A stretch of 64,000 nucleotides of DNA from a bacterium (GCA_015075175.1 JABTUV010000007.1:124001-188000); one strand, 5' to 3'. Shown: positions 1 to 64,000, numbered from the stretch's first letter. Notes: a model not told the origin generated them from the letters alone. Numbers and translations are program-made.

Positions 1-1469
1 TTGGCCTCGAGGAATTCCGAGAAGGCCGTATGGCCGCCGAAGAGATGGGGCCAGTTGAAGGCGCCTGCAATCACGGCGAAGAAGGCGAGTACCACCAACG
101 GCAGGGTCATCACGCGCGGCGACTCATTCACATGATGCCAGGCCTCGTCGCCGCCGCGAAACCGACCGAAGAAGGTCATGAAGACGGCGCGGAAGGTGTA
201 AAACGCCGTCAGAACCGCCGTGACGACTGAACCGAACCAGAGCAAATAGTTCCCGCGCGTGAAGGCGCTCTCGATGATGGCGTCCTTGGAAATGGAACCG
301 GAAAGCAATGGAACGCCCGCCAGGGCCGCACCGGAGAGGACGAAGGTGAGGAACGTGACGGGCATCTTCTTTCTCAACCCGCCCATTTTGCGCATGTCCT
401 GCTCGTGGTGCAACGCGCAGATCACGCTACCCGCGCCGAGAAAGAGGCAGCCCTTGAAGAAGGCGTGGGTGAACAGATGAAAGATCGCCGCGGTAAAGGC
501 GCCCGTGCCCAGTGCGAGGAACATATATCCAAGTTGACTCACAGTTGAGTAGGCGAGGACCTTCTTGATGTCGTTCTGAGTCAGTGCGATGAATCCGGCG
601 ACCATGGCGGTGCTGGTCCCGATGACGGCGACCACGGTCATGGTATATCCGCCGAGGACAAAGAGAGGCGCGAGCCGGGCCACCATGTACACTCCGGCGG
701 TGACCATGGTCGCGGCGTGGATGAGAGCGGAGACGGGCGTGGGGCCGGCCATGGCGTCGGGAAGCCAGACGTAGAGGGGAATCTGCGCCGACTTGCCCGT
801 CGCGCCGACGAAAAGAAGCAAAGTCGCCAGCGGAAGAATGGCGGCGATGGCCTCGCGGCGATTAATCAGCTCTGAAATCTCCAGCGTTCCCGCGCTCCAG
901 AAAAGCACGAACATGCCCAGAAGAAAGCCAAAGTCGCCGATGCGATTGACGATGAAGGCCTTGCGGCCGGCGTCGTTGCACCAGTCCTCTTCGCGATAAT
1001 AACCGATCAGAAGATACGAGCAGAGTCCCACGCCTTCCCAGCCCACGAAAAGCAGAGGCAGGTTGTCGGCCAAGACCAAAATGTACATGGCGCAGGCGAA
1101 CATGGAGAAGTAACAGAAGAACAGATGAATGCGTGGATGGCCGGCCATGTAACCGTTGGCGTAAAGAAAGATCCAAAAGCCGACGAAGCTGACGACCATG
1201 AGCATGACGGTGGTCAAGGCATCGACGTGGAAACTAAGATTGACGCTCAGACCTCCGGCGGTAATCCAGGGAACGGAACTGCGCACGCTCAATGGCCCGT
1301 CGGGGGCGCCCAGGACCCTGACCAGGAGGTAGGAAGACAGGATGAGCGTGACGAACATGGCGGCGGTAGCCACGGGGCCGCAGAAGCGCTTGGCGCGCGA
1401 GCCGAGGACTCCGCAGAAGAGGGAGGCGAGGGCCATGATGATCGGGATTGCGTAAACCGCGTAGTCCAT
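1..1469 (-). CDS. nuoL: NADH-quinone oxidoreductase subunit L (partial at left edge)
   Basis: This is a proton-pumping antiporter-like membrane subunit of respiratory complex I. Reading leftwards from an ATG at 1469, one uninterrupted frame runs off the window with about 489 residues, against roughly 620-650 for the family, so the C-terminal lateral helix is missing. Strong family marks are the segment VGWEGVGLCSYLLIGYYR, the stretch GKSAQIPLYVWLPDAMAG followed by TPVSALIHAATMVTAG (with the conserved Lys of TM7), and KVLAYSTVSQLGYM. The Shine-Dalgarno sequence GGAAGAG overlaps the stop of nuoN just upstream. It is the last nuo gene visible; nuoM is not in the window and may follow beyond the edge. 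No frameshift was seen here. Confidence 0.95.
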   Translation of the reverse strand, partial: MDYAVYAIPIIMALASLFCGVLGSRAKRFCGPVATAAMFVTLILSSYLLVRVLGAPDGPLSVRSSVPWITAGGLSVNLSFHVDALTTVMLMVVSFVGFWIFLYANGYMAGHPRIHLFFCYFSMFACAMYILVLADNLPLLFVGWEGVGLCSYLLIGYYREEDWCNDAGRKAFIVNRIGDFGFLLGMFVLFWSAGTLEISELINRREAIAAILPLATLLLFVGATGKSAQIPLYVWLPDAMAGPTPVSALIHAATMVTAGVYMVARLAPLFVLGGYTMTVVAVIGTSTAMVAGFIALTQNDIKKVLAYSTVSQLGYMFLALGTGAFTAAIFHLFTHAFFKGCLFLGAGSVICALHHEQDMRKMGGLRKKMPVTFLTFVLSGAALAGVPLLSGSISKDAIIESAFTRGNYLLWFGSVVTAVLTAFYTFRAVFMTFFGRFRGGDEAWHHVNESPRVMTLPLVVLAFFAVIAGAFNWPHLFGGHTAFSEFLEA

Positions 1470-1478
1470 CGTCTCTTC

Positions 1479-2933
1479 CTACCAGATGCGCGCCGCCAGC
1501 GCCCCGATCCAGGAGAGGAGCGACTGCGGGAGGATTCCAAAACCGACGACCGACAGGGCCGTGACCACGAGCGCCAGACGAATGCGGTAGCCATAGGACT
1601 GCGGCAGGAGAACCATGCCCATCTCAGGCCGCATGTACATGTAGACCAGAAGTTTGATGTAATAGTACGCCGCAATCACGGAGGTCAACAGCGCGATGAG
1701 GACGAGGCCAAGGTAATCGCGCGCGGCCGTCACAAAAACGGCATACTTGCCTATGAAACCCAACGGTGAGAGGAATGCCCGTCATGGAAAGCAGGGCGAG
1801 CAGGTGAATGATGGCAGGCCAGGCTGGCGTTCGAAGAGGCCGGTGTATTGGGCCATATCGCGGTCGCCCTGGCGTCCCAGCGCGACCAAGACGGGAAAAG
1901 CGGCCAGGGTCATCATGCAATAGGCGGCGATATACGAGGGCGGCGCGGGCGCCGTCGCCGCCCGCCCCGCCAGCACGACGGTGGCGGCGACGCATGTAAC
2001 CGCCGTGCGCGATGCTGCTGGAGTAGGCGAGCTTATGCGCTTGATCTGCGTTTGGACGACCGCCATCACGTTGCCGAAAATCATGGAAATGAGCGCGATC
2101 CAATAGAGCAGCGTGACCAGGAAGAACCGGCGGACTGGAGCGGCGGCTGGGCAGAAGGCGGCGGAGCACGCGCACGAGCGCGACGAAGACGCCCACCTTG
2201 CTGGCGGTAGCGATGAAGGCGACGAGCGGGGTGGGCGCACCCTCGAAGGTATCGGGCGCCCAGAAGTGCATGGGCGCCACGCCCAGCGAAAGCAGAGTCC
2301 GGCCAAAGCAGGGGCGCGCCGATGAGGAGATAGCGCCCACTGCGGCGACAGCGGACCGTCCGGCCGCATGGCGGTGGTTCCCGTCGCGCCGAAGATGAAC
2401 GCGATGCCGTAAAGCACCAGGGCGCCCGCCACGGCCCCGAGGAGAAAGAACTTCAGCGCCGCCTCGCGGCTGGCGTGGTGCCGTTTCTCCACGCCGGAGA
2501 GAATGTACAGCGGCACGGAGGCGATCTCCAGGCAGACGAAAAACGCGATCCAGTCGGTGCAGGCGGCCAAGAGGATGAGGCCGTGTGCGGCGATCAAGAG
2601 GAGGCTGTAAAACGCGCCCGGGGGAATGTTCTCGCGGCGGAGATACTCATGGCACAACAGCGCGACCACGGCGGTGCAAAAGCTGACCATGACCCCCGCG
2701 AAGACGGCCAGTCCGTCCAGCCGCAGGGCGCTGAAGACCTGCACCGGGGAGCCGACCGCCCAACCATAAGAGAGGAACCAGGCGCCGGTCCCAAGCGACA
2801 TCACAAATGCGATCACGCCCAGCGACCAGTAGTCGTCCTTCTTCCTGTTGACGCCGTCCAGCATGAGCACGGCCAGGGCGCCCGCCAGCGGGACCAGGAA
2901 CGGACACAGATAGATGAAGTCTCGCGCGCTCAC
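1479..2933 (-). CDS. nuoN: NADH-quinone oxidoreductase subunit N, interrupted by several frameshifts
   Basis: This is an antiporter-like membrane subunit of complex I. The start (MSARDFIYLCPFLVPLAG) follows nuoK by 6 bases. Family marks are LEIASVPLYILSGVEKR, REAALKFFLLGAVAGALVLYG and IFGATGTT. After about 2340 the homologous protein continues by hopping between all three frames: GVAPMHFWAPDTFEGAPTPL, then a segment ending NVMAVVQTQIKR, then LAYSSSIAHGGYM, then MTLAAFPVLVALGR, then the C-terminus from GFIGKYAVF to the TAG at 1479. At least five one-base shifts are needed. The full span (about 484 codons) equals the family's usual length, so the gene was intact until recently or the indels are sequence errors. 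NuoN rather than NuoM is favoured by the FATGTT-type motif and the length. Confidence 0.85.
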
Positions 2934-2939
2934 GGCTTA

Positions 2940-3245
2940 TCAGCCTTTCAACTGGTCGATTTCATCGAGATTGGTCGAGTCACGAAAATAGAAAAGGGCG
3001 ACGAGGATGGCCAAACCCACGCCCACCTCGACGGCGGCGACGGTCATCACCACGAAGACCAGGATGCCGCCCTCCATGACGCCGTGCGCGCGCCCGAAGG
3101 CGAGGATCGCCAGGTTGGCGGCGTTGAGCATCAATTCGATGGACATGAACACGGCGATGGTACTGCGGCGCACGATCGTACCGATCATGCCGATGCCGAA
3201 GAGGGCGGCGGAGAGAACAAGCATCTGGTCGAGCGTCGGTCCCAT
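2940..3245 (-). CDS. nuoK: NADH-quinone oxidoreductase subunit K
   Basis: This is a small complex I membrane subunit of 101 residues, the usual NuoK length, with three hydrophobic helices. Conserved features visible are IELMLNAANLAILAF, carrying the buried Glu of helix 2, and EVGVGLAILVALF, carrying the second conserved Glu. These acidic residues belong to the proton-transfer axis in characterised NuoK proteins. It sits between nuoJ (22-base gap) and nuoN (6-base gap) in the minus-strand nuo operon. The frame is intact. Confidence 0.95.
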   Translation of the reverse strand: MGPTLDQMLVLSAALFGIGMIGTIVRRSTIAVFMSIELMLNAANLAILAFGRAHGVMEGGILVFVVMTVAAVEVGVGLAILVALFYFRDSTNLDEIDQLKG

Positions 3246-3266
3246 GAGTTTCTGTGTTATCCAATA

Positions 3267-3779
3267 TCAGCGTTTGAGGTATTCCTTCTTGGCCAAGAGC
3301 ACCGCGCCGATGATGCCGGCCAGAAGCAGCACGGAGGTCAATTCAAACGCAAGCAGGTGCTGGGAGAGAAAGAGGGCGCACAATTGACGGATGTGTTCGA
3401 AGTCGAGGACGGGGGGGCCGGCATGGGAAGCGGCCGGGGCGCCGCGGAGCAGGGCGAAGAGGCCGACCACGAGCGCGAACACGACCGCCACGCGCACGGC
3501 CCACTCGCGCCGCCGCGCGTGCAGGCGGACGGGCGTCTCCTGCGGGTCCATGTTGAGCAACTGAATGACGAACACGAAGAGGACGACGACGGCGCCCGCG
3601 TAGACGATGATCTGCAGCACGGCGACCAGTTCGGAACCCATGAGAAGAAAGTGGCCCGCGATGGTGATCAGGCAGACCATCAGCCACACCGCGGATTGGA
3701 AGGTGCGGGGCAGGAAGACGACCGCCAGCGCGGAGGCGATGGTCAGGAGCGCCAGGATGCCGAAAGCGAGGGACGCCAT
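3267..3779 (-). CDS. nuoJ: NADH-quinone oxidoreductase subunit J
   Basis: This is a complex I membrane subunit of about 170 residues with five hydrophobic helices. The conserved NuoJ stretch LQIIVYAGAVVVLFVFVIQL, which contains the pi-bulge region of TM3, is present. The open frame extends further upstream to 3872, but that extension encodes Arg/Pro-rich sequence from a repeat region. I place the start at the ATG at 3779 (MASLAFGILALL), which has a GGAGAGG ribosome site just upstream. Unlike most neighbours it does not overlap the preceding gene: a 171-base repeat-bearing gap separates it from nuoI. Confidence 0.93.
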   Translation of the reverse strand: MASLAFGILALLTIASALAVVFLPRTFQSAVWLMVCLITIAGHFLLMGSELVAVLQIIVYAGAVVVLFVFVIQLLNMDPQETPVRLHARRREWAVRVAVVFALVVGLFALLRGAPAASHAGPPVLDFEHIRQLCALFLSQHLLAFELTSVLLLAGIIGAVLLAKKEYLKR

Positions 3780-3846
3780 GCGAATTGCTCTTTCCTCTCC
3801 GTCGTGGAGTGCGGGGGATTGCCAGCGCGATGTGGAGGACGGCGGC

Positions 3847-3946
3847 CGGCGGCAGCCAGCTGCCGACTCCACACTCGCTCCTGCGCGGCAGCAAGCTGCC
3901 GCACTCCATATTTATTTCTGCGCGGCGGCAAGTTGCCGCACTCCAC
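3847..3946. repeat. Cluster of three short palindromic repeats (GCGGCAGCAAGCTGCCGC family) inside the nuo operon
   Basis: Three imperfect copies of a small palindrome lie at about 3848-3874, 3883-3908 and 3920-3945. Each has the shape CGGCRGCAAGYTGCCGCACTCCA. They fill the gap between the end of nuoI (3951) and the start of nuoJ (3779). Copies of the same family occur at 16679-16706, 41694-41757 and 50099-50126. The stem could form in the polycistronic RNA and affect processing or stability; that part is inference. Confidence 0.8.
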
Positions 3947-3950
3947 AGTA

Positions 3951-4406
3951 CTAAAACTCGTGCTTCTGGTACGTACCGAAACCCTGATCCCTGGGGACCA
4001 GGAGTTGTTCCTTCTCATAAATGAAATCCGCGCGCTCGCGGTTGGCGAACTCGAAGTTATCGCCCATCACGATGGCTTTATCGGGACACGCCTCCTCGCC
4101 TAAACCGCAGAAGATTCAGCGCAGCTCGTTGATCACGTACACCTTGGCGTAGCGCTCGCCGGGCGACACGGGGTCATTGGGGTCGTTCTCCTCGGCCTCC
4201 AGGTAAATGGCGTCGGAGGGGCAGACGGCGGCGCAGAGAGCGCAGCCGACGCAGCGCTCCAGGCCGTCGGCGTAGCGCTGCAGTTTGTGCAATCCCCGAT
4301 AGTAAGGCGCGCGGGGGCGCAGCTCTTCGGGATACTGGACCGTCACCTTCTTCTGCAACATGTGGCGGAAGGTGATCGCCAGGCCCTTGGCCAGTTCGAG
4401 GATCAC
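3951..4406 (-). CDS. nuoI: NADH-quinone oxidoreductase subunit I, with an in-frame TGA at a cluster-ligand Cys position
   Basis: This complex I peripheral-arm subunit should bind two 4Fe-4S clusters (N6a, N6b). The GTG start at 4406 has an excellent GGAAGGAGG site and overlaps the nuoH stop (GTGA). The first ferredoxin motif [12 protein letters not shown] is intact at about residues 52-63. The second should be CxxCxxCxxxCP, but residue 97 is a TGA (4116-4118) and the third Cys codon reads GGC (Gly), giving [19 protein letters not shown]. The same frame stays open past the TGA to a TAG at 3951, ending [10 protein letters not shown], so the full ~151-codon gene is present. A naive caller would fuse it to nuoH, because nuoH reads into this frame through a frameshift. 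Sequence error is the simplest reading, as two substitutions lie within 21 bases. Confidence 0.85.
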
Positions 4407-5561
4407 GCCGTCCTCCTTCCGCGGCGCAGGCGGCGCGTGACCAGCACGTCCGCGCAGGCCAAAGTCCCAGCGAGGCGACAAAGAGCACGAGCGTACTGGA
4501 TTTAGCCCGAGCGAGGGGCGGTCGAAGACGGTCATCACGCCTGCAGTCAGGAGCAGGTTGAGCAGGGCCAACGGCAGGAACACCTTCCAGCCCAGCGCCA
4601 TCAATTGGTCGTAGCGCAGCCTGGGCCAGCTGCCACGCACCCAGACGAAGAGGAAGAGGAACGCCAGCGCCTTGACGATGAACCAACCCAGCTGCCACAG
4701 CCAGGCGACGCTCTCGGGGACCAGGGTGACGTTCCACAGCGCCGGCGCGTGATAGCCGCCGAGAAAGAGCGTGATGGCGAGCGCGGACATGGCGAACATG
4801 GCCGCGTACTCGCCCATGAAGAAAAGCGCGAAGCGAAGACTGCTGTACTCGGTATGGTAGCCGCCGGTCAACTCCGACTCGGCCTCGGGCAGGTCGAAGG
4901 GCAGGCGATTGGTCTCCGCGAACATGGCGGCGACGAAGAGGGCGAACGCCAGCGGCTGTTTCCACACGTACCAGTGCCAGACGCCGGCCGACTGCGCTTC
5001 CACGATGCCCGAAAGGCTGATGGTTCCCGAAATCATCAGGACGCCGAGGACGGACAGGCCCAGGGTGATCTCGTAGCTGACCATCTGGGCCGAACTTCTC
5101 ATGCCGCCCAGAAGCGACCACTTGTTGTTGGAGGACCAGCCGCCCAGGCACACGCCGTACACCGAGAGCGAGGAGGCGGCGAAGATGAAGAGAAGGCCGA
5201 TGTTGAGGTCGGCGACTTGCAGGCGCGTCGGGGCCGACAGCCAGCCGAAGAAGTCGGTCGGGCCGGTGAAGGGAATGACGGTAAAGGCCAAGAGGGAGGG
5301 GACCATGGCGAAGGCGGGGGCCAATTTGTAAACCATCGAGTCGGCGCCGGAGACGACCACGTTCTCCTTGAACATGAGTTTGACGGCGTCGGCGATGGGC
5401 TGCAAGATGCCCGCCGGCCCGACGCGGTTGGGGCCGAGGCGATCCTGCAGGAGCGCGATCACGCGGCGCTCGAACCAGACGGCGATGGGCACGGCCAGAA
5501 GCGCGATCAAAAGGACCACGGCCGCCTTGATGAAGACGACCACGCCGGAATCCGGGTTCAT
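4403..5561 (-). CDS. nuoH: NADH-quinone oxidoreductase subunit H, two frameshifts near the 3' end
   Basis: This complex I membrane subunit forms part of the quinone-access site. The start ATG at 5561 ([18 protein letters not shown]) overlaps the nuoG stop as ATGA. Family marks are [19 protein letters not shown], the conserved loop [20 protein letters not shown], and [17 protein letters not shown]. After VMTVFDRP (about 4505) the homologous tail moves to the next frame ([15 protein letters not shown]) and then to the third ([16 protein letters not shown]), ending in a TGA at 4403-4405 that overlaps the nuoI GTG. Two one-base indels explain this. The continuous open frame into nuoI is therefore an artefact and not a NuoHI fusion. 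Confidence 0.9.
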
Positions 5562-7987
5562 GTTTCGCACTCCACCTTGAGGCGCGCGGGATACTCGCCG
5601 CCGGGATGAAGGGGCACGAGATTGCGCGGCGCGTAGAGAGCGCCGGCGGCGGCCAGGGGGGTGACTTCCACGGGGATGACGACCTCACCGGAATCGTTCC
5701 AGACGCGCAGGCGCCCCAGCTTGGACAAACCGAGGGCGCGCGCGGTAGCCGGGTGAATCTGCCCTTTGAGCCGGGGCGCTGTCAAGTCGCAAGCCGGGGA
5801 GCGATGGGCCAGCGGGTCGCGGCCGAAGAGATGCGGGTCCACAATCCACCAGAGTTCACCGGAGGCCAGGATGCCGGAGGTCGCGCCGGCGGACAGGTCG
5901 GGGGCGCCTATCTTTGTGAGCGAGGGGCGCAGCCGTTTCCAGTCCAGCGTCACGTCCCGGGCGGAAGCGTAGTTCCACTTCTTTCCCAGCCGAGCCGCCA
6001 GTTGCAGGCAGAGTTCGCGCAGGGGCAAGACGCGCGGCGGGGGATCGAAGGCCTTTTTCCCGGAGACTTCCCTTCCCCACAGGTCCAGCGTGGCGCCCTC
6101 GTCCTCGTAGCGCGTGGCGATGGGGAACTGGATGCCCGGCCAGGAGGCGGGGGGATTGAAGGACGAAAAGGTGATGAGCGTCTCCAGCTTGCGCACGAGC
6201 GCGTCGCGGGTGGGACCGTCCAGGACGGCGAGGCAGTCTTCGCCCACGAGCACGAGCGTCTTGACGGTTCCCGCCAGGGCGGCGGCGACGATCTCGGGCG
6301 AGGAGAGGCCGGCGGCGGCGTTGACTTCGCCGCCCCAGGCGGCGGAGAGGGCGCCGGCGGCGGGGGATAGATCGGCGGGCAAGAAACCCGCCTCGAAAGC
6401 GCCGCGGCCGTTGGCCTCGGGCATCACCAGGCGCATCTCCCAGTCGCCCCAAGTCTTGAGCCGCTCCAAGAGCCGCAGGACGGCCAGGGCGGTCTCGCCC
6501 GCGCGCGGGCCGTCGATGCTGCGCGCGCCCACCAGCAGCGTACCGCCGGGAAGCGTGGGCAGGAGGGCGGCCAAGTCGCGCACGTGCTGCGGCACGAGGC
6601 CCGCCCGCTCCGCCGCCGCATCGTCCAGATATTCCTGGCTCGCCTTGAGCAGCGCATGGATGAAGTCCGCCGCCTGGCCCGGGTTGTAAACCAGTTGCGC
6701 CTGGGCGTACTGGTAAAACCAGGGACAGGCGCGATGATGGGCGATGAGGAGCGAGCCGCCCTTGCGTCGGATTTGCTCTTTTATTTCGAGAGCGGCGATG
6801 GGCGCTTCGCCGTAGAGGTCGCTGCCCAGGATTACGACGCTGCCGGGGCGGCCGGGTTCAGCGCTCGAACGCGCCGCCAGCATGGCCTGCGCCGCGCCCG
6901 CCGAGGGATGCCGCAGCTCGGTGCGATAGTCCAGGTTGGCCGTGCCCAGCGCAGCGCGCGCCAGCCGCGAGAGCAGGTAGTACTCTTCGCAAGTACGGCG
7001 TCCGTCGGCCAGGATGGCGATGCCGTCGGGGCCGTGCTCCCTTTTTGCTTTCTCCAGAGCGGCCGCCGCGGCGGCGAGCGCCTCCTCGACGGAAACGGGC
7101 CGGCGGCCCGAGGCGTCGGCGATGCGGGGCGTATCCACGCGGTCCGCGTGGTCCGAGAAGTTGGACAGATAGCGTCCCTTGTTGCAGATGAAGTTCTGGT
7201 TGTCTTCCAGCTCGCCCAGGGGCGTGACGCGATGCACCTGCCGGCGCCGCGACCAGAGATTGAGCGAGCAGCCGGCCGGGCAGTGCGCGCACGACACCGG
7301 CGTCTGTTTCAGTTCCCACACGCGGGCCGAAAAACGAAACACCTTGTCGGTCAGGCATCCGACGGGGCAGAGCTCGATGACGTTGCCCGAGAGCGGTCCC
7401 ATCACGGGCCGGCTCATGAAGGTGGAAATGTACGACCGGTCGGCGCGCTCCATCATGTAGAGCTCGTGCTCGCCCGCGACCTCGCCGGAGAAGCGGACGC
7501 AGCGCGTGCAGTGGATGCAGCGGTTCATCTCCAGGTCGATCAAGGGGCCGATGTTCTGCTTGGGATAGCGCCGCTTGTCGTCGGAGAAGCGCGAGAAGGC
7601 CGATCCGTAGTCCATGCTGTAGCGCTGCAGGCGGCATTCGCCCCCCTTGTCGCAAACCGGGCAGTCGAGCGGATGATTGAGCAGGAAGAACTCCATCTGC
7701 GCGGCGCGGTGCTTCTCAACCTTGTCCGTGTGGGTACGGACGACCATGCCCTCCTGTACGACCAGTTGGCAGGCGGGGGCCAGCTTGGGCATTTTTTCCA
7801 CTTCCACCAGGCACATGCGGCAGGAGGCCACGATGGAGAGGCTGGGATGATAGCAATAGTGCGGGATGTCGATGCCCAGCTGCTTGCAGAGATCGATCAC
7901 GAGCGTGCCCTTGGGCGCGCTCATGGGATGGCCGTCGATGGTCACGTTCACGAGATCGGTGCGCGTGGGCGTTTCCAGCGTGCTCAT
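5558..7987 (-). CDS. nuoG: NADH-quinone oxidoreductase subunit G
   Basis: This is the large iron-sulfur subunit of complex I, 809 residues with an intact frame. An N-terminal 2Fe-2S ferredoxin domain has Cys at about 45, 56, 59 and 73. The His/Cys 4Fe-4S site is [14 protein letters not shown] (about 105-118). A further 4Fe-4S site is CIHCTRC (157-163) with Cys in ELCPVGC (207-211). An extra CAHCPAGC (233-240) plus Cys268 matches the N7 cluster present in only some lineages, such as E. coli and Thermus. The C-terminal molybdopterin-oxidoreductase-like domain is degenerate, as usual in NuoG. ATGA overlaps join it to nuoF and nuoH. Confidence 0.95.
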
Positions 7988-9341
7988 AGGTGCTTTCCGT
8001 CTTCTTGGGAGTGCGCCACTTTGCCGGCGCTGTCTGCAACAGGCGACCGTCCATCGCCGTTTCTAAACGGACAGCGCCCCAACCGCAAGTGCTCTTCGTA
8101 CTCATGGCGAAAATACTTGAGCGTGCTTTGCACCGGGCCGGCGGCGGCGTCGGGCAGGACGCAGATGCAGCGGGCGGTCATGTTGGAGGAGGCGTCCAGA
8201 AGGATCTCCAGTTCCTCCAGGCTGCCCCGGCCGTCCTCGATGCGGGTGAGAATCTTGTTGAGCCAGGCGGTTCCCTCGCGGCAGGGCAGGCACTGGCCGC
8301 AGCTCTCGTCGCGGAAGAAGCGGGAGAGCTTTTTGGCGACCCAGACCATGCAGGTTCCCTCTTCCATCACGATCACGGCGCCGCTGCCCAGCATCGAGCC
8401 GGCCTCGGCGACGGCCTCGAAGTCGAGCGGCAAGTCCAGATGCTCGGGCGTGAAGATGGGCGCGGAGGCGCCGCCGGGAATGAAGGCCTTCAACGGCTTG
8501 TCGCTGCGCATTCCGCCGGCCAGGTCGTAGATCAACTGCCGGAAGGTGGTTCCCAGCGGAACCTCGAAGTTGCCGGGATGCTTGACGTGCCCGGAGACGG
8601 AGAAGAGGCGGAAGCCCTTGCTCTTGTTGGGACCCATCGCGGCGAACCAGTCGCCGCCCTTCTCCAGAATCAGGGGAAGGCTGGCCAGCGTCTCGACGTT
8701 GTTGATGACGGTGGGGCGCGCATAGAGTCCCGCAATCGCGGGGAAGGGGGGCTTGACGCGGGGATGGCCGCGCTTGCCTTCAAGGCTGTCCAAGAGCGCC
8801 GTCTCCTCGCCGCAGATGTAGGCGCCCGCGCCGGGATGGGTGTAGATGTCGCAGGCGAATTGTTTACCCATCACGCTCCGGCCCAGGTATCCGCGCCGAT
8901 AGGCCTCCGCCAGCGCCTCGTTGACGGCGTTCATGGCGTCATAGTATTCGCCGCGGATGTAGATGTACGCCAGCCAGGGCGCCGATGGCGTAGCAGCAGA
9001 TGAAACATGCCTGCCCTCGATGAGGCGATGCGGCAGCCACTCGAGAATGGGCGGTCCTTGCAGGTTCCTCGGTTCGCCTTCGTCGGCGTTGCAGACGAGA
9101 TACCGGGGTCCGGGATAGTCCTTGGGAAGGAAGCCCCACTTCATGCCGGTGGGAAAGCTGGCGCCGCCGCGCCCGCGCAGGCCGGACTTCTTCACTTCCT
9201 CGGCATGACATCCGCGGGCGACATGGTTTCCAGCACGCGCCGCAGCGTGGCGTAGCCCCTCCGCCTCGTAATCGACGAGCGTCTGCCGGCGCCTGCCGGT
9301 GTCGACCAGAAGAAGGGTTGATAGGAACGGACGTCGCTCAC
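7984..9341 (-). CDS. nuoF: NADH-quinone oxidoreductase subunit F, small frameshifts
   Basis: This is the NADH- and FMN-binding catalytic subunit of complex I. The GTG start at 9341 overlaps the nuoE stop (GTGA). The FMN/NADH region shows KKSGLRGRGGASFPTG and LVCNADEGEP. The 4Fe-4S (N3) motif is ESCGQCLPCREG, with the fourth Cys in the region RCICVLPDAAAGPV. The N-terminal ~60 residues lie in two frames (SDVRSYQPF, LLVDTGRRRQTLVDYEAEG, YATLRRVLETMSPADVMP). A short segment reads NLQGPP where homologues have TFKDRP, and another reads RHVSSAATPSAP where MFICCYAIGA fits in the adjacent frame, so compensating indels are present. It ends with an ATGA overlap into nuoG. Confidence 0.92.
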
Positions 9342-9827
9342 CGGTGCTGCTCCAGAATCGCGTCGATCTTCTGCGGCGTGAGATGGTCGTAGAGGGTGGC
9401 GTTGACGAGCATGACGGGGCGCGGTCGCAGGCGCCCAAACACTCGACCTCGCGCAGAGTGAAGCGCCGGTCGGGCGTAGTCTCGCCGACCGCGACGCCAA
9501 GCTTCTTTTCCAGATAGTGCACGAGCGTCTCGGAGCCGAGGAGGGCGCAACTGATGCTGTCGCAGACCGAGATAACGTGCCGTCCCACCGGCCGGAAGTG
9601 GAACATGCCGTAAAAGGTAGCCACGCTCTGCACGTAGCCGGGCGACAGGCCGAGCACGGCGGCGACTTCCTCCATGCCCTGGCCGGAGACGAAGCCCTCC
9701 AGGCTCCTGCAGCTTGTGCAGCAGCGGGATGACCGCGCTGCGGCGGTCGGGATAGTGAGAGCAGATGCTCGATATACTCCCGCGCGGGCGCCAGAATCTC
9801 AAGCGCGCATTCCAGGGGGGGCTTCAA
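9338..9827 (-). CDS. nuoE: NADH-quinone oxidoreductase subunit E, several frameshifts
   Basis: This is the thioredoxin-fold 2Fe-2S (N1a) subunit of complex I. I place the start at a TTG at 9827, preceded by GGAGGTGG. The protein is recovered from three frames: LECALEILAPAREYIEHL, then HYPDRRSAVIPLLHKLQEPGG, then MEEVAAVLGLSPGYVQSVATFYGMF onwards, and finally VMLVNATLYDHLTPQKID to the TGA at 9338. Cluster ligands are visible in SVCDSISCALLG (two Cys) and ECLGACDRAP (two Cys). The total length (~163 codons) is normal for NuoE. The stop overlaps the nuoF GTG start. Confidence 0.87.
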
Positions 9828-9847
9828 CGGTCCACCTCCGGAGAAAT

Positions 9848-9919
9848 GGGGTCAGCGCCTGTTTTCCAGGTTGTCTCTTGATCCCCGCGAGCAGCGGCGG
9901 GAAAACAGGTGCTGATCCC
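9848..9919. repeat. Palindromic REP-like element, GGGGTCAGCGCCTG family, inside the nuo operon
   Basis: The left arm GGGGTCAGCGCCTGTTTTCC is answered by the right arm GGGAAAACAGGTGCTGATCC, with about 30 bases between. It fills the gap between the nuoD stop (9928) and the nuoE start (9827), where the other nuo junctions overlap. Two relatives lie at 31304-31376 and 57565-57635. Confidence 0.85.
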
Positions 9920-9927
9920 ATGTTTCT

Positions 9928-11119
9928 TCATCGGTCCACCTCACCCAGGACGATGTCGAGACTTCCGATGTTGGCGACCACGTCGGAGACCATGTACCGC
10001 GACAGAGCCGATCCAGGAGATACAGGTTGCAGAAGCTGGGCGAGCGGACCTTGACGCGATAGGGGCGGCGTCCGCCGTCGCTGACGATGTAAAGCCCAGC
10101 TCGCCCTTGCCTCGATGCTGAAGCATAGCAGTCGCCCTCGTCCACGGCGTAACCCTCGGAAGCCAGAAGAAACTGGTGGATGAGGCTCCATGTCGTGATG
10201 GACGCGCCCGCGGGGGATAGATGAACTTGGGATCGTCGATATTGACCGGACCGCCGGGTAGGGTGGGCGCGAGTTGCAGGAGCATGGACACGCTCTCGCG
10301 CATCTCCTTGATGCGCACGAGGTAGCGGGCGTAAACGTCGCCGCCGGTCTCGGTAGCCACGTTCCAGTCCAACTGGTCGTAGAGCAGGTAGGGCGGGCGC
10401 GGCACGTCGTAGGGGACGCCGGAGGCGCGCAGCGAGGGGCCGGTCAGGCCGCAGTTGAGGGCGGTGGGGCCGTCGATCACGCCGACGCCCCGGGTGCGCT
10501 CCAGCCAGATGGGATTCTCCGTCAGGAGGCCTTCCCACTCGTCGATCTTGGCGGGCATCCCCGGCCCTGCTCGACCTTCTTTTCCCAACCCGGCGGCACG
10601 TCCCGCGCCAGTCCGCCGGTGCGCATGTAACTGACGGTAAAGCGCGCGCCGCTGGCCTCTTCAAAGCGGTCGTAAAGAAACTCCCGCTCGGTGAAAGTAT
10701 AGAGGAACACGGTGACGGCGCCGATGTCCATGGCGTTGCAGCCCAGCCAAAGGAGATGGCTGGAAATCCGCGCCATTTCCACGAGCATGGTGCGCAGATG
10801 CCGGCAGCGCGGCGTCACTTCGACCTGCATGAGCTTCTGATGGCCCCTGATGTATCCGTAGTTGTTGGACATGGGCGAGATGTAGTCCATGCGGTCGGTG
10901 TAGGGAATCCACTTGTGCCAGGTTTTGTACTCGGCGATCTTCTCCTTGCCGCGATGCAGATAGCCGATTTCCGGCCGGGCGGAAACCACGCGCTCGCCGT
11001 CCAGTTGCAGGACAACCTGGAGCACGCCGTGCGTACTGGGATGCTGGGGACCGCGCGTTGAGGGTCATCAGTTGGGTGCGGTCGTCCAGAGTCTGCATAT
11101 CGAGCAGTTGGGTACTCAC
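9928..11119 (-). CDS. nuoD: NADH-quinone oxidoreductase subunit D, multiple frameshifts
   Basis: This is the 49-kDa-type subunit that forms the quinone site with NuoB. The start MSTQLLDMQTLDDRTQLMTLN (ATG at 11119) overlaps the nuoC stop. Successive homologous segments in different frames are VSARPEIGYLHRGKEKIAE (with the conserved His-Arg-Gly), MDYISPMSNNYGY, MARISSHLLWLG, GVGVIDGPTALNCGLTGP, DVYARYLVRIKEM, GLYIVSDGGRRPYRVKVR, and the terminal SDVVANIGSLDIVLGEVDR ending at 9928. At least four indels interrupt the frame. The total length (~397 codons) matches NuoD proteins that are separate from NuoC. Confidence 0.9.
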
Positions 11120-11709
11120 TTAGGCTGCTCCTTGTGCGAAGCCATCTTGCCGCGGTCGGGGAAGCGCGGCCAGTCGGGACGGCGGGGGACCATGCCGGGG
11201 GTCTCGCCGGCGAAAGGCTCGGAGCTCTGCTTGGTGTAAAAGCTCTCCTCGCCGCCCAGGGGGAAGTCCTTGCGCAGCGGCCAGCCCTGCCAGTCGTGGG
11301 GCAGGAGGATGCGCCGCAGGTCGGGATGGCCGGAATAAACAATACCGAAGAGTCGTCGTAGGTCCCGCGTTCGAGCCACAGTGGCGGCCTCCCAGACGGG
11401 GACCAGCGAGGGGCAGGCGCAATCGTCCTCGGGAATGGGGACGCGCAGATGCAGGCCGTGATTGTGGCGGACGCTCCAGAGATGGTAAATGCCGTCAAAG
11501 GGCACGCGGCCCTTGGGCAGCCAGTCGACCGCCGTGACTTCCTGCAGGAGGTCGAAAGCCAAGTCGGGGTCGTCGCGGAGAAAACGGCAGACTTCGAGCA
11601 GCTGCTCGCGCGGAACGGACAGCTCCAGTTCATCGCGGAAAATCCGCTCATTGCGCGGGAGGTCCGGGAATCGCGCCCGGACGCGCGCCACGATCTCTTC
11701 GTGCGTCAC
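11116..11709 (-). CDS. nuoC: NADH-quinone oxidoreductase subunit C
   Basis: This is the 30-kDa-type subunit of the complex I hydrophilic arm, 197 residues, starting at a GTG at 11709 (MTHEEIVARVRARFPD). Family marks are VTAVDWL, the segment FGIVYSGHPDLRRILLPHDW and GWPLRKDFPLGG. In the middle, TVARTRDLRRL stands where the adjacent frame gives WLERGTYD, the expected WxERExxD-type motif, so a pair of compensating one-base indels is likely. NuoC and NuoD are separate genes here. A 41-base gap separates it from nuoB. Confidence 0.92.
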   Translation of the reverse strand: MTHEEIVARVRARFPDLPRNERIFRDELELSVPREQLLEVCRFLRDDPDLAFDLLQEVTAVDWLPKGRVPFDGIYHLWSVRHNHGLHLRVPIPEDDCACPSLVPVWEAATVARTRDLRRLFGIVYSGHPDLRRILLPHDWQGWPLRKDFPLGGEESFYTKQSSEPFAGETPGMVPRRPDWPRFPDRGKMASHKEQPK

Positions 11710-11750
11710 GATGCTCTTACCTTGCCAAGGGATGGGTCGATTTCGGACGA

Positions 11751-12281
11751 TTACGCCGAAAGCGCCGGTTGGAGGTCGCCGGCGGCCCGCGCCTGGGGCG
11801 AGACCAACCGCTCCTCCTCAATCTTCTTCTGCAGTTGCATGATGCCGTAGATCAGCGCCTCGGGCCGAGGCGGACAGCCGGGCACGTAGATATCGACCGG
11901 GATGACCTGGTCGATTCCCTGCAAGACGCTGTAAACGTTGTACATCCCCCCGCAGGAGGAACAGGCGCCCATGGCGATCACCCAGCGCGGCTCCGCCATC
12001 TGCTCATACACGCGCTTGACCACCGGCGCCATTTTCTTGGTCACGGTTCCCGCCACGATCATCAGGTCCGCCTGTCGCGGCGAGGGGCGGAAGACCTCCG
12101 AGCCGAAGCGCGCCAAGTCGTAGCGGGACGCGCCCGTCGCCATCATCTCAATGGCGCAGCACGACAGCCCCAAGGTCACCGGCCAGATCGAATTCTTCCT
12201 GCACCAGTTGATGGCCGATTCCATCGACGTGGTGATGATGTTCTCGCCCAGGGCGTTGGCGATTTCGTGTTCTAGTCCCAT
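11751..12281 (-). CDS. nuoB: NADH-quinone oxidoreductase subunit B
   Basis: This 176-residue subunit carries the terminal N2 4Fe-4S cluster that reduces quinone. Ligands are visible as the tandem Cys41-Cys42 ([13 protein letters not shown]), Cys107 ([14 protein letters not shown]) and Cys136 ([15 protein letters not shown]). The frame is intact. The start ATG overlaps the 3' end of nuoA by 10 bases, indicating translational coupling. Confidence 0.96.
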
Positions 12282-12640
12282 TCCAGTGCTCCTTTGCGCC
12301 AGATATAAAAGAAGCCGGCGCCCAGAATCGAGAGGAAGGCGAGGAGCTCAAAGAAGAGGAGACCGCGAGTCAGGGGAAGCTGGGGCGACGCGAACATGAT
12401 AGCCAAAATGACCAGAAAAAGAAACTCGATGTCGAAGAGGAGAAACAGGATCGCCACCAGGTAGAACTTGACCGGATGGCGCTCCTTGGCGCTGCCGACG
12501 GGATCCACGCCGCACTCGTAGGGAATCAGTTTTTCCGGCGTGGGATTGCGGGGACCAAAGAGGTTGGAGACGAGCAGTCCTCCGCCGGCGACGATCCCGA
12601 CCAACGCTAAAAAAATCACGACTCCCAGGTACTCAGCCAT
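12272..12640 (-). CDS. nuoA: NADH-quinone oxidoreductase subunit A
   Basis: This is a three-helix complex I membrane subunit of 122 residues and the first gene of the operon. Conserved family signatures are YECGVDPVG with the quinone-site loop Cys, and [18 protein letters not shown] with its conserved acidic residues. The frame is intact. A candidate promoter lies about 55 bases upstream, divergent from the HAD phosphatase gene. Confidence 0.96.
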
Positions 12641-12693
12641 ATGGACACGCCTGCAATCGGCGTTGCTTTCTTCTCCCCTATAAACGTAACCTC

Positions 12694-12722
12694 ACCATAG
12701 ACCACTTCGTTGAGAAATTCAA
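12694..12722 (-). promoter_or_regulatory. Candidate sigma-70-type promoter for the nuo operon
   Basis: On the minus strand TTGAAT (12717-12722) and TATGGT (12694-12699) are separated by exactly 17 bases, about 55 bases ahead of the nuoA ATG. The boxes match 4/6 or better of the consensus. It is in the only sizeable gap upstream of the operon. This is a pattern match only. Confidence 0.4.
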
Positions 12723-12839
12723 CACCCATGCGAAACACTGAACCTATTGATATTCTTGGAGATAAGCTTGACAGGCGGGAAGCGGGGTGGCAATTTTGAA
12801 GTCAGACGAGGACGGATGCGAGAGGCGGCAAAAACGAAC

Positions 12840-13442
12840 ATGGGGACGAGCGACAGGATAGACCTGCTGGGGGTCTTGTTCGATCTGGATGGGACGCTGA
12901 CACGGCCCATGATCGATTTTGCGAGTCTCAAGACATCCCTTGGGCTTCCGGCGGACGGGGACATCCTGGTGGACCTGGCGAACCTGCCGGAACGGCAAAG
13001 GCGGCGGGCGATGTTGCGCCTGGAGGCGGTGGAACTGGCGGCGGCCCGGCAGGCGGTCGCGGCTGCGGGAGCGCGGGAACTGCTGACCGAGCTTTCACGC
13101 CGGGGCATCTACACGGTAGTGGTGACGCGCAACAGCCGCGCCTCTCTGGACCTGACGCTGGAGCGCCTGGGATTGGAGGTGGATCTCTCGCTAGCGCGCG
13201 AGGACGCCGCTCCCAAGCCCGATCCGGATGGGATTCTGAAGGCTTGCCGGCATTTTCGCATTCCCTCCGAGCACATGCTGGTCGTCGGCGACTACAAGTA
13301 CGACGTGGAGGCGGGACGGCTGGCGGGCTGTCCCACCGTGCTGGTGAGGAGCGATCCCGACCGAAAATTCCCGTGCGAACCGACGATGACGGTGCAAGAC
13401 CTGGGGGAATTGCACAGGATCATCCTGGGATGGCTGGGTTAG
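12840..13442 (+). CDS. HAD-superfamily phosphatase (phosphoglycolate phosphatase-like)
   Basis: This is a cytoplasmic haloacid-dehalogenase-fold phosphohydrolase of about 200 residues. Motif I is VLFDLDGTLTR (nucleophile Asp15, acid/base Asp17), motif II is the Thr of TVVVTRNS, motif III is the Lys of APKPDP, and motif IV is GDYKYD. A helical cap lies between motifs I and II, which fits small-metabolite phosphatases such as Gph. The substrate cannot be read from sequence. In-frame starts also exist at 12816 (ATG) and 12747 (TTG); I chose 12840 because homology-like sequence begins just after it. It is divergent from nuo and has no obvious operon partner. Confidence 0.8.
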   Translation: MGTSDRIDLLGVLFDLDGTLTRPMIDFASLKTSLGLPADGDILVDLANLPERQRRRAMLRLEAVELAAARQAVAAAGARELLTELSRRGIYTVVVTRNSRASLDLTLERLGLEVDLSLAREDAAPKPDPDGILKACRHFRIPSEHMLVVGDYKYDVEAGRLAGCPTVLVRSDPDRKFPCEPTMTVQDLGELHRIILGWLG

Positions 13443-13710
13443 CAGCCCGGTGCAAAAGTGGGCTGGGCGCTTCCACGCCGCCGTGTCTCTCGATACGCCG
13501 GAGTTCCGGCTACTCGAGAACACGGCTGAACTTTGCGCCGAGAGCGGAAATCCGCGTCCTCGAGGCGTCCCCCGAGTCGCCCAAAGGGCGTATCGAGGGG
13601 TAGCGGTACTCCGCGTATCGAGAGGCGCGCTTGACAGCTCCGACCCGCGTTGAGCGACTCTTTCAACGGGCTGTTAGGGTACAGATGCAATTCTTGACAC
13701 ATCGGGGCGC
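13443..13710. repeat. Gene-free stretch with imperfect palindromes containing TCTCGATACGC
   Basis: No gene was recognised. The stretch holds several related motifs: TCTCGATACGCCGGAGTTCC with GGCTACTCGAGAACACGG (13485-13530), and GGCGTATCGAGGGGTAGCGG with ACTCCGCGTATCGAGAG (13585-13625). A similar arrangement recurs at about 50160-50240. From 13677, GGTACAGATGCAATTCTTGA resembles the sequence that precedes another repeat copy at 36896. Confidence 0.5.
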
Positions 13711-13845
13711 AGCTGTCATTTCGACCGAAGAGAAATCTTCTGCCTCGGACTCGACTTGCGGCAACGGCGGGGAAGATTTCTCCCTTCGGTCGAAATGACA
13801 GCGTGGTTCGGTCGAAATGACAGAGTGCTTCGGTCGAAATGACAG
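13711..13845. repeat. Repeat family TGTCATTTCGACCGAAG, copy 1
   Basis: A TGTCATTTCGACCGAAG...AAATCTTC arm is followed, after about 35 bases, by its inverse GAAGATTTCTCCCTTCGGTC. Two extra direct repeats of TTCGGTCGAAATGACAG follow. The same architecture recurs at 36931-37083, 40318-40470 and 55447-55578. Copy 1 separates the HAD gene from the toxin-antitoxin operon. Confidence 0.85.
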
Positions 13846-13939
13846 CTCAATTGCACCGGAACCGCTACGATCGCCTGGAACCTTTCCGTGCGGTTTGCAA
13901 CCTTGAATCTTTGCGGCTGCACCCGCTGGGTTAATGTGC

Positions 13940-13968
13940 TTGCCCTATCCGGCGTCTTGCCGTACATT
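13940..13968 (+). promoter_or_regulatory. Candidate promoter of the toxin-antitoxin operon
   Basis: TTGCCC (13940-13945) and TACATT (13963-13968) are separated by 17 bases. They lie 25 bases ahead of the proposed antitoxin start, between a repeat element and the gene. This is a pattern match only. Confidence 0.35.
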
Positions 13969-13992
13969 GGGGCGAGCAAGCGGGAGGTAGGT

Positions 13993-14292
13993 TTGACGTC
14001 GTTGCCGAGACCGAGGAGCAGGGAGCAGCGGAAGGAACGGCTGGAGGCGCGCGTCACGGGGCGGCAAAAGGCGCTGCTGCAGCGCGCCGCCGCGATCAAG
14101 GGATGCACGCCGTCGCAGTTGGTCGTAGAGGCGGCGTCCGACGCCGCCCCGCGCGTGATCGAGACGGACCGGTTCATCAGGCTGACCGCAGAACACCAGG
14201 CTGTCGTCGTCAAGGCGTTGCTGAATCCTCCCGAGCCCAGTCCGCGACCGCGTGCAGCTGTCAAGCGATATCGGAAACTGATGCAACCTTGA
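13993..14292 (+). CDS. DUF1778/TacA-type antitoxin (ribbon-helix-helix)
   Basis: This is a small basic protein of about 99 residues. RLEARVTGRQKALLQRAAAI followed by KGCTPSQLVVEAA is the typical DUF1778 ribbon-helix-helix region that binds operator DNA. The tail EHQAVVVKALLNPPEPSPR matches the toxin-neutralising extension (conserved FxxxLxNPPxPN-like) of TacA antitoxins. The open frame begins earlier, but a TTG at 13993 has a GGGAGG site and gives the expected size. It lies 15 bases before a GNAT toxin gene, the classical antitoxin-first order. It probably represses its own promoter at 13940-13968, as known members do. Confidence 0.75.
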   Translation: MTSLPRPRSREQRKERLEARVTGRQKALLQRAAAIKGCTPSQLVVEAASDAAPRVIETDRFIRLTAEHQAVVVKALLNPPEPSPRPRAAVKRYRKLMQP

Positions 14293-14307
14293 GTTCTAAA
14301 GACGGAC

Positions 14308-14814
14308 ATGGAACTCACCATCGAACGCCTTTCGCACCACCACAAGCGCCAGGTGTTTCATTGCGGCAACGATATTCTCGACGACTATCTCAAGCGACAA
14401 GCATCGCAGCATGTGCGAAAGCACACGACCGCGGTCTTTGTACCGCGCCGCCCGGAAGGGTTGGAGGTTCCGGGGTTTTGCGCATCATGTTCGGGAAGCA
14501 TCCTGCTCGCCGATCTTCCAGCCAACGTAGGCAGAGCGCTGCCGAGATACGCGGTCGTTCCAACCATGTTGCTTGGGCGGCTGGCTATGGACCGAGGCCT
14601 TCACGGCAAGGGTTTGGATGAGATTCTCCTTATCAATGCCATGGGACGGCGTCCGGAGATTGACCAAGTCGGCTTGGCGCTGCTTGTCGTAGACGCGAAG
14701 GATGACAGCGCCGTGGCATTCTACAGGCGACATCGTTTCATTTCTCTTCCGACAATGCCCCGGAGGATGTTTCTACCACGCACAACCATCGTCACCGATT
14801 TGGCGGAGAATTGA
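14308..14814 (+). CDS. GNAT-family acetyltransferase, TacT-like toxin
   Basis: This 168-residue Gcn5-related N-acetyltransferase fits the toxin of a DUF1778-GNAT pair. Characterised members acetylate aminoacyl-tRNAs and block translation. Typical features are the start ELTIERLSHHHKRQVFHCGN with the F-x-C-GN-x-x-L-D-x-Y/F-L pattern (NDILDDYLKRQA), the acetyl-CoA loop around LGRLAMDRGLHGKGLDEILL (Q/R-G-x-G-L-G-x-x-L variant), and AVAFYRRHRFISLP near the C-terminus, which includes the catalytic Tyr. The frame is intact. It overlaps no other gene, and the next gene starts 26 bases after its stop. Confidence 0.8.
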   Translation: MELTIERLSHHHKRQVFHCGNDILDDYLKRQASQHVRKHTTAVFVPRRPEGLEVPGFCASCSGSILLADLPANVGRALPRYAVVPTMLLGRLAMDRGLHGKGLDEILLINAMGRRPEIDQVGLALLVVDAKDDSAVAFYRRHRFISLPTMPRRMFLPRTTIVTDLAEN

Positions 14815-14840
14815 ATGCAGCTCCCAAGGGAGGTCCGCGC

Positions 14841-16721
14841 ATGGAGTTCAAGCACACCGGCATGATCAAGTGTCCGCGCTGCGGGACGGAGAATCCCGTG
14901 GGTTCGACCAAGTGCGCCAGTTGCGAGCGCCTCTTGGTTTCCTCCGGCCCCATCAAGCTGCTCACGGACTACCGGCTGGCGCTGACGAGCTGGGCCATCG
15001 TTCTTTCCACCGTGGGCGTGTTCTTCTTTTTTGCGCTGGACAAGGCCACGCAGGAGCGGGGATTTGTGCGCGAGTGGATTCACTGGACGCGCCTGCCCTT
15101 TGACGTACTGGCCGACAGCCTGGGACAGCGCGAGTGGAAGGCGTACTGGTGGTTTGGCTCGATTGTCTTGTGGGCGATCATCGGCGCGCTGGTGGGCAGC
15201 GCGCTCAATCTCGAAAGAAGTAGTCGGTGTCAGTATTCCGGCGGCCGCTCCCTGTCGCCCTGCGCTATTTTCCAGGCGCTTGCGCTGGCCCTGTACGCGA
15301 TCTACGCGGCGGGCTTCCTGTATCGCGCGGGCGGGGCGTTGACGTATCCCTTGGGGCTGGATTTCGGCGAAGGGTTTCTCTTGGCGCAGGGTCTCGACCT
15401 GGCCGAGGGACGGCTGCCCTACCAGCCGCTCACGGCCGAGCGGATGGTGGTGGGCAACTACCCCTTGCTCTACCCTGCCCTGTCCAGCGTTTTTCTCCTG
15501 GCGGGAGGCTCGCCTTTTGCCGGGCCGCGGGCGGTCTCAATCGTCGCGACACTGGGGACGGCGCTTCTCGCGTACCTTTTTCTTGCGCGACGCGGCGTCC
15601 GCCCCTTGTGGAGCATCCTGGCGGCGCTCTTTTACTTATCCACCTTTCACGTGTTCGAGTGGGGCGTGTTGGCGCGCGTGGATGCCCTTGGTCTCTTCTT
15701 CTCCGCCCTGGGAATCTATCTTTTCGACCGCAACGGGCGGCTTTGGCCCGCGCTGGTGTGCTTCACGCTGGCCTTCAACACGCGCCAGACGCTTCTGGCC
15801 GGTCCGCTGGCGGTCGCCGTCTTCCTGTGGCGGCAAGAGGACCGCGCCGCCGCGTTGCGCTTCCTGGCCATGTTCTTGGGAGTGCAGGCCGCCATCATCG
15901 CGCTCCTGGCGGTACTCACGCACGGCGAGTACTGCCGGCATCTCTTTCTCTACAACATCAACCGGCTGGATTGGAAGGCGCCCGTGCTCTATGGGCAGCA
16001 CCTGGCGCGGATGTCGGGGGTGTGGATCGCGCTGGGGCTGGCGTTTCTGGCTTGGAGCCTGTCGCAGCGCCGCGTGGACCTGCTCGTGCCGCTCTTGGCG
16101 TTCTCGTTTCTTTCCAGCCTGACGTGCGCCAAGGTAGGCGCGGCGACCAATTACTTTCTGGAACTGCTCTGGGTCCTGTCGCTGGCCGGCGGTCAAACCC
16201 TGGACGAGTTGTCGCGCGAGTCGGAGAAGCGACCGATCCTCGCTCCGCTGCTCGCCGCGCTCGTGCTGGTGGGGGCATTGCAGTCCTTTCACGTGCCGGC
16301 CACGTCGTGGGATTATCTGCGCACGCCCGTCTTCAGCCGCGAGGATCGAGCCGCGACGGGGCGGTTCATCCACCTGATTCGGGAGGCGGACGCCTCGGGG
16401 CGGCGGGTACTCGCCTCGGACGCCAGCTTCCACCTCCTGGCGGGGGTGGCGCCGTTTTACCATCCGTTCATCATGACGGAGCTGGCGCGGGAGGGGCGAT
16501 TCGACGACGCGGAATTCTGGGCGCAGCTGCGCGACGGGCGGGTTTCCGCGGTGATTCTGGATTACGACCTGGCGCGGCCGGGCGCCTCCAGCATTCTCTT
16601 TTCCGACCAACTGAGGTTGCATCTGAACACGTCCTATCGCCTTACGGAGCAGTACGGACGCTTTCGCTTGTGGGAGCGGGCGGCGGCGGCAAGCAGCCGC
16701 AATCCCAACGCGGGGCCATGA
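14841..16721 (+). CDS. Zinc-ribbon / polytopic glycosyltransferase-like membrane protein (possibly two fused genes)
   Basis: The first ~30 residues contain a zinc ribbon, MIKCPRCGTENPVGSTKCAS, with CxxC...CxxC. This is followed by two membrane segments around residues 50-70 and 105-125. After a short polar stretch (LERSSRCQYSGGRS) a ten-or-so-helix membrane protein begins, with an early LDFGEGFLLAQGLDLAEGRL loop resembling the GT39/ArnT-PMT-type acidic loop of lipid-phospho-sugar-dependent glycosyltransferases. The ATG at 14841 has GGGAGG 7 bases upstream. The two parts may be independent genes joined by loss of a stop; the junction at about 15230 has no conserved sequence. The last residues (AAAASSRNPNAGP) are encoded by a palindromic repeat. 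The stop overlaps the recG ATG (ATGA). Confidence 0.65.
   Translation: MEFKHTGMIKCPRCGTENPVGSTKCASCERLLVSSGPIKLLTDYRLALTSWAIVLSTVGVFFFFALDKATQERGFVREWIHWTRLPFDVLADSLGQREWKAYWWFGSIVLWAIIGALVGSALNLERSSRCQYSGGRSLSPCAIFQALALALYAIYAAGFLYRAGGALTYPLGLDFGEGFLLAQGLDLAEGRLPYQPLTAERMVVGNYPLLYPALSSVFLLAGGSPFAGPRAVSIVATLGTALLAYLFLARRGVRPLWSILAALFYLSTFHVFEWGVLARVDALGLFFSALGIYLFDRNGRLWPALVCFTLAFNTRQTLLAGPLAVAVFLWRQEDRAAALRFLAMFLGVQAAIIALLAVLTHGEYCRHLFLYNINRLDWKAPVLYGQHLARMSGVWIALGLAFLAWSLSQRRVDLLVPLLAFSFLSSLTCAKVGAATNYFLELLWVLSLAGGQTLDELSRESEKRPILAPLLAALVLVGALQSFHVPATSWDYLRTPVFSREDRAATGRFIHLIREADASGRRVLASDASFHLLAGVAPFYHPFIMTELAREGRFDDAEFWAQLRDGRVSAVILDYDLARPGASSILFSDQLRLHLNTSYRLTEQYGRFRLWERAAAASSRNPNAGP
16679..16706. 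repeat. GCGGCGGCAAGCAGCCGC palindrome forming the end of the preceding gene
   Basis: A copy of the GCGGCRGCAAGCWGCCGC family lies in the final codons of the 14841-16721 gene, just ahead of recG. Confidence 0.7.
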
Positions 16722-18834
16722 CGTCGTCGCTTTTTTCGCCCGTCTCGCAGGTGCCGGGCGTGGGGCCGCGCCGCGCCGAGGTCCTGGAGCGACTCGGCAT
16801 CACCTCCATCTGGCGGCTGCTCTTCCACCTGCCGACGCGCTACGAAGACCTCGGCCATCCGACCCCCATCGCAGAACTCAGGCTGGGCGAGCCGACGACC
16901 GTGCGCGCCAAAGTGGTCAAGACCCTCGAACGGCGGCCGCGTGGGCGCAGCCACGTGCGCTCGCTGCTGACCGTGCGCGTCTGGGACGGCACGGCCGAAT
17001 TGCACCTCGTGTTCTTCAACCAGAAATACCTGAAGGAGGTGTTTCTGCCGGAGCGTGAGTTCTACGTCTATGGCCGTCCCGAGTTGTCCGGCCGCGTGCT
17101 GCAAATGGCCAGCCCGGATTACGAGCCGGTGGTGGCGGCGCTGGAGCACTCGCCGGTGCGCGCGGTCTATCCGCTCACGGAAGGCATCAGCCAGCGGGCG
17201 ATGCGCGCATTCATCGCCTCGGGCTTGGACTACTTCAACCGCTGGGGAGAAGAGACGCTGCCGGAGGCGGTGCTGGCCCAGCTCAAGTTCCCGCCGCTGG
17301 GCAAGGCGCTGGCCATGGTGCATACTCCCTATGCCTTCGCCAAGGCGCAGGGCCGCGCGGACGACTGGCGGCGTTACGCCGAACTGGGAAGAAAGCGGCT
17401 GGCTTTCGAGGAACTGCTGTATCTCCAACTCCAGGTGCAACGACGGCGGCGGCGGCTGACGGAGGTATGCATTGAACCCTATGGGCCGGAAGCCGATGCG
17501 CCCATGCCGTGGCTGCCCGGCGCGTTCATCCAGGGACTTCCCTTTGCGCTGACCAAGGCCCAGGAGCGCGCCGTCGTGGAGATCGCCGCCGACCTGCGCC
17601 GGCCCGTTCCCATGCACCGGCTGCTGGTCGGCGACGTGGGGAGCGGCAAGACCGTGGTGTTTCTTTACGCCCTCCTATACGCCATCGCCCACAACGACCA
17701 GGCGGCTCTGCTGGCGCCTACCGAGGTGCTGGCGGAGCAGCATTATCAGACCATCACGAAACTGCTCTCGCATCTGCCCGTGTCCGTGTCGCTCTTGACA
17801 GGCAGTACCGGGCGGCTGGAGCGCCAGGGCACGCTGTGGGACGTGGGCGCAGGACAGGCGCAGCTGACCGTGGGCACCCATGCGGTTCTGGAGGACGACC
17901 TGGAGTTCCGGCGGCTGCGCATGGTGGTCATCGACGAACAGCACAAGTTCGGGGTGCGGCAGCGGGCGCGCCTGGTGGAGAAGGGGCGCCATCCGCACCT
18001 CTTGGTCACCTCGGCGACACCGATTCCGCGCACGCTGGCGCTCACGCTCTACGGCGACCTGGACCTGACGGTGCTGGACGAAATGCCTCCGGGCCGGACG
18101 GCCGTGGAAACGCACTGGGTGGATGAGAGCCATCTGCGAGAGGTTTACGCCGACATCCGCCGGCGCGTGGCCGCCGGACAGCGCGCCTTCATCGTCTGTC
18201 CGCTGATCGAAGCGAGCGAGGCCCTGCCCGATCTTTCGCCGCTCTTGTCCGTTTACGAAGACCTGTCGAACCGCGTTTTACCGACGTGCCGGTCGCCTGT
18301 CTGCACGGAGGCATGAGCGGAGAGGAGAAGAAGGCCGTGATGGCGGGCTTTTCGGACGGGCGCACGCGCATCCTGGTCTCGACCACGGTCATCGAAGTCG
18401 GGGTCGACGTGCCCGAGGCGACGGTGATGGTGATTCTGTCCGCCGAGCGATTCGGGCTGTCGCAGTTGCATCAGTTGCGGGGGCGGATCGGGCGCGGGAC
18501 GACGCCGTCGGTGTGTTACGCCGTAGCCACGGGCGAGTTGTCGACGACGGCGCGCGAGCGGCTGGCGGCGTTCGCGTCAACCACGGACGGGTTCGCGCTG
18601 GCGGAGAAGGACCTGGCGATACGCGGGCCGGGGGAACTATTGGGCTTGCGGCAGAGCGGGGCGCTGGGTTTCTGCGCGGCGGACCTGGCGCGCGACCAGC
18701 CGCTCTTGGAGCGGGCGCAACAGGCGGCGCGCGCCTGGCTGGAAGGCGACCCGGAACTGGCCTCGCCCGAGAGCGCGCCGCTGGCGGCCATGCTCGCGCA
18801 CCTGGATCAAGAAGTTCCTCTCTCCGGCGCATGA
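16718..18834 (+). CDS. recG: ATP-dependent DNA helicase RecG, one frameshift
   Basis: RecG remodels stalled replication forks and branched DNA. The start MTSSLFSPVSQVPGVGPRR shows the helix-hairpin-helix-like wedge region (PGVGPRRAEVLERLGI). An OB-fold follows (TVRAKVVKTLERRP). Helicase motifs are I GDVGSGKT, Ia APTEVLAEQHY, the RecG-specific box II DEQHKFGVRQR, III TSATPIPRTL, and later STTVIEVGVDVPEAT and QLHQLRGRIGRG (motif VI). Near 18275 the run GTTTTACC must be one T longer to restore SNRVFTDVPVACLHGG, so a homopolymer indel splits the gene. The total of ~705 codons is normal. ATGA couples it to the gene upstream. Confidence 0.93.
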
Positions 18835-18918
18835 TACCACCTGTAGCGCCGGCGTTCGGCCGGCTCGCGTGGACGGCGTCTCGCCTCCATGCTTCTTGCG
18901 GCTCTCTACGCACGCCAA

Positions 18919-18966
18919 AACGTGTGGGCAGGATGCCCACACGCAAGCCGGCAGGACGCCGGCGTT
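18919..18966. repeat. Double hairpin GTGTGGGCAGGATGCCCACAC + GCCGGCAGGACGCCGGC
   Basis: Two adjacent short palindromes joined by GCAA lie between recG and the beta-helix gene. A near-identical pair (GTGTCGGCAAGATGCCGACAC with GCCGGCAAGATGCCGGC) sits at about 25131-25174, in the same position relative to the paralogous gene. Confidence 0.75.
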
Positions 18967-18973
18967 ACAGAAA

Positions 18974-19003
18974 GAGAGCCCGGAACTTGCGTTCCGGGCT
19001 CTC
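18974..19003 (-). terminator. Rho-independent terminator of the beta-helix module (distal copy)
   Basis: The 13-base stem GAGAGCCCGGAAC...GTTCCGGGCTCTC has a 4-base loop and is followed on the minus strand by TTTCTGT. It lies 27 bases after the stop of the gene at 19030. The same stem terminates the paralogous module at 25186-25209. Confidence 0.75.
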
Positions 19004-19029
19004 GGTCAAGTGCGATGTGAGGCCTCAAG

Positions 19030-21150
19030 TCAGCGATACAGTTCCCACGCCGCCTGTCGCACCGCCGCGCTGACAATGCCGCTGGGGTAGGCGCCCATGT
19101 CCCCGCCGCCGGGAATCAGCGACGCGCCCGTATGCACGCCCGCCGCCCCGATGGCCGGACTGGTCGGCTGCAGGTGGAAGTCCAGCCCGAAGAAGTCCAC
19201 GAACAACGGGTCCTGCCCCACGATGTCGCCGGGGAAGGTCGTCGGTCCGGGGAAACCGGAGAAGTTCTGCCCCCCCGAGAACGTGTTGTACGACAGGTTG
19301 TAACCGATGATCCCCACGGTCGTGGCGGCAAAGACGATGCCGCTGCCGGTGTGGTAGCCGACGATGTTGTTGTACACCGCCAGGTTGTCCACGCCGATGC
19401 GGATGCCGTTGGGGGAGTTGGCGACGACCGTGTTGTTGAAAACGCGGACGTTGGTGGCGCGCGTGGTCAGGGCAGGATCCACGTGGACGCCGTAACCGGC
19501 GCAGCCGGTCGTCAAGTTAAACGAGACGAAGGAATTGGACACGTCCGTATCCACCGCGTAGGGCGCCAGCCAGACGCCGCCGCGCAGGGGGGAGAGCGTG
19601 CCCAGGATCTCGTTGCCGCGGATGGTCGTGGGGCCGGCCGCGTGCACGCCCGCGCCGCACTGGATCATGTCGTTGTTGCGGACGATGGTACCCTGAGCGT
19701 TGGAGGTTTCGACCGAGACGCCGTACTGGCTGCAACCCTGAATCGAGTTGTTATCGATCAGGGCATTCTGCACAAAACCCGCCCCGCCCAAGGCGTTGGT
19801 GGTGAACTCGTAGCGCACGATCACGCCGCCGTAGGTGTTGCCGTCGACGGTGTTGCCCGTGACGACCGGGTTGACCAATCCGGTCAGGCGATCCCCCACC
19901 AAATTCCAGGGGGAGCCGCCGACCAAAACGCAGGCCTCGCGCCAGTGGTCGAAGTGGTTGTCGGAAATGATCGGCCCCGGGCCGTTGGCGCGCACGAAGA
20001 TGCCCCAGCCGCCGTGGGCTCCGCCGCGGTCGTCCCTGAAGGTGTTGTTGGAGAACAACACCTGCCGGCCGCCGGTGGGAACCAACGCCACGTTGTCGAA
20101 CATGATCGCTCCATCGGTGAACACGGAGGTTCCACGGCCCACGTTGTAGAACGTGTTGCCGCTGACCACAAAACCGTCCACCACCGAGGCGGCGATCGTC
20201 GGACCCGACCAGAAGTAGATAGCCTGATCCGCCGAGCCGGTGAAGTAGTTGTCCTCGATGCGCCAGTTGATGATGTTGTGGGGGTAGCCGACGCCGAGGG
20301 ATGCGGTAGCCGAGGTTCCCAGGAACTGGTTGTTGCGGATGAGCCAGTTGGCCTGGTTGTAGACGGGCGCCACGGCGGACTGGTTGGAGATGCCGATGTG
20401 CTCGCGCGGCGACCAGGCAAAAGTGCAGTTCTCGACCGTCAGGTTGGCGACGCCGGTCCAGAAGATCAGGTTGCCGCCCGCGGTGGAGGGGACGGCCGGA
20501 TTCATGCTGAAATAGCAGTTGCGGAAGGTCCAGTTGTTGCTGGGCGTCTGCTGGTCGTGGGTGCTGACGTTATAGGAACGCCCGGTGGTGGGAGCCGCCT
20601 GCGGGTTGTAGATGAAGCGGCAGGTGTCAAAGAGCACGTCGTTGGCCTGCTCGACGGTCACGCAGCCGTGGTTGCGCGTGCCGTCGGGATCGTTCTGGTT
20701 GAGCGGATTGCGCACGTCGCAGCCGACCATGGTGAAGCCGGACACGCCGGTACGCAGCTGGATGACGTTGATGTGGGTCTCGGCGTTGTTAATGTCGAGG
20801 TTCTCCAGCCGCACGTTGTCGGCGTTGTCGCCGAAGTCGAGCGAAATACGCCGCAGCACCGGCCGGGTGGGCGTCGTGCCGCGGATGGTGATGCCGGCGG
20901 TGAAGAAAACGTAGGTGGCGTTTTCGTCATAGGTGCCGGGTTGCACGTTGACCACGTCGCCGGGGGAAAGGCCGGCGAAACGCAAATGGCCGATGGTGGC
21001 CCAGGCGCCGGCGGGCGTGTTCGCGGTACCCGGATTGGCGTCGTTACCGTCGGTGCGAACGTAATACTCGACCGCCCCCGCCGACCCCACCAAGAGGACG
21101 AACAGGAGGGCCGTCGCCAACAGGCGTCGGAAGCCGCCCAGCGTGATCAT
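19030..21150 (-). CDS. Secreted right-handed beta-helix repeat protein, short type (copy 2)
   Basis: This exported protein has about 706 residues. The start is placed at the ATG at 21150, which has a GAGGAGG site. A signal peptide of about 26 residues follows (FRRLLATALLFVLLVGSAGA). The N-terminal YYVRTDGNDANPGTANTPAG with SPGDVVNVQPGTYDE is the DUF1565-like cap of pectate-lyase-fold proteins. The rest is Asn-rich beta-helix coils (NNxF, NCxF, ISxN patterns) closing with LDFHLQPTSPAIGAAG and GGDMGAYPSG. I see no catalytic motif or sorting domain; it could bind or cleave polysaccharide. The frame is intact. It is strongly similar over its length to 25243-27363. It follows 59 bases after the long-type gene at 21210-24694, probably co-transcribed. 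Confidence 0.8.
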   Translation of the reverse strand: MITLGGFRRLLATALLFVLLVGSAGAVEYYVRTDGNDANPGTANTPAGAWATIGHLRFAGLSPGDVVNVQPGTYDENATYVFFTAGITIRGTTPTRPVLRRISLDFGDNADNVRLENLDINNAETHINVIQLRTGVSGFTMVGCDVRNPLNQNDPDGTRNHGCVTVEQANDVLFDTCRFIYNPQAAPTTGRSYNVSTHDQQTPSNNWTFRNCYFSMNPAVPSTAGGNLIFWTGVANLTVENCTFAWSPREHIGISNQSAVAPVYNQANWLIRNNQFLGTSATASLGVGYPHNIINWRIEDNYFTGSADQAIYFWSGPTIAASVVDGFVVSGNTFYNVGRGTSVFTDGAIMFDNVALVPTGGRQVLFSNNTFRDDRGGAHGGWGIFVRANGPGPIISDNHFDHWREACVLVGGSPWNLVGDRLTGLVNPVVTGNTVDGNTYGGVIVRYEFTTNALGGAGFVQNALIDNNSIQGCSQYGVSVETSNAQGTIVRNNDMIQCGAGVHAAGPTTIRGNEILGTLSPLRGGVWLAPYAVDTDVSNSFVSFNLTTGCAGYGVHVDPALTTRATNVRVFNNTVVANSPNGIRIGVDNLAVYNNIVGYHTGSGIVFAATTVGIIGYNLSYNTFSGGQNFSGFPGPTTFPGDIVGQDPLFVDFFGLDFHLQPTSPAIGAAGVHTGASLIPGGGDMGAYPSGIVSAAVRQAAWELYR

Positions 21151-21209
21151 ATTGCCTCCTCGCATGATTTCTCTCCTCTCCATGAGCCTCGTCATCTCCT
21201 CCCTCGCAG

Positions 21210-24200
21210 TTAGAACCGCCGCCATGACGCCACCTCCGATGCTCCGGACTCGATGCAGCCCAGGTCGGTGTGTCCGTCGGCCACGAGACCATTGGTGGTC
21301 CCGCGGTCGCGGCAGGGACTCAGCGGCCCCAGGAAATAGAAGTCGGGATCGCCGGGTGTGCGCGAGGAGAAGCCCGGGTTGTACCAGATGTCCTTGCTGT
21401 AATCGATGGCGATGCCGTCGAACTGGTTGCCGCTGACCCGCGGCGCGCAGTTCCAGCCGGCGCGCAAGGCCGACAGCCCGCTCGGCAGCACCCGGAAGTT
21501 GGTCACCGTGTTGAAGAAGAAGATGTTGTTCTGGATGCGGTTGGAGAAGCCGCGGAACTCGGTTCCCACCGCCCAGTCGGTCACGGTGTTGTTCAGGTAG
21601 GTGTTGGTGTTGGGTCCCGGATCGTTGGTGATGGCGGGATTACGCGCCTCCCAGAGGCCGCTGCCGCTGGGGATGCTGCTGCCGTAGATGGCGTTGCGGA
21701 TGATGGTGTTGCTCTTGTTGCTGGCCTGACCGGCGGTGCGCAGGATGCCGTTGCGCACGCGGATGCCCTCGCCGTTGCGCAAGAGCGTGTTGTAGCCGAT
21801 GGTGTGGGTCTGACCCTCGACCACGACGCCGGTACCGGCGCAATCGGTGATCGTGTTGGAGACGCACTGCACCAGACTGGCGACGGGCCGCAGCGTCGAT
21901 TCGTCCAGGAGATTGACGCCGTGTCCGCCCGCGCCGGTGATGGTGCAGTCGCGGATGGTGTGGCTGTTGCCGTTCACCCGCACCCCGTCGCCGCCGAAGC
22001 CGGAGATGATGCTGTTGCGGATGGTGAGCGTGGAGACGTGCTTGGAGGAGGGCGTAGTGGCCAGGCTGTCGTCCACGAAGATGCCGTGGGAGGAACCGGC
22101 CGCGCCGGTCAAGGTCAGGTTCTCGAAGGTGCTGGTCTTCAGCGCGTTGCGGATGTGCAGGCCGATGCCGGAAAGGTTGGTGAAGCTGCAGCCGCGCATC
22201 AGCCAGTTGGCGGACTCGAAGTTGAGCGAGGTCGCCAGATACGCGCCCTGCGCCGCGCCGCCCCCGTCGTAACTGACGTTGATGAACTTGAACCCGTTGC
22301 CGTTCACGTCGGCGTAGATGCCCACGGCCGGACTGCCCTGGATGGCCACATTGTGGAAGACCGCGTTGCTGCCCTCCAGATAGTGCAGGGAAATCCCGCG
22401 GTCGCTGGCCGACAGCATGGTGCAATCCTTGACCAGCACGTTGGTGACGATGGGGAAGTCCGCCGGGCCGTTCTGAATCTGCCAGCGCTGCCAGGCCAGG
22501 GCCGTGTTCTTGCCCGAGAAGGTGCAGTTGGTGAAGCCCGCGTTGGAGATGGTGGTACCCTGGTCCTCCATCAGGAAGCCGGCGGTGCGCTTCTCCAGCG
22601 TGTCGTCCGTGGTCGAGCGACAGGTGAACTGGCAGTTCTCGAAGGTGGCGTTGGTGATGATCGAGGTCTGCTCCAGGAAGAAGCCGGCGGACTGGGTTCC
22701 CGTCGGCGCGCCCGTAAACGAGCAGTTGGTGAAGCGCACATTGTCCCAGAGACTGTTGGCCTCGATGTCCACGCCGTTGAGGGTGGCGCTGGTGAAGTGG
22801 CAATCGTCGAAGGTCCAGTTGCGCTGCACGCTCTGACCCTGGCAGTGGATGCCCTCAAGGTCCACGTTGGCGACCACGTTGCTGACCTTGATGTTGCGCT
22901 TTCGTCACCCGACAGGAAGTTGCCGTTGATGTACCATCCCTTGGTACCGGTGATGTTGACGTTGGTGATGGTGGCGCCGTCGACGAGGATGCCGGCGTCG
23001 CGGAAGCTGATGCCGGAGCAGTAGGCGAAGCCGCCCCAGTCGATGCCGTAGGTGACGCCGCCCGCGCCCAGGCCGGTGAAATCGTTGGTGTAAGTGGAGT
23101 TTCGCAGGGTGCAGTCGGCGATGGTGAGGTCCTTGACCTGGGGCCGGTAGCCGCCCCACTCCTGGAAGAGGACGCACGCCGCCCCGCCGCCGATCAGGCT
23201 GTTGCGAATCGTGATGTGCTCGGCGGTGGAACCGAGGAGGAAGAAGGAGCAGCTGTTGGCCTCCAGCCGGCTGTCCTCCACGACCCAGTTCTGCAACATG
23301 CTGCCGCCCGTCGGGAAGACGCACAGATTGTGGTATCCGAAGGTGTGGCGCATGTCGCAGCGCCTCATGGTCAACCCGTTGATGTTGACCTGCACGCCGC
23401 CCAGCGTGAATCCATAGCCTCCGGTGCGCACGTAGTCCTTGTAGGAGCAGTCCTCCATCACCCAGTTGGTGATGTTGACGATGTTGTCGGTAAAGTTGGT
23501 GTTGATCCAGTTGGAGCGGCAGTAGGCGTGCACGCGCCGGAAGATGTAGTTGGTGACGTCTCCGAAGAAGATCTGCAGGAAGTTGCCGCCCGTCACGTTG
23601 CAGTCGCGCATCTCGAAATTGGTCACGTAGGCCCGCAACGGCGTCAGGCTCTGCCGGAAGGTCACAATGTAGTCGCCCGCGTCGCCGATCATCGGATGGA
23701 TGACCCTGACCCGCTCCAGCAGAATGTTGGCGGCGGTGGCTCCGCAGATGGAGAAACCGTCGATGCCGTTGGTCTGGCCGAAGGTCATGGTGCAGTCGCG
23801 CACGGTGATGTTGGAGGCCAGCGACTCGTAGATGCGGATCACCGCGTGGGTGCTGTTGAGTCCCTCGCACTCGAACAGCACGCAGTTCTGAATCAAGAGC
23901 CCGTCGCTGTTCCCGGAGGCGTGCGGGCTTCCGCTCGTTGACAGGTCGATGGCGTTCAGCAGCGTGTTGTTGATGGTGGTGTTGAGAATCTGGGTGTTGT
24001 TGCTGGCGCGAAGGAACTTGATGCCGCCGCTGTTGGAGGCGGCGTTGATGGTGCAGTTGGACACGGTCAGGTCGCCCGCCGGTCCGGCCGCGCTGGGCAT
24101 CAGGATGGCCTGATCCCAGACGTTGCCGCCGTTGTTGAAGGTGCAGCCGGTGATGGAGCAGTTGGGCGCCGCCATGACTTGCACCGGGGCCACGTCCTCC

Positions 24201-24694
24201 GGCTCCTCGACCTCGCCGCGGTCCGGATTGAAGTGCTCGGCGATCTGCTCCACCACGCCCGTGAATTGGCAGTTCTGGATCGTGCAGTTGGCCGCCGAGG
24301 ACAGGACGACGATGCACGCCTCGTGCTGCGACTGCGCGTCGAAACCGATGTTCCTGACCTGCGTGTAGGCGCCCTGGACGCGGAGGACCGACTGATTGAG
24401 GGTGACGGTACCGCCCTCGCCCTGGATGATCACGGCGTTGGCGGCGGTTCCCACGGGTGTGACGTTGAAGACGCCGTTCTGGGTGTAGGTTCCGGCCGCG
24501 ATGTGCAGAGTGGTCGGGGCCGCCTGCGTGTTCAGGACCCCGAGGGCCGCGCCCAACGTGAGCTTGGGCATGCCCGCCGAGAGTCCGTCGTTGGCGTCAT
24601 TGCCCGTGGTGGACAGGTAAACGTCGGCGAACGCTCCCCCGCCCACCAGACCAACGATGACCGCGACGAGTAAAATGAATCTTTGTGTGGTCAT
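21210..24694 (-). CDS. Secreted right-handed beta-helix repeat protein, long type (copy 2), one frameshift
   Basis: This exported protein has about 1160 residues. The start ATG at 24694 follows GGGAGG, and the signal peptide is about MTTQRFILLVAVIVGLVGGG to AFA. The cap reads DVYLSTTGNDANDGLSAG with TLHIAAGTYTQNGVF. Long runs of beta-helix coils with NCTF/NCQF steps follow. The frame breaks near 22895 after FLSGDES; the adjacent frame continues SNVVANVDLEGIHCQGQ to the end SGASEVASWRRF, so one base is missing. It is paralogous to 27406-30882 throughout. The last ~85 bases before and including the stop are identical in both copies, while the rest is only similar. No catalytic residues were recognised. 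Confidence 0.8.
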
Positions 24695-25185
24695 AAACCT
24701 CCCTCCCGATGAATGTTTAGAAGACCCCGACGGGGTCGATCTTCCCCTGTGCTGGTCGTGCACGGGCGCATGCGTGGCATGGCATCACCGAAACATAAAT
24801 GTGAAGTCAAGAAAATGTTATCGAACGGATCCGCGGGGCAACCTCCTGCAAACCAAACGCCACGCCCAGGCACACTCCATACTTCTTGACGCATTTTACG
24901 GATATGCGTCCCTATTGGTCACGGATTATTGGAGTGTGAGCGGCAATTGTCAATCGGCTCACAAGCGGGTTGAGGGGTGGTCCAGACCAATGCAAGGAAC
25001 TTAACTATCTTAGTTTAAAGAGCTTAAAAAAAGCAACGACAGGTAGGAGCGCTCCCACCAACTGGGTCACGTGGGGACGCTGTTGGGACGGGTTCGCGGC
25101 GGCAGGCGAGGAGGGGTACGGTGCTGAAGCGTGTCGGCAAGATGCCGACACGCAAGCCGGCAAGATGCCGGCGTTACAAGAAGAA
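24695..25185. other. Gene-free region between the two beta-helix modules
   Basis: No gene was recognised in this ~490-base stretch. It is less GC-rich than its surroundings in its central part (around 24900-25040, with a short A-run). Near 25131-25174 it holds the double hairpin that also occurs after copy 2. It should contain the promoter of the downstream minus-strand module, but no convincing -35/-10 pair stood out. Confidence 0.5.
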
Positions 25186-25209
25186 AGCCCGGAACTTGCG
25201 TTCCGGGCT
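25186..25209 (-). terminator. Rho-independent terminator of the beta-helix module (proximal copy)
   Basis: The stem AGCCCGGAAC...GTTCCGGGCT has a TTGC loop and is followed on the minus strand by TTCTTCTTG. It is placed 34 bases after the stop at 25243 and matches the terminator at 18974-19003 base for base in the stem core. Confidence 0.75.
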
Positions 25210-25242
25210 CCCTAGCGTCCACGCCGTCCGTCAAGCGTTAAG

Positions 25243-27363
25243 TCAGCGATAGAGTTCCCAGGCCGCCTGTCGCACCGCCGCGCTGACGATGCCGCTGGGA
25301 TAGGCGCCCATGTCCCCGCCGCCGGGGATGAGGGTGGAGCCGACCGCCAACCCCGCCGACCCGATGGCCGGACTGTTGGCCTGCAAGTGGAAGTCCAGCG
25401 CGAAGAAGTCCACGAACAGCGGATCCTGCTCCACGATGTCGCCGGGGAAGTTGGTAGGTCCCGGGAATCCGGAGAAGTTCTGGCCTCCGCTGAAGACGTT
25501 GTAGGACAGGTTGTAACCCATCAGTCCCACCGTGGTGGCCGAGAAGACCATGCCGGCGCCGGTATGCAGGGCCACGATGTTGTTATACACCGCCAGGTTG
25601 TCGACGCCGATGAGGAGACCGTCGTTCTGGTTGCCCACGATGGTGTTGTTGAAGACCTTGACGTTCTGGCCGCGCGTGCCCAGCGTGGGCTGGACGCGCA
25701 CGCCGTAGCCGGAGCAGCCGGTCGTCAGGTTGAACGAAACGACCGAGTTGGAGACGTCCGAGTCCACGGCGAAGGGCGTCAACCAGATGCCGGCGCGGGC
25801 CGCGTTGAGCGTGCCGATGATCTCGTTGCCGCGCACCGCGGCCGAACCGGCGATCTGAATGCCCGCGCCGCACTGCGTGACGTCGTTGAACCGGATGGTG
25901 GTATTGAGCGCGTTGGAAGTCTCGACCGAGATGCCGTACTGGTTGGCGCTGTCGATGTTGTTGTTGTCGATGAGCGCATTCTGCACGATGCCCGGCCCGT
26001 CAACGGCGACCTCGTAGCGCACGACCACGCCGGCGTAAACGTTACCCATGACGGTGTTGCCGACCACGGCGGGATCCACCAGACCCTGGGCGCGGTCGCC
26101 GACGCCGTTCCAAGGCGAGCCGGAAACCAGGATGCAGGCTTCGCGGATGTGGTCGAAGGTGTTGTCGTTGACGACCGGCCCGACGCCGTTGCCGTGCACG
26201 TAGACGCCCCAGCCGCCGTGCGAGCCGCCGCGGGTGTCGCGGAAGGTATTGTTGGAGATCTCCGTGCGCCGGCCGCCCGTGGGCGCGAACAGCACGTTGT
26301 CCAGAATGATGACGCCGTCCGTCAGCACGCTGGTGCCCTTGGCCACGTCCTCGAACTCATTGCCCGTGACCACGAACCCGTCCAGCTTGGTGGACAGCGT
26401 CACCGGCGCGCCCGGCGAGTAGACCCGGATGCCCGCGTCCGCCGAACCGGTGAAATAGTTGTCCTGAATCAGCCAGTTGGTCAGATTGTGGGCCGTGCCC
26501 ACGCTGATGTTGTTCACGTTGCTCGTGCCCAGGAAGCGGCAGCCGCGGATGGTCCAGTTGGTCATGTTGAAGATGGTGGCGTTGGTCGCGATCACGATGT
26601 TCTCCCGGGGCGACCAAGCGAACACGCAGTCCTCCACGGTGACGTTGGTGACCTCCGTCCACAAGACCATGTTGCCGCCCGCCGTCGAGGCGATGATCGG
26701 ATTCATGTTCATGGTGGTGTTGCGGATGGTCCAGTTGTTGGAGGGAGGGAAGGTCTCGACCGTCCCCAGGCAGTACATGCGTCCCACCGTGGGCGAGGCG
26801 GGAGTGGAAATCAACCGGCAGGTATCCACGAGCAGCCCGTCGACGGACTCGATGATGAGGCAGCCGTGGCTGCGGGCGGGATCGGGATCGGCCTGGTTGA
26901 GGGGATTGCGCAGATCGCAGCCGACGATCTGCAGGTTCTGGACGCCCTGACGGACTTCGATCACGTTGAGATGGGTTTCGGCGTTGTTGAAGTCCAGGTT
27001 CTCCAGCCGCAGGTTGTCGGCGTTGTCGTTGATGTCCAGCGAAATGCGCCGCAGTACCGGCCGGGTAGGCGTGGAACCGACGATGGTGATGCCGCCGGCG
27101 AAGAGCGCATACTGGGCGTTTTCGTCATAGGTGCCCGCCTCGACGTGCACCACGTCGCCGGGGTTGAGGCCGGCGAAGCGAATGTGGCCGATGGTGGCCC
27201 AGGCGCCGGCGGGCGTGTTCGCGGTACCCGGATTGGCGTCGTTGCCGTCGGTGCGAATGTAATAGTCCACCGCCGCGGCCGACCCGACCGCCAGCGCGAA
27301 CAAGACGGCCAGCGCCAGCCAGCGCCGATGGCTTCCTGTGGTTTTCATCGTCGTTTCTTTCAT
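25243..27363 (-). CDS. Secreted right-handed beta-helix repeat protein, short type (copy 1)
   Basis: This exported protein has 706 residues with an intact frame. The start MKETTMKTTGSHRR is followed by a hydrophobic signal segment, LALAVLFALAVGSAAA; an alternative ATG lies 15 bases downstream. The cap YYIRTDGNDANPGTANTPAG and LNPGDVVHVEAGTYDE matches DUF1565-type pectate-lyase-fold proteins. The body is Asn-rich coils, and the end GGDMGAYPSGIVSAAVRQAAW is identical to copy 2. The role is unknown; a carbohydrate-active or adhesive surface protein is plausible. It follows the long-type gene by 42 bases. Confidence 0.8.
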   Translation of the reverse strand: MKETTMKTTGSHRRWLALAVLFALAVGSAAAVDYYIRTDGNDANPGTANTPAGAWATIGHIRFAGLNPGDVVHVEAGTYDENAQYALFAGGITIVGSTPTRPVLRRISLDINDNADNLRLENLDFNNAETHLNVIEVRQGVQNLQIVGCDLRNPLNQADPDPARSHGCLIIESVDGLLVDTCRLISTPASPTVGRMYCLGTVETFPPSNNWTIRNTTMNMNPIIASTAGGNMVLWTEVTNVTVEDCVFAWSPRENIVIATNATIFNMTNWTIRGCRFLGTSNVNNISVGTAHNLTNWLIQDNYFTGSADAGIRVYSPGAPVTLSTKLDGFVVTGNEFEDVAKGTSVLTDGVIILDNVLFAPTGGRRTEISNNTFRDTRGGSHGGWGVYVHGNGVGPVVNDNTFDHIREACILVSGSPWNGVGDRAQGLVDPAVVGNTVMGNVYAGVVVRYEVAVDGPGIVQNALIDNNNIDSANQYGISVETSNALNTTIRFNDVTQCGAGIQIAGSAAVRGNEIIGTLNAARAGIWLTPFAVDSDVSNSVVSFNLTTGCSGYGVRVQPTLGTRGQNVKVFNNTIVGNQNDGLLIGVDNLAVYNNIVALHTGAGMVFSATTVGLMGYNLSYNVFSGGQNFSGFPGPTNFPGDIVEQDPLFVDFFALDFHLQANSPAIGSAGLAVGSTLIPGGGDMGAYPSGIVSAAVRQAAWELYR

Positions 27364-27405
27364 GGTCTTTCTCTGTCGCGGCTCTCGCTGCCGTCTGCAT
27401 CCCGT

Positions 27406-30400
27406 TTAGAACCGCCGCCATGACGCCACCTCCGATGCTCCGGACTCGATGCAGCCCAGGTCGGTGTGTCCGTCGGCCACGAGACCATTGTAGTTCCATG
27501 GTCGCGGCAGGGACCAGCGGCCCCAGGAAATAGAAGTCGGGATCGCCGGGTGCGCGAGGAGAAGCCTGGTTGTACCAGATGTCCTTGCTGTAGTCGATGG
27601 CGATGCCGTCGAACTGGTTGCCGCTGACCCGCGGCGCGGTTCCAGCCGGCCCGCAAGCCGACAGCCCGCTCGGCAGCACCGGAAGTTGGTCACCGTGTTG
27701 AAGAAGAAGATGTTGTTCTGGATGCGGTTGTTGAAGCCCCGGAACTCCGTCCCCACGTCCCAATCGGTTACCGTGTTGTTCAAATAGGTGTTCGTGTTGG
27801 GACCGGGATCGTTGGTGAGGGCGGTGTTGATCGCCTCCCAGAGGCCGGTACCGCTGGGGATGCTGCTGCCGAAGACGGCGTTGCGGATGATGGTGTTGTT
27901 CTTGGTACTGGTCTGTCCGGCGGTGCGAATCACGCCGGAGCGCACGCGGATGCCCTGGCCGTTGCGCAGGAGCGTGTTGTAGCCGATGGTGTGGGTCTGG
28001 CCCTCGACCACGACGCCGGTACCGGCGCAGTCGGCGATGGTGTTGGTGACGCATTGCACCGAGGCGGCGACGGGCCGCAGCGCGGAGTCGTCCAGGATGT
28101 TGACGCCGTGGCCGCCCGCGTTGGTGAGGGTGCAGTCGCGGACGATGTGCGAGGTTCCCTGCAGGCGCAGCGCGTCGCCGCCGAAGCCGGAGACGACCGA
28201 GTTCAGGAACGAGAGCGTATTGGCCTGCTTGGCGCCGGGCGCCGTGGCCCCGCTGTTGTCCACGAAGATGCCGTGGGACGAGCCCGCCGCGCCGGTCAAC
28301 GTCAGGTCCCGGAAGGTGCTGTTCTTGATGGCCGCCTTCACCTGCAGGCCGATGCCGTCAAGGTTGGCGAAGCTGCAGCCCTGCATCAGCCAGTTGGCCG
28401 ACTCGAAGTTGAGGGTGCTGGCCAGAAAGGCGCCCCGTCCGGCGCCGCCGCCGTTCCCGGTCACGTTCACGAACCGCCAGCCGTTGCCGTTGATCTCGGC
28501 GTGGATGCCGATGCCGGGATTGCCCAGAATGGCGATGTTCTGGAAGAGCACGTTGGAGCCCTCAAGATACTGGAGGGAGATGGCCCGGTCGGTAGCCGAA
28601 ACCATGGTACAATCCTTGACCAGCACGTTGTTGACGATCGGCTCCAAGCCGGCGCCGTTCTGAATCTGGTAGCGCTGCCAGGCCAGCGCCGTGTTCCGGC
28701 CCGAGAAGGTACAGTTATGGAATCCCGCGTTGGACAAGGTGGTGTTCTCGTCCTCGATGAGGAAGCCCGCGGTGCGCTTCTGCAACTGATCGTCGGAGGT
28801 GGAGGGACAGGTGAACGAGCAGCCGCTGAAGGTCGCGTTGTTGATCAACGAACCCACCTCCAGGAAAAAGCCGGCCGACTGCGTGCCCTCCCCGCCGGTG
28901 AAGGAGCAGTTCTGGAAGTTCACGTTGTCCCACGAGCTGGCGCCGTCGGCGTCAAAACCGTGGCGCGTCAGGCTGGTGAAGCTGCAGTTGGTGAAGGTGA
29001 AGTTGCTCTGCGGACTGGACAGGGTCGCCCCCGGACCCGTGCGCGAGAGCACGCCTTCCGTGGTCGTGTTGCTGACCACGTTGTTGACGGTAAAATTGGT
29101 CTTCAAGCCGTCCCCGGTGAACGCGATGCCGCGATAACCGCCCATGAGGGTGTCGGTGATGGTGGCGCCGTCGATCTTGATGCCGTTGTTGCGCACCGAG
29201 AAGCAGCCGACGAACTCCTCCGTGGTGCTGAAGAAGTCGATGCCGTTGAACTCTTGCGTCAGGGTGGAGTTGCGCAAGACGCTGTTGGCCACGGTGAAGT
29301 CCCGGACCAGCGGCGGGAAGCTGGCCTGCAACTGGAAGAGGATGGCCGCCAGGCCGCCGCCGATGGTGCTGTTACGGATGTCCACGTGCGTGTTGGTGGC
29401 GCCCAGAACGAAGAAGGCGACGCTGTTGGCCTCCAGCCGCGTGTTGTTGAGGCGGATGTTGTTGATGATGCTGTTGGGCGAGAAGAAGCACAGGCAGTGG
29501 TAGCCGCGGGTCATGCGGAAATCGCAGTTGTTCATGATGAAACCATCGATCTCCAGGCCTGTGCCGCCCAGCGTGAAAGCATACGCGCCGGAGCGCACGA
29601 TGTCCTTGAACGTGCAGTTGGTCATCACCCAGTTGGTGATGAGGACGGGGTTGGTTCCCAGGTTGGTGTTGACCCAGAACCGGCCCGTGGAGGTGACGTT
29701 GGTCCAGCGGAAGCCGTTGATGACGGCGTAAAAGATCTGCTGGAAGTTCCCGCCCCGCACGGTGGAATCCTTCCACTCGAAATTGGTGAGATAAGCCACC
29801 TGCTGGGTCAAAACGCCGCGCCGCACCGCGAAGATGTATTCGCCGGCGCTGCCGGTGAACACGTGATTGACGTTGACTTGGTCGAGCAGCACGTTACTGG
29901 CGGTGCAGCCGCCGATCACGATGCCGCTGATGCCGTTGGTCTGGCCGAAGGTGAGCGTCACCCTCCGCAACGTCACGTTGGAAACCAGCGATTCCTCCAG
30001 CCACACCAGCGCCTCGGTGGTGAACTGATCCGCAAAAGCAAAGGCGGAGCCCTCGTTGATGACGCAGTCCTGAATCAGGAGCTGGTCGCTGTTGCCCGAG
30101 GCCACGCCGCTGCCGCCGGAGTGCAGTTGAAAGGCGGTGTGGGCGATGTTGTTGAAATTGGTGTTGAGGATCTGGGTGTTGTTGGTGGCGCGCAGGAACT
30201 TGATGCCGCCGGTGTTGGAGGCGCCGTTGATGGTGCAACCCGAGACCGTCAGGTTGCCCGCCGGCCCGACCGCGCTGGGCAGCAGGATGGCGTAGTCCCA
30301 GGTTTCCGGCAGAAGCCCGCAGTTGAAGGTGCAGCCGGTGATGGTGCAGTCCGGGGCGGCCATGACTTGCACCGGGGCCACGTCCTCCGGCTCGTTGCCT

Positions 30401-30882
30401 TCAGTCGAGTCGGAGTTGAAGTGCTCGGCCGGCTGCTCCTTGACGCCGGTGAAGGTGCAGTTGGAGAGCGTGCAGTTGCCGGCCGTGCTGCGCACCACCA
30501 CGCAGGCCTCGTGCATCCCCTGCTGGTTGAAGCCGATGTTTTGCACCCGCGTATAGGCGCCCTGGATGACCAGGACCGACTGGTTGAGGGTGGCCGTGCC
30601 GCCCTCGCCGGCGATGGTGACCAGGTTGCCCGCGGTTCCCACGGGCGTGACGTTGAAGACGCCGTTCTGGGTGTAGGTTCCGGCCGCGATGTGCAGCGTG
30701 GTCGGGGCCGTCTGCGTGTTCAGGACCCCGATGGCCGCGCCCAGCGTGAGCTTGGGCGTGCCCGCCGAGAGTCCGTCGTTGGCGTCATTGCCCGCCGTGG
30801 ATAGGTAGACGTCCGCAAACGCCCCCGTACCCGACAACAGGGCAATGACCGCCGCCAGCAAAATGATACGTTTCGTAATCAT
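27406..30882 (-). CDS. Secreted right-handed beta-helix repeat protein, long type (copy 1), small frameshifts
   Basis: This exported protein has about 1158 residues. The start ATG at 30882 has a GGGAGG site; upstream in-frame codons lack one. The signal peptide is MITKRIILLAAVIALL to GAFA. The cap DVYLSTAGNDANDGLSAG is followed by coils throughout. Near the end, VTNFRCCRAGCRLAGRL replaces copy 2's VTNFRVLPSGLSALRAG because CACCCGG in copy 2 is CACCGG here. A second indel restores the frame before NGLVADGHTDLGCIES. Comparison of the paralogues therefore pinpoints single-base losses in G/C runs. It is probably the first gene of the module. Confidence 0.8.
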   Translation of the reverse strand: MITKRIILLAAVIALLSGTGAFADVYLSTAGNDANDGLSAGTPKLTLGAAIGVLNTQTAPTTLHIAAGTYTQNGVFNVTPVGTAGNLVTIAGEGGTATLNQSVLVIQGAYTRVQNIGFNQQGMHEACVVVRSTAGNCTLSNCTFTGVKEQPAEHFNSDSTEGNEPEDVAPVQVMAAPDCTITGCTFNCGLLPETWDYAILLPSAVGPAGNLTVSGCTINGASNTGGIKFLRATNNTQILNTNFNNIAHTAFQLHSGGSGVASGNSDQLLIQDCVINEGSAFAFADQFTTEALVWLEESLVSNVTLRRVTLTFGQTNGISGIVIGGCTASNVLLDQVNVNHVFTGSAGEYIFAVRRGVLTQQVAYLTNFEWKDSTVRGGNFQQIFYAVINGFRWTNVTSTGRFWVNTNLGTNPVLITNWVMTNCTFKDIVRSGAYAFTLGGTGLEIDGFIMNNCDFRMTRGYHCLCFFSPNSIINNIRLNNTRLEANSVAFFVLGATNTHVDIRNSTIGGGLAAILFQLQASFPPLVRDFTVANSVLRNSTLTQEFNGIDFFSTTEEFVGCFSVRNNGIKIDGATITDTLMGGYRGIAFTGDGLKTNFTVNNVVSNTTTEGVLSRTGPGATLSSPQSNFTFTNCSFTSLTRHGFDADGASSWDNVNFQNCSFTGGEGTQSAGFFLEVGSLINNATFSGCSFTCPSTSDDQLQKRTAGFLIEDENTTLSNAGFHNCTFSGRNTALAWQRYQIQNGAGLEPIVNNVLVKDCTMVSATDRAISLQYLEGSNVLFQNIAILGNPGIGIHAEINGNGWRFVNVTGNGGGAGRGAFLASTLNFESANWLMQGCSFANLDGIGLQVKAAIKNSTFRDLTLTGAAGSSHGIFVDNSGATAPGAKQANTLSFLNSVVSGFGGDALRLQGTSHIVRDCTLTNAGGHGVNILDDSALRPVAASVQCVTNTIADCAGTGVVVEGQTHTIGYNTLLRNGQGIRVRSGVIRTAGQTSTKNNTIIRNAVFGSSIPSGTGLWEAINTALTNDPGPNTNTYLNNTVTDWDVGTEFRGFNNRIQNNIFFFNTVTNFRCCRAGCRLAGRLEPRRGSAATSSTASPSTTARTSGTTRLLLAHPAIPTSISWGRWSLPRPWNYNGLVADGHTDLGCIESGASEVASWRRF

Positions 30883-31501
30883 AGACCTCCCTCCCGCAAG
30901 TATTTGGACGTATCGGTCCCCTGGGACCGTATTTCCCACGTTGACTCATATTCCCCACGATGCTTTCGTTCCCGCCCGATTGGGTCTCTTCCGGATATGC
31001 CCTTCAGAAGCATTGGTCTGGACCAACATCCCGCATCGGGAGCGTCCATCAACTCACGTCATATCTCGGCCGCAAATGAGGACTGCGGCGAAAGTTGAAG
31101 CGCATTGTCTGCCATCGGCAGGCGTGAGTCAACGGGTGAAAGTCCGACCGATTCGCGCGGCGGGCTGGAGGGGACTGAGAATTCCTACAAATTTACGGAC
31201 ATTTTGAAGAGCGGGCCCACTTGGAGCGCTCTTACCGAATTCCATCTGGGAACGCTCCCAATGGACGGGCGCCCGCCCCGGACTGGGCGCGGGAAGAAAA
31301 TCAGGGGCAGCGCCTGAGTTTCCGGCAAGCTCCTGCGTCATCGGCAACATGACCCGGAAAATCAGGCGCTGACCCCAATTTTCACGCAATCAGAAAAGCG
31401 GCGCCATGCCGGCAGGACTCTTCGGAGAGTTGATCCCGACGGGTCGGGAAAGGCCGGTTCAGGCGCCGCTTTTGGGAGTCTGACTTGGAATGGGTTTACG
31501 G
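30883..31501. other. Gene-free region upstream of the beta-helix module
   Basis: No coding region was recognised in this ~620-base stretch. It contains the palindromic element at 31304-31376 and presumably the promoter of the minus-strand gene starting at 30882. Confidence 0.5.
31304..31376. repeat. Palindromic REP-like element, GGGGTCAGCGCCT family
   Basis: The left arm is GGGGCAGCGCCTGAGTTTCC and the right arm GGAAAATCAGGCGCTGACCC, with about 30 bases between. It is the same family as 9848-9919 and 57565-57635. Confidence 0.85.
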
Positions 31502-31741
31502 TCAAGTAGCTTCGTATGCCGTGATGAAATCGTCACGCGAGATTCCCACTTGCGCGAGGATCGATCAGAGCGTCGGGCCCTTGATGGTTGGGTGGTTCGG
31601 CATGACGAGGGGCGTTACCGTGCCATCCGGGTCTGACCGGGCCGTGGTGATGTGGTTTCTCTCGTGAGCCAATTCAAACCCCAGCGCCCGAAACGCTTTG
31701 ACAACCCTCGCCTTGGGAGCATCCGCGGGAAACCGCACCAT
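31502..31741 (-). pseudogene. hicA: HicA-type mRNA interferase toxin with an in-frame TGA
   Basis: The frame begins [20 protein letters not shown], then [32 protein letters not shown], a TGA (31565-31567), then SILAQVGISRDDFITAYEAT and a stop. The order is the HicA double-stranded-RNA-binding-like fold: a conserved GFEL, a His in the active-site region (RNHITT) and the C-terminal LxxILxQxGIS. The TGA stands where homologues usually have Arg, as a single CGA-to-TGA change would give. Upstream and downstream parts are both well conserved, so decay is very recent or this is a sequence error. The start overlaps the antitoxin stop by one base (TGATG). Confidence 0.8.
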
Positions 31742-31969
31742 CAGGAGGGCACGCTCGCCTCGGCGATAAACGCCTCAAGGATGGACGGATCGACCTCGAG
31801 CGCGTCCAACCCAAACGTCTCCTGCTGGATAGCAGCGCAACGCGGACCTGACGTCCGCGACTGCGGCTTCGTAAGTATCCCCCTCGCCCACGACCGCGCC
31901 TTTCACTCCAAGCGGATAGGCTATGTAACAGTCGGGGTGCTTTTCCACCACGATTTTGATTGATTTCAT
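31741..31969 (-). pseudogene. hicB: HicB-type antitoxin with a frameshift
   Basis: MKSIKIVVEKHPDCYIAYPL, then GVKGAVVGEGDTYEAAVADV, is the partial RNase-H-like fold of HicB antitoxins. After VRSALRCY the frame must shift by one base to continue [20 protein letters not shown] and ASVPS to the TGA at 31741. The antitoxin precedes the toxin here, which is common for HicB families of this short type. A GGAGG lies 10 bases ahead of the ATG. Confidence 0.72.
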
Positions 31970-31972
31970 TGC

Positions 31973-33195
31973 TCACGGTCCTCCGTCGCCCTTACAAGAT
32001 GAAAATATCACGACCGAGCCGCGATACCAAAGCTCCTTTGGGGCCAGATATGGCGGCCGAGACCTCAATGGTCCGACGTGACCAGCCTTGCTCCCGCCGG
32101 CAGGGACGGGTGGGCCTTCGACGGAGTGGAGCCACGAGGGAATCTCCTTCATGAGGCTGCCGGCGGTGCGATACATGGCAAGGATGTTTTCCAGCGGGTG
32201 CGCACTTGAATCGCGTGCGTCGGCAGAAAAGGACCGCCCTTGGGAACAACCGCAAGCGGCGGCGGACTTCCTCCTCGACCTGTTCCCGCGCGCCGGGGCA
32301 GGGTGGTCTGCACGCACATGGTCCCGCAGAAGTTGAGCCGGTCGCCATGCTTCGCGGCCAAAGCGGCGATATCCATCTCGGGCGTGGTCGGTTGCACCAC
32401 GTCGTAGATGTCCAGCCCTGCTCGATCAATCGCAGCAGAAACATGGCCACGCATCCGCACATGTGCATCATGGTTTTGCGCCGTGGCTGTGGACCATGGA
32501 AGAAGAACTCTCCAATTTGGGTGCGAACAAACGCTCGAACATCTCGGGGCCGATCATGGGGGCGCGCTGGTTGCCGAGGTCTTCGCCCACGTGGACGATG
32601 TCGACGAGATCTCCCGCCGCCTCCAGCGCGCGCCGATGCAACTCATAGTAGAAATTGAAGCGCGCCTCCAGAATCTCCATATACACCGGCGCCGTCGTCG
32701 GCCATGTCCATGAGGACCTGCTCCATGCCGCGGAGGCGCGAGATGCCGTTGATGAAGTCCAGATCGCCGGGGGTGCCGAAGATGACGGCGAACTCCCGTC
32801 GTACGACCTGACATTGTTGTCGAAGCGTGGAAAAATCAAACCAGTCGGCGGAGGGAAAATGCGATCGGTCCAGTTCGGCCAGCTCGTGAATGCCCGCATA
32901 GGGAAGATACACCGCCTCCTGGTAGGCGCCGCCGTCGTAGGCGACCATGCGATAACGCTCGCCCCAGTAGCCCTCCTGGCTGCCGTCGGGAAAGACGCGC
33001 AGGCTCGGGTCCACAATAAATGGGCCGCACGTAGCGGAAATCATCGCCTACGACGCGCAGAAGTTGCTCAGAGTTGGAGAGACCGAAATACTCCAGCATC
33101 ATGGCCGTCACTTCCGGCTCGGCCTCGTGCTTGATGGGAATCCGGTCGTAGCCCTTGCGGGCGAGGGAGGAGAGAACGCGTTCGCGAGAGTTCAT
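31973..33195 (-). pseudogene. Uroporphyrinogen-decarboxylase (URO-D)-family protein, several frameshifts
   Basis: The start MNSRERVLSSLARKGYDRIP is the typical opening of URO-D superfamily proteins, which include cobamide-dependent methyltransferases. Further segments in different frames are DDFRYVRPIYCGPE, GYWGERYRMVAYDGGAY, DFINGISRLRGMEQVLMDMA, LEAAGDLVDIVHVGEDLGNQ, MIGPEMFERLFAPKL, HMCGCVAMFLLRLIEQGLD, VVQPTTPEMDIAALAAKHGD and FLPTHAIQV. The His of the HxCG-like segment (HMCGC) and the DIVHVGEDLG loop resemble MtaA/CmuA-like members more than HemE. At least five shifts are required. The 3' end is uncertain: after NILAMYRTAGSLMKEI the open frame reads into unrelated-looking sequence to 31973. 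Confidence 0.7.
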
Positions 33196-33295
33196 GGCTT
33201 CCGCTCCGGGGAAGAATGGGCGAAACGCCCATTCTTGCCTGCATAATCGTAATTCGTAATCGTGATCGTGCTCGTAATCGATTCTCGATTGGCAG

Positions 33296-33370
33296 CAAGA
33301 TTAAGAGCAAGAGCAAGAGCAAGAGCAAGAGCAAGAGCAAGATTAAGATTAAGATTAAGATTAAGATAAG
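33296..33370. repeat. Hexanucleotide tract AAGAGC/AAGATT, block 1
   Basis: A run of AAGAGC units passes into AAGATT units on the plus strand. It lies between the URO-D gene and the araF-like gene. Just before it (33243-33290), CGTAATCGTGATCGTGCTCG resembles the inverted repeat at 46780-46829. Related tracts lie at 44924-45130 and 45295-45432. Confidence 0.9.
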
Positions 33371-33379
33371 GATACATTG

Positions 33380-34414
33380 TTACAGACCCAGCGACTGCAT
33401 TTTTTCCCTGTAATTCTCGCGGGTGATGATCTCGCCCGCGGTCAGGGTGACCTTGGGAGGCTCCTGCCCATCCTTCACCCACTTGTAGAGGAGCTCGAGG
33501 GCCTCGTAGCCGTGCCGGCGGGCGTTGATGAGACAGGTGGCGCAGAAGCCGCTGGGCTGCGGCTTCTGAAACTCGGGCAGCGCGGAGGAGCCGCCGATGC
33601 CGACGCCGATGATGGTGTCGGCGTTAAAACCGCGGTTTTCCATCGCCCGGACCGCGCCCAGGACGCCCTCGTCGTTGATGGAGACGGCGATCCAGCGCTT
33701 GACCTCCGGGTGCTGGGTGAGGAGCACGTGGGCGGCGTCAAAGGCGCCCGGGGTGTCGGTGGTCTTTTCGGGCATGCGATAGATTTGAGCGGCGGGAAAG
33801 CCGGCCTGGACCAGGACGTCGACCGCGCCGTCGGTGCGCTGCTTGACCGTGTCCAGTTCGTCGAAGGTAATCACGCACACGCCGGTCTCGGCGACGGGCC
33901 AGCCGCGCCGCTGCATCTCGGCCCAGGCCGCCGCGCCGACGGTTTCGCCGATCGCCCGCGCGGAAATCCCCATGTAGGGTACGTCCATGAACTGCCCGTC
34001 GCTGCCTACCAAGCGGTCGTCGACGGTGAAGACCTTCATGCCGTAGCCGGCCGCTTTCGCCATGATAGCGGGTCCCAGTTTCACGTCGGGGGTGCAAATG
34101 ACAAAGCCCCTGGCGCCTTGGGCCGCCAGATTGTCGATGCTGGTGAGGACCTTCTCGCCGTCTACCGCGCCGATCTTGACCAGCCGGATGCCGGCCTTGT
34201 CGGCGAACTCTTGCGCGTACTTCCATTCGTCCTGAAACCAGGGCTCCTCGGGGCGCTTGACGAGAAAGCCGAGCACGAGCGGGTCGCCGGAGGTCTCAGG
34301 CGAGGCGGAAGATACGCCCGCAGGCGGCGGCGCCGGGCTTCCACCGCATCCAAGGGAGGCAAGCACGACAACCAGGCCCGCAAGAAGGATCAACGGCGTG
34401 GCGGGAGACTTCAT
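33380..34414 (-). CDS. Periplasmic sugar-binding lipoprotein, AraF (L-arabinose-binding)-like
   Basis: This is an ABC-transporter substrate-binding protein of about 344 residues with a lipoprotein signal ending LVVVLASLGCGG (lipobox LASLGC), so it should be anchored to a membrane facing the periplasm. The mature part follows E. coli AraF almost motif for motif: LGFLVKRPEEPWFQDEWKYA, NLAAQGARGFVICTPDVKLG, YGMKVFTVDD, ELDTVKQRTDGAVD, IPGAFDAA-like TPGAFDAAH, and PPKVTLTAGEIITRENYREK. Binding of L-arabinose or a related monosaccharide is inferred from that similarity. No ATPase or permease gene is adjacent, so it is an orphan here. The start is the ATG at 34414; the frame is intact. Confidence 0.85.
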   Translation of the reverse strand: MKSPATPLILLAGLVVVLASLGCGGSPAPPPAGVSSASPETSGDPLVLGFLVKRPEEPWFQDEWKYAQEFADKAGIRLVKIGAVDGEKVLTSIDNLAAQGARGFVICTPDVKLGPAIMAKAAGYGMKVFTVDDRLVGSDGQFMDVPYMGISARAIGETVGAAAWAEMQRRGWPVAETGVCVITFDELDTVKQRTDGAVDVLVQAGFPAAQIYRMPEKTTDTPGAFDAAHVLLTQHPEVKRWIAVSINDEGVLGAVRAMENRGFNADTIIGVGIGGSSALPEFQKPQPSGFCATCLINARRHGYEALELLYKWVKDGQEPPKVTLTAGEIITRENYREKMQSLGL

Positions 34415-34886
34415 GACGCGCAATCCTTTCGGGGAACAAAGGATTTATCGGCGTACTGTATATTGCGGGCGGGCGGGCCGTCAAGGCGAGTCGAGGTGGC
34501 CTGGCCTATGTCACACGATGGAGTGCGTTAAAAAACCAGTCCCCGTTACCCGGGGCGCGCATCATCCCCCAACCCCCCTTATTAAGGGGGGCCAAGGCCG
34601 CATCAAGATAGTCCTCAGCATCCAAGCCGGGCTTCGACACGCGGCTACGCCGCTGCTCAGTCCTGTTGGTTCTGGTTTACGCAAATGTCCAGGCCGCTCG
34701 GTGCTGGACTAGGCCATAGCACACGCCTGTCGGAGCCGGTTTTCGCTGCACCGAGGTTTTATGAGGAGCCGTTGCTGGCGTCGATCCGCTCCATCACGGC
34801 GTCTTGCGCGGTCCCTCTCATGCAACCGGTACGATCCCGGAAGCAGACCTCCGGGTAGTCGGCTTCCGCACGGAAGCCGGATACAA
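34415..34886. other. Gene-free region with a C6/G6 palindrome
   Basis: No gene was recognised between araF-like and ilvD. At 34573-34591 a palindrome CCCCCCTTATTAAGGGGGG with a 1-base centre is flanked by AACCC. A looser relative is CCCCCCATAACAAGGGGG at about 50010-50030. The position between the ilvD stop and the upstream region of the araF-like gene would suit termination of ilvD transcripts, but no T-run follows. Confidence 0.5.
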
Positions 34887-36809
34887 TCAGGCCGGCGAGG
34901 CGACCTGCCTGGCCGCCTTAAGCCGCTCCGGATCCAGGATCGCTCCACGCGCGGCGTTGGCGACCAGTTTCTGATAGCGGGCCATCCATCCGTGGTTGAG
35001 GCGGGGCTCGGGCGGGCGCCAGGCGGCCCGGCGGCGTTCCAACTCCTCCTCCGACAGCTTCACTTCCAATATCTGCCGGCGAATATCAAAGTGGATCATG
35101 TCGCCGTCGCGCAAAAGCCCGATCACACCGCCTTCCGCCGCCTCGGGACTGACGTGGCCGATGCACGCACCCGCCGTCCCGCCGGAGAAACGCCCGTCGG
35201 TAATCAGCGCCACGCTTTTGCCCAGTCCCACACCTTTAATGTAACTGGTCGGCGAGAGCATCTCCTGCATGCCCGGCCCGCCCTTGGGACCCTCGTTGCG
35301 GATCACCACCACGTCGCCGGGCTTGACCTTGCCGGCCAGGATGCCCGCGCAGGCCTCCTCCTGCGACTCGAAGATGACCGCCGGCCCGGTGTGCGCCATC
35401 ATCTCGGGGTCCACGCCCGCCGTCTTGACGACGGAACCTTCGGGCGCCAGGTTGCCGTAGAGAATCGTCAGACCGCCCTCCTGCGAATAGGCGTTGGACA
35501 CCTCCCGAATGCAGTGCATGGGATCCCACTTGGGATGGACCCAGTCCTTGCCCTGGGGCGTGAGATCGAGCGGTTGACCGGCGGCGACCTTTTCCGTGGC
35601 GGCTCGCAGCATCGCTCGCACCGCGTCCACGCCGCGGCCGGAGGGGATGGCCCCGTTGGCCATGGTCGCCAGCGCCTCCTTCGTAACCGCCTTCGAGCGC
35701 AGGTCCCACTCGCGAATGTTGTCGCCCAGCGTCCTGCCGGTCACGGTCAGACAGTCCTCGTGAAGCAGGCCCGGCTTGCCGCGCACGAGCGCCCCCAGAA
35801 TGGTATGGATGCCGCCGGCGCGCTGCACGTCCTGAATGTGATAGGTCCAACCGTCCGGCGTGCTGGAGGGCGCGACCTTGCAGATGTTGGGCGTTTTCTG
35901 CGACAGCTCGTTGATGCGGTCCATCCCGTAGTCGACGCCCGCTTCGGCGGCGATGGCCAGCGTGTGCAGGAGCGTGTTGGTACTGCCGCCCATGGCCATG
36001 TCGAGGATCATGGCGTTGTCGAATGCCGCCTGCGTACAGATGTCGCGGGGTTTGATGTCCCTTTTGACCAGTTCCAGAATCTGGCGGGCCGCGCGCTGGT
36101 ACAGCCCGATGCGCGTCTCATTGGTCGCCAGGATGGTGCCGTTGCCGGGCAGGGCCATGCCCAGCGCCTCGGACAGGCAGTTCATGCTGTTGGCGGTGAA
36201 CATGCCGGAACAGGAGCCGCAGGTCGGGCAGGCGGCCTGCTCGATCCGGTAGAACTCCTCATCGGAGATCTTGCCGATCTGGTGCTCGCCGACGGCCATG
36301 AAGGCGTTGATGAGGTCCACCTTCCTGCCGTTCCCGCCCGGAGCGGCGTTGACCACGTCCAGCAGGCCCGCTTCCATCGGCCCGCCGGAAACGAAGATGG
36401 TGGGAATGTTGCAGCGCATGGCCGCCATGAGCATGCCGGGCACGATCTTGTCGCAGTTGGGGATGCAGATCATGCCGTCGAAGGCATGGGCGTGGAGCAT
36501 GGTCTCGACGCTGTCGGCGATCAGTTCGCGGCTGGGCAGGCTGTATTTCATGCCCTCATGGCCCATGGCGATGCCGTCGTCGACGCCGATGGTATGAAAG
36601 AGAAAGGGCACGCCGCCGGCGGCTCGGACCACTTCCCTGACAAAATAGCCGACCGCGTCCAGATGGACGTGGCCGGGGATGATCTCGACGTGCGAAGAGC
36701 AGATGGCGATGAAAGGCTTGTCCCAGTCGCTCTCGCGCACGCCGGTCGCGCGCAAAAGGCTGCGATGGGGGGCCCGCTCGGGGCCCTTCTTGATGACGTC
36801 CGAACGCAT
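34887..36809 (-). CDS. ilvD: Dihydroxy-acid dehydratase
   Basis: This enzyme dehydrates 2,3-dihydroxy-isovalerate and -methylvalerate in valine/isoleucine/leucine synthesis (EC 4.2.1.9). The 640-residue intact frame shows the IlvD/Edd iron-sulfur signatures: [13 protein letters not shown] with the first cluster Cys, and [18 protein letters not shown], which carries the IlvD/Edd signature. Later, [20 protein letters not shown] and [20 protein letters not shown] contain the conserved substrate-site Ser. Length is slightly above the ~560-620 usual. It is a lone gene with no ilv partners in the window. The ATG has a GGGAGAG site upstream. Confidence 0.95.
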
Positions 36810-37195
36810 GATCTCTCCCTCTTCCCTGAGACTTCCCGGCCTCTACCGGAGTGACTTGAGCATACTCCCGGGATGGTGGTTTCTCAAGGATTTTGGGTGC
36901 AGATGGAATTCTTCACTCCCGCAGACGAAGCTGTCGTTTCGACCGAAGGGAGGAATCTTCTGTATCGCACTCGACCTGGCGGGACGGCGGGAGATTTCTC
37001 CCTTCGGTCGAAATGACAGCTTGCTTCGGTCGAAATGACAGCTTGCTTCGGTCGAAATGACAGCTTGCTTCGGTCGAAATGAAGGTGACGTCGAGCCATT
37101 ACTCAGAATGACCGGCCCGTCGTTTTTCAGGCTTAACAAGGGTGTTGAGCGGCTGCGGTCAGGCTGCTGCGGGAATCTGTCTACCCGGAGCCGCC
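36810..37195. repeat. Repeat family TGTCATTTCGACCGAAG, copy 2, filling the ilvD-STAS gap
   Basis: No gene was recognised. From 36896 the text GGTGCAGATGGAATTCTT matches the lead-in of copy 1. At 36931-37083 come CTGTCGTTTCGACCGAAGGG, a GGAATCTTC arm, its inverse GAGATTTCTCCCTTCGGTCG, and then three direct copies of TTCGGTCGAAATGACAGCT. It separates divergent genes, so both promoters must lie within or next to it. Confidence 0.85.
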
Positions 37196-37961
37196 ATGCG
37201 CATCATCGGCAAGGATCATCACGACATTCAGATTCTGGAGCTGGCCGGCGACGTGGACGTCTTCACCTCTGAGCGTCTGCGGGCGCGCGTGGTTCCGGCA
37301 ATCAAGGCGGAGCGCAGGTTGGTGCTTTTGGACTTCTCCGGCGTGACTTACCTGGACAGTGCGGGGTTGGCGACCGTCCTGGGCCTGTGGGAGATGTGCG
37401 GCTCGGCGGGGGGGCGGCTGGTCCTGTCGGGTGTGGCGCCGCGCCTACGGCGCGTCTTTCGGATTACCCACGTTCAGGAGCTTGTGCCGGTGTTCGACAC
37501 GCAACGGCAGGCGCTGACCTACCTGCTTCTGACGACCACGGCGGGCGCGCCCGGGCAGCGGCGGATTCTCGTGTACAGCAGCGATGAGGCCACGCTGGCG
37601 GAGATGGTGCGCATCCTGGCGGCGCTGGGCCACACCGGGATCATCTCCCGCCGCAACGCCGCCGGCGCGCGGCAGGTCCTGGCCCGCGACCGCGTGGACC
37701 TGGTCGTGATCGACCTGTGGAGCCGGCTGACGAGCGTGCAGCGGCTGTTTTTGAACCTCTCCGGACCCAACCGCAACGTGCCGGTCGTGGTGGCGGGTTG
37801 GGCGCGCCTCGACGGCGGCGCGGGGCGCCGCGTCCGCGCCCTCGCGCTACGAGGCGCGTCGCTTCAAGACGCTGGTCTCCAGCGCCTTGGCCGGCCACGA
37901 GATCAGCTTCATCGACGCGGTAGCGCACCGCGTGCGCCTGCCCGCCGACGAGCGCGCGTAA
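37196..37961 (+). CDS. STAS-domain protein with a receiver-like C-terminal domain, frameshifted near the end
   Basis: Residues 1-110 form an anti-sigma-factor-antagonist (SpoIIAA-like) STAS domain: DVDVFTSERLRARVVPAIKA, then LLDFSGVTYLDSAGLATVLG with the phosphorylatable Ser of the DSAG motif. Residues ~120-215 look like a response-regulator receiver fold (RRILVYSSDEATLAEMVRIL, RDRVDLVVIDLWSRL, NVPVVVAG), with VIDLW in place of the usual phospho-acceptor strand. After VVVAGWARLDG the frame breaks; the third frame gives LVSSALAGHEISFIDAVAHR and a stop at 37961. The start ATG has a GGAG. It probably belongs to a partner-switching or signalling system whose kinase and phosphatase are not nearby. 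Confidence 0.75.
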
Positions 37962-37977
37962 GGTGGTGGAACCCACC

Positions 37978-40149
37978 CTACAGGGACGGTTGCGGTGCGC
38001 CCGAGAGCGCCGCTTCCACGGCGGGAATCAGGTTGTCGTGCCGGATGTTACCGGTCTGAATCACTTTTCCCTCGCGGTCCAGGAGGTACAGCGTGGGATA
38101 GGCCATGACGCCGTAGTCGGAATAGATGGAGGCGCCAAAATACGGGCCGTCCAGAACCATGGGCCAGGTGACGCTGTAGTTCTTCAGGAACGTCTCCAAG
38201 TTCCTGCGCCCCTCCGCCAGGAGCGCCTCCTGCTGCTGGCGTGAGACGCTGCCGTCGGTCGTGGTGACGATCTTGTGATTGGCCATCGCCGTTTCGCGGG
38301 CGGCGGCATACTTCGCCTTGAAGTCCGGGTCCTTCTGGTCGAGTTGGCAGGTCCAGAGCGAGCCGCTGCGCTCGTGGGCGATGGAGAGGACCATGAAGTC
38401 CCGGTCTTTGAACTTCTCCCAGGCGGCGGCGATGTAGGGCAACTCGCCGCGACACGGCCCGCACCAGGTCCCCATGAAGTCGAGCAGGACCACTTTGCCC
38501 CGGTAATCGGCGAGGTTGACGGTCTTGCCGTCGACCGTGACGCCGGAGAAGGCGGGCGCAGGATGGCCGGCGACAACCTTGGCCGGGCCGCGATTCAGGT
38601 TAAGCGTGAGGGGCCGGATGTTCTGAAGCCGAGCTCCGACCGCGGGCGAGGCGTCGGCCAGGAGCCGGCGGGCCGGCATGGCACGGCCGAGGGCCGAGGT
38701 ACGCGTACCCTTCCCCGCCGGCGCCGCGTCGGTACTGGCCTTGCCCACCAAGGCTTCCTTGACCGCCGCGCGCAGCTTGCCCTCGCCCCGCAGCTCGTTG
38801 TTCTTCTTGATGATCTTGCCGCTGCGATCCAACAGGAACATGGCGGGAATCGACCGGACGTCGTACATCTGGGCGATCTCGGCCTTCCAGTACTTGCCGT
38901 CGTAAATGTGGCGCCAAGTCATGCCGTGGCGGTCGATGAAGGCGCGGAACTCGCGCAGGGCGCGGGCTTCGGCGCCTTTCTTTTGGTCGGCGGTCGCCGA
39001 GCCGGCCTCAATGTTGCGCGCCAACTGCGCATTGGCCACGCGCGCGGCCTGGTCGGTCCGCTCCAGGTTGCACGACAGGAGCGACGCCATCGAATCCAGG
39101 CTGATGCCCACGATGACGAAGTCCTTGTCCTTGAATTCCATCCAGACCGGCGTGACGTTGGGAACCTCGGCCATGCACGGCCCGCACCAGGTGGCCCAGA
39201 AGTCCAACAGCACCACTTTGCCCTTCAGGTCGGCCAGGTTGCAGGGCTTGCCGTCGAGGTCGGTCGCCGTGAACTGGGGAGGCACGTCGCCGACGGCGAC
39301 CTTGGGCAGCTCGGGCCAGACGGGCGGGTCGGTCGGGACGTCGACCGGCTCGACCGTCATGCTGCGGCCGGAGGGACTAATGGACTTGACGGCGTAACTC
39401 TTGCCGTTGAAGTGGAAGGGATCGGAGATTTTCACCGACTGGTCCGTACCCAGCATTTCGGGCATGCGGCGGTCGGTCTCGATCTTGCCGTCGCCGTTGT
39501 AGTCGATCATGATGCCGCCCACGCCGCGCGACTGGGGTTTCTCCATCATGGCGGAAAAGTCGCCGGTGGCGTAGGACTCGGCCAATACGACCATGGCCGA
39601 TTGACCGTCCAGCTCCAGCTTGCCGATCAGCTTGGTGGTAGGATAGTAGAAGAGCTTGTGCTGGTCGGCCTCGGAGCGGTCCGCGCCGAAGAAGCGGTAC
39701 ATGGTGATCCAGTAGGGCAGCTGGAACTCCTCTCCGCCCTCGCTGTAATTGACGGCGAGTTCGAGCGGGAGGCTGTTGGCGAAGCGGTCTTTCTGGCCGG
39801 GCATGGGTTTGCCGTAGGTCGCCCAGGCGCCGTCGCCGTCGTTGGTGAGGTCTTCGTCGTTGTTCTTGTCCACATAAACTTTGGGGGGATTGGCCTCGTC
39901 ATCGAGCGCGACGGTAATAATACTATCCGCGCCGTTGCCCATCTTGACCGCCGCATAGCGGGGTTTGCCCGCGTAAGCAGGTTGCTTGACCAGCGTCTCC
40001 GGCGGCTCGTCGGCGACCGGCACGTTGAAGGGGAAATAGCCACCCATCCCCTCCTTGACACGCTCCAGCTTGACCTCGACCGCCGAGGCGATCATGACCG
40101 AGAGCGCCAGCGCGCCAAGCGCCGCTCCCATTCTTCCCATCGCGTCCAT
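37978..40149 (-). CDS. Exported protein with two TlpA/ResA-type thioredoxin domains
   Basis: This is a redox or thioredoxin-like extracytoplasmic protein of about 723 residues, start ATG at 40149 with AAGGAG, and a signal peptide (MGRMGAALGALALSVMIASA). Residues ~25-280 are a beta-rich domain with Asp/Asn-rich loops, DKNNDEDLTNDGD and DYNGDGKIETD, resembling dockerin/EF-hand calcium loops. The first TlpA domain contains LDFWATWCGPCMAEVP and the second LDFMGTWCGPCRGELP, both with the CGPC redox pair, then VRSIPAMFLLDRSGKI and VMAYPTLYLLDREGKV (cis-Pro loops). Each domain carries a ~60-residue helical insertion after the GISLDS/SIAHER strand. Tandem fusion of two such domains is uncommon. The frame is intact and it stands alone in its transcription unit. 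Confidence 0.85.
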   Translation of the reverse strand: MDAMGRMGAALGALALSVMIASAVEVKLERVKEGMGGYFPFNVPVADEPPETLVKQPAYAGKPRYAAVKMGNGADSIITVALDDEANPPKVYVDKNNDEDLTNDGDGAWATYGKPMPGQKDRFANSLPLELAVNYSEGGEEFQLPYWITMYRFFGADRSEADQHKLFYYPTTKLIGKLELDGQSAMVVLAESYATGDFSAMMEKPQSRGVGGIMIDYNGDGKIETDRRMPEMLGTDQSVKISDPFHFNGKSYAVKSISPSGRSMTVEPVDVPTDPPVWPELPKVAVGDVPPQFTATDLDGKPCNLADLKGKVVLLDFWATWCGPCMAEVPNVTPVWMEFKDKDFVIVGISLDSMASLLSCNLERTDQAARVANAQLARNIEAGSATADQKKGAEARALREFRAFIDRHGMTWRHIYDGKYWKAEIAQMYDVRSIPAMFLLDRSGKIIKKNNELRGEGKLRAAVKEALVGKASTDAAPAGKGTRTSALGRAMPARRLLADASPAVGARLQNIRPLTLNLNRGPAKVVAGHPAPAFSGVTVDGKTVNLADYRGKVVLLDFMGTWCGPCRGELPYIAAAWEKFKDRDFMVLSIAHERSGSLWTCQLDQKDPDFKAKYAAARETAMANHKIVTTTDGSVSRQQQEALLAEGRRNLETFLKNYSVTWPMVLDGPYFGASIYSDYGVMAYPTLYLLDREGKVIQTGNIRHDNLIPAVEAALSGAPQPSL

Positions 40150-40656
40150 GCCTTTTCTCCTTATAATTATTGAGACTCCATGCCGTAATGTTTTTCGCCC
40201 GCAAAGGCGGCCAGTATACTCTCCGAAAGACGAAATCGCAATCGTCTCGTTGGCGCAGTTTTTTCTTTCCCGCCGGGCAACGAAGGGGCGTCCCTTCATT
40301 CCCGCCCACTTACGCTATCCCCGTCATTTCGACCGCGTCCCTGTCATTTCGACCGCGTCCCTGTCATTTCGACCGCGTCCCTGTCATTTCGACCGAAGGG
40401 AGAAATCTTCCAACGTGCACCCGGGCCGCTGTGTCGGGGAGGAAGATTTCTCCCTTCGGTCGAAATGACAGCTGCAGACCGATTGACGGCTGCAGACCGA
40501 TTGACGGCTGCAGACGGATTGACGGCTGCAGACGGATTGACAGCCGCGACGGAGGATTTTCGCCTTACGCCCCGCCTGAAACTGCGCTATCATTTGGACT
40601 TGCATGTTCTGCGCAAGCGCGTTCTAAATGGAGGTACCACCCTGGAGAACGGCGAA
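40150..40656. repeat. Repeat region: TGTCATTTCGACC copy 3 plus an 18-bp tandem repeat
   Basis: At 40318-40375 the unit GTCATTTCGACCGCGTCCCT occurs three times in a row. It is followed by the usual GTCATTTCGACCGAAGGGAG arm and its inverse up to 40470. At 40472-40543 an 18-bp unit, CTGCAGACCGATTGACGG, is repeated four times with minor changes. No gene is supported here; open frames through it are repeat-derived. Confidence 0.85.
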
Positions 40657-41673
40657 ATGACGGCCTTCCCGCTGCGACCCATGGATGTCGGCGACATCCT
40701 GGACAACTCGTTCCGCATCTACCGCGCGCGGTCAAACAATGCTTTCTTCTGGGACTTTTTCCCAGCGTGACGCTCTTGGCGCTAGTCCCGGTGGAATTGA
40801 TGCTGGTGACCAGCAACGCCCGGCAGTTGCCGATTACCGAGGTGCTGGCGGCGGTCGCCCTTTTTATGATCGCCATCTTTTTCTGGCTTTGATCCTCAGT
40901 TCGCTGACCATCGCAGCCCTCACGCATCTGGTATCCGAGCAGTTCCTGGGGCGCACGCTGCGGTTTTCGCATCTTTGCCGGTGATCCGGCGCTGCTTCGT
41001 GCGACTGGTCGCAGCCACGCTGATCCTGATGGCACTCCTGGTGCTGGGCGCGGGGTTTTCTTCGTGGTGGGTTTCGCGTCGTTCTTCTTCGCCTTGCAGC
41101 AGATTCCGCTGCTGTCGCCCGCGAGCGCGGCGCTGCTGCTCGTATGTGTGGCGTCCCTCTCGGCGGCGGTCGGCGCCACCCTCTACATCGTGCTCTCGTT
41201 TCTTCTGGTTTCGCGGGTGGTCGTGATCGAGGACCTGCCGACCTGGCGGCGATCCAGCGCAGCCGGCAGTTGATCATGACGCGCACCGGCCGGGGTTCTT
41301 CAACCATCCGATCCAACGGGCGGGGATGCTGCTGATTATCGTGATGATCATCCAGGGCGTGGTCTCGGGGATCGGCCAGCTGCCGGCGGAGCTGGCCGCC
41401 TTCGAGACCCTGCGGTCGCCGCAGGTCTCGGCGTGGAGCTTCCTTGTGATCGTGGCCACCACGCTGATTCACGTCCTAATCAACGCGCTGGTGACGCCGC
41501 TGTCGCACATCGTGCTGGTGCTGATTTACTACGATTTGCGCATCCGAGCGGAGGGGCTGGACCTGGAGATGATGGCGCGGCGACTCTTGGAGGCGGCGCC
41601 GGCTGAGCGCGCTCCGGTGATGGCCGAGTCCGCCGGCCTGCGACAGCCAGCCGGGGGGTGGAGCGAAACGTGA
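40657..41673 (+). CDS. Polytopic membrane protein, first gene of the MoxR/DUF58 cluster, several frameshifts
   Basis: The start MTAFPLRPMDVGDILDNSFR then IYRAR is the typical beginning of glycerophosphodiester-phosphodiesterase-type/DUF7847-like membrane proteins (xxPxxxGDILDxAFxLYR). Membrane helices then appear across frames: SVTLLALVPVELMLV, EVLAAVALFMIAIFFWL, LALILSSLTIAALTHLVSEQ, TLILMALLVLGAGFF, SAALLLVCVASLSAAVGATL, MLLIIVMIIQGVVSGIGQ, SFLVIVATTLIHVLINALVT. The end is YYDLRIRAEGLDLEMMAR then RLLEA, the common YYDLRxRxEGLDLE signature of that family. At least four indels interrupt it. GGAG precedes the ATG. The stop overlaps the next gene's GTG. Confidence 0.75.
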
Positions 41674-42749
41674 AGCGGGCGGGGAGTCGCCATGCGGCAG
41701 CAAGCAGCCGCAGTCCATATTCGTGCATCGCGGCGGCAAGCAGCCGCAGTCCATACCTGGGGGTGATGCTGGCTTGCCTCTTCCCGCTGGCAACCTGGAG
41801 CCAGCCGGTTCCCGGGCGGGCGGAGGTCGCGGCGCGGTTGGAGGCGGCGTTGACGCGCATCGAGGCCATCGCCCGCACGCCCCGCGAGGCGACCGAGGCC
41901 GGGCGGTTGGGCGCCGCCGACCTGCGCACCGAACTCATCGCCCTCGCGCAACTGGAGGCCCTCTACCTGACCGGCGGACAGTCCGTGGACATGCCAGCCG
42001 AGTGGGGCTGGGATTCGCTATATCTCAATCGCAGCCGTCTGGACTCCGAGCGCCGCATCCAAGTGGCCATTCAGGCGTCGCGACAACTGCGCACCATGCT
42101 GGGGCTGTTTTCCTGGCAAGCGCGGCACGCGGGCGCCGACCTGGGACGCATGGAGCGGATACTGGCGCGCGAGGAGTTTGCCGAGGCGGCCGGCGAGGAG
42201 TCGGCTCTGTCAGCGGTCACGCGGCGGGTGCGGGCATGGCTGGCGGGCTTTTTCTCGCGGTTTCGCCTTGACGCGGACCATCCGACCCTGCGCATGACCT
42301 ACCAATTCGTGTTCATTCTGGCGCTGGTTGGCATCGTTGCCGTGGCGGTGGCTTTGATCTGGCGGTTTTGGGCGCGGCGGAGCCGGCCCGCCGAGGTCGC
42401 CAAGGCTGACGTGCAGGTCGAGCCGCTGCCGGACAGCCGGGAGTTGTCGCGGCGGCGACAAGAGGCGCAACAACAGGGACGCCTGCGGGAGGCACTGCAC
42501 TTCGCCTACCTGGCCTTCGTGGCGGCGCTGTGGGAGCGCGAGATCATGCCCGCGGCCGCCGGTCGCACCAACTGGGAAATCCTGCGGCTGCTGTCGCGCG
42601 AGCGGCGCGGCAGCCCGGCTCTGTTGCGGCTGGAGTCCGTGAATCGGCTCTACGATCGCGTCTGGTACGGCCGGGAGACTTGCCGGGAGGTCGAAGTGCA
42701 CGCCGCGCTGTCCGAGATCGATCTTGCCCTGGGGGAGCTTCTGGCGTGA
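41670..42749 (+). CDS. DUF4129-domain membrane protein
   Basis: The C-terminal half (about 265-360) contains the DUF4129 pattern: GRTNWEILRLLSRERRGSPA and YDRVWYGRETCREVEV. A single membrane helix ([20 protein letters not shown]) precedes it, and a helical N-terminal region lies outside. The GTG at 41670 overlaps the previous stop, but the first ~30 residues (AAASSRSPYSCIAAASSRSP) are encoded by two palindromic repeats. An ATG at 41766 (MLACLFPLATWSQ, signal-peptide-like) may be the original start. The gene is followed by a GTGA overlap into the DUF4350 gene. The cluster is conserved in several phyla with unknown function. Confidence 0.8.
   Translation: MKRAGSRHAAASSRSPYSCIAAASSRSPYLGVMLACLFPLATWSQPVPGRAEVAARLEAALTRIEAIARTPREATEAGRLGAADLRTELIALAQLEALYLTGGQSVDMPAEWGWDSLYLNRSRLDSERRIQVAIQASRQLRTMLGLFSWQARHAGADLGRMERILAREEFAEAAGEESALSAVTRRVRAWLAGFFSRFRLDADHPTLRMTYQFVFILALVGIVAVAVALIWRFWARRSRPAEVAKADVQVEPLPDSRELSRRRQEAQQQGRLREALHFAYLAFVAALWEREIMPAAAGRTNWEILRLLSRERRGSPALLRLESVNRLYDRVWYGRETCREVEVHAALSEIDLALGELLA
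41694..41757. repeat. Two GCGGCRGCAAGCAGCCGCAGTCCATA palindromes inside a coding start
   Basis: Two head-to-tail copies of the GCGGCRGCAAGCWGCCGC family, about 36 bases apart, lie within the 5' end of the DUF4129 frame. They are the same family as 3847-3946. Confidence 0.8.
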
Positions 42750-43941
42750 GAGAGCGCACCCTCGGCCTCGTGGCGTTGGCGATCATCGTGCTCGTGGTCC
42801 TCCTGACCACGTGGTTGCAGGAGCACCAGTTGCGGCGCACCGCCTATGCGCCGGAGCCTTCGACGTTCAACGCCAGCCCGCCCGGCCTAAAGGCGTTTTA
42901 CAGCTACCTGGAGGAGACGGGCCGGCCGGTGGAGCGCTGGACGCGGCCGCTGCGCGATCTCCCCCCCTCGCCGCGCTCGCTGTCCGTCGTCGTCCTGACC
43001 ACCCCCAGCAAGTCTTCGCCGACCGAGAGCGACGGCGATACGTTGGCGGCCTGGATCGCGGCCGGTGGGACGCTCATTTACCTCTTGGACTTCTCCTTTC
43101 CGTTCGGTCCCAGTTCGCTGGACTTGCAACATCGCCTCAACCTGGAGATCCAGTCGCGCTCGTTGACCATGTTCCGGCTGTCGCGCGTGCCCATCACCAG
43201 CGCCAGTCCCACCCTGCCCTACCCGATCCTGGAGGGCGTGCGATCGCTGTCCACGCAGGACAGCGTCAACCTGACGCGGGTCGCGGAGACGGCGGTGACG
43301 CTCTTCGCCGACGAGACCGGGCCGGCGGTGTTGTATCGTCCGCTCGGACAGGGGCAGATTTATCTGGCGCGGTCGTCGGCGTCCATGTCCAACCGGGCCA
43401 TCGGTCGGGGGGACAACCTGGCCTTCTGGCAGCGGGTGATCGACCAGCATCGCGGGGCGGGACGGACGGCGTTTGTCGAGTATTATCACGGGCACGCGGA
43501 AGCGCGGGCGCCCTCGCTGTGGGGACGCGCCGACGTGCACCTGGCGGCCCTGCAAGTGGGGCTTTTGTCGGTGGTGTATCTACTGGCGGTGGGAGGGCGC
43601 TTCGGCGGGCGGCGGCGGCTCCTGGACCAGACGCGGCGATCCAGCCTGGAGTATCTGGAGTCGATGGCGGACCTGTACCAGAGGGCCGGCGCGGAAGAGC
43701 GCGTGCGGCGCGCGGCCCTCGCGCGGCTCGTGACCGGCCCGCAACCAGCTCGGCCTGTCGGAGGCCGGGTTGGCCGAAATCGCCGAGGCTGGCCCGCCGT
43801 TCGGGGCGGCGGCCCGAACACGTGCGGGCGCTGCTGTCCCAACCGGAGAACTTCGATCTCGTCGCCTGGGCGCAGGAGCTCTGCCGCCTGGAGGCCGACA
43901 TGCAGTCCCCCGCCGCGCGCAGCGCGGCGTCTCTAACTTGA
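42746..43941 (+). CDS. DUF4350-domain protein, frameshift near the 3' end
   Basis: A membrane anchor of about 20 residues at the N-terminus (LGLVALAIIVLVVLLTTWL) is followed by a GATase-like DUF4350 domain: FNASPPGLKAFYSYLEETGR, LSVVVLTTPSKSS, TLAAWIAAGGTLIYL, and later FVEYYHGHAEARAPSLWG. A second membrane helix (LSVVYLLAVGGRFGGRRRL) lies at about 280. After RLVTGPQPA the frame must shift twice to reach RRPEHVRALLSQPENFDLVA and the stop at 43941. This family is thought to act with MoxR/DUF58 partners. It is coupled to the DUF4129 gene by GTGA, and moxR follows 15 bases later. Confidence 0.78.
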
Positions 43942-43956
43942 CACCGGGAGGCTACC

Positions 43957-44909
43957 TTGACCTATCAGACCCAGAACCTCTACCAACGCCTGAAGACCGA
44001 AATCGGCCGCGTGATCGTGGGCCAGGACGAGGCCATCGACCAGATTCTCGTCGGGTTCCTGTCCAACGGCCACGTGCTCCTGGAAGGCGTGCCGGGCACG
44101 GCCAAGACGCTCCTGGCCAAGGCGCTGGCCGCCGCCGTCGGGCTTGAATTCAAGCGCATCCAATTCACTCCCGACCTTATGCCGACGGACATCACCGGAA
44201 CCAACGTGTTTGACGCGCATTCGGGCCAGTTTCGCTTCGTGCCCGGCCCGGTGTTCGCCGGCCTCGTCCTGGCCGATGAGATCAACCGCGCCCCCGCCAA
44301 GACCCAGGCCGCACTCCTGGAGGCGATGGAGGAACGGCAAATCTCCGTGGACGGCGTGGTCCATCCCCTGCCCGACCCCTTTTCGTCATCGCCAGCCAGA
44401 ATCCGCTCGAGTTCGAAGGGACCTATCCCTTGCCCGAGGCGCAGATCGACCGCTTCATGCTGAAGGTCGAGATCGACTATCCCAGCAACGCGGAAGAAAC
44501 GGACATTCTGCGCAAACATCACTTGGGTTTTTCCCCCCACGACCTGGCGCGCTCCGGCATCCAGGTGGTCGCGGACCGTGAGACGCTGGCCGAGGTGCAC
44601 CGCGAGATCGTCGCCATCCGGGTGGAGGACAGCCTGCTGGATTACATCGTGCGCATCTTGGAGGCGTCGCGCAAGTCGCCGCACCTGGTGATGGGGGCCA
44701 GTCCGCGGGCGGGGATTCATCTGCTCCTGGGCGGCAAAGCGCTGGCGCGCCTGCGCGAGCGGGATTACATGATCCCCGACGACGTCAAGGCGCTGGCCGC
44801 GCCTGTGCTCCGCCATCGCGTGGTGGTCCGCCCCGAGGCGGAAATCGAGGGGCTTTCGGCCAACCGCGTGGTGGAGAGGATTCTGACACGGGTGGAGGTT
44901 CCCCGCTGA
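43957..44909 (+). CDS. MoxR-family AAA+ ATPase, one frameshift
   Basis: This AAA+ chaperone-like ATPase has about 317 codons. Walker A is GVPGTAKT, Walker [16 protein letters not shown], and the MoxR-specific region [15 protein letters not shown] and [16 protein letters not shown]. Near 44380 the run CCCCTTTTCG should have one more T to give [20 protein letters not shown] (sensor 1 Asn); as read, the frame breaks. The winged C-terminal lid follows ([20 protein letters not shown]). I use the TTG at 43957, which follows GGGAGG by 6 bases. MoxR ATPases typically work with von Willebrand-type partners, here the downstream DUF58 protein. Confidence 0.9.
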
Positions 44910-45444
44910 ACATGTTTTGTGTTCTTTATCTTAATCTTAATCTTAATCTTACTCTTAATCTTACTCTTAATCTTACTCTTAATCTTACTCTTAATCTTAC
45001 TCTTAATCTTACTCTTAATCTTGATCTTGCCATCTGCTCTTAATCTTACTCTTAATCTTGCTCTTAATCTTACTCTTAATCTTACTCTTAATCTCAATCT
45101 TACTCTTGCCTTGCTTCTGAATCTTAATCCTGCTCGTGTTTCCTATCCAAGCGGGATCCAACGCTGGAGAGACATCTCCGCGCATGTCAGAGACGCTACC
45201 GATGCTGACCACGCCCGACTGGCGCGGCTGTGTTTTCAACACGCGATGGGCGCAGTTGATACTTGACGGGATATGATGGCCGTGGCCAGAGAGATTAGGA
45301 GCAGGAGTAAGAGTAAGATTAAGAGTAAAATAAAGAAGATTAGATTAAGATTAAGATTAAATAGAGTAAGATAAATGAGAAGAGCAAAAGAGCAAGACAA
45401 GATTAAGATTAAGATTAAGATTAAGATAAGATTGAGAAACAGCC
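44910..45444. repeat. Two oppositely oriented hexanucleotide tracts between moxR and the DUF58 gene
   Basis: At 44924-45130 the plus strand reads CTTAAT/CTTACT units (pyrimidine-rich). At 45295-45432 it reads AAGATT/AAGAGT/AAGAGC units (purine-rich). The two are therefore inverted with ~165 bases between them and could pair. The spacer contains no recognised gene. Long Leu/Ile-only open frames in the first tract are repeat translation, not genes. Confidence 0.9.
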
Positions 45445-46761
45445 ATGGATTCGTCCAACCACCGTCTCGTCTGGTTGCTCGCCTTTGTGCTGGCGCTCTA
45501 CCTCGGTTCCCTTGACCGTGCCGGTGCTCCTGCCGATTGGGCTGTGGGCCAATCTTGCGCTGTTTCTCCTGTGGACGTGGGACGGACTGCGGGCAGTCGC
45601 GCCCGGGGAGATTGGGCGCGGCGCGCGCACGCGGAAGTGGTCTCGCAGGGGCGAACCGCTGCGGGTGGAACTGGCGCTGGAGAATCCCGGCCCGCGGCGC
45701 GGCATGGCTGCTGGCAATTGACGATCACGCCGAGGAGGTTCGCCGGACCGGACTGGCCGCTGGCCGCCGAGATACTCCTCTGGCTCACGGCCCTGACCTA
45801 CACGCTGGCAACCTACGTGCGCGACCGCTACCGGCTGGGACCGCTGTGGCTGCGCAGCCAGGGACCTTGGGACTGGCGTTCCGCCAGACGACGCTCCCGC
45901 TTTCCACCGAAGTGCAGGTGTATCCGATGGTCAGCGACCTGTCGCGCTTCGACATGCTCTTGTCGCGCACGGCAGGCCAGGAGACGGGTGAAACGCGCGC
46001 GCGCCAGCACTACGAGGGCAGCAATTCGACTTCGCTGCGCGACTACTGGCGTCGGCGATGACCTGCGGCTCATCGAGCTGGAAACACACCGCCCGCCGCA
46101 ACAAGCGCTGATCCTGCGCGAGTTCGAGCCCGAGCGCCGCAAGCACGTCCTCATCATGATCGACGCCGGGCGCATGATGACCAACCGCATTGGAAACCTG
46201 TCGCGGCTGGACTACGCGGTCAACACCGCGGTGCACCTGGCGCGGGTGTGCCTGGAAAAAGGGGATCGCGTGGGGGTGCTGGGTTTCGGGCAGGAGGTAC
46301 GCGTGTATCTGCCGCCGCGCAGCGGCAAGTCGCACCTGGCGCGCGTAGTCACCGAGCTGTCGGGACTGCGGACCGAGCCTTACGAATCGGACTACGTGCG
46401 CGCCTTCGATTACTTCACCCAGCAGAATCATCGCCGCACGCTGGTGTTCCTGTTCACGGAAGTGCTGGATGCCGAGTCGTCGCGCATCCTTCTTTCGCGC
46501 CTGCGGCGGCTGGTGCCGCAGCACCTGCCCTGCTGCGTGACCATCCAGGACAGCGATCTGGCGGCGGCGGCGCGCCGCTTCCCCGAGACGGCCGCGGACG
46601 TCTACCGACAGGTGGTGGCGGCGGACCTGATTACGGAAAAGAAGAAGACGCTGGGCATTCTGGCGCGCAGCGGCGCCTCGGTAGTCCACGTCCCCGCCGA
46701 CCAGCTATGCCTGGCCACGCTGTCGCGATACCTGGAGATCAAACGGCGGGGGATACTGTGA
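45445..46761 (+). CDS. DUF58-domain protein, several frameshifts
   Basis: The start MDSSNHRLVWLLAFVLALYL shows an N-terminal membrane segment. The homologous sequence then uses other frames: PIGLWANLALFLLWTWDG, RGEPLRVELALENPGPR, LPLSTEVQVYPMVSDLSRFD, GSNSTSLRDYWR (in place of the DUF58 core FxxLRxYxxGD). It returns to the first frame with LRLIELETHRPPQQALILRE, KHVLIMIDAGRMMTN (von Willebrand-like D-x-S/G-x-S strand, here DAGRM) and RVGVLGFGQEVRVYLPPRSG. It ends at 46761. Four or more indels are required. It is the partner of the MoxR ATPase just upstream; the role of such pairs is unknown in most bacteria. Confidence 0.8.
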   Translation: MDSSNHRLVWLLAFVLALYLGSLDRAGAPADWAVGQSCAVSPVDVGRTAGSRARGDWARRAHAEVVSQGRTAAGGTGAGESRPAARHGCWQLTITPRRFAGPDWPLAAEILLWLTALTYTLATYVRDRYRLGPLWLRSQGPWDWRSARRRSRFPPKCRCIRWSATCRASTCSCRARQARRRVKRARASTTRAAIRLRCATTGVGDDLRLIELETHRPPQQALILREFEPERRKHVLIMIDAGRMMTNRIGNLSRLDYAVNTAVHLARVCLEKGDRVGVLGFGQEVRVYLPPRSGKSHLARVVTELSGLRTEPYESDYVRAFDYFTQQNHRRTLVFLFTEVLDAESSRILLSRLRRLVPQHLPCCVTIQDSDLAAAARRFPETAADVYRQVVAADLITEKKKTLGILARSGASVVHVPADQLCLATLSRYLEIKRRGIL

Positions 46762-46779
46762 GGCGGCGCGCGGCTTCGT

Positions 46780-46829
46780 AATCGTCATCTCAATCGTGCT
46801 CGATGACGAGCACGATTGAGATTACGATT
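46780..46829. terminator. 23-base inverted repeat between convergent genes
   Basis: AATCGTCATCTCAATCGTGC(TCG) is answered after a 4-base ATGA loop by CGAGCACGATTGAGATTACG(ATT), with 22 of 23 positions pairing. It lies exactly where the DUF58 gene (+) and the SpoIIM-type gene (-) converge; the right arm includes the latter's stop codon. No T-run follows, so it may act as a bidirectional stem rather than a classical intrinsic terminator. Similar words occur at 33243-33290. Confidence 0.65.
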
Positions 46830-47823
46830 GCGTTTCGCGCTGGCGGCCGCAGAGGAACAAATAGCTATAGAACACCACGCCGAGGAGCACCCCGAAGGCC
46901 GCCTTGGCCTGGGTGATGGTTGTACTGTGGGGAAGGGTGTGCATGGGCGAGATGAAGGACTCGACGAGGCCCGCCAGGACGAGAAAGAAGGAGCCCATGA
47001 CTACGAGGCCGACCGCTTCCGGGCCGCGCAGGCGCAGGGCGTCGCGGCGCGACAGCCGCCCCGGCGCCAGTACCGCTTCGCCCAGCATCAATCCCGCCCC
47101 GCCGCACATGACGAAAACCGACAGTTCCAGAATCCCGTGGGCGCAGATGAAGTCCAGAAGCCGCAGGAGCATCCCGTAGCGAAAGCAAAGGGCCAGGACG
47201 CTGCCCAGCAGCAGGCCGGTCATGGAGAGGGCGTAAATCGTGCCCAGCCCCCAGGCGATGCCGGCGCCGAAGACGAAGTAACTGACCAAGAGGTTGTTGA
47301 TGATGATGCGGGAGGCGGTCAACGAGGTGGGGATGATCTGGAACAGGGTGTCGGTCCACATTTCGCCGCGGCGAATGGACTCCAACATGCCGGCGCTGAC
47401 GAAGAGGGAGGCCAGTTTCTCGTCCGCCAGCGAAGCGGACCCGCCCAGGAGCACGGCGAAGAGAAAGACGACCAGGGCGGCGCGGAAGTGGCCGAGGTTG
47501 CGGCGAAAGGCGCGCGGCCAGGTTACGAGAACGGTCGTCAGAAATCCCGACAAGCGGGTGGAGCGGGCGCGGTAGACGTGGCCGTGCGCGCGGGCGACCA
47601 AACCGTTCAGGATGTCCAAAAGGTCGCTCTCGGGAAAGTAAGACTGGGCGAAGGCGAGATCGGAGGCGGCCTGGCGGTAGAGCGAGCCGAGGTCGCGCAA
47701 GTCCTGGACGGGCAGGGACGCCAGTCCCGCGCGTTCCACGCGCTCGCACAGTTGCGAGAGCCGCTCCCAGCGTTCCTTGCGGGTCTTGACGAAATCGAAG
47801 GCGCTGCGGCGCGGGGCGGTCAT
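46822..47823 (-). CDS. Stage II sporulation protein M (SpoIIM)-family membrane protein
   Basis: This membrane protein of about 333 residues starts MTAPRRSAFDFVKTRKERWE at the ATG at 47823, overlapping the RDD gene stop (ATGA). A cytosolic helical N-terminus (RWERLSQLCERVERAGL, LYRQAASDLAFAQSYFPESD) is followed by about five membrane helices with the SpoIIM-type segment NNLLVSYFVFGAGIAWGLGT and CAHGILELSVFVMCGGAGLM (family HGxxEL/P). Despite the name the family is widespread in non-sporulating bacteria and is often paired with RDD, MoxR and DUF58 genes, as here. The frame is intact. An open frame joining it to the RDD gene is a frameshift artefact. Confidence 0.83.
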   Translation of the reverse strand: MTAPRRSAFDFVKTRKERWERLSQLCERVERAGLASLPVQDLRDLGSLYRQAASDLAFAQSYFPESDLLDILNGLVARAHGHVYRARSTRLSGFLTTVLVTWPRAFRRNLGHFRAALVVFLFAVLLGGSASLADEKLASLFVSAGMLESIRRGEMWTDTLFQIIPTSLTASRIIINNLLVSYFVFGAGIAWGLGTIYALSMTGLLLGSVLALCFRYGMLLRLLDFICAHGILELSVFVMCGGAGLMLGEAVLAPGRLSRRDALRLRGPEAVGLVVMGSFFLVLAGLVESFISPMHTLPHSTTITQAKAAFGVLLGVVFYSYLFLCGRQRETQS

Positions 47824-48612
47824 TGATGGTCCCGGGCGAAGTGGAGGGCGACTTCGCGCAGCGCCGCCACGGTCCCTGGCAAGGTAGCCTTCCACGGTTT
47901 CCACCGCCGAGGCGGACTGCCGCGCCAGCACCGCCGACAGGATGGTGCGGCCCAGGGCCTCGCGCCGCGCCGCGGCCAGCGTGGCGTAGCGCGACAGGTA
48001 GCGCTGCACGAGCTCATACTCCTCGTGGCTGATGGCCACGCCCATCTCCACGCTCGGCTCGCGCGCCTCCGCCAGCGCATATCCCAGCTCCTCCACGCTC
48101 TTCCGGCTGTAGGCGCGCTCCTTGACCACGACCGTACCCGCCACGAGGTCGCCGATACGCTGCGATTTCCGGTTGATGAACATGACGATCAGCGCCGGCG
48201 CATAGGCGAAGACGAGCAGTTCGACGACGCGCAGCAGGTTGCGCGCCACGATCGGCGCCATGGGGGCGGGGCGCCCGTTTTCCATCACCACGCGAATTCC
48301 CGCGATGCGCTTGCCCGGCGTCTGCCCCCGCATCCAACCTTCAAAGAGAATAAAGTAGAGCGTGTGCAATCCCAGGAAGACGAACGCTAGGAGGACCATC
48401 ACCGGCACGCCCAGTCCTCCCACGTCGGTAATGATGTAACCCGCCAGGAGCAACACCAGGAGCAGCGCCAGAAAGGGCGTCCAGCGGATGATGAAGTCCA
48501 GGCCATAGGCCACGATGCGCGAGCCGATGCCGGCGATCTCGTAACCGATGGTCACGTTTTCGGGCGTGTCGATGGAGAGTATGTCGCGCATGGATCGGTT
48601 CTCTGAATCCAT
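47820..48612 (-). CDS. RDD-family membrane protein, frameshift near the 3' end
   Basis: The start ATG at 48612 follows GGAAGGATA. The RDD family is recognised by GSRIVAYGLDFIIRWTPFLA (first helix with Arg and Asp), GWMRGQTPGKRIAGIRVV (Thr-Pro-Gly-Lys motif) and NRKSQRIGDLVAGTVVVKER. The C-terminal third is cytosolic and helical. At about 47880 the frame has to shift so that the protein ends TVAALREVALHFARDHQ with a TGA at 47820, overlapping the SpoIIM ATG. Without the shift it would run into that gene. Total length is about 263 residues. Confidence 0.85.
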
Positions 48613-48675
48613 TATCCTTCCAACCGCGTCAGAATGCCAGAGGCAAGCCGGCGTGCCAATGAGAAAGAGCCTGGC

Positions 48676-49779
48676 TCACTGCCGGAGGGCGTCTTCCTTT
48701 CGCGCGGGAAAGGACGCGACGATGTTCGTCAACACCGACGCCATCACCTCGCCGTAGTCGGGCTCGAGGCGCTGGAGGACGCGAACCGGCGCCTCCGGGA
48801 CGTCCAGCCGGGCGTGAAAACAAGGGAAGTCAGGCGCAGGACCGTGCGCCGGGGGCGCGGGCGTGGCGGGATCGACGACCTCGGCCAGCGCAACCAGCCT
48901 CATGCGATGGATGACGACGGGCGGCCTGCCTGGAGCTTCCGGCAGTGCCTCACAACCCTTCTCCGTGCGGTATAAACGCCGTCCGGCCAGGTCCAGAAGC
49001 GACAGGGTGCTCCACATGTTGCGTGGACCGGTCGGCGCGGCGACCTCGCCGGCGAGAAACGAGATCTGATCCGAGCTGGAGCGCGTGAGGGCATAGGTGA
49101 AATAGGCGCGCAGGGGAGCGGGCGCCGGGCTGAGGGCTTGCGCCTGATCCACGCGATAGTAGGTGAGAAAACCCTCGCGCCCGAAGCACGGATACCATTC
49201 GATGGGAGGGCCGGAGAGCATAATGCGGCGATAGGCGTGCGGATCAAGGCGCACGTTCCATTCCTCTTGCCAACCGTCGGGGCCGTTACCGGCGTTGACA
49301 TAGATCGCCTTGACTTTGGCGCGCAGAAGTTCCGGCTGGCGATTGAACGCCGCGGCGATGTCCAGGAGGCTGCCGACGGCGACCAGGTTCACCTTCTCGT
49401 GGGAGTCGCGCAGCGTGGAGAGGATCAGTTCCACGCCGCCCTGCGTCTCCGCGGGCTGGTCGAGGCCTGTATCCGTGGCGGAGCGCAGGCGTCGCGTTAA
49501 GCCGGTCGCGTACGGGACGGTCCGGCCCGTCAGATGCATCATCTGCCGGATGGCCGCGACGCCGGGCGGCTTCTTTCCTCCGTCGGAATGCGACATGTCG
49601 ATGACGATGGCCTTCACGTCCAGTTCCGGCAGGGAAAAAAGCGTGGCAAGGTCGTAATGATCGTCGGGATCGTCGTGGGGATGAAAGAGGTCGCTGGTGT
49701 AGATGACGGGCACGCGAGCCGCGGTCAGGGGTACACCTATCGCCAGCGCGAGCGGGATCAGGGCCATGCGTAGGACCAT
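48676..49779 (-). CDS. Exported nucleoside-hydrolase-like protein
   Basis: This 367-residue protein has a signal peptide (MVLRMALIPLALAIGVPLTA then A) and starts at the ATG at 49779 behind GGAGG; a longer upstream frame has no ribosome site. The mature protein opens VPVIYTSDLFHPHDDPDDHY then DLATL, the Asp-rich calcium-binding motif of the inosine-uridine nucleoside hydrolase fold (and of DUF1593-type relatives). VNLVAVGSLLDIAAAFNRQP and KVKAIYVNAGNGPDGWQEEWN match the second strand region and the NxGN-like loop. Being exported, it may act on a secreted glycoside rather than intracellular nucleosides. The frame is intact. It is transcribed in the same direction as the RDD pair, about 60 bases upstream of it. 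Confidence 0.75.
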   Translation of the reverse strand: MVLRMALIPLALAIGVPLTAARVPVIYTSDLFHPHDDPDDHYDLATLFSLPELDVKAIVIDMSHSDGGKKPPGVAAIRQMMHLTGRTVPYATGLTRRLRSATDTGLDQPAETQGGVELILSTLRDSHEKVNLVAVGSLLDIAAAFNRQPELLRAKVKAIYVNAGNGPDGWQEEWNVRLDPHAYRRIMLSGPPIEWYPCFGREGFLTYYRVDQAQALSPAPAPLRAYFTYALTRSSSDQISFLAGEVAAPTGPRNMWSTLSLLDLAGRRLYRTEKGCEALPEAPGRPPVVIHRMRLVALAEVVDPATPAPPAHGPAPDFPCFHARLDVPEAPVRVLQRLEPDYGEVMASVLTNIVASFPARKEDALRQ

Positions 49780-50278
49780 CTGGACCTCCGGGGCTTTCCG
49801 GCACTGCCGGGATGTCTTGTGCTCCCAAGATATAGCACACAAGGGCTGTCGGGGAGGTGGTATGTTGGACTTGAGCAGCACCGCAAACCGAAACCGACAG
49901 GCCTGAGCAGCGGCCCGACTGTATCTCTCATTCAACGCAACAATCCACCTTTGGGCCGCGTGTCGAAGGCCGGCCATGGTCGCAGTAGACCACCTTGATG
50001 CGGCCTAGACTCCCCCCATAACAAGGGGGCTGAACAAAGCGCCCGTAGTTGCACAGCGCCTTGTCCCGAGTAGGCCGCAGGCCGTAGCGAGGGATGCTGC
50101 GCGCGGCAGCAAGCAGCCGCACTCCAGAGTCCCGCGCTCAAGGCGGCCTTCTCGCGTCCACGCCGTCCTCTCGATACGCGGCCCGTAGTCACAGCTCGAA
50201 TCCATGCGCACAGCTCGTCGGGCCGCTACTCGAGGACTCGGTTCTTCTTTCTTACGCAACTCTGCCAGGGTCCATTTC
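49780..50278. repeat. Gene-free region with scattered short palindromes
   Basis: No gene was recognised. It holds CCCCCCATAACAAGGGGG (about 50012-50030), one GCGGCAGCAAGCAGCCGCAC copy (50099-50126), and TCTCGATACGCGGCCCGTAG with GGGCCGCTACTCGAGGACTC (50165-50240), which resembles 13485-13530. Confidence 0.6.
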
Positions 50279-50355
50279 GGGGAGCAGTCGCCAATTTTCC
50301 CGGAAAGTGATCGCTCCATGCGTGGGAATTACTCGGACAATTGGTGACTGTCCCT
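50279..50355. repeat. Palindromic element, AGGGACAGTCACCAATT family, copy 1, overlapping the mutM 3' end
   Basis: The left arm GGGGAGCAGTCGCCAATTTT pairs with the right arm AATTGGTGACTGTCCCT. The right arm (50329-50355) encodes the last eight residues and the stop of mutM. The second copy is at 51904-51980. Confidence 0.8.
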
Positions 50356-51183
50356 TGCGGTAGCGAGCCGTTGGCAGCGGGGGCAGAAGGTGGTACCGCG
50401 CTGGGCGACGATCGCGCGCGCCAGCGTCCGGCCGCAGCGCGGGCAGGGCCGGCCCGCCCTGCCGTACACGCGATGTTCATTCTGAAAGTACCCGGGCGCG
50501 CCCAGGTGGTCCACGAAGTCCGAAATACTGGAGCCGCCGAAGGCAATCGCCCGCTCCAGAACGGCCAGGAGCGCGCCGTGCAGCGCGACCAGCCGTGGCC
50601 GTTTCAGCATGTCGGCACGCGCCAGGGGATGGATGCGCGCCGCCCACAGCGACTCATCGGCGTAGATGTTGCCCAGTCCACCGACTACGGAGTGATTGAG
50701 CAGGACCGCCTTGATGGGAGCGTGACGGGCGCGGATGCGTTCGGCGAACTCCGGCGCAGGCATCTGGAACGGGTCGGGTGCGACCCGCACCAGGCGCGGG
50801 TGGCCGGCCTCGCGCGCGGTGGAAAAGAGGTCCATGCCGCCGAAGCGGCGCGGATCGCGGAGGCGCAGCTCCAGCGGCAGGCCCGCCAGTCCCGCCCGGA
50901 AGTGGGTATGTGGGGCCGGCGGCTCGGCTTCGTCCGCCAACCACAAGCGCCCCGTCATGCCCAGATGCACGAGCAGCGTGAGACCACCGGAGAGACGCAG
51001 CAGCAGGTACTTGCCGCGCCGTACGACCGCTGCGGCTCTCCGGCCTTCCAGCTTGTTTTCAAAGTCGGGAATGCGCCGCCACAGAACGTCGCGGCGCAAG
51101 AGGCGAACGTTCTCCAGCACGTGACCGACCAAGCGCGCCCGCAATCCCCGCGCGATGACTTCCACTTCCGGCAGTTCAGGCAT
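50329..51183 (-). CDS. mutM: Formamidopyrimidine-DNA glycosylase (Fpg)
   Basis: This base-excision repair enzyme removes 8-oxoguanine and formamidopyrimidines and cleaves the abasic strand. It has 284 residues. The start ATG at 51183 gives the obligatory MPELPEVEVIARGLR N-terminus, with catalytic Pro2 and Glu3 exposed after Met removal, behind GGGAGG. Other marks are RGKYLLLRLSGG (Lys57-type), VHLGMTGRL, DPRRFGGM, the helix-two-turn-helix NHSVVGGLGNIYADESLW, and the zinc finger CPRCGRTLARAIVAQRG to CPRCQ. The C-terminal RDSHQLSE is supplied by a palindromic repeat, an addition after the zinc finger. The open frame extends upstream of 51183, but MPELPE fixes the start. Confidence 0.95.
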   Translation of the reverse strand: MPELPEVEVIARGLRARLVGHVLENVRLLRRDVLWRRIPDFENKLEGRRAAAVVRRGKYLLLRLSGGLTLLVHLGMTGRLWLADEAEPPAPHTHFRAGLAGLPLELRLRDPRRFGGMDLFSTAREAGHPRLVRVAPDPFQMPAPEFAERIRARHAPIKAVLLNHSVVGGLGNIYADESLWAARIHPLARADMLKRPRLVALHGALLAVLERAIAFGGSSISDFVDHLGAPGYFQNEHRVYGRAGRPCPRCGRTLARAIVAQRGTTFCPRCQRLATARDSHQLSE

Positions 51184-51295
51184 CCCCGGCGCCTCCCTTC
51201 CGGCCGTCAGTGTCAAGCCGGCGAAGGCCCGTGTCAACCGGTGGACAAGCTTCCGGCGGTTTGTTAATCTGAGATACATCCGAGGGAAGGCAACC

Positions 51296-51892
51296 GTGGG
51301 CAAGACGCGGATTCTGGCGGTGAACGGGAGCATGCGCGAGGCCTGCCACACGATCGAGCTGGCGCGCATCGCCATGGCCGCCGCCGAGGAAGCGGGCGCG
51401 GAAGTGCAACTTCTGGATTTGCGCGAAGTCGGCCTGCCCATGTACGAAGCGCACTTGGATTACGAGGACCAGCCCGCCGTGCAGCGAGTCGTCGAGACGG
51501 CTCGCTGGGCGGACGGATTCCTCGTGGGCAGTCCCGAGTATCACGGCAGCATGTCCGGCGCGCTCAAGAACTGGTTCGACCATCTTTACCATGAGCTGGC
51601 GGGCAAGTTGTTCGGCTTCTTCGCAGCGACGGGCGGCTCGCAGGGCGTTTCGGCGGTCGAGCACATGCGCGCCTCGGCGCACTACTGCCACGGCTGGGTG
51701 TTGCCCTATCTTGCGGCGGCGCGCGAGGCCGACTTCGACCATCACGACCACCTGACCAACGCCAAGGTCATCGACCGCCTGCGGCGCCTGGGGCGGGACG
51801 TAGCGGTTTATGCGCCGCTCCTGCGAAGGCAGTTTCTTGCCGACGTGGACGTGGCCGGCAGCTTCGCCCAGTGGCACCGCGGGAAGGTGTGA
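51296..51892 (+). CDS. NADPH-dependent FMN reductase (flavodoxin-like fold)
   Basis: This flavoprotein of about 198 residues is similar to NADPH-dependent FMN/azo/chromate reductases. The GTG at 51296 follows GAGGGAAGG. ILAVNGSMREACHTIELARI is the phosphate-binding loop, and LVGSPEYHGSMSGALKNWFD is the signature flavin-contact segment (GSPEYxxxxxGxLKNxxD). FFAATGGSQGVSAVEHMR is the third loop. The substrate is unknown. It is divergent from mutM with a ~110-base gap, and is bounded downstream by a palindromic repeat. Confidence 0.85.
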   Translation: MGKTRILAVNGSMREACHTIELARIAMAAAEEAGAEVQLLDLREVGLPMYEAHLDYEDQPAVQRVVETARWADGFLVGSPEYHGSMSGALKNWFDHLYHELAGKLFGFFAATGGSQGVSAVEHMRASAHYCHGWVLPYLAAAREADFDHHDHLTNAKVIDRLRRLGRDVAVYAPLLRRQFLADVDVAGSFAQWHRGKV

Positions 51893-51903
51893 GGGAAGCG
51901 GGG

Positions 51904-51980
51904 AGGGACAGCCACCCATTTCCGAAGAAGGTCTTTCCGCTCTCTCGCGAGTCTTCCGCCGGAAATGGTTGACTGTCCCT
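51904..51980. repeat. Palindromic element, AGGGACAGTCACC family, copy 2
   Basis: The left arm AGGGACAGCCACCCATTTCC pairs with the right arm GGAAATGGTTGACTGTCCCT, with about 37 bases between. It lies just after the FMN reductase stop and resembles 50279-50355. Confidence 0.85.
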
Positions 51981-52030
51981 CTCGCCTTGTTTGGGTTATA
52001 CTGCGGCAGAACCCCACAAGGACGGCGAAC

Positions 52031-52681
52031 ATGACCCCTTCCACGGGCTGGAGGCGACGGCGGCGGTACCTGGTCGACCGCGACTTTCAACTACGCTTTT
52101 TTCTCACCCGCTGGCTGCTGGCCGTCGCCATCTCGTCGCTGGTCGTGGCCGTATCCACGCTTTATCTGTACGTGTTCGTCTACGCCGCCAACCGGGTGCA
52201 AACGCAATGGTCCGAACATCTCGCGTATTTCGTGCCGGTTCCGCTGTTTCTCCTGGTGGTCTTGCTGGTGCGATGGGCGATCCGGATTTCGCACCACGTG
52301 TCGGGTTCGATGCAGCGGGTGCGGGAGGAGATGCGGCGGGCGGAAGCCGGCGACCTGTCGGTGCGGGTGCGATTGCGGCGCAAGGATCAACTGGATGCGG
52401 TCGCGCGCATGTTGAACCAATTGTTGGCGGGATTGGAGGCGAAAGTAGCCCAGGATCGCCGGCGCGCCCGACGCCTGGAAACGGTGGTTGAGGGAATCTC
52501 GCGGCTGGCGGAGGACCTGCCTACCGAGTCGCCGCAACGCGACGGCATCCGGGAACGCCTGGAGATGCTGCGCCTGGAACTGCCGCGCATGACTGAGGGC
52601 TTCACGCTTGCGGCGGATGCACAAGACCGGCTTGGCGACACCCCGGACGGGTCAGTGAGCGGCTCCGTGGGGGGACCTTAA
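52031..52681 (+). CDS. HAMP-domain membrane protein
   Basis: This protein of about 216 residues starts MTPSTGWRRRRRYLVDRDFQ at the ATG at 52031. Two membrane helices (LAVAISSLVVAVSTLYLYVF and FVPVPLFLLVVLLVRWAI) have only a short loop between them, then a HAMP-like linker (SGSMQRVREEMRRAEAGDLS, VRLRRKDQLDAVARMLNQLL) and a coiled coil (DRRRARRLETVVEGISRLAE). There is no kinase, cyclase or methyl-accepting domain, so it is a stand-alone membrane/HAMP module of unknown role. The same architecture (hydrophobic pair, HAMP, coiled coil) is seen in small proteins of several Deltaproteobacteria and PVC genomes. The frame is intact. Confidence 0.72.
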   Translation: MTPSTGWRRRRRYLVDRDFQLRFFLTRWLLAVAISSLVVAVSTLYLYVFVYAANRVQTQWSEHLAYFVPVPLFLLVVLLVRWAIRISHHVSGSMQRVREEMRRAEAGDLSVRVRLRRKDQLDAVARMLNQLLAGLEAKVAQDRRRARRLETVVEGISRLAEDLPTESPQRDGIRERLEMLRLELPRMTEGFTLAADAQDRLGDTPDGSVSGSVGGP

Positions 52682-53128
52682 CTCGTTACCGTCACTGGAC
52701 ATACCTGTCGAAACGTGAGACCAAACCGGGTGGCCAGGACGACCCTTTACAGGCAAAGCCTCATTAGATAGATAACGTCTCCGTTCAAAGTATTACCGGT
52801 TTTGACCAACCGTTATACGGCAACTATTGGTCAATTTCGGCAATAGTTAATCTTGTGAAGTTGTCGAACCGAGTGCAGGAGACTCGTAGAACGAGATCAA
52901 CTGTCTGATATTTCTATAGTTGCATAATTTTTGAGATGAATTCTTATCGTCACTCGTGTTGGCTCGGTTATTGCTTAACCCAGAGGCAACGAAGCAGAAT
53001 TTACTTCCTGCTGAATGGAATCCTTGGGTGTTGAACGCAGGCGAGCGCAGGTGGTAGGCACATTTCCTCGACCTAGCCTGGCCGCCAGTGGTGCGCCGGA
53101 AGGTGAGACTCTAGGGTTGAAAGGGACA
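52682..53128. other. Gene-free, lower-GC region ahead of the glycan cluster
   Basis: No gene was seen in ~450 bases, which are visibly more AT-rich than the surroundings. AACTATTGGTCAATTTCGGC then AATAGTT (about 52820-52850) can form a 7-base stem. It probably carries the promoter of the cluster starting at 53129. No clear -35/-10 pair was assigned. Confidence 0.5.
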
Positions 53129-54013
53129 ATGAACGAGATGCAAACCAGGTCGTATGGTCAGATAGAAACCATCAGCCTCGTAATCCCGTTTTACAACGAG
53201 GAGAAGTGCATCCCAGCGCTGCAGGAGCGGCTTCTGCCGGTGTTGGGGGAGTTGCGGCAGCGGGGCAAGGTGCAACTGGTGCTGGTGGATGACGGCAGCA
53301 CCGACTCGACGCTGGCGTGCCTGCGGGAGCGCTTCGGCGCCCTGCCGGGGATCGAGACGACGCTGGTGGAGCATGGCGCCAATCGCGGCCTGGGCGCGGC
53401 GATGGGAACCGGCTTCGGGTACTGCAAGGGCGACGTGATTTGCACCATGGACAGCGATTGCACCTACGCGCCGGAGGAGCTGCCGCGCATGGTGGACCTT
53501 CTGGTCAAGCTGGACGCGGACGTGGTGACGGGATCGCCGTATCATCCCGAGGGCGGAGTGGAAGGGGTGCAGAAGTGGCGGCTGCTCCTGTCGCGGGGCG
53601 CCAGCGCGGTCTACGCGCGCCTGGTTCCGGCCCGGCTTTACTGCTATACGAGCTTTTTCCGCGTGTATCGGCGGGAGTGGGCGCATTCGACGTTTTTCAC
53701 CTCGGGCGGGTTTCTGGGCGTGACGGAGATCATGATCGCGGCGGCCTACGGGGGCGCGCGCATCCTCGAGTATCCGGTGCGATTGGGCCCTCGCGCGCAC
53801 GGCGAGTCGAAGATGAAGGTCGCGCGTGTGATGCTGGCGCACGTGCGCCTGATGGCGATCGTGGCGCTGTTCAACCTGGGGACCAAACTGCTGTCGCCGG
53901 CGCGCCCCAAAGCGCCCGCGCCCGATCCCTTCCAGGAGCAGCTCTACAAGGAACGCATCATGCTGGACAACCTGAATGCCATCGGGACCCGCAGCGTGCT
54001 GGGCCGGGCCTAG
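53129..54013 (+). CDS. Family 2 glycosyltransferase (DPM1-like)
   Basis: This GT-A-fold glycosyltransferase has about 294 residues, with a start ATG at 53129 behind GAAAGGG. ISLVIPFYNEEKCIPALQER, LVLVDDGSTDSTLACLRE, GANRGLGAAMGTGFGYCKGD and the DxD site CTMDSDCTYAPEELPRMVD are typical of polyprenyl-phosphate sugar transferases. RVYRREWAHSTFF and FLGVTEIMIAAAYGGA lie near the acceptor region. A C-terminal amphipathic/hydrophobic segment (VMLAHVRLMAIVALFNLG) may attach it to the membrane. The closing LDNLNAIGTRSVLGRA is polar. It is the first gene of the glycan cluster; the aminotransferase follows after ~190 bases. The donor sugar is unknown. Confidence 0.85.
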   Translation: MNEMQTRSYGQIETISLVIPFYNEEKCIPALQERLLPVLGELRQRGKVQLVLVDDGSTDSTLACLRERFGALPGIETTLVEHGANRGLGAAMGTGFGYCKGDVICTMDSDCTYAPEELPRMVDLLVKLDADVVTGSPYHPEGGVEGVQKWRLLLSRGASAVYARLVPARLYCYTSFFRVYRREWAHSTFFTSGGFLGVTEIMIAAAYGGARILEYPVRLGPRAHGESKMKVARVMLAHVRLMAIVALFNLGTKLLSPARPKAPAPDPFQEQLYKERIMLDNLNAIGTRSVLGRA

Positions 54014-54205
54014 CGTGGGACGATTCGGGGCCGGTGTCTTCCGTTTCCCATCCGTCGGATTCAGCCGGTATTTCCTGCAACATTTTTCGGGGGCTTGGAC
54101 GATAATTGGGGGCGGCGACAAGGAGAACGCGGCCTTGGGTCGCGCGGTCCCCGACTCGCCGCCGCCTGTATTATAACTATCATTGAAGTGAGGAGAACCC
54201 TGAAC

Positions 54206-55441
54206 ATGGTCGACACGGCCAACCGAACGACAATGCGCGCGCCCCAGCGACGCCAATATCAGCAGCGGCGCAACTTCGGAGGAACGAAGAGATCGCTCAG
54301 CCTCGCGCGTGATCGCGTCCGGCGTGCTCAATTGCACCAAGGGCAGGCGGTGCGGCAATTCGAGGCGGAGTTCAGTCGGCGATACGGCGTGCACTACACC
54401 CGCACCGTGACCTCGGCGCGGCAGCGGTCCACCGCCATCGCCGCCATCGATCCCGAGCCTGGAGACGAAGATCGTCACCACCCCCATCACCGACATGGGG
54501 GCGATCACGCCCATCATTTACCAGACGGCGATTCCGGTGTTCGCGGACGTGGACCCGCTGACCTACAACGTGACGGCGGAGACGATCGCGCCGCGCATTA
54601 CCCCCCGCACGCGGGCCATCATTGTCACGCACCTTTTCGGCAACATGTGCGACATGGACCCGATCATGGCGCTGGCCAAGAAGCACAACCTGCCCGTGAT
54701 CGAGGACGCGGCGCAGGCCTTTTCGCCAGATACAAGGGCCGTCAGGCCGGAACCATCAACGACATCCGGCGCATTCAGCCTACCAGCAGAGGCAAGCACA
54801 TGACCATCGGCGAGGGCAGGTTCGTCCCGCCTGGACGACCGCTACAGCCGGCGCATGACGCTCTTCATCGACAAGGCCTGGGGTTACGGCGATGCGAACC
54901 CGGACCACTACTTCCTGGCGCCCAATTACCGCATGACGGAGCTGCGGGAGCGGTTGCGCTGGCGCAGGCTGCGACAAGGTGGAGGCCGTGGTGGCGGCGC
55001 GTGTGCACCGCCGCCATGATGGACCAGCTGATCGCGGGCCTTTCCGGCGTGGAAGCGCCCAGGGTCACTCCCGACTCCAAACACGTCTACTGGAAGTACT
55101 GCCTGCGCATCGATCCCGAGCGGATCGAGGGCGGGGTGGACCGGTTTGCGAAGGAGTTGAAGGCGCGTGGCATCTTCTCCGCCCCGCGCTACATCCAGAA
55201 GCCCGCCTTCATGTGCCAGGTGCTGCGGGACCGGGTGACGTTCGGCAAGAGCAGGTTCCCCTTCGAGGGACCGCATCGGGCGGGGCTGCCGCCGGTCGAG
55301 TATCGCTTGGAGGAGTATCCGGGCGCGGTCGAGGCGCTGTCGCGCGTGTGCGTGTTGCCCTGGAACGAGTTTTACAGCGACGACGACGTGCGGTTCATCG
55401 CCGACGCGGTCATCGAAGTCGCCGAACTGTTGAGGAAATAG
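54206..55441 (+). CDS. DegT/DnrJ/EryC1/StrS-family sugar aminotransferase, several frameshifts
   Basis: This is a PLP-dependent nucleotide-sugar aminotransferase. Homologous pieces are QAVRQFEAEFSRRYGVHYTR, then in other frames TTPITDMGAITPIIYQTAIP, FADVDPLTYNVTAETI, AIIVTHLFGNMCDMDPIMAL, LPVIEDAAQAFS, GRQAGTIND, GKHMTIGEG (containing the Schiff-base Lys), ANPDHYFLAPNYRMTELR and VEAVVAARV. The last ~140 residues (MMDQLIAGLSGVEAPRVTPD to VIEVAELLRK) are in one frame. Five or more indels lie between 54400 and 54990. With the dehydrogenase and acetyltransferase next door it fits the WbpE role, transferring an amino group to C3 of a UDP-sugar. The total of ~411 codons is normal. Confidence 0.82.
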   Translation: MVDTANRTTMRAPQRRQYQQRRNFGGTKRSLSLARDRVRRAQLHQGQAVRQFEAEFSRRYGVHYTRTVTSARQRSTAIAAIDPEPGDEDRHHPHHRHGGDHAHHLPDGDSGVRGRGPADLQRDGGDDRAAHYPPHAGHHCHAPFRQHVRHGPDHGAGQEAQPARDRGRGAGLFARYKGRQAGTINDIRRIQPTSRGKHMTIGEGRFVPPGRPLQPAHDALHRQGLGLRRCEPGPLLPGAQLPHDGAAGAVALAQAATRWRPWWRRVCTAAMMDQLIAGLSGVEAPRVTPDSKHVYWKYCLRIDPERIEGGVDRFAKELKARGIFSAPRYIQKPAFMCQVLRDRVTFGKSRFPFEGPHRAGLPPVEYRLEEYPGAVEALSRVCVLPWNEFYSDDDVRFIADAVIEVAELLRK

Positions 55442-55446
55442 ATCGA

Positions 55447-55578
55447 GGCTGTCACTTCGACCGACGCTGTCATTTCGACCGAAGGGAGAAATCTTGCAGT
55501 ATTCGCCGGACGTGCCGGAGGTGGGAGGGAAGATTTCTCCCTTCGGTCGAAATGACAATTGCGCCGGTCGAAATGACA
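55447..55578. repeat. Repeat family TGTCATTTCGACCGAAG, copy 4
   Basis: GCTGTCATTTCGACCGAAGG then GAGAAATCTTG, and after ~40 bases the inverse GAAGATTTCTCCCTTCGGTC then GAAATGACA, with an extra partial GGTCGAAATGACA. It is inserted between two genes of the glycan cluster. Confidence 0.85.
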
Positions 55579-55605
55579 ATCGAAATTGTTAACGTGGAGG
55601 AGAGC

Positions 55606-56634
55606 ATGACAACGGGCGCAAAACCATTCAAGTTCGGGCTGGTGGGATGCGGGCGGATCAGCCAGACCTACGTGCAGGCGATCAAGACCATACCCAACGC
55701 GGCGCTGTACGCGGTGATGGATGTGCGCGCGGAGGCGGCCCGCTCGGCGGCGGAGGCCGCCGACTGCGCGGCCTTCACCGACGTGGAGTCGTTCGCGCGC
55801 AACTCCGGCGTGGACGCCGCCATCATCTGCTCGCCCCCGCGCGACCATCGCGAAACCGCCTGCCGGTTGATGGATGAAGGCATGCACATCCTGTGCGAAA
55901 AGCCCATCGCCATCAACCGCGCCGACGTCGAGGCCATGGCCGCCAAGGCCATCGAGCGCGACCGCTTCCTCATGATGGCCTCCAAGTTCCGCTACGTCGA
56001 GGACATCATCCGCGCCAAGGCCATCATCGCCTCGGGGATGCTGGGCGAAATCCAGTTCTACGAAAACCGCTTCTGCTCCAAGGTCAACATGCTGGGACGC
56101 TGGAACTCCGATCCGGAGGTGGCCGGCGGCGGCGTCCTGATCGACAACGGCACCCACTCGGTGGACATCGTGCGCTATCTTCTGGGTCCGGTGGAGCGCG
56201 TCTTCGCCCACGACGGCCGCCGCGTGGCCGGCCTGCCCGTCGAGGACACCGCCCAGCTCAATTTCGCCACCGAGTCCAACATCATGGGTAATATCTATCT
56301 GTCGTGGACCGTGCACATCGACCAGGGCGGCTACATCAACGTCTTCGGCACCGACGGCGCGCTTTCGGTCGGTTGGCAGGAGTCCAAGTACCAGCACAAC
56401 GGCCATCCCGAGTGGGTCCGCTTCGGCGTGGGCTACAACAAGATCGACGCCTTCCGCAGCCAGGTAGTCAACTTCATCGACTCGATTCGCGGCGCGGAGC
56501 AGCCCGTCATCACCATGCAGGACGCCATCTGTTCGGTGGAAGTGATCGAGGCGGCCTACAAGTCGATGCACCTGCGCAACTGGGTGGTGGTGGAGAAGCA
56601 GTCCTCCAGTCCGCAGCTGGCGGTCGCGTCATGA
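55606..56634 (+). CDS. Gfo/Idh/MocA-family nucleotide-sugar dehydrogenase
   Basis: This NAD(P)-dependent oxidoreductase of 342 residues starts at an ATG at 55606 behind GGAGGAG. The Rossmann motif is FGLVGCGRISQTYVQAI; the family's HxLCEKPxAxN segment reads HILCEKPIAINRADVEAM, with the catalytic Lys. The C-terminal domain has GGGVLIDNGTHSVDIVRYLL (DxGxHxxD, conserved His). In the WbpB/WlbA pathway such enzymes oxidise the C3 hydroxyl of UDP-GlcNAc uronic acid before transamination; the neighbouring aminotransferase and acetyltransferase make that role plausible. The frame is intact. ATGA overlap into the acetyltransferase gene. Confidence 0.88.
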   Translation: MTTGAKPFKFGLVGCGRISQTYVQAIKTIPNAALYAVMDVRAEAARSAAEAADCAAFTDVESFARNSGVDAAIICSPPRDHRETACRLMDEGMHILCEKPIAINRADVEAMAAKAIERDRFLMMASKFRYVEDIIRAKAIIASGMLGEIQFYENRFCSKVNMLGRWNSDPEVAGGGVLIDNGTHSVDIVRYLLGPVERVFAHDGRRVAGLPVEDTAQLNFATESNIMGNIYLSWTVHIDQGGYINVFGTDGALSVGWQESKYQHNGHPEWVRFGVGYNKIDAFRSQVVNFIDSIRGAEQPVITMQDAICSVEVIEAAYKSMHLRNWVVVEKQSSSPQLAVAS

Positions 56635-57242
56635 GGCGCATCCACCCCACGGCGATCATCGAGGAGGGGGTGGAAGTCGGCGAGCATTCCAGCGTGTGGG
56701 ACAACGTCCACATCCGCCGCAATGCGCGCCTGGGCCATCACACGTCGGTGGGCGAGAAAAGCTACATCGCCTACGACGTGGAGATCGGGAATTACGTCAA
56801 GATCAACGCCTTCGTGTACATCTGCGCGGGGGTGACGATCGAGGACATGTGCATGATCTCGGCGGGAACGGTCTTCACCAACGACCGTTTCCCGCGGGCC
56901 ATGAACCGGGAGCTCTCGGACCTGGAGACGTCGGACCCGACGGAGGAGACGCTTTCGACGCGGGTGCGGCGGGGCTGCACCATCGGCGCGCAGGCGACCA
57001 TCGGGCCGGGCCTCGTTTTGGGCGAGTTCTCGATGATCGGCATGGGCGCCGTGGTGACGAAGGACGTGCCGACGCAGGCCCTGGTGATCGGCAATCCGGC
57101 GCGCGTGGTCGGTTACGTCTGCCTGTGCGGGCCGCGGTTGGTTGCGCTGGATGCGGCGCCGGCGGCCGGGACGGAAGTCGTCTGCCACCGCTGCGGGCGG
57201 CACTACAGCTGGACCGGCCAAGGACTCGACCTGCTCGGGTAG
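56631..57242 (+). CDS. Left-handed beta-helix sugar N-acetyltransferase (WbpD-like) with a C-terminal zinc ribbon
   Basis: This hexapeptide-repeat acyltransferase has 203 residues. Repeated [LIV]G-x-x-x-x turns run from IHPTAIIEEGVEVGEHSSVW through VKINAFVYICAGVTIED to ALVIGNPARVVGY, the usual end of WbpD/WlbB-type UDP-sugar N-acetyltransferases. TNDRFPRA is the conserved TNDxxPR site. After the helix come two Cys pairs, CLCG and CHRCG, forming a probable zinc ribbon, an extension seen in a subset of the family. It is translationally coupled (ATGA) to the dehydrogenase, supporting a shared UDP-diacetamido-uronic-acid-type pathway. The frame is intact. Confidence 0.88.
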   Translation: MRRIHPTAIIEEGVEVGEHSSVWDNVHIRRNARLGHHTSVGEKSYIAYDVEIGNYVKINAFVYICAGVTIEDMCMISAGTVFTNDRFPRAMNRELSDLETSDPTEETLSTRVRRGCTIGAQATIGPGLVLGEFSMIGMGAVVTKDVPTQALVIGNPARVVGYVCLCGPRLVALDAAPAAGTEVVCHRCGRHYSWTGQGLDLLG

Positions 57243-57292
57243 GCTGGGGCCTTGCGCGTCAGGCCGAAGCCTGGACTCCATGAGGAAGGCGC

Positions 57293-58743
57293 ATGAAGGT
57301 CGGCATCATCGGCGGCGGGACCATGGGGCTGGCGCTGGCCCACCGGCTGGCGCGGCAGGGTTGTGCCGTCACGGTGCTCGAGGCGGCGCCGCAAGTGGGC
57401 GGCCTGGCGACCTGGTTCGACTACGGCGACTTCGTCTGGGACAAGTTCTACCACGTCATCTGCCGGAGCGACTCGCACCTGCTGGGCCTCATCGACGAAC
57501 TGGGCATCGGCGACAAGGTGAAGTGGAGCCACACGCGGACGGGCTTTCTGTGGCGAGGGAAGGTGGGGTCAGCGCCTATTTTTCCGCCGCATCCCACCGA
57601 ACGCAGAAACCCCCGGGAAAAATAGGCGCTGACCCTAATTTTCGCCAGTTGTCCATGAGCAGCCACTGGGAGTTCCTGACCTTTCCGGCGCTGAATCTTT
57701 ACGAGAAGATGCGGCTGGCGGGGGGGATACTCTACTGCCAGCGCGTGCATGACCCGAGCCGGCTGGAGAAAATGCGGGCGACCGACTGGCTGCGGCGCGT
57801 GTTCGGCAACGGCGTGTATCGGACCATCTGGGAGCCGCTGCTGGAATCCAAGTACGGCGCGCTGAAAGACGAGATGCCGGCTACCATCATGTGGGCGACC
57901 ATCCGCCGCTATTACGGCACGCGAGAGAAAGGCGGGGGCCGCGAGAGTCTGGGGTGTCTCTCCGGCGGACTGCGGACGTTGTACGCGGCGTTGGAGCGCT
58001 CGATCACCGGCCACGGCGGCGTGATCCACTGCCGCGCGCCGGTCACGGCCATCGACGACTCGGGACCGTCCATCGCGGTGGTGACGCCGAAGGAGACGCT
58101 GCAATTCGACCGCGTCATCAGCACGCTGCCGACGGCACTGTTGGCGCGCATCGCACCGGGTGTGGCGGGCCTCGCGGGCGAGCCGGGACCGCGCCCGCGC
58201 TTTCTGGGCGTGGTCTGTCTCTCCATGGTCCTCGCCCGTTCCCTGTCGCCCTATTACGTGCTGAACCTGATCGAACGAGGCTTTCCCTTCACCGGCGTGA
58301 TCGAGGTTTCCAACCTGACCGGTCCGGAGGAGCTGGGGGGGCGACATCTGGTCATGCTGCCGCGCTACGAGCTGCCCGACTCGCCGCTCTTCGACGAACC
58401 GGCCGAGTCGATCGCGGCGCGCTTCCTTTCGGCCTGCCGGGCCGTCTGGCCGGACATCGACGACAATCTGGTGCGGCATTTCGTGCACCGCGAGCGGATG
58501 GTGCAAGCCATGTGGATCGACGGGCCGCCCCCGCCGGTGCAGCGCCCCGCGCTCTCGTTGGACGGGCGCATCTGGAGCGTGAACGCCGAACTGGCGGGAC
58601 GGGATACGCTCAACAACAACGCCATCGTGCGCGTGGCGGGCGAAGCCGCCGCCGAGTGGCTCGACTTCCACCACGCCGGCGGCGCCGACGTCATCCCCAT
58701 CTCCAGCCGGCGCGCCATCCCCGACTCGGCCTTCGTTTCGTGA
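57293..58743 (+). pseudogene. FAD-dependent amine-oxidase/UDP-galactopyranose-mutase-like oxidoreductase, interrupted by a palindromic element
   Basis: The N-terminus KVGIIGGGTMGLALAHRLAR is an FAD/Rossmann dinucleotide site, followed by ATWFDYGDFVWDKFYHVICR. The frame runs to FLWRGK at 57562 and is then invaded by the palindrome at 57565-57635, which brings a TAG at 57623. Homologous sequence resumes after the element in another frame (MSSHWEFLTFPALNLYEKMR) and continues to 58743 with MWATIRRYYGTRE and LDGRIWSVNAELAGRDTLNN. Relative to the expected junction about 83 bases are extra, not a multiple of three. The family (protoporphyrinogen-oxidase-like, common in glycan clusters) oxidises or rearranges sugar nucleotides or lipids. 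It looks truly disrupted unless nearby sequence errors restore the frame. Confidence 0.75.
57565..57635. repeat. Palindromic REP-like element, GGGGTCAGCGCCT family, inserted in a gene
   Basis: The left arm GGGGTCAGCGCCTATTTTTC pairs with the right arm GAAAAATAGGCGCTGACCC, with ~33 bases between. It is the same family as 9848-9919 and 31304-31376. It splits the oxidoreductase frame. Confidence 0.9.
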
Positions 58744-58754
58744 GCGGCGCCGCC

Positions 58755-59738
58755 ATGAAGCGCCCCGTGGCAAGCCTCTCGCTGGACCTGGACAATCTCT
58801 GGTCCTATCTGAAGACCCACGGCGAACCGGAATGGAAGACCCATCCCACCTACCTGCCCGTGTTCGTGCCCCTGATCCTGTCGTGGCTGAAGCGCCACCA
58901 TCAAAAGATCACTTTTTTCGTGGTGGGACAAGACGCGGCGCAACCGGAGAACGCCGAGTTCCTCTCCCGACTGGCAGAGGCCGGCCACGAGATCGGCAAC
59001 CACTCGTTTCATCACGAGCCGTGGATGCAAGGCAGTGGCGAGGAGGAAGTGCTTGAGGAGTTGTCCCGCGCGCACCGCGAGATTGTGCGCGTGACGGGCC
59101 AGGCCCCGCTGGGCTTTCGCGGCCCGGGTTTCGCCCACAGCCGCTCCATGCTTGGGGCGCTGCAGCAGCTGGGATACCAGTACGACGCCTCGATTCTTCC
59201 GTCCATTCTAGGCCCCCTCGCACGGCTTTATTATCTCTGGGGATCGCGCATGAATAGAAGCGAGCGGGAGACGCGCAAGGGCCTGTTCGGGCGCTTCTCC
59301 GACGGCTTTCTGCCGCTGCGTCCCTTCCTCTGGAAGTTGACCGAAGGGAGCCTTCTGGAAATCCCCGTCAGCACCATTCCCGTGTTTCGCACTCCGTTTC
59401 ATCTCAGCTACGTTCTGTGGTTGTCGCGCTACTCGCGCGGGCTGGCCATCTTCTACCTGAAGTTGGGACTCTGGATGTGCCGCATGACCGGCGTGGAGCC
59501 GTCGTATCTCCTGCATCCGCTGGACTTCCTGGGGCGGGAGGACGCGCCGCAGCTGGCGTTTTTTCCCGGCATGGACCTGCCGCGCGCGCGCAAGCTGGAA
59601 CTGGCGGACATCTTCATGGTTACGCTGAAGAAGCATTTCGAGGTGGTACCCATGTCGGAGCACGCGCGGCGCATTGTGGCCGCGGGACGCTTGAGGCTCC
59701 TGGAGCCGCCGTCGGATGCGGGCTTGCGACGGGCGTGA
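58755..59738 (+). CDS. Polysaccharide deacetylase (NodB-fold)
   Basis: This carbohydrate esterase 4-type protein has about 327 residues. The metal-binding triad is visible as the Asp of ASLSLDLDNLW and His-x3-His in GHEIGNHSFHHEPW. GFRGPGFAHSRSMLGAL matches motif 3 (RxPxG/Y). A C-terminal extension (FRTPFHLSYVLWLSRYSRGL, LHPLDFLGREDAPQLAFFPG) is typical of capsule/LPS-cluster deacetylases. There is no signal peptide, so it acts in the cytoplasm or on a membrane-lipid-linked substrate. A GTG at 58740 overlaps the preceding stop and is an alternative start. The frame is intact. Confidence 0.85.
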   Translation: MKRPVASLSLDLDNLWSYLKTHGEPEWKTHPTYLPVFVPLILSWLKRHHQKITFFVVGQDAAQPENAEFLSRLAEAGHEIGNHSFHHEPWMQGSGEEEVLEELSRAHREIVRVTGQAPLGFRGPGFAHSRSMLGALQQLGYQYDASILPSILGPLARLYYLWGSRMNRSERETRKGLFGRFSDGFLPLRPFLWKLTEGSLLEIPVSTIPVFRTPFHLSYVLWLSRYSRGLAIFYLKLGLWMCRMTGVEPSYLLHPLDFLGREDAPQLAFFPGMDLPRARKLELADIFMVTLKKHFEVVPMSEHARRIVAAGRLRLLEPPSDAGLRRA

Positions 59739-59748
59739 GGGGAGGAAG

Positions 59749-59806
59749 CTGACCCATAGGACGTAGGGGACCTATGGGACGCATAAGACCTCTGGGACAT
59801 GCGCAG
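59749..59806. repeat. Short imperfect repeat around CCTATGGGAC
   Basis: GACCCATAGGACGTAGGGGA then CCTATGGGACGCATAAGACC and TCTGGGAC is a run of related 9-11-base words, partly inverted. It lies between the deacetylase and the TPR gene. Confidence 0.5.
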
Positions 59807-59916
59807 TGCGCCTGTGCTGTGGGAGCGCCCGGCAAACCGCGATGCGGGGCGGGTTGAGATCGGCTCGGGCGTGTGGTAGCCTGTTGGTATCGCTGCTTCT
59901 TTACGGGAGAGATTCC

Positions 59917-61359
59917 GTGGCCCAGATTGATCCCAAGTTGAAAGAGCTGCTGGAGAAGGGCCAGAGCGCCCTGAGGAACGAGTATTTCGACCTGGCGGAG
60001 GACTTTCTCAGCCAGGCGCTGGCCAGGGTTCCGCACAACGAGGAGATTCTGCAGCTCCTCGACCTGGCCAAGGCGGGGCGCGGCCGCAAGCTGTACAAGA
60101 ACCCGGTGTCGCGCTTCATCACGGGCTGGCTGTGCATGGTCAAGCTCCTGCTGGGGAAGTTCGAGGCGGCGGCGCCCACCCTGGATTATCTGCACAAGGG
60201 TTTTCCCGACAAGTTCATGTACGCCTACGGCTACGGGCGCTGCTGCTACAAGCTGGAGCGGCCACGCGACGGGGTGGCCGCGCTGGAGAAGGCCATCGCG
60301 GCCCGTCCCAAGCACATCCCCACGCTTCAGATGCTCTCCGAGTTGTACCGCAGTACCAAGCAATTTGACGAAGCCATCCAGATGACGGAACGATTGCGGC
60401 TGTATAATCCCGGCGACCACAAGCTGGAGAAGGTGCTGAAGGACATCTCGGCGCTGGCCTACGCGGAGCGGGACGCGCAGATCAAGTTGAAGGAGGCGCG
60501 CGCGGAAGTCGAGAAGCAGCGGGTCGAGACGGAGGATCCAGCGGTGCGAGCGGAGAAGCTGATCGCGCGCTGCCAGGAGGAACCGGAGAACACGGAGCTG
60601 CGGGTGGAGTTGGCGCGGGCGCTGCGTCAAGCGGACCAGACGCAGGCGGCCTGCCAAGTCCTGGATGAGCTGTTGGCCAAGCGGCCCGAGGACGCCTCCG
60701 CCCTGCGGGAACTTGTGCAATGCCGGTACGCCAGCCGGGACTGGGCAGCGGCGGAAGAGGTGGCGGCCCGGCTGCTCTCGCTCCTCCCCGACGACCACGA
60801 CGCCAAGAGCTTCTTTGCCACCGCCAAGCTGCGCCGCCTGGAGGACGCCTACAAGGCCGATCCCGCCAATCCGGCGGTGAAAGCCGCGCTGCGCGAGTAC
60901 CAAAAGGAGGTGGCCGCCGAGGAGATCGAACGGTTGCGCCAGGAGTCGCGCGTCAATCCCGGTCCGGACGTGAGCCTGGCGCTGGGACGGGCGCTCCTGC
61001 GCCACGATGAGCCTGACGCCGCCATCGCCGAACTGCAGAAGGCCGCCGCGGCGCCTCAATTCTCCTTCCTCGGCCACAAAGCCATGGGCGAGGCTTACCA
61101 GCACAAGCGCATGTTCGACCTGGCCCTCGACCAGTACCGCATCGCGCTCTCCAAGGCCAAGAGCTATACCGGAGCCATGCCCAGGGACATCAAGGAGATT
61201 TACTACGCCATGGGCGAGTGCCATTACATGCTCGGCAACCTGGTGGAAGCGGAGAAGGCATACAAGGAGCTGTATGCGGCGGACATCAATTATCTGGATA
61301 TCCGCCAGCGGTATGAAAAAACCTACACGGAGCTGAAGCAGCGGGAGCGCAGTGCGTAA
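59917..61359 (+). CDS. Tetratricopeptide-repeat protein
   Basis: This all-helical protein has about 480 residues. TPR-like units are seen at ALRNEYFDLAEDFLSQALAR, YAYGYGRCCYKLERPRDGVA, MLSELYRSTKQFDEAIQMTE, VELARALRQADQTQAACQVL, LGRALLRHDEPDAAIAELQK, KAMGEAYQHKRMFDLALDQY and YYAMGECHYMLGNLVEAEKA. A charged coiled coil (IKLKEARAEVEKQRVETED) sits between the two TPR sets. I use the GTG at 59917 behind GGGAGAG; upstream in-frame starts (59806) give an Arg-rich extension. There is no enzymatic domain, so a scaffold role is assumed. The frame is intact. Confidence 0.8.
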   Translation: MAQIDPKLKELLEKGQSALRNEYFDLAEDFLSQALARVPHNEEILQLLDLAKAGRGRKLYKNPVSRFITGWLCMVKLLLGKFEAAAPTLDYLHKGFPDKFMYAYGYGRCCYKLERPRDGVAALEKAIAARPKHIPTLQMLSELYRSTKQFDEAIQMTERLRLYNPGDHKLEKVLKDISALAYAERDAQIKLKEARAEVEKQRVETEDPAVRAEKLIARCQEEPENTELRVELARALRQADQTQAACQVLDELLAKRPEDASALRELVQCRYASRDWAAAEEVAARLLSLLPDDHDAKSFFATAKLRRLEDAYKADPANPAVKAALREYQKEVAAEEIERLRQESRVNPGPDVSLALGRALLRHDEPDAAIAELQKAAAAPQFSFLGHKAMGEAYQHKRMFDLALDQYRIALSKAKSYTGAMPRDIKEIYYAMGECHYMLGNLVEAEKAYKELYAADINYLDIRQRYEKTYTELKQRERSA

Positions 61360-61493
61360 CCCGCCTCACGCGTAACCTCACGGACGACTGCCGGAGCAAC
61401 GAGACGCGTCGTGTCTCCGGTATTATGGCCCGCCGGCGTCTGCGGTTCTTTTCCTTTCACCGAAAACCGGATTTCGGCTAGGCTGGCGCCGCG

Positions 61494-62900
61494 ATGACGA
61501 AGTATCGGTTCCAACCCAGCCAGCTGCCTCACATCGTGTTCGAGATCGCGCGGGCGCTCGAGCCGGACGCGGTATTTCTCGTGGGCGGGGCGGTGCGCGA
61601 CGCGGTGCACCGCGCGTTGGCGGCTCACACACACGAGCTGGCCTGGACGCCCGGCGCCAATCTCGACCTGGCGACGCGTTGCCGGCCCGACGAGTGCCTG
61701 CGCCGCCTCGCCGCCGCGGGTTTCTCCGTCGTCCCCGTCGGCATCGAGCACGGGACCGTCGGCGTCCCCGGTCCGGGCGGATTGGTCGAGATTACCACCT
61801 TCCGCAGCGACTACGAGTACGACGGCCGGCACTGTCGCGTCGCCTTCTCCGACACGCTGGAAGAAGACCTCCTGCGGCGCGACTTCACCGTCAACGCGCT
61901 GGCCGCCGACGTTACGACCGGGCAGGTCGTCGATACGACCGGCGGGATCGACGATCTTGGAGCGAAGGTTATTCGCACCGTGGGGGAGGCGCGCGCGCGT
62001 TTTCTGGAGGATCATCTGCGCATCCTGCGGGGGGTACGGTTCGCGGCCAAGCTGGACTTTGCGCTGGAAGAGGCCACGCGCGCCGCCATGCAGGAGCTGG
62101 CGCCGATGCTTTCGCGCATCTCCGGCGAACGCATCCGCGACGAACTGCTCAAAATCCTCGGCTATCCCAAGCCCTCCGCCGCCTTTCGGCTGATGCGCGA
62201 GACGGGCATCCTCAAGGTCATCCTGCCCGAGCTGGAAGCCTGTTTCGGCGTCGAGCAGAACCAATGGCACAGCCACGACGTGGGGGAACATTCGCTACTC
62301 TCGATGGACGCGCTCTCGCCGCGCTTTCCCTTTCTCAGATTCGTCACGCTCCTGCACGACATCGGCAAGCCCGGCGCCAAGAGGTGGATCGACGAGAAGG
62401 GCGACTACGTTTTTTACGGCCATGAGGAGACGGGCGCCAGGATGACGGAGGCGATCCTGGACCGGCTGCGCTTCTCACGGCGGGAGGTGGAGCGGGGCGC
62501 GGCGCTGGTAGCCGAGCACATGATCAGTCTTCCCGGCAACATCGCACCGAGGACGCTGCGGCGATACCTGGCGCGCATGGGCGGCGAGCTCTTCTGGGAG
62601 CTTCTGCGCCTGCGCGTAGCCGACCGCAAGGGCAATCTGAAAAAAGAGGGCGCGGACTCCGGGCTGCGCGAAGTGATCCGCAAGCTGCGCGCCATCGAAC
62701 GGGAGCAGGACGCCCTCTCCGTGAAGGACCTGGCGCTCTCCGGCCAGGACCTGATCGAATTGGGGCTTACGCCGGGGCCGCTGTTCGGCGAGATTCTGTC
62801 GTGGCTGCTGGCAGTAGTGCTGGACGACCCGTCGCTGAACCGGCGCGAGACGTTGCTGTCGCTGTTGCGCCAATCGCCTTACGGACACTTGTTGACGTGA
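61494..62900 (+). CDS. CCA tRNA nucleotidyltransferase / poly(A) polymerase-family protein with HD domain
   Basis: This class II nucleotidyltransferase has 468 residues. The active-site loop is FLVGGAVRDAV. The catalytic DxD motif of the family (DhDhAT) reads NLDLAT at about residue 58, so the first Asp is Asn (AAT). The spacing from GGxVRD is also larger than usual because of an AAHTHELAWTPGA stretch. EEDLLRRDFTVNALA (motif C/D, RRDFTxNA) and LRGVRFAAKLDFAL are intact. A C-terminal HD domain has HDVGEHSLLSM and LLHDIGKPG (phosphohydrolase His-Asp). CCA addition to tRNA is the likely ancestral role; the substitution questions activity. The frame is intact. Confidence 0.85.
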   Translation: MTKYRFQPSQLPHIVFEIARALEPDAVFLVGGAVRDAVHRALAAHTHELAWTPGANLDLATRCRPDECLRRLAAAGFSVVPVGIEHGTVGVPGPGGLVEITTFRSDYEYDGRHCRVAFSDTLEEDLLRRDFTVNALAADVTTGQVVDTTGGIDDLGAKVIRTVGEARARFLEDHLRILRGVRFAAKLDFALEEATRAAMQELAPMLSRISGERIRDELLKILGYPKPSAAFRLMRETGILKVILPELEACFGVEQNQWHSHDVGEHSLLSMDALSPRFPFLRFVTLLHDIGKPGAKRWIDEKGDYVFYGHEETGARMTEAILDRLRFSRREVERGAALVAEHMISLPGNIAPRTLRRYLARMGGELFWELLRLRVADRKGNLKKEGADSGLREVIRKLRAIEREQDALSVKDLALSGQDLIELGLTPGPLFGEILSWLLAVVLDDPSLNRRETLLSLLRQSPYGHLLT

Positions 62901-63039
62901 TGTCAAGGGGCAAGAACGTCCGTATTTTGGGGCGAAAAACCGCGTTTTTCCGGGGTTGACAGCTGGTGGGGGCTTTGTTAACGTGCCGCTTCTGTACTCG
63001 CGTGGCCGCTTTGGGTTCGCCGGGGGAGGCGCGGTTTCT

Positions 63040-63285
63040 TTGACCCTGCGAGAGGACGAAGAAAGGCGCCGGAAGGCGCGTCGTGAATGGGTCGTTGCGG
63101 GGCGCGCGGTGGTCATCCCCTTTCTGCTCCTCGCTGGTCCGCTGGTGGGATACCTGCTGGCCCGCGGGGTGCAGTGGATGATCGACAGCCCGAGCGGCCT
63201 GATCGTCGCCGCGGGCGTGATGCTGGGCCTCTTGGCCGGCATCGTGGAAACGGTGAACCTCATCCGCAAGATGTCCGGAGAATAA
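63040..63285 (+). CDS. AtpI/AtpZ-like small membrane protein of the ATP synthase operon
   Basis: This small protein of about 81 residues has a charged N-terminus (LREDEERRRKARREW) and two membrane helices, VIPFLLLAGPLVGYLLARGV and IVAAGVMLGLLAGIVETVNL. This is the layout of AtpI/AtpZ proteins that precede ATP synthase genes and assist ring assembly or Mg2+ supply. The start is uncertain: TTG at 63040 lies behind GGGAGG, but the open frame begins at 62956. It is followed 4 bases later by the next small gene. Confidence 0.7.
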   Translation: MTLREDEERRRKARREWVVAGRAVVIPFLLLAGPLVGYLLARGVQWMIDSPSGLIVAAGVMLGLLAGIVETVNLIRKMSGE

Positions 63286-63289
63286 GACG

Positions 63290-63671
63290 GTGGAACCGGA
63301 AGCGTTGCGGCGCTGGTTGCGCCGGGCGGCGCTGATGGTGGTGGGGTTGGGCGCCGCGGCCGCCTTGGCCTGGCCCGCGTGGGGGCGCGACTTCATTTTC
63401 GCCGGCCTCTGGTCGGTCGTCAATCTGTGTGCCTGGCAGGGTCTGGTCGAGAGCGGCCTCGTCCAGCGCAAAAAATCGCGCGCGCTGGCGTGGGGTGTCC
63501 TCAAGCTTCCCATCCTCTTCGGGGTGGGATTCTTTTATGTCGTGAACGTGCAGGACCCGTCGATCTCGGCGCTGTTGTCGGGATTCCACGTGATTTTTGT
63601 CGTCCTGCTGATCCAATTCCTATGGAAACGCGCCCGCCCCGAGACGGCGGGCGCGCAACGAGGCGAATTAA
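63290..63671 (+). CDS. ATP synthase subunit I-like small membrane protein (3' end uncertain)
   Basis: Starting at a GTG at 63290 behind GGAG, the frame encodes MEPEALRRWLRRAALMVVGL and about four hydrophobic helices (AALAWPAWGRDFIFAGLWSV, LKLPILFGVGFFYVV, FHVIFVVLLIQFLWKR), fitting the ATP synthase I (UncI-like) family found between atpI and atpB. The open frame continues to 63892, but from ~63622 it overlaps atpB in another frame and looks non-coding. The given end assumes a single indel that would bring in the TAA at 63669-63671; this is inference. Confidence 0.6.
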
Positions 63672-64000
63672 CCCGTTGCTCTGGCAGATTGTGGGTGCGG
63701 GCGGCGCCGACGCGCACCCCGCCGTGGAGACCGTCGCCCACGCGACCTGCTAACACGCGGCTCAAACCGCGGAGCACGCCGGCAATCCGGAAATTCCCAA
63801 CCTTATCACCGTCCTCAACACTTACGTCTTCAAAGAGGGAGCGGTTCACGACTTTCTGCATCACAACGAGAATACCATATTCTTCTGGCTGATTCTGATC
63901 CTGGTAGCCGTGGGATTCCCGCTGGCGACGCGCAAGCTGGCGCGCATTCCGGGACGCGGCCAGGCCGCCATCGAACTCCTCTTCGGCGGCCTCTACGATT
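63622..64000 (+). CDS. atpB: F1Fo ATP synthase subunit a (partial at right edge), in-frame TAA
   Basis: This is the membrane subunit forming the proton half-channels of ATP synthase. In one frame: METRPPRDGGRATRRINPLL, WQIVGAGGADAHPAVETVAH, ATC, a TAA at 63751-63753, then HAAQTAEHAGNPEIPNLITV and FLHHNENTIFFWLILILVAV, with LATRKLARIPGRGQAAIELL to the window edge. The post-stop part is typical of the subunit a N-terminal helix 1 and the RxxRIPGRxQxxxE segment. Because the frame is unchanged across the TAA, a single substitution (for example CAA to TAA) rather than an indel is implied. Alternatively translation starts after the TAA, but no ATG/GTG/TTG with a ribosome site is evident there. The gene continues beyond the window. 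Confidence 0.8.

Follow-up and report, generated by a model that had tools for sequence, protein, structure and literature searches.

Conserved C-terminal tails on the products of a duplicated beta-helix gene pair suggest a class-wide sorting signal

Organization of the duplicated locus

The window analysed here is a 64,000-nucleotide stretch of contig C47, which belongs to an assembly of 49 contigs and 4.98 Mb that is 84% complete. Between 19 and 31 kb it holds two long and two short genes for predicted beta-helix proteins, all on the minus strand. The features of the locus are as follows.

27406..30882, minus strand: long B, predicted beta-helix protein, 1158 aa as read, partly out of frame near the C-terminus; ends ...SEVASWRRF
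27409..27432, minus strand: form-1 tail of long B, EVASWRRF-COOH
25243..27363, minus strand: short B, predicted beta-helix protein, 706 aa; ends ...VRQAAWELYR
25246..25269, minus strand: form-2 tail of short B, QAAWELYR-COOH
~25180-25210, minus strand: hairpin after short B, near-identical to that after short A (read from sequence)
24925..24953, minus strand: promoter-like sequence TTGACA-17-AATAAT (consensus match only), upstream of long A
22571..24694, minus strand: long A, N-terminal part; frameshift near 22.9 kb
~21210..22904, minus strand: long A, C-terminal part (different frame), ending ...SEVASWRRF
21213..21236, minus strand: form-1 tail of long A, EVASWRRF-COOH
19030..21150, minus strand: short A, predicted beta-helix protein, 706 aa, no lysine; ends ...VRQAAWELYR
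19033..19056, minus strand: form-2 tail of short A, QAAWELYR-COOH
18974..19003, minus strand: terminator-like hairpin after short A

The order long-short-long-short on one strand, the length of 706 aa for each short gene (25243-27363 and 19030-21150) and the spacers of 42 and 59 bases are all as given in the preliminary description. The reading frames of the long genes, on the other hand, had been taken as intact, and both are frameshifted. Long A is read in two frames, from 24694 to 22571 and then from ~22904 to 21210, with the break at ~22.9 kb, and long B, compared with its relatives, leaves the frame over an internal stretch close to its C-terminus. The two-gene unit was indeed duplicated. 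Its length, previously put at ~6 kb, was measured at ~5.7 kb, and the units of copies A and B share 74.5% DNA identity across 5,748 alignment columns; the two short proteins are 67% identical. The matching terminators correspond to near-identical, terminator-like hairpins after both short genes, the one 3' of short A having 13 pairs (GAGAGCCCGGAACGCAAGTTCCGGGCTCTC). As a genomic event the duplication is unremarkable, an expansion specific to this lineage.

Paired beta-helix modules in the genome and its relatives

That the long and short genes are conserved as a pair is strongly supported by the remainder of the assembly, as the genome carries 14 two-gene beta-helix modules with role-specific C-termini. 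Five of them have the long-to-short order of the window, with three sites outside it (C1:188.8-194.8 kb, C12:285-290 kb and C12:325-330.4 kb). The other nine are of two further kinds, comprising short-to-long pairs with other N-terminal caps (two in tandem on C6, single pairs on C5, C4, C7 and C49, and two in tandem at C1:842-851 kb) and one more two-gene pair at C1:821-824 kb. Tandem arrays were present at three of the module sites. Among the long-to-short units, the short proteins are 67, 49 and 32-35% identical, with 45% between the two C12 units; the long proteins are about 58-66% identical between copies A and B, and 36, 31 and 44% identical in the other units. Short and long identities thus rank alike, as expected of units that duplicate whole.

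Thirteen other genomes of the same class were used for comparison, the window genome being the only member of its family in the collection. No full-length relatives of the window pair were detected in these 13 genomes. None were detected in a wider collection of genome contigs either, where nearly all matches covered the N-terminal cap only and came from many phyla. The caps GNDANDG and TDGNDANPGT, which had been put forward as markers of the pair, proved not to be specific, and the short cap also occurs in Planctomycetota, Paenibacillus, Alphaproteobacteria and others. A relationship by sequence to phage tailspikes was considered and rejected, with no match in phage records.

Both short proteins matched the Pfam Beta_helix family (PF13229; 77.4 and 62.1 bits), as did the C-terminal part of long A (88 bits; cut-off 25.9), with E-values down to 1e-25. 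A model of short B built from five paralogs (mean pLDDT 76) showed a right-handed beta-helix over approximately residues 70-610; the last 80 residues, including the tail region, were of low confidence, and a model of the C-terminal fragment (pLDDT 53) was too weak for use. As judged from Pfam and the predicted structure, the short protein is a right-handed beta-helix, and so, by the Pfam match of copy A, is the long protein.

Two forms of a C-terminal tail

Neither a catalytic signature nor a sorting domain had been recognised in the four proteins. The first part of this statement stands, since no catalytic site was found. The second needs revision, as conserved C-terminal tails had been overlooked. 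Every intact long protein sampled, in all module types, ends in W-R-x-[FYW]-COOH with V or I three residues before the tryptophan (W-3). This is the shape taken in this genome by form 1, defined more generally as [VI]-x-x-W-x-[LV]-[YF]-COOH. Every intact short protein sampled, again in all module types, ends in W-x-x-Y-R-COOH (form 2). The tails remain constant across module types despite different caps and a different gene order. Across 14 divergent short-type C-termini there were 10 invariant columns, three of which are the W, Y and R within the last five residues. Two frameshifted members, the second short gene at C1:849-852 kb and the long gene on C4, could not be read straight through; the end of the latter reads GEWRLY in another frame. 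The module proteins have no hydrophobic stretch in their last 60 residues, and no named sorting domain in NCBIfam matched either these proteins or the other tail carriers.

Tail carriers across the class

We counted tails genome-wide by DNA-pattern searches combined with sampled context. The pattern W-x-[LIVMF]-Y-R-stop occurs at 14 places in this genome, mostly at the ends of short-type genes. In the 13 other genomes of the class it ends 17 distinct open frames of at least 200 aa, against an expectation of fewer than one such frame from amino-acid composition. Most of these 17 frames have signal-like N-termini, as called by a crude script; in some of the truncated frames the signal is absent or ambiguous. 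The form-2 carriers include CHRD/Temptin, FG-GAP with ASPIC, GH39, beta-lactamase-like, YWTD-repeat, SnoaL, DUF5689 and beta-helix proteins. For form 1, at least 15 large frames of genome G004 end in W-x-[LV]-Y-stop, and their domains, where recognised, are LTD, Lcl_C, FG-GAP, CBM9, LamG and CotH. Furthermore, both forms were seen on neighbouring genes at two loci, L196 (EWALY and WTLYR, together with a prepilin) and L222 (GWSLY on a CotH protein, beside WRMYR).

The residue at W-3 lies outside every search pattern and therefore offers an independent test of the motif. For form 1 in the other genomes, V or I occupied this position in 20 of 21 large frames versus none of 16 short chance frames. 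The window genome has V or I there in all 12 module-type proteins sampled and in one of 15 short frames; the overall count here was 12 of 14 frames, the remaining two being a prepilin and an unlikely frame. Form 2 showed no preference for V or I at W-3 in this genome. Neither form ended any of 752 open frames of at least 200 aa from other phyla (763 kb) or any of 811 frames in non-module loci of this genome. Judging by these patterns, the tails appear to end dozens of unrelated exported proteins across the whole class, and they look like an undescribed export or sorting signal. They are the unexpected part of the present analysis and, as far as our literature search goes, no description of such a tail has been published.

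Prepilins and the type II secretion locus

Genomes of the class encode 30-149 GspG-like prepilins each (TIGR02532 above cut-off; TIGR01710 and other pilin models below), and with such numbers these proteins probably serve multiple purposes. In the window genome, a prepilin lies within ~200 bp of six of the 14 modules (on C1, at both C12 sites, and on C5, C4 and C7), and a second, split prepilin is also near the C5 module. None was present beside the window modules. In the other genomes, six of the 17 form-2 genes have a same-strand prepilin starting 8-177 bp downstream. With adjacency defined as a prepilin start at most 300 bp downstream, this compares with 0 of 37 controls (Fisher p = 5e-4), made up of 17 short chance hits and 20 hits lacking a stop. 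Among the six, the DUF5689-type loci L194, L212 and L214 look orthologous, so the adjacent cases amount to four protein families. Form-1 genes at L225, L286 and L312 also have a prepilin downstream, and at L279 a WNLYE end stands beside one. The remaining 11 form-2 genes have no adjacent prepilin, and viewed from the prepilin side, tails occur on only a few neighbours. A prepilin as an obligate third gene of the module was rejected, as the window modules lack one and the majority of prepilins are encoded elsewhere.

A type II secretion system (T2SS) locus was identified on C6, with genes for the secretin (PF00263), the ATPase (T2SSE, PF00437) and pseudopilins; a GspG-like prepilin is encoded just upstream of the ATPase gene. 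The module proteins have signal-like N-terminal sequences, and the genome combines predicted Sec signals on these proteins with a T2SS.

A putative sorting signal and its alternatives

Given their distribution, we consider it fairly probable that the long and short tails are two forms of a short, class-wide C-terminal sorting signal for export across, or display on, the outer membrane. The same degree of belief applies, as part of this account, to the two beta-helix partners of each unit being produced together and exported by Sec. A post-Sec address would be the simplest explanation of a feature that is short, lies at the exact C-terminus, conserves W, L/V and Y (R), sits on unrelated exported proteins and is absent from the other phyla sampled. 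In the mechanism that we propose, Sec would export both partners, the long one with form 1 and the short one with form 2. An export machine of the outer membrane would then recognise the free C-terminal peptide in the periplasm, and both partners would be released to or displayed on the surface. Their product may be an extended, probably carbohydrate-facing, two-protein structure, and a heteromeric assembly of long and short proteins at the surface is possible. The leading candidate machine would be the T2SS/type IV pilus family with its much-expanded GspG-like prepilins. The pilin link suggests components of this family as the reader, and the export route probably runs through T2SS/type IV pilin machinery. 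A more detailed version is tentative and in our view somewhat unlikely as a whole: a two-form address code that would bring folded exported proteins of the class to a T2SS/type IV pilin machine via lineage-expanded prepilins, with the partners of a heteromeric surface structure split between two receptors.

The tails could alternatively be assembly peptides. The free C-terminus of one protein would then dock on its partner or on a common scaffold as a heteromeric fibre is put together, with the two forms marking the two partners and sorting performed by something else. Such a role would fit the strictly partner-specific use of forms 1 and 2 in sampled intact modules and the adjoining of the two forms at L196 and L222. 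Nevertheless, both forms occur on unrelated folds, usually without a tail-bearing neighbour, and we regard assembly as an unlikely primary role.

A different reading concerns the bodies of the proteins rather than their ends. The preliminary description had suggested a two-step polysaccharide system, and the pair might accordingly be enzymes that degrade or modify polysaccharide as lyase, epimerase or hydrolase. The closest solved folds to the short B model, in a comparison also run against viral models, were mannuronan C5-epimerase A-modules, tailspikes, NosD, AlgG and PL6 alginate lyases (Z 26-32, identity 10-16%). The same neighbours, however, would come up for any right-handed beta-helix, and they show the fold and not the function. 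PL6 polysaccharide lyases require a catalytic lysine (with an arginine), and DPH is the catalytic motif of mannuronan C5-epimerases (AlgE/AlgG). Short A contains no lysine, the five short proteins share no invariant lysine, and DPH was absent from every short and long module protein tested, so the lyase and epimerase readings lack the residues they need. The module proteins neither carry a GH28-like motif set consistently nor match any Pfam or NCBIfam enzyme family. The enzymatic reading is not supported by these data and appears quite improbable.

Returning to the tails, they might be read by periplasmic quality control, through PDZ-type recognition of C-termini, and not by an export machine. 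The aromatic ends of outer-membrane proteins are read in this way by DegS-type PDZ domains, and form 1 likewise ends in a free aromatic residue, the motif being placed exactly at the C-terminus. Form 2, however, ends in arginine, and the carriers have soluble-type domains and not beta-barrels, which leaves this option with little probability.

The expansion could also be mostly decaying, with the frameshifted long genes (long A and long B as well as those at C1 and C4) marking many copies as pseudogenes. We give a similarly small probability to this possibility. However, recG, inside the window, and atpA, in the 20 kb next to it, are frameshifted as well. With these two genes broken in the same way, indels from sequencing or assembly are a likelier explanation than gene decay for the breaks in the long genes. 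Furthermore, dN/dS between copies A and B (Nei-Gojobori) is 0.44 for the short gene and 0.58-0.68 for the long gene, values below 1 that are compatible with both copies being functional, and the C-terminal tails are conserved. Lastly, many carriers in this genome are beta-helices, but the notion that the tail merely came down as the terminus of a single beta-helix domain family is contradicted by its presence on CHRD, CotH, FG-GAP, GH39, CBM9, LamG, beta-lactamase-like and YWTD proteins and is hardly credible.

Comparison with known systems

The module proteins share the fold and the Asn ladders of the right-handed beta-helix superfamily (PF13229; PL6, AlgE/AlgG, tailspikes, NosD). They differ from its characterised members in their low identity (10-16%), the lack of recognised catalytic residues, the paired genes and the C-terminal tails. 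With the LPXTG, PEP-CTERM and GlyGly-CTERM systems the putative signal has in common that a short C-terminal region alone is shared by many unrelated exported proteins, in a many-to-one relation with a presumed machine. Those tripartite signals consist of a motif, a transmembrane helix and a basic cluster (PMC3237569), whereas the tails described here have neither helix nor basic cluster, place the motif at the very end and match no NCBIfam model. The C-terminal domain of type IX secretion is similar in its location on diverse secreted proteins, but the present tail has 5-9 residues and is not a domain. The type IX translocon SprA (TIGR04189) scored above the cut-off in none of 14 genomes, the window genome being 84% complete, and this route is not supported.

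The nearest worked-out precedent is that of TcpF and CofJ, in which a secreted protein attaches to a pilin of the same system by a short aromatic peptide at its terminus. A short flexible N-terminal peptide with key aromatic residues is bound there by a minor pilin that has a lectin-like domain and is encoded nearby (PMC9565799). In our case, by contrast, the conserved peptide is C-terminal, and GspG-like prepilins lie beside only a subset of the genes. The carriers also resemble T2SS substrates in being predicted Sec-exported proteins whose genome has both a T2SS locus and numerous GspG-like prepilins. Known T2SS substrates reportedly have no sequence signal in common (PMC10128026), whereas the proteins described here share a clear tail.

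Implications

It is an open question how T2SS-like machines select their cargo, and reviews state that substrates have no signal in common (PMC10128026). A tail defined at the level of residues, carried by dozens of unrelated exported proteins of one class and in some cases followed by a downstream prepilin, makes cargo recognition directly testable. It also provides a workable means of cataloguing the surface proteins of a lineage that is almost uncultivated, and might serve as an export tag of 5-9 residues. If the address code is real, it would be the first case of a linear secretion signal common to the substrates of a T2SS-like machine.

C-terminal tails and assembly quality

A giant beta-helix gene, spread over several frames and ending in the form-1 tail GVENWRQF, lies directly upstream of the two-gene beta-helix module on contig C1 of the window genome. 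Short A, the short protein of copy A, has 706 residues and zero lysine. Judging from the looser tails listed below, the form-2 C-terminal motif is probably broader than W-x-x-Y-R. The window also contains an intergenic series of short degenerate repeats (TAATCTTAATCTTGCTCTTGCTC...). Frameshifts split recG and atpA, which suggests indel errors throughout the window-genome assembly.

Features in the window and in other loci (L)
L038 3211-10329, giant beta-helix gene
Window 19030-21150 (-), short A
L154 7294-9278, VPARAWEALR, overlapping a prepilin gene
L039 1-2256, VPAGVWNLLR
L046 8039-9826, VPRRGWEEYR
Window 33260-33380, intergenic repeats
Window 16670-18834, split recG
L044 2507-3575, split atpA

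Secretion-related genes and other C-termini

Two separate T2SS-like gene clusters occur in the window genome (C6:1291-16000 and C1:1106000-1118000). GspG-like prepilins are expanded throughout the class (30-149 copies per genome; across C1-C49 in the window genome), with the conserved end YDPSNGxxSxGDIxRxGP, and sugar-metabolism genes adjoin many of them. Since a dockerin-like single repeat (D-x-N/D-x-D...DLL) replaces the W tail in other exported proteins, at least two kinds of C-terminus exist side by side in the window genome.

Exported proteins with dockerin-like ends
L138 9533-10705
L141 5432-7546
L144 7512-9263
L152 1490-3616
L153 1836-4391
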